A stretch of DNA of 25,199 bases from Phoronis ovalis (taxonomy: Eukaryota > Phoronida > Phoronidae). Below, one piece after another: positions 1 to 25,199 of this stretch. Each line of letters starts with the position of its first letter. Position 1 is the stretch's first letter. The notes under the pieces are model-generated. The model was not told the origin of the DNA. It saw nothing but the letters and a program-made list of their open reading frames with translations, and did no database searches. Where the stretch lies: assembly GCA_028565635.1 (NCBI GenBank), contig JAOXYB010059168.1, positions 1 through 25,199 on the forward strand. The letters are read 5' to 3'. Both the position numbers and the translations under genes were made by a program.

Positions 1-632
1 ATATATATGATAAACACCCAAGTTGAATTCCATGATACCCTGACTATTTAAAGGGGCCGTGATCAGACAATTCCTTATTTGGATTATAGACTAGTTTTAA
101 AACATCCTCTTGAAATTTTTTCCAAAATTATCAAAAGACCAAAAAATGTGTATTAATACACTAGTTCTTCGTCCGGATAATTTAACAGGTTTAACATGTA
201 GTAAAGGATTTATCTTTATATTATAAATTTCATTAGATGTAATGTTATCTTCGTTATATTACACATTTTATTAGATGTAATCTTTGCATGATCACCGGAC
301 TTCTAGATACGCAAGGAAGTTCGCATAATGCGTGTATTTTTTAAGCGACATTTTACGGGTGTTGTCAAAAAAATGTTGATATTTACTTTGCACTCATTTA
401 TAATGATTTATGAAGTAGCAACAATTATCTGATCACAAGGATGCACATATTACAGAAGCTTTTTAATGAAAGTGTTCCGTTGGGTATATTTGGTCGTCCA
501 GTTACATGTGACGTGTACCCTGTCCATCTCGCTTAACTATCTGATTTTATTCGCAGACTGAAGAGAGCATGCCAAGTACAACTAAAAACATTAATCTTTA
601 CATATCTTTTTTCTTCTGAAATAAATACTTGC
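1..632. other. Non-coding, probably insulin-gene intron
   Basis: This stretch lies downstream (minus strand) of the insulin B-chain exon and is presumably the start of the C-peptide intron. I searched the reverse strand for the A-chain cysteine pattern (CC followed by two further Cys) and found none in an open frame, so the A-chain exon should lie left of position 1. A diverged tandem repeat sits at 210-282. Nothing else is recognised. Confidence 0.5.
210..282. repeat. Diverged tandem repeat, two copies of about 36 bp
   Basis: The two units are roughly 210-244 and 245-282. Both begin TTATCTT and end with ATTAGATGTAAT, with an A+T-rich, partly diverged middle. It looks like an old local duplication. 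Confidence 0.5.
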
Positions 633-633
633 C
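627..633 (-). promoter_or_regulatory. Candidate 5' splice site of the insulin C-peptide intron (GC type)
   Basis: On the minus strand AATAG|GCAAGT matches the strict context seen at GC-AG donors, and it would interrupt codon 82 in phase 1, the conserved phase of the insulin C-peptide intron. A conventional GT lies four bases further on (AA|GTATTT, phase 2) and cannot be excluded. The next exon, which would settle the phase, is outside the window. Confidence 0.4.
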
Positions 634-876
634 TATTTGTTGGGAATTATGATCAGTTATGGCAGGTATACTGCTTCGTTTGATACCCGTGTAGAATCCA
701 TTAGGGGCGCAAATGGTCTGTAACATGTCTACTAGTCGTCCACTACATTTCCCCCGTGGCGTTGCTCTCTGTGTCTCTAAAGAACAAAACCTTTCTAATC
801 CACAATATACTGTTCCAAGATGTACACAGGCTATCCACACGAGCACACAGGACAATACTCTTGGTCCCACAGCCAT
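633..876 (-). CDS. ILP: Insulin-like peptide precursor, signal peptide and B-chain exon (partial)
   Basis: This exon encodes the first part of a secreted insulin-family prohormone. From the ATG at 876, residues 1 to about 26 form a signal peptide with a hydrophobic core (LSCVLVWIACVHLGTV). The B chain carries Cys44 and Cys56 in CSGRLVDMLQTIC, with the 12-residue spacing and the Leu-Val of insulin B chains, followed by NGFY. A KR pair at residues 66-67 is the expected convertase site at the B/C junction, and about 15 C-peptide residues follow. An extra cysteine at residue 31 (FCSLETQRATPRGKC) matches the N-terminally extended B chain of molluscan insulin-related peptides. The frame stays open to 598, but splicing is expected first. 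The favoured donor is ATA G|GCAAGT at 633, phase 1 as in most insulin genes; AA|GTATTT at 629 is an alternative. The A chain is absent from the window, so the family assignment rests on the B chain alone. Confidence 0.85.
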
Positions 877-878
877 AC

Positions 879-897
879 CTGAAAGTTATAAATTGTA
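879..897 (-). promoter_or_regulatory. Splice acceptor of the insulin 5' UTR intron
   Basis: Reading the minus strand, a pyrimidine-leaning tract ends in AACTTTCAG, and the exon then starts GT-ATG. The AG is at 880-879 and the ATG at 876. An intron in the 5' UTR just before the start codon is common in insulin genes. It implies that the first exon and promoter lie at higher coordinates. Confidence 0.6.
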
Positions 898-3650
898 AAC
901 AAAAATTTTAATATGTTAGCACATAAAAGCTAACATGGACACTTTTTGCCAGGTGCATCCACCCAAAAGATTTCCCGTTAAGGGAAATTTTACGAGAATG
1001 TTTTGCTTGCTACTTTTCTGCTACAAACTCTGGTTACAGTGACGACTGAATCCTACAGTTTTCATTTATTTTAAGGATTAGTCTCCATCAGTTACAACAC
1101 GTGCACATCTCCCAAGATGTTCGAATTCTTGTCGTACTATTTCATAATAAATTTTAATTTCTTTGAAAAACGTCCGGAAAAATTATTTCAAAAGAGCAAA
1201 CTGCATGCCCCCATAATGAATGAAGCACACACCTTGAAATTAGAACGTCAGAAAAACAACACATAGGACATGTAAATAACAAACATTATGACAACACAAT
1301 AAGTTAATTAACACTTTCTTAATGGAGTGCAAAATGTTTGTGGCATAGGGAACTTTTTATCCGCTTGACTATTTTTAACAAGTTTATAGAACCGAAGCTT
1401 TTTAAAAAAACTTTCAATACCTGGACTCGACTTCGATAACAATAGTACACAACGGAATCCTATATAGATTGTAGCTGATCTTATGATGAAACCCAACTAT
1501 GAAAGTTATAGTTACGTCAAGACGTCTTATATGTGCTTTTGTTTAGATAGGAAATAATCAACTTTATACAGATTCTATTCATTTGTGTACCATACTTTCA
1601 GAGTAATAAACTAACTACTGGTTATTTTTAATACGATTTCGTTTTCATGAAATATAACTTTACCACATACACTATTTTCTAAATGTATATAGAATATGTA
1701 GCTGGTGAACTTAGTCAGTTTTTCCCGCTTTAAAATGTTCCTGCCTTCGCTTCTGACTTTTATGCAATTGTACATTTATTCATCAGTGTAATACGAATAT
1801 TTTGAGGAAAATTTTCGGATAATGGTCGCTCCGAGTAAGCCTTAATTATTGTCTCAGCCGTAGCTACTATCAATTATCTATAGCATATCGGAGACTAATA
1901 TAACTAACTGACCATGACAAATGGTTTATTAGTCTTAGAGTATATTGAATGTTTCTTTATGCTATTACAATTTCATAAAGTTTTCATTACGTAAAATCTG
2001 ATATTGACTCGATATGAGACATGCGCCAGTACGGTTGTCGTTCATCTGACTGAGAAAAATCTGGGAGAAAATAAGTCATAGTTATTAAACAAGAAAAGCA
2101 GCAAATAATTCAAATCTTAGCTATACATGTAAAAAAATGAGATATAAATGTAAAAATATCAACAAATGCAAAAAAATAAAAGCAAATCAATTGATAAGAC
2201 TATTATTGTCTAAAATTATCCCAAAAATGCAAAACTACTTATATTCACTAAGTTTTCATGCAGAAGTCGTTTTTTTTACTCATACATCTCACCCAGTATG
2301 AATAAACTCTATATGCCTGTATCCGCCTATATTCAAAGTACCTGCTAGTTTGCCATTGGCTGTTGTCCTGACAGCAGTCTGAAGACCAGTAACGCATTGA
2401 AAGAAAAACGCCTGCTTAAATTTATATAAAATTACGTAAGAACTGTTTACCGTGGCAACTACCTGGGTACGTCATCATTATACTATTTCAGTAATCGACA
2501 TGTGTGGTAAAGTACGAAAAAAATAACAGCCGGATTTTAAAAGCAATTTTACCACCACATAAATAAATCTTATTAAGAAATGCGTCTGCTTTAATAAAAA
2601 GCATTTTAGCAAAAAAAAAATACTCAAAACGTAGTAATTATTAGAGCAATACAAAGAGGTAGGTTATTTTTATGAAAAATTACCCATTCTGTAAGTATAC
2701 TATTGGCTCAGTGCCAGGGGTAAAAATGCCTCCACATATATTTCTAAAATAAGACCGGAGGTCAACATGGAGCCACTTTCACCTAGTCTGTTTCCTGTAA
2801 TTGTTGCACAAGTCCACAGGGAAAGCAAAATAGTGGTTAATTACGACTTGTTAATTAAGGCTAATCAATTTTATTTGCTACATTAGTTCCTAATTTTGAA
2901 GTACATTTTACAAGTCTTTTGTACTATTAATGCCTTTTACGCTTCGTTTTTACATGACTTGCATTTCGTGACAACGGGCAGGTGCCTTTACATTCAGTTT
3001 CAAGACAATTTCGTTTCCTTGGTACCGCATTCAAATCATCTTAAATTAAATTTCCGTCATGCTATTTTTGTATATTTCATGATTACACTGGGGAATATAA
3101 ATCACGCAGCGCCTAAAGCAATGTATGTGCCCCGATGCATTCAAAACTATTATTTTCCCTGGTACTTTCTGCTGCAGCCTACCTATGATGCATTAGCTGA
3201 AACAATATATCTTCACGCATAATTTATGCATCTTGCATTTTTACGCGCTACTTAAAGTTACGTTGGAGTTTGTCTGTTTTTTGATAATTATTGTCCATAT
3301 TGCCCATGTATCACATAAGATATATTTGATGAACGGCATGGCTGTTTACATCTACTCAACATTTTGTTTTTATAAGATTATGTTTCCTGATTTCTTAAAG
3401 TCAGATTAAATTCTACAGAACAGAACATTACTAGCCGAGTGACTCCCTCTAGTATATATTCTTTGTGTTACTTAATAACGAATGCCGAATTCGATTGCTT
3501 TTTATATTGCAATCTGTATTTTAAACTTCATTTTTTTATTAAAACAATTAAATAACTTAAATAAATGAAATTACTTTGAACTTTAAAATGTATTTATAAA
3601 TAACTATACGCTTGATGATCTCTTATTTATTATTAGTCACTATAAGTTTT

Positions 3651-3746
3651 AAAATAAATTAAAATAACTAAAAACATTGGATTAAAAATATTTAATATAT
3701 GAAATATTTTTAATCCAGCAGGTTGCAAGTTATTTTAAATTATTTT
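3651..3746. repeat. Long A+T-rich imperfect palindrome (foldback, about 96 bp)
   Basis: There are two nested pairs of arms. The inner arms 3679-3693 and 3702-3716 (GGATTAAAAATATTT and its complement) match perfectly over 15 bp around an 8-nt loop. The outer arms 3651-3669 and 3728-3746 match at 18 of 19 positions. The whole can fold into one hairpin. I saw no clear target-site duplication, so a transposon origin is possible but unproven. Confidence 0.75.
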
Positions 3747-4209
3747 CTAATTTAAATTAGATGTTGCTTTTTATTGCCTGTTTTGAAGAAACACCGCTTA
3801 AATAGTAAACAGAAAAAAAAAAAGTTCACTGAACTCTGCCTACATAAACAAGATCATCTTCTTATCATAAAAATCGAAACTATAGCTATTAAATCTATTA
3901 AATATTATGTTCAAATTACACTTGACATTACAATACTGTACATCTTACGAACTGGCTGGGAAATTGACACTTGTTACCATCGTGTAAAAATCGTAAAACA
4001 GAAAATCAGTAACTTTGTTTACGCATTTAACAGTGTAATCTCTTCGTTTTTGTTTACTGCCTTCATCTTATTTTTACTTTCTATCCTTGTCTGATTTATA
4101 CATTTCTATGTACTGTTTCTAATAAGGTCATTTTTTTAAATTGTAGCTTTATGATGTTTCTAGGGATGTCCCCCGGGATGTCCGACCCATTGGGAAAACT
4201 CACAATTTT

Positions 4210-4261
4210 GGTACAGGTCTGATAGATTATACATAGGTACAGGTCTGATAGATTGTATGTA
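4210..4261. repeat. Tandem duplication, 2 x 26 bp
   Basis: Units 4210-4235 and 4236-4261 share GGTACAGGTCTGATAGATT exactly and differ at a few positions of the last seven, so the duplication is fairly recent. Confidence 0.85.
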
Positions 4262-5030
4262 TCATCAAAGAGGAGACAAACGAGCGAACTTAATAGTTAC
4301 GTAATAAATTTTATATACATCTATTATGTGAGGCAGCAAATTCTAAACGAACCCATCTGCCGTGTCGAATCGATCTCACAATTTTAGGCGTTTTGTGAAT
4401 TATCAATCACACAAGCCGGTCACACAATTACCTGGGATCGATAGGCTTTATTTTGGAAAGCCTTTGCTGCATGGGAATAGCTCAAAATAGCTTTTCACTA
4501 TCATCACTTTGCATTTTATATTTTTTAATAAAGACTTTGAAAATATTTATTGGTGATATTATGAAACAATTTTGTACTCTTCGAGCCCCACTGGCACCTA
4601 ATCACGATATGCATTTCTTCAAAAATCGAATAAAATATGCAAACACAGAAAATTAAATCAATAATTGTATTACTGTAAAAACAGGTAGCGTAGGTTGTTT
4701 TACCTAATCTTAGTTTTTTAAAAAACACGCGTTTGAACATAAATAGGAAATAGATATTCTAAATTAACTAAATGTTACTAGCAAAAGCCTGGAGTGAAAA
4801 CTTGTATTTTATAGTACATTATGCATCCAAGTCGCTAACGCATCTAACATCACTCAATTAATGCTAAGCAATAACAGCGCTTACTTTACAAGTACAATAA
4901 TAATCTTACCTGTAAATCTTCTATAAAACATGTATTCTATCAACACTAACTGCAGTAACACAAAATGAAAGAATGTTACTGGTCTAAGCTAAGTAATCAA
5001 CAACAGAAGTAATGAACTAAGGCTATTATT

Positions 5031-5046
5031 ATATATATATATATAT
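5031..5046. repeat. (AT)n microsatellite
   Basis: Eight AT units in a row. Confidence 0.8.
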
Positions 5047-8031
5047 TGCACATCAAGCTATGGGCATTATATCCGGCATTAGATATACCTTCAAATCTTC
5101 TTAGCCTCCGTCATTACCTTTGTGAACAGACGTCATTAAGTTTTCTAAATTACCTATGGCTTTATTATGACATTATTGTTTAATTGTTTAAATCAGTTAT
5201 AATCTAAAGTTTATTCATACCAATATTTGAAAATGTATTTTTTGAGCTTGTCGTCTTGAATTTATATAATAAATGAAAGATCAACATGAAAAAAGAAATA
5301 GTGAGAAAATTTCTTGAAATAATTTAAAATGTGTGAAGGTGTTGAGTTTATTTCTTATAGTATTTTAAGTTTTGTTCAGGTTGTATGTATCCCAATAGTG
5401 TGTGAATCGAATATAATTGATTTTTTAAGAATTTAGTTGATTATCATGGCTTTGGCTTAGTTATATTTACGAGTTCATAGTTGCTCATAAGTATATGATT
5501 TTTAAAACCTGTAACATGTAGGTACGACAATATAAATCTAAGGTAATTGCACAGTGAACGTGATTTAAAAAATGAACATAGCAATCTATAACTGTGTCTA
5601 ACCCTCTAGTTATATTAATGTAATGATTAACTTAATGAATATGTCTGATTTTATGAAACATAAACTCTTTAATTTCAATTTGCCAATATCATCTGTGAAA
5701 GAATGAAGCACGCCAGCGCCAGATGCCGAATGTAAAGCTGCGTAAATGTTGGTGTAAAACTACCAACAGTTTTCTGAAAACTTAAGAAAAATAATGTCGC
5801 CTACTGATTATAATCAGGTTATATTTGATGATGTTTTTGGTGACAATAATGATCTTTCTACACAAATGGATAATGCATATGTTATTCAGTTATAATGGAG
5901 TATTGCAATTATGATATAGTAAGAAGATCGAGTCTCTGTACAGATTAAACTACTGCAGGGTGACACGAAAGGAAAATGACATAGTTTGATTTTATCTTTA
6001 CCATGTATTACTAAATTAAACATTTTTTGCATGAAGTTATATACACTACAAGTAAAATAAACTATATCTCGTTCGGATTTATATTTATTAGCTACTAAAA
6101 AAGCCACACGTTTAGCTGATTTGTAAAGACGAACTCTACAAACCCCAGGTGACCGTTTTTGAATATTCAGTCAGCCTGCTATATAAGACTTCCATACAGA
6201 TTTATTTTGTTTGTGGCTGTCTTCCACACAAATATTTCTGACATCAAACTAAATTGTACAATTTCTAGCTTGTCATAAGCACATAAGATTTATCTTTTAG
6301 TTTATTGTACTGTGAAGTTTAACGTACAAAGTTAGTTCTGAACTAGATTATTTGATAACATCTGTTCTTTTTTCTCTATAAATTTTATCTGGTGCAGTTT
6401 TTATATTTTAGCTCTGTCACCAAGCATAATAGTTACCGTCTCATACTAGCCAAAGGAATGATTAATTTATGGTAAACACTGCAATAAAAACAGAGCAAAA
6501 AAAAATCTGTTTTTATGCTTTCGATGCTGCGATTCTGCTTGAACTAAAGGCAGAAGATTACAATCAAAATCGTATAATCGCACGTGCGCTATTAGTTCAA
6601 TGGTTGCTAAAATGGCATTTTCTATTAACTCAAGTGATTGTGAATTACCTCTGTACAGCATTTCAGATGAACTGCATCGTTACTTTTAAAGGTATGGTAC
6701 ATCAAAGTGTGGCATGTTACTTTTGTGTTATCCTGTACGAGAACTATTTACACTCGGTAAAGATCTTATAAATCGGGCCTTCAAAAGCAAGTTTCTTCCT
6801 AGTGTTCAAATATTGCACTCGAATGCAGAATTAATGAGCAATACTGTCCTGCCCGGAAAACAAAAAATAACTGCTTTGAAATTACCTCAGGCTACACCTG
6901 GAAAATGAAAATTTGTGAACTTCATGAGGTCATGCTCAAACCACTTAGGAGCACTGTTTCGGTCCCTTGTTTGTATTTCCACATCCATCCCGTAATTCAT
7001 CTTAATCTAATTTATAGGGTTGGTTGATATTCATATTTTTCAAACTACAAGCACAGTGCAACATGTGACCTAAAACTACAACGCATTATCGTACGTGCAG
7101 CTAAATTTGAAAAGACGTTTATTCTTTTTACACAGACATAAACAGCAGCGATGTCCATATCAAACTGAGGACAAATGATGAGAACATATTTTTTGTATCT
7201 ACCACACAAATATTAGGAATTATATTTCTCATAATTAGCACCTCGCCTCACTACGTGGGAGTTAGAAAAGGATATATACAATACAACCGTTTATTAATTC
7301 TAAAATTATCTTTGATATTTATATTGTTTTACGCATAACCCGCTGATACAATCGTGACTTTAAGGATTTGTGTTTTTTATATAGAAATCGATTCCTATTT
7401 AATTTTATTTTTGCAGTAAAAAAACATGAAAGTCCCTTGTTTACATGACAAAAACCACACTGCTTTATGTAGTACCACAAGCAATTCAAGTGTCATTAAG
7501 TTCTAGCAAACATTAGAGAAACACTATACAGTATAATCCGAGTATAAATAGTGACCACACTTACTGACTGATTGATTGACAGAAATGTTTAAATCCGCAA
7601 TGTTCTAGGACAGTGAATCGCCAATGTCACGGTAGTTTAATTAATAAAACATGCAGGTGTGGGGCTTATATGAAACAATGCTTTTGTTTTCTTTTTCAAA
7701 CAGACAATCTTGGCAAGTAATTAACTTGAAGTGCAATTTTGTTTTCTTCATAACATAATAACAACCTGATTACAAATAGACACGTAGTTTGGTAACACTT
7801 TTAATTATAAGAATAACACACTGAGAATGCCCAAGATAGTTATTAACGACTAATTACGACACTATATTATGTTTAATATTTGTGAACGTGTTATGTAATT
7901 TTAACTATTGTGCTGATTGCTACGACGTGTGTCGGAGATCAAATGTCAACAACAAAAGCTTAAAAAAACAATTTTACATAGCTGTTTTCAAGTTCGTTAC
8001 ATAACACTGCATGCAGAAAAAGCTGATATAC

Positions 8032-8085
8032 TTAATACCTAGGATATATAAAACTCTTAGAGTTTTATGTATCCTAGTTAATACC
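8032..8085. repeat. Near-perfect hairpin flanked by 8-bp direct repeats
   Basis: Arms 8039-8057 and 8059-8077 (CTAGGATATATAAAACTCT and its complement) match at 18 of 19 positions with a single-base spacer. TTAATACC stands immediately on both sides (8032-8039 and 8078-8085), like a target-site duplication around a minimal foldback element. Confidence 0.7.
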
Positions 8086-8086
8086 A

Positions 8087-8279
8087 AAGCTGTATTTGCA
8101 CTAGATTTTCCAAAATAGTTCGAAGTCGGTTAAATCAGGTTAAAAGTTAGTTGGTTAATGTTGCATCCACATACGTTTGTGACTACACTACGAAAAATGG
8201 ATAGTCTTAGCCGGTTTTGAACTGGTTAATTTTTAACTGATTTTGAAATAGTTAATATGTTCCAGTGTAAAGCCAGCTT
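8087..8279. mobile_element. MITE-like element with imperfect terminal inverted repeats
   Basis: The ends 8087-8105 (AAGCTGTATTTGCACTAGA) and 8261-8279 are inverted copies matching at 15 of 19 positions. Inside them, two GGTTAA-rich subterminal stretches (about 8128-8158 and 8205-8245) are also roughly inverted to each other, giving a foldback of about 193 bp with no coding capacity. This is the build of a miniature inverted-repeat transposable element. I could not find a convincing target-site duplication, and I do not assign a superfamily. Confidence 0.6.
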
Positions 8280-8285
8280 ATGTCT

Positions 8286-11200
8286 ATATCAATTGTAAGG
8301 CGGTAAAACAGTCGTAGATGACCCTCAATGTATTTTTAAAGGTCTTTGAAAATTGTTACTGTTTAGAAACTTGTTGTTATTAAGCAATTAACAATCTTTT
8401 GTAAGAATATTTACCAGTAAACTTCTTAATGAAATAAGTAAACCTAAATTTTTATCAGCGTATCTTTGAAGACTTTCATGCAGAAAATAAAAGAAAATGT
8501 AAGTATAGACTGGCACACAATGTGCTGTGAGTATATTAATCTATCATATAGTTATGTTCACTCTTTACACTAATATTGACATGAACATATTTTTTGTAAA
8601 TATTTAAAATAATTCGGACCTTCGTCTCTACTTTAGAAATTACTGCATTTATGTTTACAACAAGCTGAACTTAATTAGATAAAAATCTTACCTTTACTAA
8701 AATCAAAAACAACAGAAGGGATTCTTGAATGTAGCATCATGGGCAAAGCAGTTTTTCTCAAAACCTTTAGGAAATAAGATGCAGAGCAAATCGAACAGCT
8801 CCTATTATTTTTATGCTAGGAATAACTGAGCAACTGGCCTTAATCGTCTATACTGAAGTGACAGTGTTACCTCAACTGTTTATAATATGGGTTTGTAATA
8901 CAAATAATCGTCAGTTATTTCATTTCACCTGTCTCTATGTAATAAAGTGTAAATAACTAGCAATGACACTGCTCAAATTATCGCTTCACAAATGTTGATA
9001 AATTTCTCCCAATTACGACTACCTTTGTCAAATAATATACCAAACTGAGAAGTTCTAGTCATTCCCAGTCAATTTATAAGACAATTAACGTAGAAAGTAA
9101 ACACAAAAATTGAGTAAACACTGACTAAGGCCATGAGTTGTCTCCAATGACATCTCTTTTAGGAAAGAAACGTCAAAGGGGACGCAACATGAATATTTAT
9201 GTTTCTCTGTTCTCTATTTGAGTACTATAATGTGAAGGTAAAAAAATTCAGAAAAACGTTCCTACAGCTTGTGGTGATATCTATACAGAATTTCCCTTCG
9301 AATTTTGTTTAATTGCAGATCGATTATAAAATAACCAAAAAAGATTGGAAATCTGATCATGCCCTCCGATTAATATGAATTTCTGGAATGCTCCACTTTC
9401 CCACAAAGTGATACTAGACACTTTTACACTTATACGGTAAAGAATCGATATTCTAGTGTGCCTACTGGAGACAACGCGCATTTTGAAGAGATCAGCTACA
9501 GGCAAAAATGCAGCTTTACATTCGATTAAAATTCACTAGTTAAACGGCAATAGCTTAAAATTATAATTATCAGAGCTTTTATGTTTTCTAGACTTTTGAA
9601 TAGAGTTAAATAAAAATGAAGCTGGATCGGTTATCATTATTTTACTGTTAGCTAATATTACATTTTATCAGAATTCACTTGTTCTTATTCTTAAGGGAAA
9701 TGTACTGTTGTTTAATTTACCATTTATCTGATTCAACAACTTAATTTTCTTTAGTTTCGCACTTGGCAAATTTACCACTAACTTGTCAGAATAATTTGAT
9801 TTAATCTCCACTTTTATACGGAATTGTAGACAAATAAAATAGATAACATGAATCTACGTCTCCACACTGTATAAAATTGATTACAGAAACTCAGTAATAA
9901 ATAAAATTAATAAAATAGTTGATTCATACGTTGTCAATTAAACTCATAAAAATAGACGTACTCTTATCGAGTATTTGCCTGGCTTTATTACATTTTCTAC
10001 AAAATATAATGAAAAATCTAAAAATTCCATCGACATGGATGTCCCTGAACTTAAGATAATTGGCAAATGGAAGTTATGACAAAGTTATGTTCCTAATGTG
10101 ATTGGTTTTAACAGAGACAAAACTAATAGATAGAATTTATGGAAAACCTAGCAAGTTATCTGCTTTCATAGACTGCGAGTTTTTAAAATTTCTAGTTATC
10201 TTTTTTTTTAAATCATTCACAACTATTTTGAAATATTTATATTGCATTTGTTTTTAAGTATGGTTTCGTGTTGTTTATGGCGTACTGTTTGACGGTTAAA
10301 GTTAGACTAGTTTAAAAAAGAAAGTTTAGAATGTTTTAGTTTAATGGTAAAATACAAGTAGGGTTTAAACTAGATATAGTACTAGCAAACAAGTAACCAA
10401 CAAGGAAAAAATGTTGGACATAATACATGAAAACATTTTCTTGCTGAAACAGATATGTTTTGTTTTTTAACCATATATTTATGTAACCTCAAGCGTACTA
10501 CCAAGTTTATTTTGAACTTGAAACAAAATCTTCGAAACTACTTAAAAAGTGCGAAAGTTGGCTTAAAGAAGACTTCTCAACAATAACTATACGATATATG
10601 TTTTTTGTCAGGCGTATTGTTGAATGCCGTGCATTCCTGTTGTTGTTGTTTTTTCTAAACTGTGCTATATCTTATTTTCTTTAGATAAATATTTAAGTTT
10701 ATGTACCGTTTTTTCTCGAAATGTATGCCAATCTCCCTGGCCTCATATGATTTTTTAAACAATGTTTAAAATAATGATAATGACAGAAATAGTACATATA
10801 ATTACGCTTTACAGTAAATATAAAACATAACTGAAATATATAATAGAGCAAGATGTACTACACTATCTAAACTATGTAAAAATACAAATTGAGAAAATAA
10901 TGTACCCTGCACGAACACTATTAAAAATAAGCTACAAAACCAAAAGTGTTACCATGTGGTTTAAGATTTTCATTAAATTTGTAGAATATATAGCCTGTGG
11001 TGAAGGTTAGACAACCATTTACATATTTGGAAGAAATTAAGTGTCATGTATGAAAAACAAAAATAAAAATAAGATCCAGACACGGGATGTGGAGTACCCG
11101 TATAACGTTCGTATGTTTAACAGATTAGCTGTCACTAGTTAGTTGTCAACAGAACATAAATATTATTTTATGATTTCCATCATTCACTTTTTATTTTTTT

Positions 11201-11399
11201 CTTTGTATTTATTTAGGGCCAAAATTAAACATCTTAAATAAATGAGTTTATAAATAATAACTTTTAGAAATATAAGTATAATGCGCTGTTGGCACAGTAG
11301 ACGAAATTGCAGATATTCACCATACTTAGATTTATTCGGAATGTTCTCAAATTGTCTACTTACATAGTAGATACATTAATACGACATACTAAACTTTAC
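8286..11399. other. Non-coding, no gene recognised
   Basis: It is A+T-rich throughout. The only open frame that caught the eye, 9281-9505 minus, has no recognisable domain and no good splice context. A short (TTG)n run lies near 10639. Nothing else is supported. Confidence 0.5.
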
Positions 11400-11470
11400 C
11401 TCGGCTTCCCGCTCTCTCATTACTGGTTCTCACGTTCGCTGTTCTCACGTGCGCTGCTCTTTTGGTTAAA
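11400..11470 (-). other. Candidate non-coding first exon (possibly insulin 5' UTR)
   Basis: On the minus strand a patch richer in G+C than its surroundings ends in GCCGAG|GTAAAG, a good donor (exon end 11400). It contains the 15-bp repeat described separately. An upstream ATAAATAA at about 11487 could be a TATA-like element. The insulin gene needs a 5' UTR donor somewhere on this strand, but nothing links this one to it directly, and the implied intron would be about 10.5 kb. This is inference only. Confidence 0.2.
11426..11455. repeat. Tandem duplication, 2 x 15 bp, with an E-box
   Basis: Units GTTCTCACGTTCGCT (11426-11440) and GTTCTCACGTGCGCT (11441-11455) differ at one base. The second contains CACGTG, a palindromic E-box. 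Confidence 0.8.
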
Positions 11471-11479
11471 TTTTAAGGA

Positions 11480-13390
11480 TGAGTGATTATTATTTATGGG
11501 TAGAATTGATAAAAACGTTTATATTACCTGAACAAATTGACGTGTAATCTAGAAAGATGTCCCTTGTAGTTGCATTTATATTGCTATTTAATGCAACCGT
11601 TGTTTCCGTTGCAAGAGATCATTTTACTGAACATTTTCCAAATAAGCAATTTGCTATCGTGTAACAGGGATTATCCTTAATTGATATTGCTTAAACATTG
11701 CATAATGCATTTTATAGTGAAACAATTTTTTACCAGATTATATGAGGGAGGACCTGGTGTAATAACACACTGCCACATATAAGGCTGAGCTATACATAAT
11801 AAGAAGGGTACCCAGTAATCAAAGGTACTGACTGTTAATACGTTTTATAAGATTTCGTTATACATCATGTTAGGTCACATAAAGCTTAAGCTACCTGTAA
11901 ATGTGCTATGCCTCTTACTGGATGTAGTCTTCTTTCCGAAACACATAGTATATTTACTCCTTCCCGATATCCGCAGACCACCAAATGCTAAGAACGACCG
12001 TATGAATTCCAGTTGCTACCAGAGTTCCGTCTTTTTTCCTCAAATGCGCAATACAATGAAATATGTATTTAAAAGTATTAAAGCAATGATGTTTAATTTC
12101 TGATATGAATGGTGGTATTTGAGGACAGACAATAACATTTATATTCTCTATTCACGTCGGGAATCACGTAAGAAAGAAACAATAGTAATATTTTAATATC
12201 CCGTTTAATCTATTTGTAAGGTTTCGTTGTCCTATAGCTTATACGTAAGTCGTTTCCCTTGAAGCGTTTTTGTCATAAATAAATAAACATTATATCTTTT
12301 CATTGGACAATTAAAGCAAGCATCTCCCACGATTATCCTATCACGATAATAGTGTGCCAACAATTAATTGTTTTATAACCGGATTATACAAATTTACGAA
12401 ATTAATTCGATGTTATGTAGGCGAACTACATAATCACGGTAAGTAAATATATGGTATTTCAAGAATGAAATAGTCACGTAAGCACACAATCGCCTCATAT
12501 AATGACTGGCTTGACAAGATAGGTTTTATCCAGACACAAATGACGGTATCATAACTACCAACATACCTTCATGCAACTAGGACCATTACAATTATTATCC
12601 GGAATTATGGACGACATAAGACCCTCTGGTGGTCTTACTGCAAGTCACGAGCATGAAAATCGCAAGCTTCTTGCCCAAAATAATTTCATCAATTTCAAGC
12701 AAAAAGGGCATTTAAGTTTTTTTTTCAATTGCACTTTCAAATAGCAAAGAGTAATGCACATGTACAGATGAAATGTTCCTGCTAGCAATACAGTGATTAA
12801 TATTTGACTAGCTTTTTCTGTCACTTAAGAAATTGTCATTTACCCTTTTAATTTGTTTGATGCACTAATGTGTAGACAATTAAAATCGGCTTAACTACAT
12901 GGTTCCAGTTAAATTGTGATGTATTTGGATTTTATTCAGTAAACATTAAGTTGAACAAAGATTATGTAGATATTCCACATTTAACCCCTGTGCACAAGTA
13001 ATGTATAAATTATTAAAATTTTATGTATACATCTTTGGGGGTTATACAGTATAAAGCTATCAAAAGCTTGGAACATCTAATTCAAAATATTTCTGTTGCC
13101 CGTCTTTTTTGACATTTGGTATAAGGACATATTTGATTTTCCCATCCACTTCTGTAGTAATTTCATGTAACTTACATCATTATAAAAATTTCCCAAACAT
13201 TGGGCGAAGAAAATGACCTGTTAAGAACTGAAGATTATTATGTATCCTACTCCCAGTTAATTTTTTGTGCAGGCATGACAACCAAACTTTTTTGCTATTC
13301 CATTATGTAGACTACCCCCGGAAAAAGCAAGCACACAACTGACAAAATTCATAGCTTTGCCCTAGCTCAAATAATCCCATCAAGTTTTGG
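11480..13390. other. Non-coding, no gene recognised
   Basis: The only long open frame is 11867-12103 plus, with no recognisable domain. Small hairpins occur, for example TTATGTAG/CTACATAA at 12413-12433. A loose inverted pair, TAACCCC at 12982-12988 with GGGGTTA at 13038-13044, encloses ATGTATA/TATACAT. Confidence 0.45.
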
Positions 13391-14165
13391 TTTATTTTAC
13401 TTAAAAAGCAAATATTAGTTTCAATCTCTTGCCCAGTGATTTCCCTTTCAAACAAAAACAAACAAAAAAACTTTGCGCCACCACTGTGGTTACATCAATT
13501 GTGACCTTATGCCATTTCTTCTTTGTGAGTAAAGCACAGTGAAATAAACAATATGCAAAATAAAGTTTACCACAGTTTATTGTAACCAAAATTTGTATGA
13601 ATGTACAGTGAATGCACAGTGGTAACATACCACATATTAATATACAAAACAAAAACAGGTCTACATTCAGCTGCACTATAGTTCTATAACTTTAGGCTGA
13701 CATGTAATTTACAATTGTACATGTAACTATATTTAGCAATAGCTTTGTCAAAAACAAACATACATTTAATTAAAAACGAGTTCATTTATCATTGAAACAA
13801 TTTAAATTTACCACAGAGGACAAAGAAATATCTTTCATACAATAAATTGCAGTTGAAAATAATTTGAATTCATATGGAGAATCCATAAACAGGATTTATC
13901 AAAAGTACTGGCACAAATATAGATGGATAAAGATGTACACAGTAAACACTTGGATCAGAGAAAATCATTTATTTTAAATACATTGATTGGCTAAAAGTAG
14001 ATGTGTTAACAGTTTTCTGCTAATCTGAAGGAATGCTTGAGCTCCAGATCTTGATTAGCACTGTTTTACTAGTTTTTTAAAACAAAATGACATCAAAAGT
14101 GCACAACATGATAGTATCCATTATTCATTCACTACTACCTCTATTCTATGTGAATTCACATCTCA
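13391..14165 (-). other. Probable mitofusin 3' UTR
   Basis: This follows the mitofusin stop on the minus strand. AATAAA polyadenylation signals (TTTATT on the plus strand) occur at 13968-13973, 13576-13581 and 13391-13396; I cannot tell which is used, and the interval is given out to the furthest. The open frame 13401-13676 minus lies here and is not supported as coding. Confidence 0.4.
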
Positions 14166-14238
14166 TTATTTTTCTGCTGGCTGTAGGAACTGTTCACTAA
14201 AAGCCTTCAGTTCATTATTTAGCCAGTTGGATTTGTTC
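14166..14238 (-). CDS. Mfn: Mitofusin exon 13 (last coding exon)
   Basis: It completes a Lys codon, then adds 23 residues from [13 protein letters not shown] to FLQPAEK and a TAA stop at 14168-14166 (followed at once by TGA). It matches the HR2 terminus of vertebrate mitofusins, NK..WL.SEL..F..Q(Y/F)L. The acceptor is TATTTCAG at 14240-14239. Confidence 0.92.
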
Positions 14239-17200
14239 CTGAAATAGGTACATGAAGTGCAAGTTAATAACAAAAATATTAAGTGCAAATAGTGAAACAT
14301 TTGTATCTATCATAAATCGTAACCAATTTTGCTGCATTGTACCCTAAAAAGGGTGTGGGTGGTTTCTACACTATTACCTCTTTCATTGAGAAGTCTGTTG
14401 AATATTTAATTCAGTAAGATAACATTTTATATATATTTCTCAGTATTAATCAGTTATAATAATACAAGTCTACATGTAAACACAGCTATATAAATAAACA
14501 CAACATAAACTTAAGCCTGGTAAAAATTAAAAAGTTGACCATGCAGCATTTTGTCATTCACAGAATCTCAGAATTTTCACATAACAAATGCTCCTTTTAC
14601 AGACTTGTTTCTGGTCTTGACCTGAAAACACTTCTTGTATAACAAAATTCCAGATTTTGTGGCTAGACTAATATACTGCAACTAAATACAAAATTATACG
14701 CAAAACTAAGGCATTAACATATACTTGGAAATTGTATTTATAAATAGGAGCTAAATCTATATACCAAACAAAAAAAACTAATAATGAAAACTACTCACTT
14801 GCACAGTTTAGCTCTACTCGTTATTTCCTCTAGTTTAGCCGTTTCTTGATCAAGACCTTTTATGTCAGCTTCTAGCTCAGACTTTGCCATGTCAACTTGG
14901 TGACTCAATCGAGCAAATGTTGAAGATAATTCTCTAAGTAATATAAAACAAAACGAATGTACTTATCATGTTAGAAATATTATCATGGTCAAATTTGACC
15001 CCGCAAATAACAAAGATTTCCTAGAACAAAATCAGTAAGTTGCCCCAACGATTTTTCAAAAAAAGAAAAGGAAAACAAAAACCCTAAAGAAGAATTTAGT
15101 AGCAAATTCCACTGTATTATTTATGTGTCTTGAGATCAGTTTTTTTATAACCAAACTTGACGATCAGCAATTACAGGAGTAAAGTATATGTGACAGCAAG
15201 CATAATGTGTTCTGATTATATGAAAGAGTAGGAATATCACTCAGGTCCTAGGGAGAACTGCTAGTCAATAAAAAGCAAGGTTTGGTGTGCCTAAGGACCA
15301 GCACAAAATAATCCAAAAAATGCCCAGACCAGAGTAAGTTATTTTAAACAGCTTTTACTGGCACTTACTGTTGCACTTGGTGACTGCAATTTGCACTAGT
15401 CAGATCTACAATAAGTTTAAGTTTGCTGCCTGCATATTCCACATACTGCCTCTTAAATGCCCGTTCTTTAGCCTTATTTGTCCAAGTTAATCTCTCATAG
15501 AGGTAGACAAGACCATAAATAGCACCACACACAGCTATGACACGCCAACCAGCCACTTTGGCTATCTGCAAGGAGACATTGCATATGATATGACAAAGGA
15601 TATCTATGCCAAAAGCAAGTACAGAATTTATAAAACTATACATTTAATGACTTGTCAAATTTTTGCCACACTTTAGTACTTGAATGAATATACTAAGGGC
15701 TGTTCCACTTTTAGTTGTAGAGAGGAGGAGGAAGGCACTTTAATTTCTAGATGACCCTACCACTTACAATATATTTAATATCATATTGCATACTCTTATA
15801 TGTACATGCATTGATTAAACTCACCACCAATATTTTCTTTTATTGAAGTGCCCCCCCCCCATCCCGCACAAATAAAAGCAGTACAGCCCCAACACAAAAC
15901 TACATTTTTCAATATTGCTCAGGCAACCTACAAACATAGTACTCATTTTATATACTAACATTTAAGCTTGCTTATAAAGGTAACAGGCTATAGTTGCTGC
16001 AGTTGATATCAAAATTTCCCTCAGTAATCTAAGTACTAGTTACCAGTATTTCAACAAATTGGTCCTGTTCATACGAACAAGATCAGCAACCATTTATTTA
16101 ACAAAATGAGCTTCAAGCAGCAACAAATCCAGCTGGTCTGCTTGCCACAAGCCAGTAACTCCCGGCACTGACAGTTCATTTTAAAGAATTTATCACAAAC
16201 TTGAGTGAACATGGGCTCAGTTTTCAACTTGCAGAGTTAAGCCGTTTTTGTTCATTGAGTTCACATCAATGTTCCCAGAGAAAAAGAATGGAAGTTTATA
16301 CTACTGACTACATACCACACCAGTAACAACAACTGTTCCAATGCTGGTAGAAGACATAAGAGAGGGAAATGCTCTCATTAGAGCAACAATCATCTCAGTG
16401 TTGTCTTCAGGGACTATTTCATTACTAGGAGTTTGTGGTGTCATGGGCACAGATCGAGGAATCTAAATGAAAGGAAACAACAAATTGGTTCTATTTTAAA
16501 AATTAAGTAAACCCTCAGTAATATATTATAATATCAGTACTTTTGAAAGTATACACATGACCTAGTTAAATGATGTTCATCAATTCCACCCAAATCAATT
16601 ATGAGCAAGAGCCCCTAGGTTTAACAGCACACCTAATAAATGTCAAGTCCACTAGAGGACAAAATAAGTGAAGCGTACAGCAAAACTTTAAATTAGTATT
16701 GCAAATGGACTGAGTAAACATTTATATCTCCACCCTGAAGGGTGTATATTACCTACTGGGTACATGCCGCCCTGAACAGTGCCAAATTCAACCTTTCCGG
16801 TATAAATATGGGTCACACAGTAAAATTATGTTTGGGAATTTTTTTTGTCTTTCTTGATTACTATTTAGTTTGCAATATACAAAACCAAATGGTAAAGCTA
16901 ATCTTCGATCCAAATTCTAAACTGATCAGGATTTTTGAGGTCAGGCAGCAGGTGTCAACACCAATCAAGACCAAGCACTACCTAAGATCCCCACCTGACT
17001 GGACAATTGGTAACATTCAAGGTAAACTGCAGTGGTTCAGATGAAAAGGCATGCGTAGGAGATAATATTAGTTACTTACAGCATCATTATATCCAATAAG
17101 AGCCACCTTAGCACCACGTTTTCCCAAAAAACGTTGGACTAATGAAGTAATGCCCAAAGAAAATCTAAATTCAATGTCTTCTTGAAAATCTGCACACAAA

Positions 17201-20200
17201 TTTCTACAGTCGAGCCTATAAGCCACTTCGAAATCTCTTCTTGGCATAACACCAACAGTTTGCTGCTTATTTTCATCTGGAAGTATTGCTGTTAATCTCT
17301 CTGCAAATACACAAGAAAAAGATATGAAATTATAAAAACAATATGTTAACATCTCTATCATTATGATCACCCTAACAGTTCAACAAAAAATTTATAAAAA
17401 ATATTTTTAAGTCTGCTGGTTCAATTATCCACTAATTTTACTATATAATAATTTTATAACCACAAAAGGAGTGCTAATTTTTAATAAATTATAGAGGTAA
17501 AACAATTTTATATTTGCTAACTCATGACAATACAATGTATTTACAATGTAATTAAATCTGGGATAAAACACAATTTTGTATCTTTTAAGTATTGCAAATG
17601 TTCAACTATAAAATCCTCTGTGGAACAAATGGATTCCAGCATCACCTAAATGTAACTTTAATTTTTTTGCTTGTAGACATGCATTTTTGTTCTTGGCAAT
17701 GAACTTCAAGATGGTTATCCTCAGCAATGATGACTGGCATTCGGATATTATTAGTTTCTTACCAGTCATTTCCTTTTCTGTGTCCTCTACACCTTGTAAT
17801 AAGGCTGCTGAACACCTAGCTTGCAGATTACGACCTAAACCTTGCTCCACATACAAATGCAACTCCTAGAAATCAACGCTAAACTAAAATTTCCGCAATT
17901 AAACTCAATGTTCATGCTACAACATGCAGGGCACACTAGACATAACTAAGTGTTTAGGCAAATGTACAATTAATACTATGCAAACTTTTTATTAGGGTTT
18001 AAATTTTGAGATATTTGTACCATAATGAAACTCATTCCTGCCAAAACGTTAGGTTGATAAATAAAGTGATGATATCATAACAAAACAGTTGAAGGTCTCA
18101 TTATCCTGCAGACTGCCTAAACGCTTATATATCTACTCCCAAAACAATCACACAATAGGGGTAATAATATATAGCAGTCCAAGGGAAAAGCATTCTCGAC
18201 CATAATATATCCTTGGTCAACTAGCCAAGAATGAATTCCATGTTATGCACCTTAACCAAAGAAAAACATGCAAAGTAAGTTTCCTGGACCAACTGAAACT
18301 AGTTACTACAATGATGAAAGCAAAAAAAACTCATGATCCTATCAGGCACTTGACTTATATACAGCAACACAGCAGTCAGGTATAAAATAAACGCATATCA
18401 GCAATCAGTGTAGCCCTATATATACACTCATAATAAAAAACAAAGGGATTTTCATATGCTGATGTGCATTTGATATTTGCTGCATGTGTCATGTACCTAT
18501 CATATCTTGAGCTATCGATTCCATGACTTTCTTTATAGACGGCGTAAGATGTGACATCAAATTTCGACATAGCCCATCCTCCACATAGTAATGAAGTTCC
18601 TGTATATGTATTCATGGTAAATTAAATGAATTCCTTCATTTACTAGCAAGGATTCAGGTTCATATTAGAACACATGAATTCCATTTCTTCATATCATTTA
18701 GATTTTTAAAACTGTGCTAGGACATCAATGTATATCGACATGTCAGATAGGTGACAAACCTTCACTATATAAGAAGTTAGTTTCACTGAGTATCAGCAAA
18801 TATAATTGAGGTTTATGTGAACAACATCTTTATTTTCATAAGCCAACTTTTCACAAATTTCTATTAACCCAAACTGCTGATGAACAACAAGAAAGTAACA
18901 GCTAGTATACAGAGCAGAGTAACTGTTAGATTACTAATAACCACTACTACTTGACACATACCTTTTTGTAAACAGCAAGCACAAGATAATCGGAATGGAA
19001 TGGCCTATCAAATTCGTCAACTAATATAGACAAACGACGGATTTCCTCATTTAAAGAACGAGACACCTAAAAATGACAAAAATATACATTTTACCAGTTG
19101 CCATTCACAAGCTACAAAAACAATCAATACTTAGATATGTTATAAACTCAAACAAATAAGAGATTTTGTTAATTTATATACAGGTCCAATCTTATTTACA
19201 CAACATTTAACCAAAACTTAGATATGGTAACTCAAACAACTAAGATATTTTGTATTTTATATACAGGTCCAATCTATTTTTACAGCTGGTCTTGTACTGC
19301 AGTTTTGGAGCATTATACAAGCTCATGAATAAAATTCTGTTTTTTTTGTGATGCCCCAACACCAGTATCATGCCATTTCATGAAACAGTTGGTCTTTCTA
19401 AAATATTTTAAATACCATCGAAAAATTGAGATACTGCACATAATTCAATATGCGTTATGAATGATTTTGTATGTAACAGTTTAGTAAAACAATGAGAAAA
19501 TGTGGATTAAATAAAACGCATTACCATAACATTATGACCTAGCGGGGGTATTCAGCAACTCTACAGGAAACCAAAGATACTAAAATGTCTCTAGACTGTT
19601 ATGGCACTGCACTAAACAGCATCGTGCCTGCATTAAGTACAATGTATCAAACCTATATTTTCAGCTGTTTTTATAGGATGTTTAATTCAATTATGATCAG
19701 TAGCAGAATCAGTAAAAGTCTACTGTTTCCTATATATAATCTGAAACTGTTTTAGGTTCATACTTTTTGTATGCCTTTCACTGTTCATTGTTACAGAAAT
19801 GGACAGAAGGAACACAAGAACCAACCTTTGTTTCAACTTGCTCAACCATTTGTTTAATTTTAACTTTGACTTCATCAGTTAGGATGTCCACCTGTCTTTC
19901 CATATAATCCAGCCTGTCACTAGTTTCTTGTCTGCTAGTTATACACTTATGTCTAAAAACACAATCACATATAAACTAGTTTGTTGCATACCTACCATCA
20001 AATTTATTCTCACAAGAAATATTGAATTTGGAAATCACTAAGCTTTACAAGCACTCATTAAAAAGCAATGCAGTAGTACATTTTACAGAGTTTGCTACTA
20101 AATTTATAACAAATGGTTCTTTGAGACTTGCCTTTTATCGAGCGAATTTGAATAAACCGTTTCCATATTATTCTGTAATTCTTCACAAATTGCCTTGCCA

Positions 20201-23200
20201 CGTTGCGTATGCTGTGCAAATTTAGTCTTAACAGCAGACTGACTAATGCATTCCTTAAAATAATCAAATTATTCCATTGCATCAAAATTCGAGAATAATC
20301 CTTTTTGCGTGGCTAAACATTACAAAATTCTTGAATTGTAATACTACACTGAAAAGGGACTTTATTGGAGTATCTCTTGAATACAAGCGACTAAATGAAC
20401 CTCACTGTACAAAATACCTTTTTAAACTGTAAAACAGACAAATCATTTCTTTGACAGAACAATTACAGTATGATTATACATGTACCTCAAACTTTCGTTC
20501 AAAACTGGCAAACTCAAATAATCTCGCTTGGAAACCTTCCTGCAAGGAGCCAGCTGAAATAAATGAGTATTGCACAAATTAAGGAAATTAAAAATAAACT
20601 AAATACCTGTTTTTGCTTTCTTCAAAGTAGTATGAAAATACCCTTATGCAAAAATTTGCCAAACTTTTTAACAGGTAAGGTTTGTTTTCAAGAGTTATTT
20701 CAATTGTTTTTCTTTTATTATTTGAGAACCTTAATGTAGTCATTCTGCTACCTTGTGGGAAGCAATTCTTGTATGCTTGTTAATTTTCAGGAACAACTCT
20801 CCTGTAAAGGGAGCTGAAAAAATATACATCAACATAGATAAAGAAGAAGGCCAAAACAATATTTTGTTTACATACTAGGTGTAGGAGTACCAGCATCCTG
20901 GTTTGTTCTTGAGACAAGTGCCTCACGGGCTGAGACAAAGAATATTCTATCTTCGGATTCTTGTTTTGTATTCACACGCAGTTCATTGGTAAGAAATGCG
21001 GTGTTTCTTTCTAAATGTTGCTGCCTTACCTAAAAAGAAATAAATAGTTCTTTAATAGTTGCTTTCTAACCATTCAGCCAGTGATCCTTTTTGAATAGTA
21101 GGGATTACTTTATTACGGAACTGTACGGCAATTTTGCTCATTTAATTAAGTTGAAAACAGTGACAAAAATACAAACTTTCCATTAAAATGCCTTTAACTG
21201 TGAATATCAGTGGCCACCTTACATATGGGTTACTTCAGTTCAAAAGAAACAAATATTTTGAAAGCTTACACAGAAGTGAATCATAAATGAAACAAATAAC
21301 CACTTCATACTCAGTTAGGCCAAATAAACGGCTGACAAAACTACACTTAAGTTGTGAATTGACTAATGATCATCAGATCCTGACTACTTACACTGACATT
21401 AGGGTTATGGTCTTCAATTCAATAGTGCCAAGTATAAGTGAATAAACAATTTGCAGTGCAATGATTCAAAGCATTGTAGCTGCCTTTTAAAAGGCCATGC
21501 AGTAATCACAATGTTTACCTCATCCATAGACTCTGGTTCCATAGCTGAGGCATCCCATCTATTATTAAGTATGAAGATGTTTGGTTTTGACAATCTGTCA
21601 TTCACTTTAAGAAAAAAATTCTTTTCCTAAAATATTTATTGAAATATATGGTCAAATACACATCAGCAGTGTTATAAAATTAGACAAAACTAAAAACTTA
21701 ATAGATGAAGTGTATAACCATCCAACAGTAAATTCACTTACATTTTGGTAAAACAGTAGAAACCCTCCCGGGAACAAAGTCTCCAACGGAAGTAATGTGT
21801 TACAAATATACGTTGTATAGGATGTCAGTTCTTAAGTACGACGCCCCTTTCTGGTATAATCGTACTTCAAACAAGACTGCGAGCTCCATATCAGATCCAT
21901 GTTGCCCAGACGCAAGCAATTTAGTACTGTGATTCGGCTCTTGCAAATATTTAGCACTTGGAAATATATCAAACCAAATAGTTCCTGCGGTGCTTTTTTT
22001 CAATATTGTTGACATCTAGGCTATCAGATGATCAAGTGCGTGCAGTGATTCAGTTGAGGCATAAGAGATTTTATTCGTGTTTGAAGACAGCAAGGAATGA
22101 AGACGTAAAAGGTAAATTGTCGTGCACAATGTTGTTTTATTCAAATTCTGTTAAAGTTAATTAGGTACGCTTGCAACCTTTTTGTAGGAAATTTATTCCT
22201 CTTTCCAACGATACCAATATTGTTTATTCGTTGCTTCTAAGTCCCCCAAGGTACCTAATTAACTATATTGGTTCGGTGAGTTTCAGTTTAGTCATTTTCT
22301 TGTGATTTTTGTCCTTGCTCACAAGTTAAGTTCTGTGAATGTGTTTGGTATTTTTTCCGATTGCCATGTTTGTCTGTGGCAATCTCAAGTTTCTTTTATT
22401 TTGCCAGAAAGCACAACAACTACAAAATATACCACTATTTCTTAATCTGTCAAAGCAAGCACTTGCTACTAGTTATTGACATCATAGTGCATGCTACCAC
22501 GTGCAGTTTTGCACATTTCAAAAGTAGTTCTTGGTGGCTGTTGAATCTTTACATTCAGTATATTAATACAAATAGATATTACACAGAATATTTTCATTGT
22601 CTTTGTTTTAGTTTTTAGTGTTGTCCTTTTCAGCCATAAAGATTTGTACCAGAAGTATTAAATTAGCAAACATTGTTTGGCAGAAAATGTATATTTTATT
22701 AAATTGTTTAATATAAAACTAATGCATTATTCAAACAAGACCGATGCTTTATTTTCGTTTTGCAGGCATTGAAACATTTTTGAAAATATCAAAGAAATGT
22801 TCCAAAAACAAGAAAAGGAAAAAACAGTCAATAAATATTATATTTATAACTCCCCCACGGTTTCATTTCGTGGAGTTGTACACAATAATTAATTTGCAAC
22901 AGCTAAATAAAGTGACTACTGTATTCAATGACTGGGGAAAATGTAAATTTTCTTGTACTGTAAATAAATTTTCTGATCAATGTATACCCTATGTGGTGTG
23001 GAAAAAGTTCCTTTGCAATTTTCTACGGCCAAGACAATTGTTATCAGTTGGCATGAGGTAATATTTATGTTAATAAATAACAACTAAATATTGTATCTGT
23101 TTTCTTTTTGGATTTGTAATACTTTAATTTATTGCCAACAATTCATCGAAGCAAATTGATTTACAGCTTACAAATATAATATTGTTACAATATTAACACT

Positions 23201-24850
23201 ACAACAATATTTTTGCCATCTATACAAGTATATTTGAAGATATGTATTCCTCAATGACATACAGTTTATCTACAATACAGTTCTCTAATATTTTAACACA
23301 AGGTATATATTTTGTTTAGCCAGTATTGATTGCTATATCATTTGTAATTCAATCATATACTGTTACCCATTAAAATGTGTTGGTTGACTAAATACTTTTT
23401 TTTTTTTTTTTTCAATCTTGTTTGCTACCCATCATATTCTTTTACAATATCAGATTTCACAAAATTGTTCAAAATATTGGTTTCAATTTCAATTTTTTAC
23501 TTTCTAGCCAAAGATTTGTAAAAATATGATTGTACACTATTGAGTAGTACTTTGAACTGGAAATATCTCATACTAATATGCTGTGTTTCCAATTTAAATT
23601 GTCCTCCAACAAATAATTCTCAATAATGTCTGATGCAGTAGTACATTTTCTAATGTAAGTTTGTTCATTATACATGAATCTCACTGGTCTTGGTATCTGA
23701 AGTCTATTGTCTGGTTTAATTTTAACTATATATATTATTGAAATTTAATTCTGGGATAACATATGTTTAACTTAACCATTTTGAAAATAAAATATAATTT
23801 ATATTTCTCACATTACATCTTTATTATGCCACAAAACAATAGGCATATCAATTATCCCACTTTTATCACACATTTCTACTATTGTCCATAAACCAGCACA
23901 ACTATGGAGTTTAGGTGATCTACAAAAAATATAAAATGAAACATGACATTTTTTTATGATGAACTGACCATATTAGAATTGGCTAACAAAATTTGTGCAT
24001 AACTGCATGTATTCAAGTAAAAAAGATAAAACATTTCATTGGCAATCTGTACAATTTTTTTACTGCTTGAATTAGCAACAAAATTCAGACTTGTCTCAAG
24101 TATTAAAGAACTAACCTGACAGTATACAAAGGCTTCACACAGATCTTCTAATCTTCTCGACAAATATTTTATTTTTTTAATTAGTAGAAACAAATTAAAT
24201 ATAGATCATGTCGACGTTATAGTGTTTTTAATAGCGCAACAGAGATAGTTGCATCAATGTGCTTGTTGATTTTGGAATTTGCACTTTTTCAAGGGGAGTT
24301 AATTTACGTATGCATATATGGGAATGGTGATTTTATAGCTGAGAAAGTAACAGAAAATAATGCTTTAGATTCATAACATTTGATTTATTGCTGTAAACAC
24401 TAATAAAACCTTTAAATATATTTTTGAATCGATATGCAGTTATTTATATCTGTCTGCGATACCTCTTTTAATAGTAGATTCGTCCCACGTGACATATATA
24501 GAACTTTTGCACTGGCGGGATTTCTGGGCGACGTCACTCGAGTACTACAGAACTGGCGCGAATTTTTAGTATGTGTCTGCGTTTATCCAGCGTTATTAAC
24601 TGTCGAACTGTGCTATATCTTTATCGCGGATGTAAGAGGAGTTGTGCGGCGGATTTCTACTGAAAGTGATTATGTCATTCTTTAGGTCTAAGTAAAGTTA
24701 TATTAAAGAGTTTAAGACTACATTGCATAAAGAATATTTACTGTCTGCATGAGAGTCGATTCAGCGTTAGCCACCAGAACAAATACATCGGCATCTAGGC
24801 AATGTTTATCAATCCACCCATCCAGGTCAGGAGACACATCAATACCAGGA
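14166..24850 (-). CDS. Mfn: Mitofusin, 5'-partial, 14 exons with one alternative pair
   Basis: This outer-mitochondrial-membrane dynamin-family GTPase tethers and fuses mitochondria. The exons join in frame to 555 residues (numbered here from the first complete codon) and align along their length with animal mitofusins. The order is: the end of the GTPase domain (SPGID after G3; the G4 motif NNRWD in exon 2), helical stalk and HR1 (exons 4-7), the alternative stalk exon, [15 protein letters not shown] and RFLG (exon 9), two adjacent membrane segments (exons 10-11), [18 protein letters not shown], then the C-terminal HR2 coiled coil ending FLQPAEK. The start codon, P-loop and G2 lie upstream of the window. 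All boundaries are GT-AG except the donor of exon 5, which is GC. No frameshift or stop interrupts the coding exons, so the gene looks functional. Invertebrates often have a single mitofusin, so no MFN1 or MFN2 assignment is made. Confidence 0.95.
14799..14933 (-). CDS. Mfn: Mitofusin exon 12 (HR2 coiled coil)
   Basis: It encodes [20 protein letters not shown] and on to SRAKLC, the heptad-rich HR2 helix that follows the membrane segments and dimerises during tethering. It enters in phase 2 (CA|A, Gln) and leaves in phase 2 (AA|G, Lys). The donor is AA|GTGAGT. Confidence 0.93.
15369..15565 (-). CDS. Mfn: Mitofusin exon 11 (second membrane segment and juxtamembrane)
   Basis: It holds [20 protein letters not shown] (hydrophobic, the second half of the membrane anchor), then [20 protein letters not shown] and SANCSHQVQ. 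These are among the most conserved mitofusin signatures. The acceptor is CTTGCAG and the donor CA|GTAAGT. Confidence 0.96.
15851..15860. repeat. Poly-C run (C10)
   Basis: Ten consecutive C on the plus strand, in the mitofusin intron between exons 10 and 11. Its length is likely to vary. Confidence 0.8.
16316..16462 (-). CDS. Mfn: Mitofusin exon 10 (first membrane segment)
   Basis: 49 codons, phase 0 at both ends. A proline-rich linker ([20 protein letters not shown]) leads into [20 protein letters not shown] and TVVVTGV, corresponding to the ...SLTSRTSMG...GG start of the membrane region in vertebrate mitofusins. The donor is GTG|GTATGT. Confidence 0.94.
17080..17300 (-). CDS. Mfn: Mitofusin exon 9 (stalk)
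   Basis: It completes a Glu codon (G|AG) from either alternative exon and encodes 73 residues, including [30 protein letters not shown] and ALIGYNDA, which align directly with the vertebrate [15 protein letters not shown]...RFLG segment. The donor is GCT|GTAAGT. Confidence 0.96.
17763..17865 (-). CDS. Mfn: Mitofusin exon 8b (alternative stalk exon, canonical-like)
   Basis: 103 bp, entering in phase 0 and leaving in phase 1. It encodes [20 protein letters not shown] and on to EKEMT. It is closer than its partner to vertebrate sequence (GLGRN followed by RCS.A). The donor ACTG|GTAAGA is strong. It has the same length and phases as exon 8a, so only one of the two can be used without shifting the frame. 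Confidence 0.92.
18497..18599 (-). CDS. Mfn: Mitofusin exon 8a (alternative stalk exon, divergent)
   Basis: 103 bp, entering in phase 0 (ACAG|GAA) and leaving in phase 1 (ATA G|GTACAT). It encodes [20 protein letters not shown] and on to SIAQDMI. It matches exon 8b at 13 of 34 residues, nearly all in the first 14, and lacks the RCS motif. It is fully open with intact splice sites, which argues against a dead copy. The donor is weaker than that of exon 8b. Confidence 0.85.
18962..19066 (-). CDS. Mfn: Mitofusin exon 7 (stalk)
   Basis: 35 codons, phase 0 at both ends: [35 protein letters not shown]. It aligns with the vertebrate EEIRRLSVLVDDY..DFHPSP.VL.VYK segment. The donor is AAG|GTATGT. Confidence 0.95.
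19130..19284. repeat. Diverged direct duplication of about 70 bp inside an intron
   Basis: Copy 1 is about 19130-19200 and copy 2 about 19218-19284. Both start CTTAGATATG, share AACTCAAACAA and TATATACAGGTCCAATCT, and end TTTACA. They sit in the intron between exons 6 and 7. Confidence 0.8.
19826..19952 (-). CDS. Mfn: Mitofusin exon 6 (HR1 region)
   Basis: It completes an Arg codon and adds 42 residues: [42 protein letters not shown]. It is a charged, heptad-like helix corresponding to the EERQDRLKFIDKQL...RIKQITEEVE stretch of vertebrate HR1. The donor AAG|GTTGGT is unusually weak, but the reading frame and homology fix it. Confidence 0.93.
20132..20253 (-). CDS. Mfn: Mitofusin exon 5, with GC splice donor
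   Basis: It encodes [20 protein letters not shown] and [20 protein letters not shown], aligning with vertebrate [16 protein letters not shown]. The exon ends AAA AG|GCAAGT, so the donor dinucleotide is GC; joining AG to the A of exon 6 gives Arg and keeps the frame. No GT nearby gives a workable junction. Confidence 0.93.
20486..20553 (-). CDS. Mfn: Mitofusin exon 4
   Basis: A short 68-bp exon: it completes a Thr codon, then [20 protein letters not shown] and FE, matching the vertebrate [21 protein letters not shown]. It leaves in phase 0 at GAG|GTACAT. Confidence 0.94.
20876..21029 (-). CDS. Mfn: Mitofusin exon 3 (end of GTPase domain)
   Basis: It encodes [20 protein letters not shown] and [17 protein letters not shown], matching the vertebrate [12 protein letters not shown] segment at the end of the GTPase domain. 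A short variable linker (NQDAGTPTP) follows. It ends in phase 1 at CCT A|GTATGT. Confidence 0.95.
21519..21626 (-). CDS. Mfn: Mitofusin exon 2 (GTPase G4 motif)
   Basis: 36 codons, phase 0 at both ends: [40 protein letters not shown] is the guanine-recognition G4 motif of mitofusins. The acceptor is TTTTAG and the donor GAG|GTAAAC. Confidence 0.96.
21866..22015 (-). other. Unassigned open frame with possible donor
   Basis: From an ATG at 22015 the frame reads [20 protein letters not shown] and continues through [18 protein letters not shown], then meets a possible donor GAA|GTACGA near 21866; without splicing it stays open to 21800. Its composition is more protein-like than most frames here, but I recognise no family. 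It lies in the same orientation as the host gene, so it could be an alternative first exon, a nested gene or chance. Confidence 0.18.
22155..22264. repeat. Small inverted-repeat element of 110 bp
   Basis: AGTTAATTAGGTAC at 22155-22168 is matched by a perfect inverted copy at 22251-22264, and CTTG/CAAG continues the pairing just inside. It is non-coding between the repeats and could be a miniature element. It has TTAA near each end but no clear target-site duplication outside. Confidence 0.6.
23396..23412. repeat. Poly-T run (T17)
   Basis: Seventeen consecutive T on the plus strand within the large mitofusin intron. I saw no retroposon body attached to it. Confidence 0.8.
24478..24660. promoter_or_regulatory. 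CpG-dense, promoter-like patch in mitofusin intron
   Basis: I count 15 CpG dinucleotides in about 180 bp, far above the surrounding A+T-rich DNA. It contains CACGTGAC (E-box), GACGTCAC (CRE/ATF-like), and TGGCGGGA and GGCGCGAA (E2F-like). It also coincides with an open frame on the plus strand (24434-24685) that has no recognisable domain. It could be an internal promoter or a first exon of an unrecognised gene. Confidence 0.3.
24742..24850 (-). CDS. Mfn: Mitofusin first visible exon (GTPase G3 and following)
   Basis: It starts with the last base of a Ser codon, then [20 protein letters not shown] and [16 protein letters not shown], matching the vertebrate [25 protein letters not shown] stretch. 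The Asp of the G3 motif and most of the Ser codon are on the preceding exon, outside the window. The acceptor is ATTCCAG and the donor ACA|GTAAAT. Confidence 0.96.
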
Positions 24851-25199
24851 CTGGAATATAAAAAGTACAGTATTGCATTCATTACTGAAAGACAACTAGA
24901 AAAATCTTTCACATGTTTTTTACGACATGTTTGCTACAACCTTTCAACTATTATTCAACTACAACAATGTTAAGTAAAATATGTTACAATAAGAATAATT
25001 ATAGCTAAATCACTGTGGCAGAACGGAGATGTTATCATAAATGTATGCAGTAAAACTGAGTTGATACCATAAAAACAAGTATAGTTAAATGGTTTAGCAG
25101 AACCGACGCAGTTAGCATAATAATAACTAGACATTCGGTGAGTTGTAAACAACTCCGAGAGTGTACCCCCAGCCAAGAATGCTGCCAGTTGGAGAGACT
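24851..25199 (-). other. Mitofusin intron, upstream part (continues outside)
   Basis: I looked on the minus strand for the preceding exon (the end of the G2-G3 segment, with a phase-2 donor after GAC) and found none, so it lies past 25199. Open frames here (24970-25176 minus, part of 24749-24973 plus) show no mitofusin similarity. Confidence 0.7.

What the first reader, a model, noticed from the sequence alone, without database searches (positions are those of the whole stretch)
17763..18599. Mutually exclusive exon pair in mitofusin
Two tandem exons of exactly 103 bp, both phase 0 in and phase 1 out, encode the same stalk segment between HR1 and the membrane anchor (ELHxYVExGLxRNL start). 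Both have intact splice sites and open frames. Because 103 is not a multiple of 3, using both or neither shifts the frame, so mRNA would carry one or the other. The first 14 residues are mostly shared while the rest has diverged strongly, giving two stalk variants from one gene. I know of no description of such a switch in animal mitofusins. If expressed, it could give a single-copy invertebrate gene two fusion activities, much as vertebrates use MFN1 and MFN2.
Basis: partly seen in the sequence, partly recalled or inferred. Interest (0 to 1): 0.8.

Follow-up and report, generated by a model that had tools for sequence, protein, structure and literature searches.

The report
Swappable stalk exon in invertebrate mitofusin
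A mitochondrial fusion gene of an unnamed invertebrate carries two interchangeable versions of one small exon, and limpets, a sea hare and an oyster show the same kind of pair, so these animals seem able to build two forms of one fusion protein from a single gene.

Summary
Confirmed. The minus strand holds a mitofusin gene (first exons off the contig). After the HR1 helix lie two tandem, homologous 103-bp exons, 8a (18599-18497) and 8b (17865-17763): both phase 0 in and 1 out, open, with AG/GT sites. Using both, or neither, gives an early stop. In a profile scan 8b scores 88.0 and 8a 46.6 bits; the next of 50,196 positions scores -4.5. Neutral decay left what 8a keeps in 0 of 20,000 simulations.

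The new point is breadth. Four mollusc species have same-length isoform pairs differing only inside this segment. Two sea-slug gene models hold both exons in the same order. Alternative-type segments, labelled by me, occur in 26 of 75 database proteins outside arthropods and deuterostomes, 0 of 38 arthropods and 0 of 7 deuterostomes. Both types keep the helix core; the alternative lacks a near-universal glycine.

Most likely this is a real mutually exclusive exon pair that swaps most of one stalk helix. Whether 8a shares one origin with mollusc alternative exons is unresolved; no RNA from this species was available. Ten literature searches listed no description.

The parts
18497..18599 (-). 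Exon 8a, alternative type, 103 bp, phase 0 in / 1 out; residues ELHYYVEDGLCRNLMSHLTPSIKKVMESIAQDMI
   Evidence: profile score 46.6 bits
17763..17865 (-). Exon 8b, standard type, 103 bp, phase 0 in / 1 out; residues ELHLYVEQGLGRNLQARCSAALLQGVEDTEKEMT
   Evidence: profile score 88.0 bits
17866..18496 (-). Intron between 8a and 8b, 631 nt
   Evidence: from exon borders
18962..19066 (-). Upstream flanking exon (E9), ends in phase 0
17080..17300 (-). Downstream flanking exon (E11), entered in phase 1
14166..24850 (-). Mitofusin gene as far as present: exons 24850-24742, 21626-21519, 21029-20876, 20553-20486, 20253-20132, 19952-19826, 19066-18962, 8a or 8b, 17300-17080, 16462-16316, 15565-15369, 14933-14799, 14238-14166 (stop); 5' exons off the contig
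   Evidence: Pfam Fzo_mitofusin 216.2 bits on the 8a version; best match Lineus longissimus 67% identity over 99%

Best explanation
8a and 8b are a functional mutually exclusive exon pair. Each productive mRNA carries one of them; transcripts with both or neither hit an early stop and would be lost to nonsense-mediated decay. The choice swaps 34 residues, most of one predicted helix (459-505 in the Patella models) between HR1 and the membrane anchor. Both versions keep the hydrophobic face (positions 2, 6, 10, 14, 18, 22, 26, 33), E7 and N13, so both should pack as the same helix. Alternative-type exons lose the near-universal glycine at position 11, often gain proline or glycine at 20-21 or glycine at 16, and add hydrophobic residues on another face. 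I infer that the switch moves the flexible point of this helix and changes an exposed face, altering how the stalk bends or pairs in docking and fusion while GTPase, HR1, anchor and HR2 stay the same. Shown: the pair, its frame logic, isoform pairs in molluscs, conservation. Inferred: use in this species, removal of wrong products, the mechanical effect.
For: Exact pair with matching phases and intact sites. Profile scores 88.0 and 46.6 bits against -4.5 for the next position. Neutral decay leaves such a copy in 0 of 20,000 runs. Four within-species isoform pairs of equal length differ at 19-24 residues, all inside the segment. Plakobranchus and Elysia models hold an a-like stretch then the b-like one, the same order as here. 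Seven alternative-type proteins come from sources whose longest contig is 2.6-3.9 kb, fitting spliced transcripts since this gene spans over 10.6 kb. Close-species pairs: alternative exon divergence 0.082 against 0.069 for the rest, 5 pairs. Helix core kept, G11 0 of 28 against 93 of 94. Segment inside one helix in both models.
Against: No RNA from this species. Window 8a shares 14, 11, 10 and 7 of 34 residues with alternative exons of four molluscs and 9, 11, 10 and 10 with their standard exons, and its a-minus-b score of +7.4 is reached by 18% of permutations of its last 20 residues. At larger distances alternative exons change 1.6-1.9 times faster than the rest of the protein. No exclusion device was found: the intron between is 631 nt and intron-intron pairing is no better than shuffles. 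Model pTM is only 0.52 and 0.49.
Confidence: 0.85

Rival explanations
1. The pair is functional, but exon 8 was duplicated independently in several lineages, so 8a here is not the same exon as the mollusc, annelid or nemertean alternative exon.
For: 8a is no closer in identity to mollusc alternative than to mollusc standard exons. In the 62-row segment tree the five annelid and nemertean alternative segments form their own group (99/98) among standard ones, and 0 of 200 bootstrap trees make all alternative segments one group; window 8a with window 8b as one clade is not rejected (p-AU 0.146). A mutually exclusive pair in mrp-1 is reported to have arisen independently in several lineages (PMC7434440, passages).
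Against: In the same tree 8a lies inside a supported group of 23 alternative segments, the other 22 from the mollusc clade (95/89), and one clade for all 28 is not rejected (p-AU 0.328). 8a stands upstream of 8b as in two sea slugs and has cysteine at position 11 as 19 of 28 alternative segments do, itself included.
Confidence: 0.5
2. 8a is a decaying, unused duplicate or an assembly artefact.
For: 8a lies much further from the profile than 8b (46.6 against 88.0 bits) and has the weakest acceptor tract of the 14 exons (8 of 17 pyrimidines). No RNA was seen.
Against: 0 of 20,000 neutral simulations keep what 8a keeps. A recent assembly duplicate would be near-identical, but the exons share 54/103 bases. 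Molluscs have the same kind of pair.
Confidence: 0.06
3. 8a is mainly a regulatory 'poison' exon: adding it next to 8b makes an early stop and lowers mitofusin output.
For: Including both gives an early stop; the 8a acceptor tract is weak.
Against: A poison exon needs no coding constraint, yet 8a keeps an open frame, the helix core and matching phases. Isoforms with the alternative segment alone stand in mollusc databases.
Confidence: 0.06

Closest known systems
Mutually exclusive tandem duplicated exons in general (for example the human set in PMC9741552)
   Same: Adjacent homologous exons of one length; isoforms identical save for one homologous stretch (PMC9741552, passages).
   Different: Mitofusin, MFN1 and MFN2 have 0 occurrences in the main text of that paper; here the pair lies in a mitochondrial fusion GTPase of an invertebrate.
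coq-2 exons 6a/6e in helminths, annelids and molluscs (PMC7434440, passages)
   Same: Mutually exclusive homologous exons in a mitochondrial gene, in annelids and molluscs among others.
   Different: Different gene and pathway: an enzyme choosing rhodoquinone or ubiquinone. A link to oxygen is untested for mitofusin; coq-2 of this genome could not be searched.
Human MFN2 splice variants ERMIN2 and ERMIT2 (PMC10757993, passages)
   Same: Splice forms of a mitofusin gene with different roles.
   Different: They lack GTPase and coiled-coil 1 in full or in part and sit on the ER; here two full-length forms exchange one segment.
Vertebrate MFN1/MFN2 paralogues
   Same: Two mitofusin forms in one animal (recalled).
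   Different: Two genes differing along their length, against one gene with one exchanged helix; likeness of function untested.

Membership tests
Mutually exclusive tandem duplicated exons | Adjacent homologous exons | tested here: met
   54/103 bases, 13/34 residues; profile 88.0 and 46.6 bits against -4.5 for the next position
Mutually exclusive tandem duplicated exons | Same length and phases, intact splice sites | tested here: met
   103 bp each, phase 0 in / 1 out, AG and GT
Mutually exclusive tandem duplicated exons | Both or neither breaks the frame | tested here: met
   early stops in both cases
Mutually exclusive tandem duplicated exons | Transcripts carry one or the other in this species | not testable with these tools
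   no RNA data; relatives have isoform pairs and short-contig alternative forms
Mutually exclusive tandem duplicated exons | A device that enforces exclusion (crowding, splice-type clash, RNA pairing) | tested here: inconclusive
   intron of 631 nt; both exons GT-AG; pairing reached by 9, 22 and 52 of 60 shuffles
Mitofusin | Fzo_mitofusin C-terminal region | tested here: met
   PF04799 216.2 bits, residues 393-551
Mitofusin | Complete dynamin-type GTPase | tested here: inconclusive
   only the end of the domain is on the contig; Dynamin_N 18.5 bits, under the 27-bit cut-off
One ancestral lophotrochozoan alternative exon | All alternative exons form one clade | tested here: inconclusive
   not one group in the free tree or in any of 200 bootstrap trees; one clade not rejected, p-AU 0.328; 34 columns

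The most novel reading that the evidence does not exclude
The mitofusin switch arose once, before molluscs, annelids, nemerteans and this lineage split, and has been kept since. It moves the flexible point of a stalk helix (loss of the conserved glycine, a new break, a second hydrophobic stripe) and so gives each animal two fusion modes from one gene. As coq-2 has a mutually exclusive pair in molluscs and annelids tied to anaerobic metabolism, the switch might belong to a mitochondrial programme for low oxygen.
Probability: 0.25. Interest if true: 0.85.

Novelty: new member of a known kind. Interest (0 to 1): 0.64.

Why it matters
Mitofusin is the core machine of outer-membrane fusion, and how its membrane-proximal stalk drives fusion is unsolved: the 8 solved sequences found by sequence search do not cover this segment, and a review describes the second helix bundle by prediction and analogy (PMC6317495, passages). 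Two natural versions of one helix in an otherwise identical protein make its role directly testable. It would also mean that many invertebrates have two mitofusin forms without a second gene.

Tried and rejected
Decaying duplicate: not supported. Second mitofusin gene: none seen, the 13 scored matches lie on this contig. Intron-intron pairing as exclusion device: energies equalled or beaten in 9, 22 and 52 of 60 shuffles; the 12 inverted repeats have no chance control and were not pursued. Region searches of the protein database with the 8a segment (1 candidate, no hit) and the Haliotis segment (only itself) gave nothing; they do not show absence. Species: the mitochondrial contig reads well with the invertebrate code and has genes on both strands; in the mitofusin tree the window pairs with unnamed P0025 (0.98), then Lingula and P0006 (0.87), while the best single match is the nemertean Lineus. 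Only a lophotrochozoan-like animal can be claimed. The fold search (Patella standard form) listed mitofusin, BDLP and other dynamin structures and added nothing on this helix. The composition profile and tRNA scan were not used. An HMM scoring of segments failed and was replaced by BLOSUM62 scores against seeds.

Full report
What is there. The window is a whole contig of 25,199 bases. Its minus strand carries a mitofusin gene from 24850 down to the stop ending at 14166. All introns between the 14 exons in the model have GT-AG borders except one GC-AG intron after the exon ending at 20132. The first GTPase exons lie beyond the contig end. The joined 555-aa protein (8b version) is 67% identical to a Lineus longissimus mitofusin over 99% of its length; the 8a version matches Pfam Fzo_mitofusin with 216.2 bits. 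The 13 scored own-genome matches to the 8b version lie on this contig.

The pair. Exons 8a (18599-18497) and 8b (17865-17763) are each 103 bp, enter in phase 0, leave in phase 1, are open and have AG and GT at their borders. They share 54/103 bases and 13/34 residues, 11 of them in the first 14. Using both gives a stop inside 8b; using neither gives a stop two codons into E11. A profile from 109 distinct database segments scores 8b 88.0 bits and 8a 46.6; the next of 50,196 positions scores -4.5. Mismatches by codon position are 18, 10 and 21 of 34. In 20,000 neutral simulations from 8b to the same distance, 0.59% kept the frame and both splice dinucleotides and none kept these plus the helix core, E7 and N13; 0.45% kept 13 or more residues. 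The criteria were set after seeing 8a, indels were not modelled, and all change was put in one copy.

Relatives. A protein search gave 2,258 proteins with E up to 1e-20 among 7,996 scored candidates; the best 120 were listed and used. The database is clustered at 90% identity, so one isoform can hide the other and a missing isoform means little. Four within-species pairs of equal length (Patella vulgata, Patella caerulea, Aplysia californica, Saccostrea echinata) differ at 23, 23, 24 and 19 residues, all inside the 34-residue segment. The P. vulgata, Aplysia and Saccostrea pairs bear the names isoform X1 and X2, and Lineus and Tubulanus are listed as isoform X2. Models of Plakobranchus (P0051) and Elysia (P0074, shortened) hold an a-like stretch followed by the b-like one, the order seen here; I read them as models that fused both exons.

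Distribution. 118 of the 120 proteins gave a 34-residue segment; the two fused models did not. I labelled 26 as alternative type from five seed pairs and the residue at position 11. 21 of these score from +71.4 to -1.4 (four are seeds). Five (Tubulanus -8.4, P0046 -11.0, Lineus -19.2, P0056 -20.2, P0005 -21.2) lie next to P0084, an arthropod-clade segment, at -21.8, so their label leans on the missing G11 and the G11 count is partly circular for them. On the tree without this exon, alternative segments are 21 of 56 rows in the mollusc clade, 3 of 10 in the annelid clade without Owenia, both named nemerteans, 0 of 38 in the arthropod clade and 0 of 7 deuterostomes. Clade names rest on the named rows. 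Seven alternative-type proteins (P0005, P0046, P0056, P0062, P0065, P0070, P0099) have longest contigs of 2.6-3.9 kb, which fits spliced transcripts; this is inferred from length alone.

Selection and origin. In close pairs the alternative exon diverges like the rest of the protein (0.082 against 0.069, 5 pairs of 26 rows); in wider bins it runs 1.6-1.9 times faster. The standard exon, over 30 chosen rows, runs 0.9-1.3 times the rest. In a tree of 62 chosen segments, window 8a lies in a supported group of 23 alternative ones (95/89); the five annelid and nemertean ones form another (99/98) among the standard set. Labels need 2 changes (shuffled mean about 20.6), and 0 of 200 bootstrap trees give one. 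One clade for all 28 is not rejected (p-AU 0.328), nor for 27 without window 8a (0.236), nor for window 8a with 8b (0.146). 8a has a long branch (1.4) and there are only 34 columns. By identity 8a is no closer to mollusc alternative exons (14, 11, 10, 7 of 34) than to their standard ones (9, 11, 10, 10), and its +7.4 preference is reached by 18% of tail permutations. One origin or several cannot be decided. Stating these results made me lower the odds of the single-origin reading from 0.30 to 0.25.

Structure. Models of the Patella vulgata isoforms (mean pLDDT 78.2 and 74.8, pTM 0.52 and 0.49) put the segment, residues 468-501, in one helix 459-505 in both, with 10-residue block pLDDT of 82-90. 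It follows the long helix 334-442, which I take as HR1, and precedes the helices where the membrane anchor is expected (recalled). With low pTM the packing is not established. The 8 solved sequences found match the query only up to residue 388 or near the C-terminus. Over 28 alternative and 94 standard segments (window and Plakobranchus included): hydrophobic residues at 2, 6, 10, 14, 18, 22, 26 and 33 in at least 93% of both; N13 in all; E7 in all but one; G11 in 0 of 28 against 93 of 94 (the exception is Helobdella); G16 in 21 against 9; proline or glycine at 20 or 21 in 12 against 0; proline anywhere in 9 against 0; hydrophobic residues at 4, 5, 11, 15, 29, 31 and 32 in 46-71% of the alternative type against 0-19%. 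Window 8a has P20 and C11. Hence the proposal that the helix is kept while its flexible point and one face change. This is inference.

Splicing control. The 8a acceptor tract is the weakest of the 14 exons (8 of 17 pyrimidines; 8b and three others have 10). The 8a donor (6 of 9 to consensus) is like most others, and 8b has 7 of 9. The 631-nt intron between the pair argues against crowding. Pairing between introns is no better than shuffles. The frame rule alone would remove wrong products, if decay acts.

Literature. Ten searches of the open PMC library listed no paper that, by title and abstract start, describes mutually exclusive exons in mitofusin. Several lists were cut (for example 15 of 5,793), and subscription papers and bioRxiv preprints are mostly missing. 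I saw passages of six papers and none in full. The isoforms already stand as database entries, so the data are public even if undescribed.

Verdict. The functional difference and the age of the switch remain open.

Noticed in passing
P0051 (Plakobranchus ocellatus), P0074 (Elysia crispata): Public gene models that appear to include both exclusive exons at once; P0051 is also named 'wap four-disulfide core domain 1'.
   Followed up: partly
window 598-885 (-): ORF with a signal-peptide-like start and a stretch that by eye recalls an insulin-like B chain; the Pfam scan gave no family at E up to 1.
   Followed up: partly
window 18150-18296: 147-bp stretch in the 8a-8b intron, 97% identical to another contig (G000:C586:8131-8277); probably a repeat.
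   Followed up: no
window 20126-20132 (-): GC-AG intron: the exon ending at 20132 is followed by GCAAGT.
   Followed up: no
G000:C1114 (L004, L005): 15.7-kb mitochondrial contig: ORFs that I read as nad1, nad6, cob, nad4L, nad4, nad5 on + and cox3, atp6, nad3, nad2, cox1, cox2 on -, with the invertebrate code (gene names other than cox1 by eye).
   Followed up: partly
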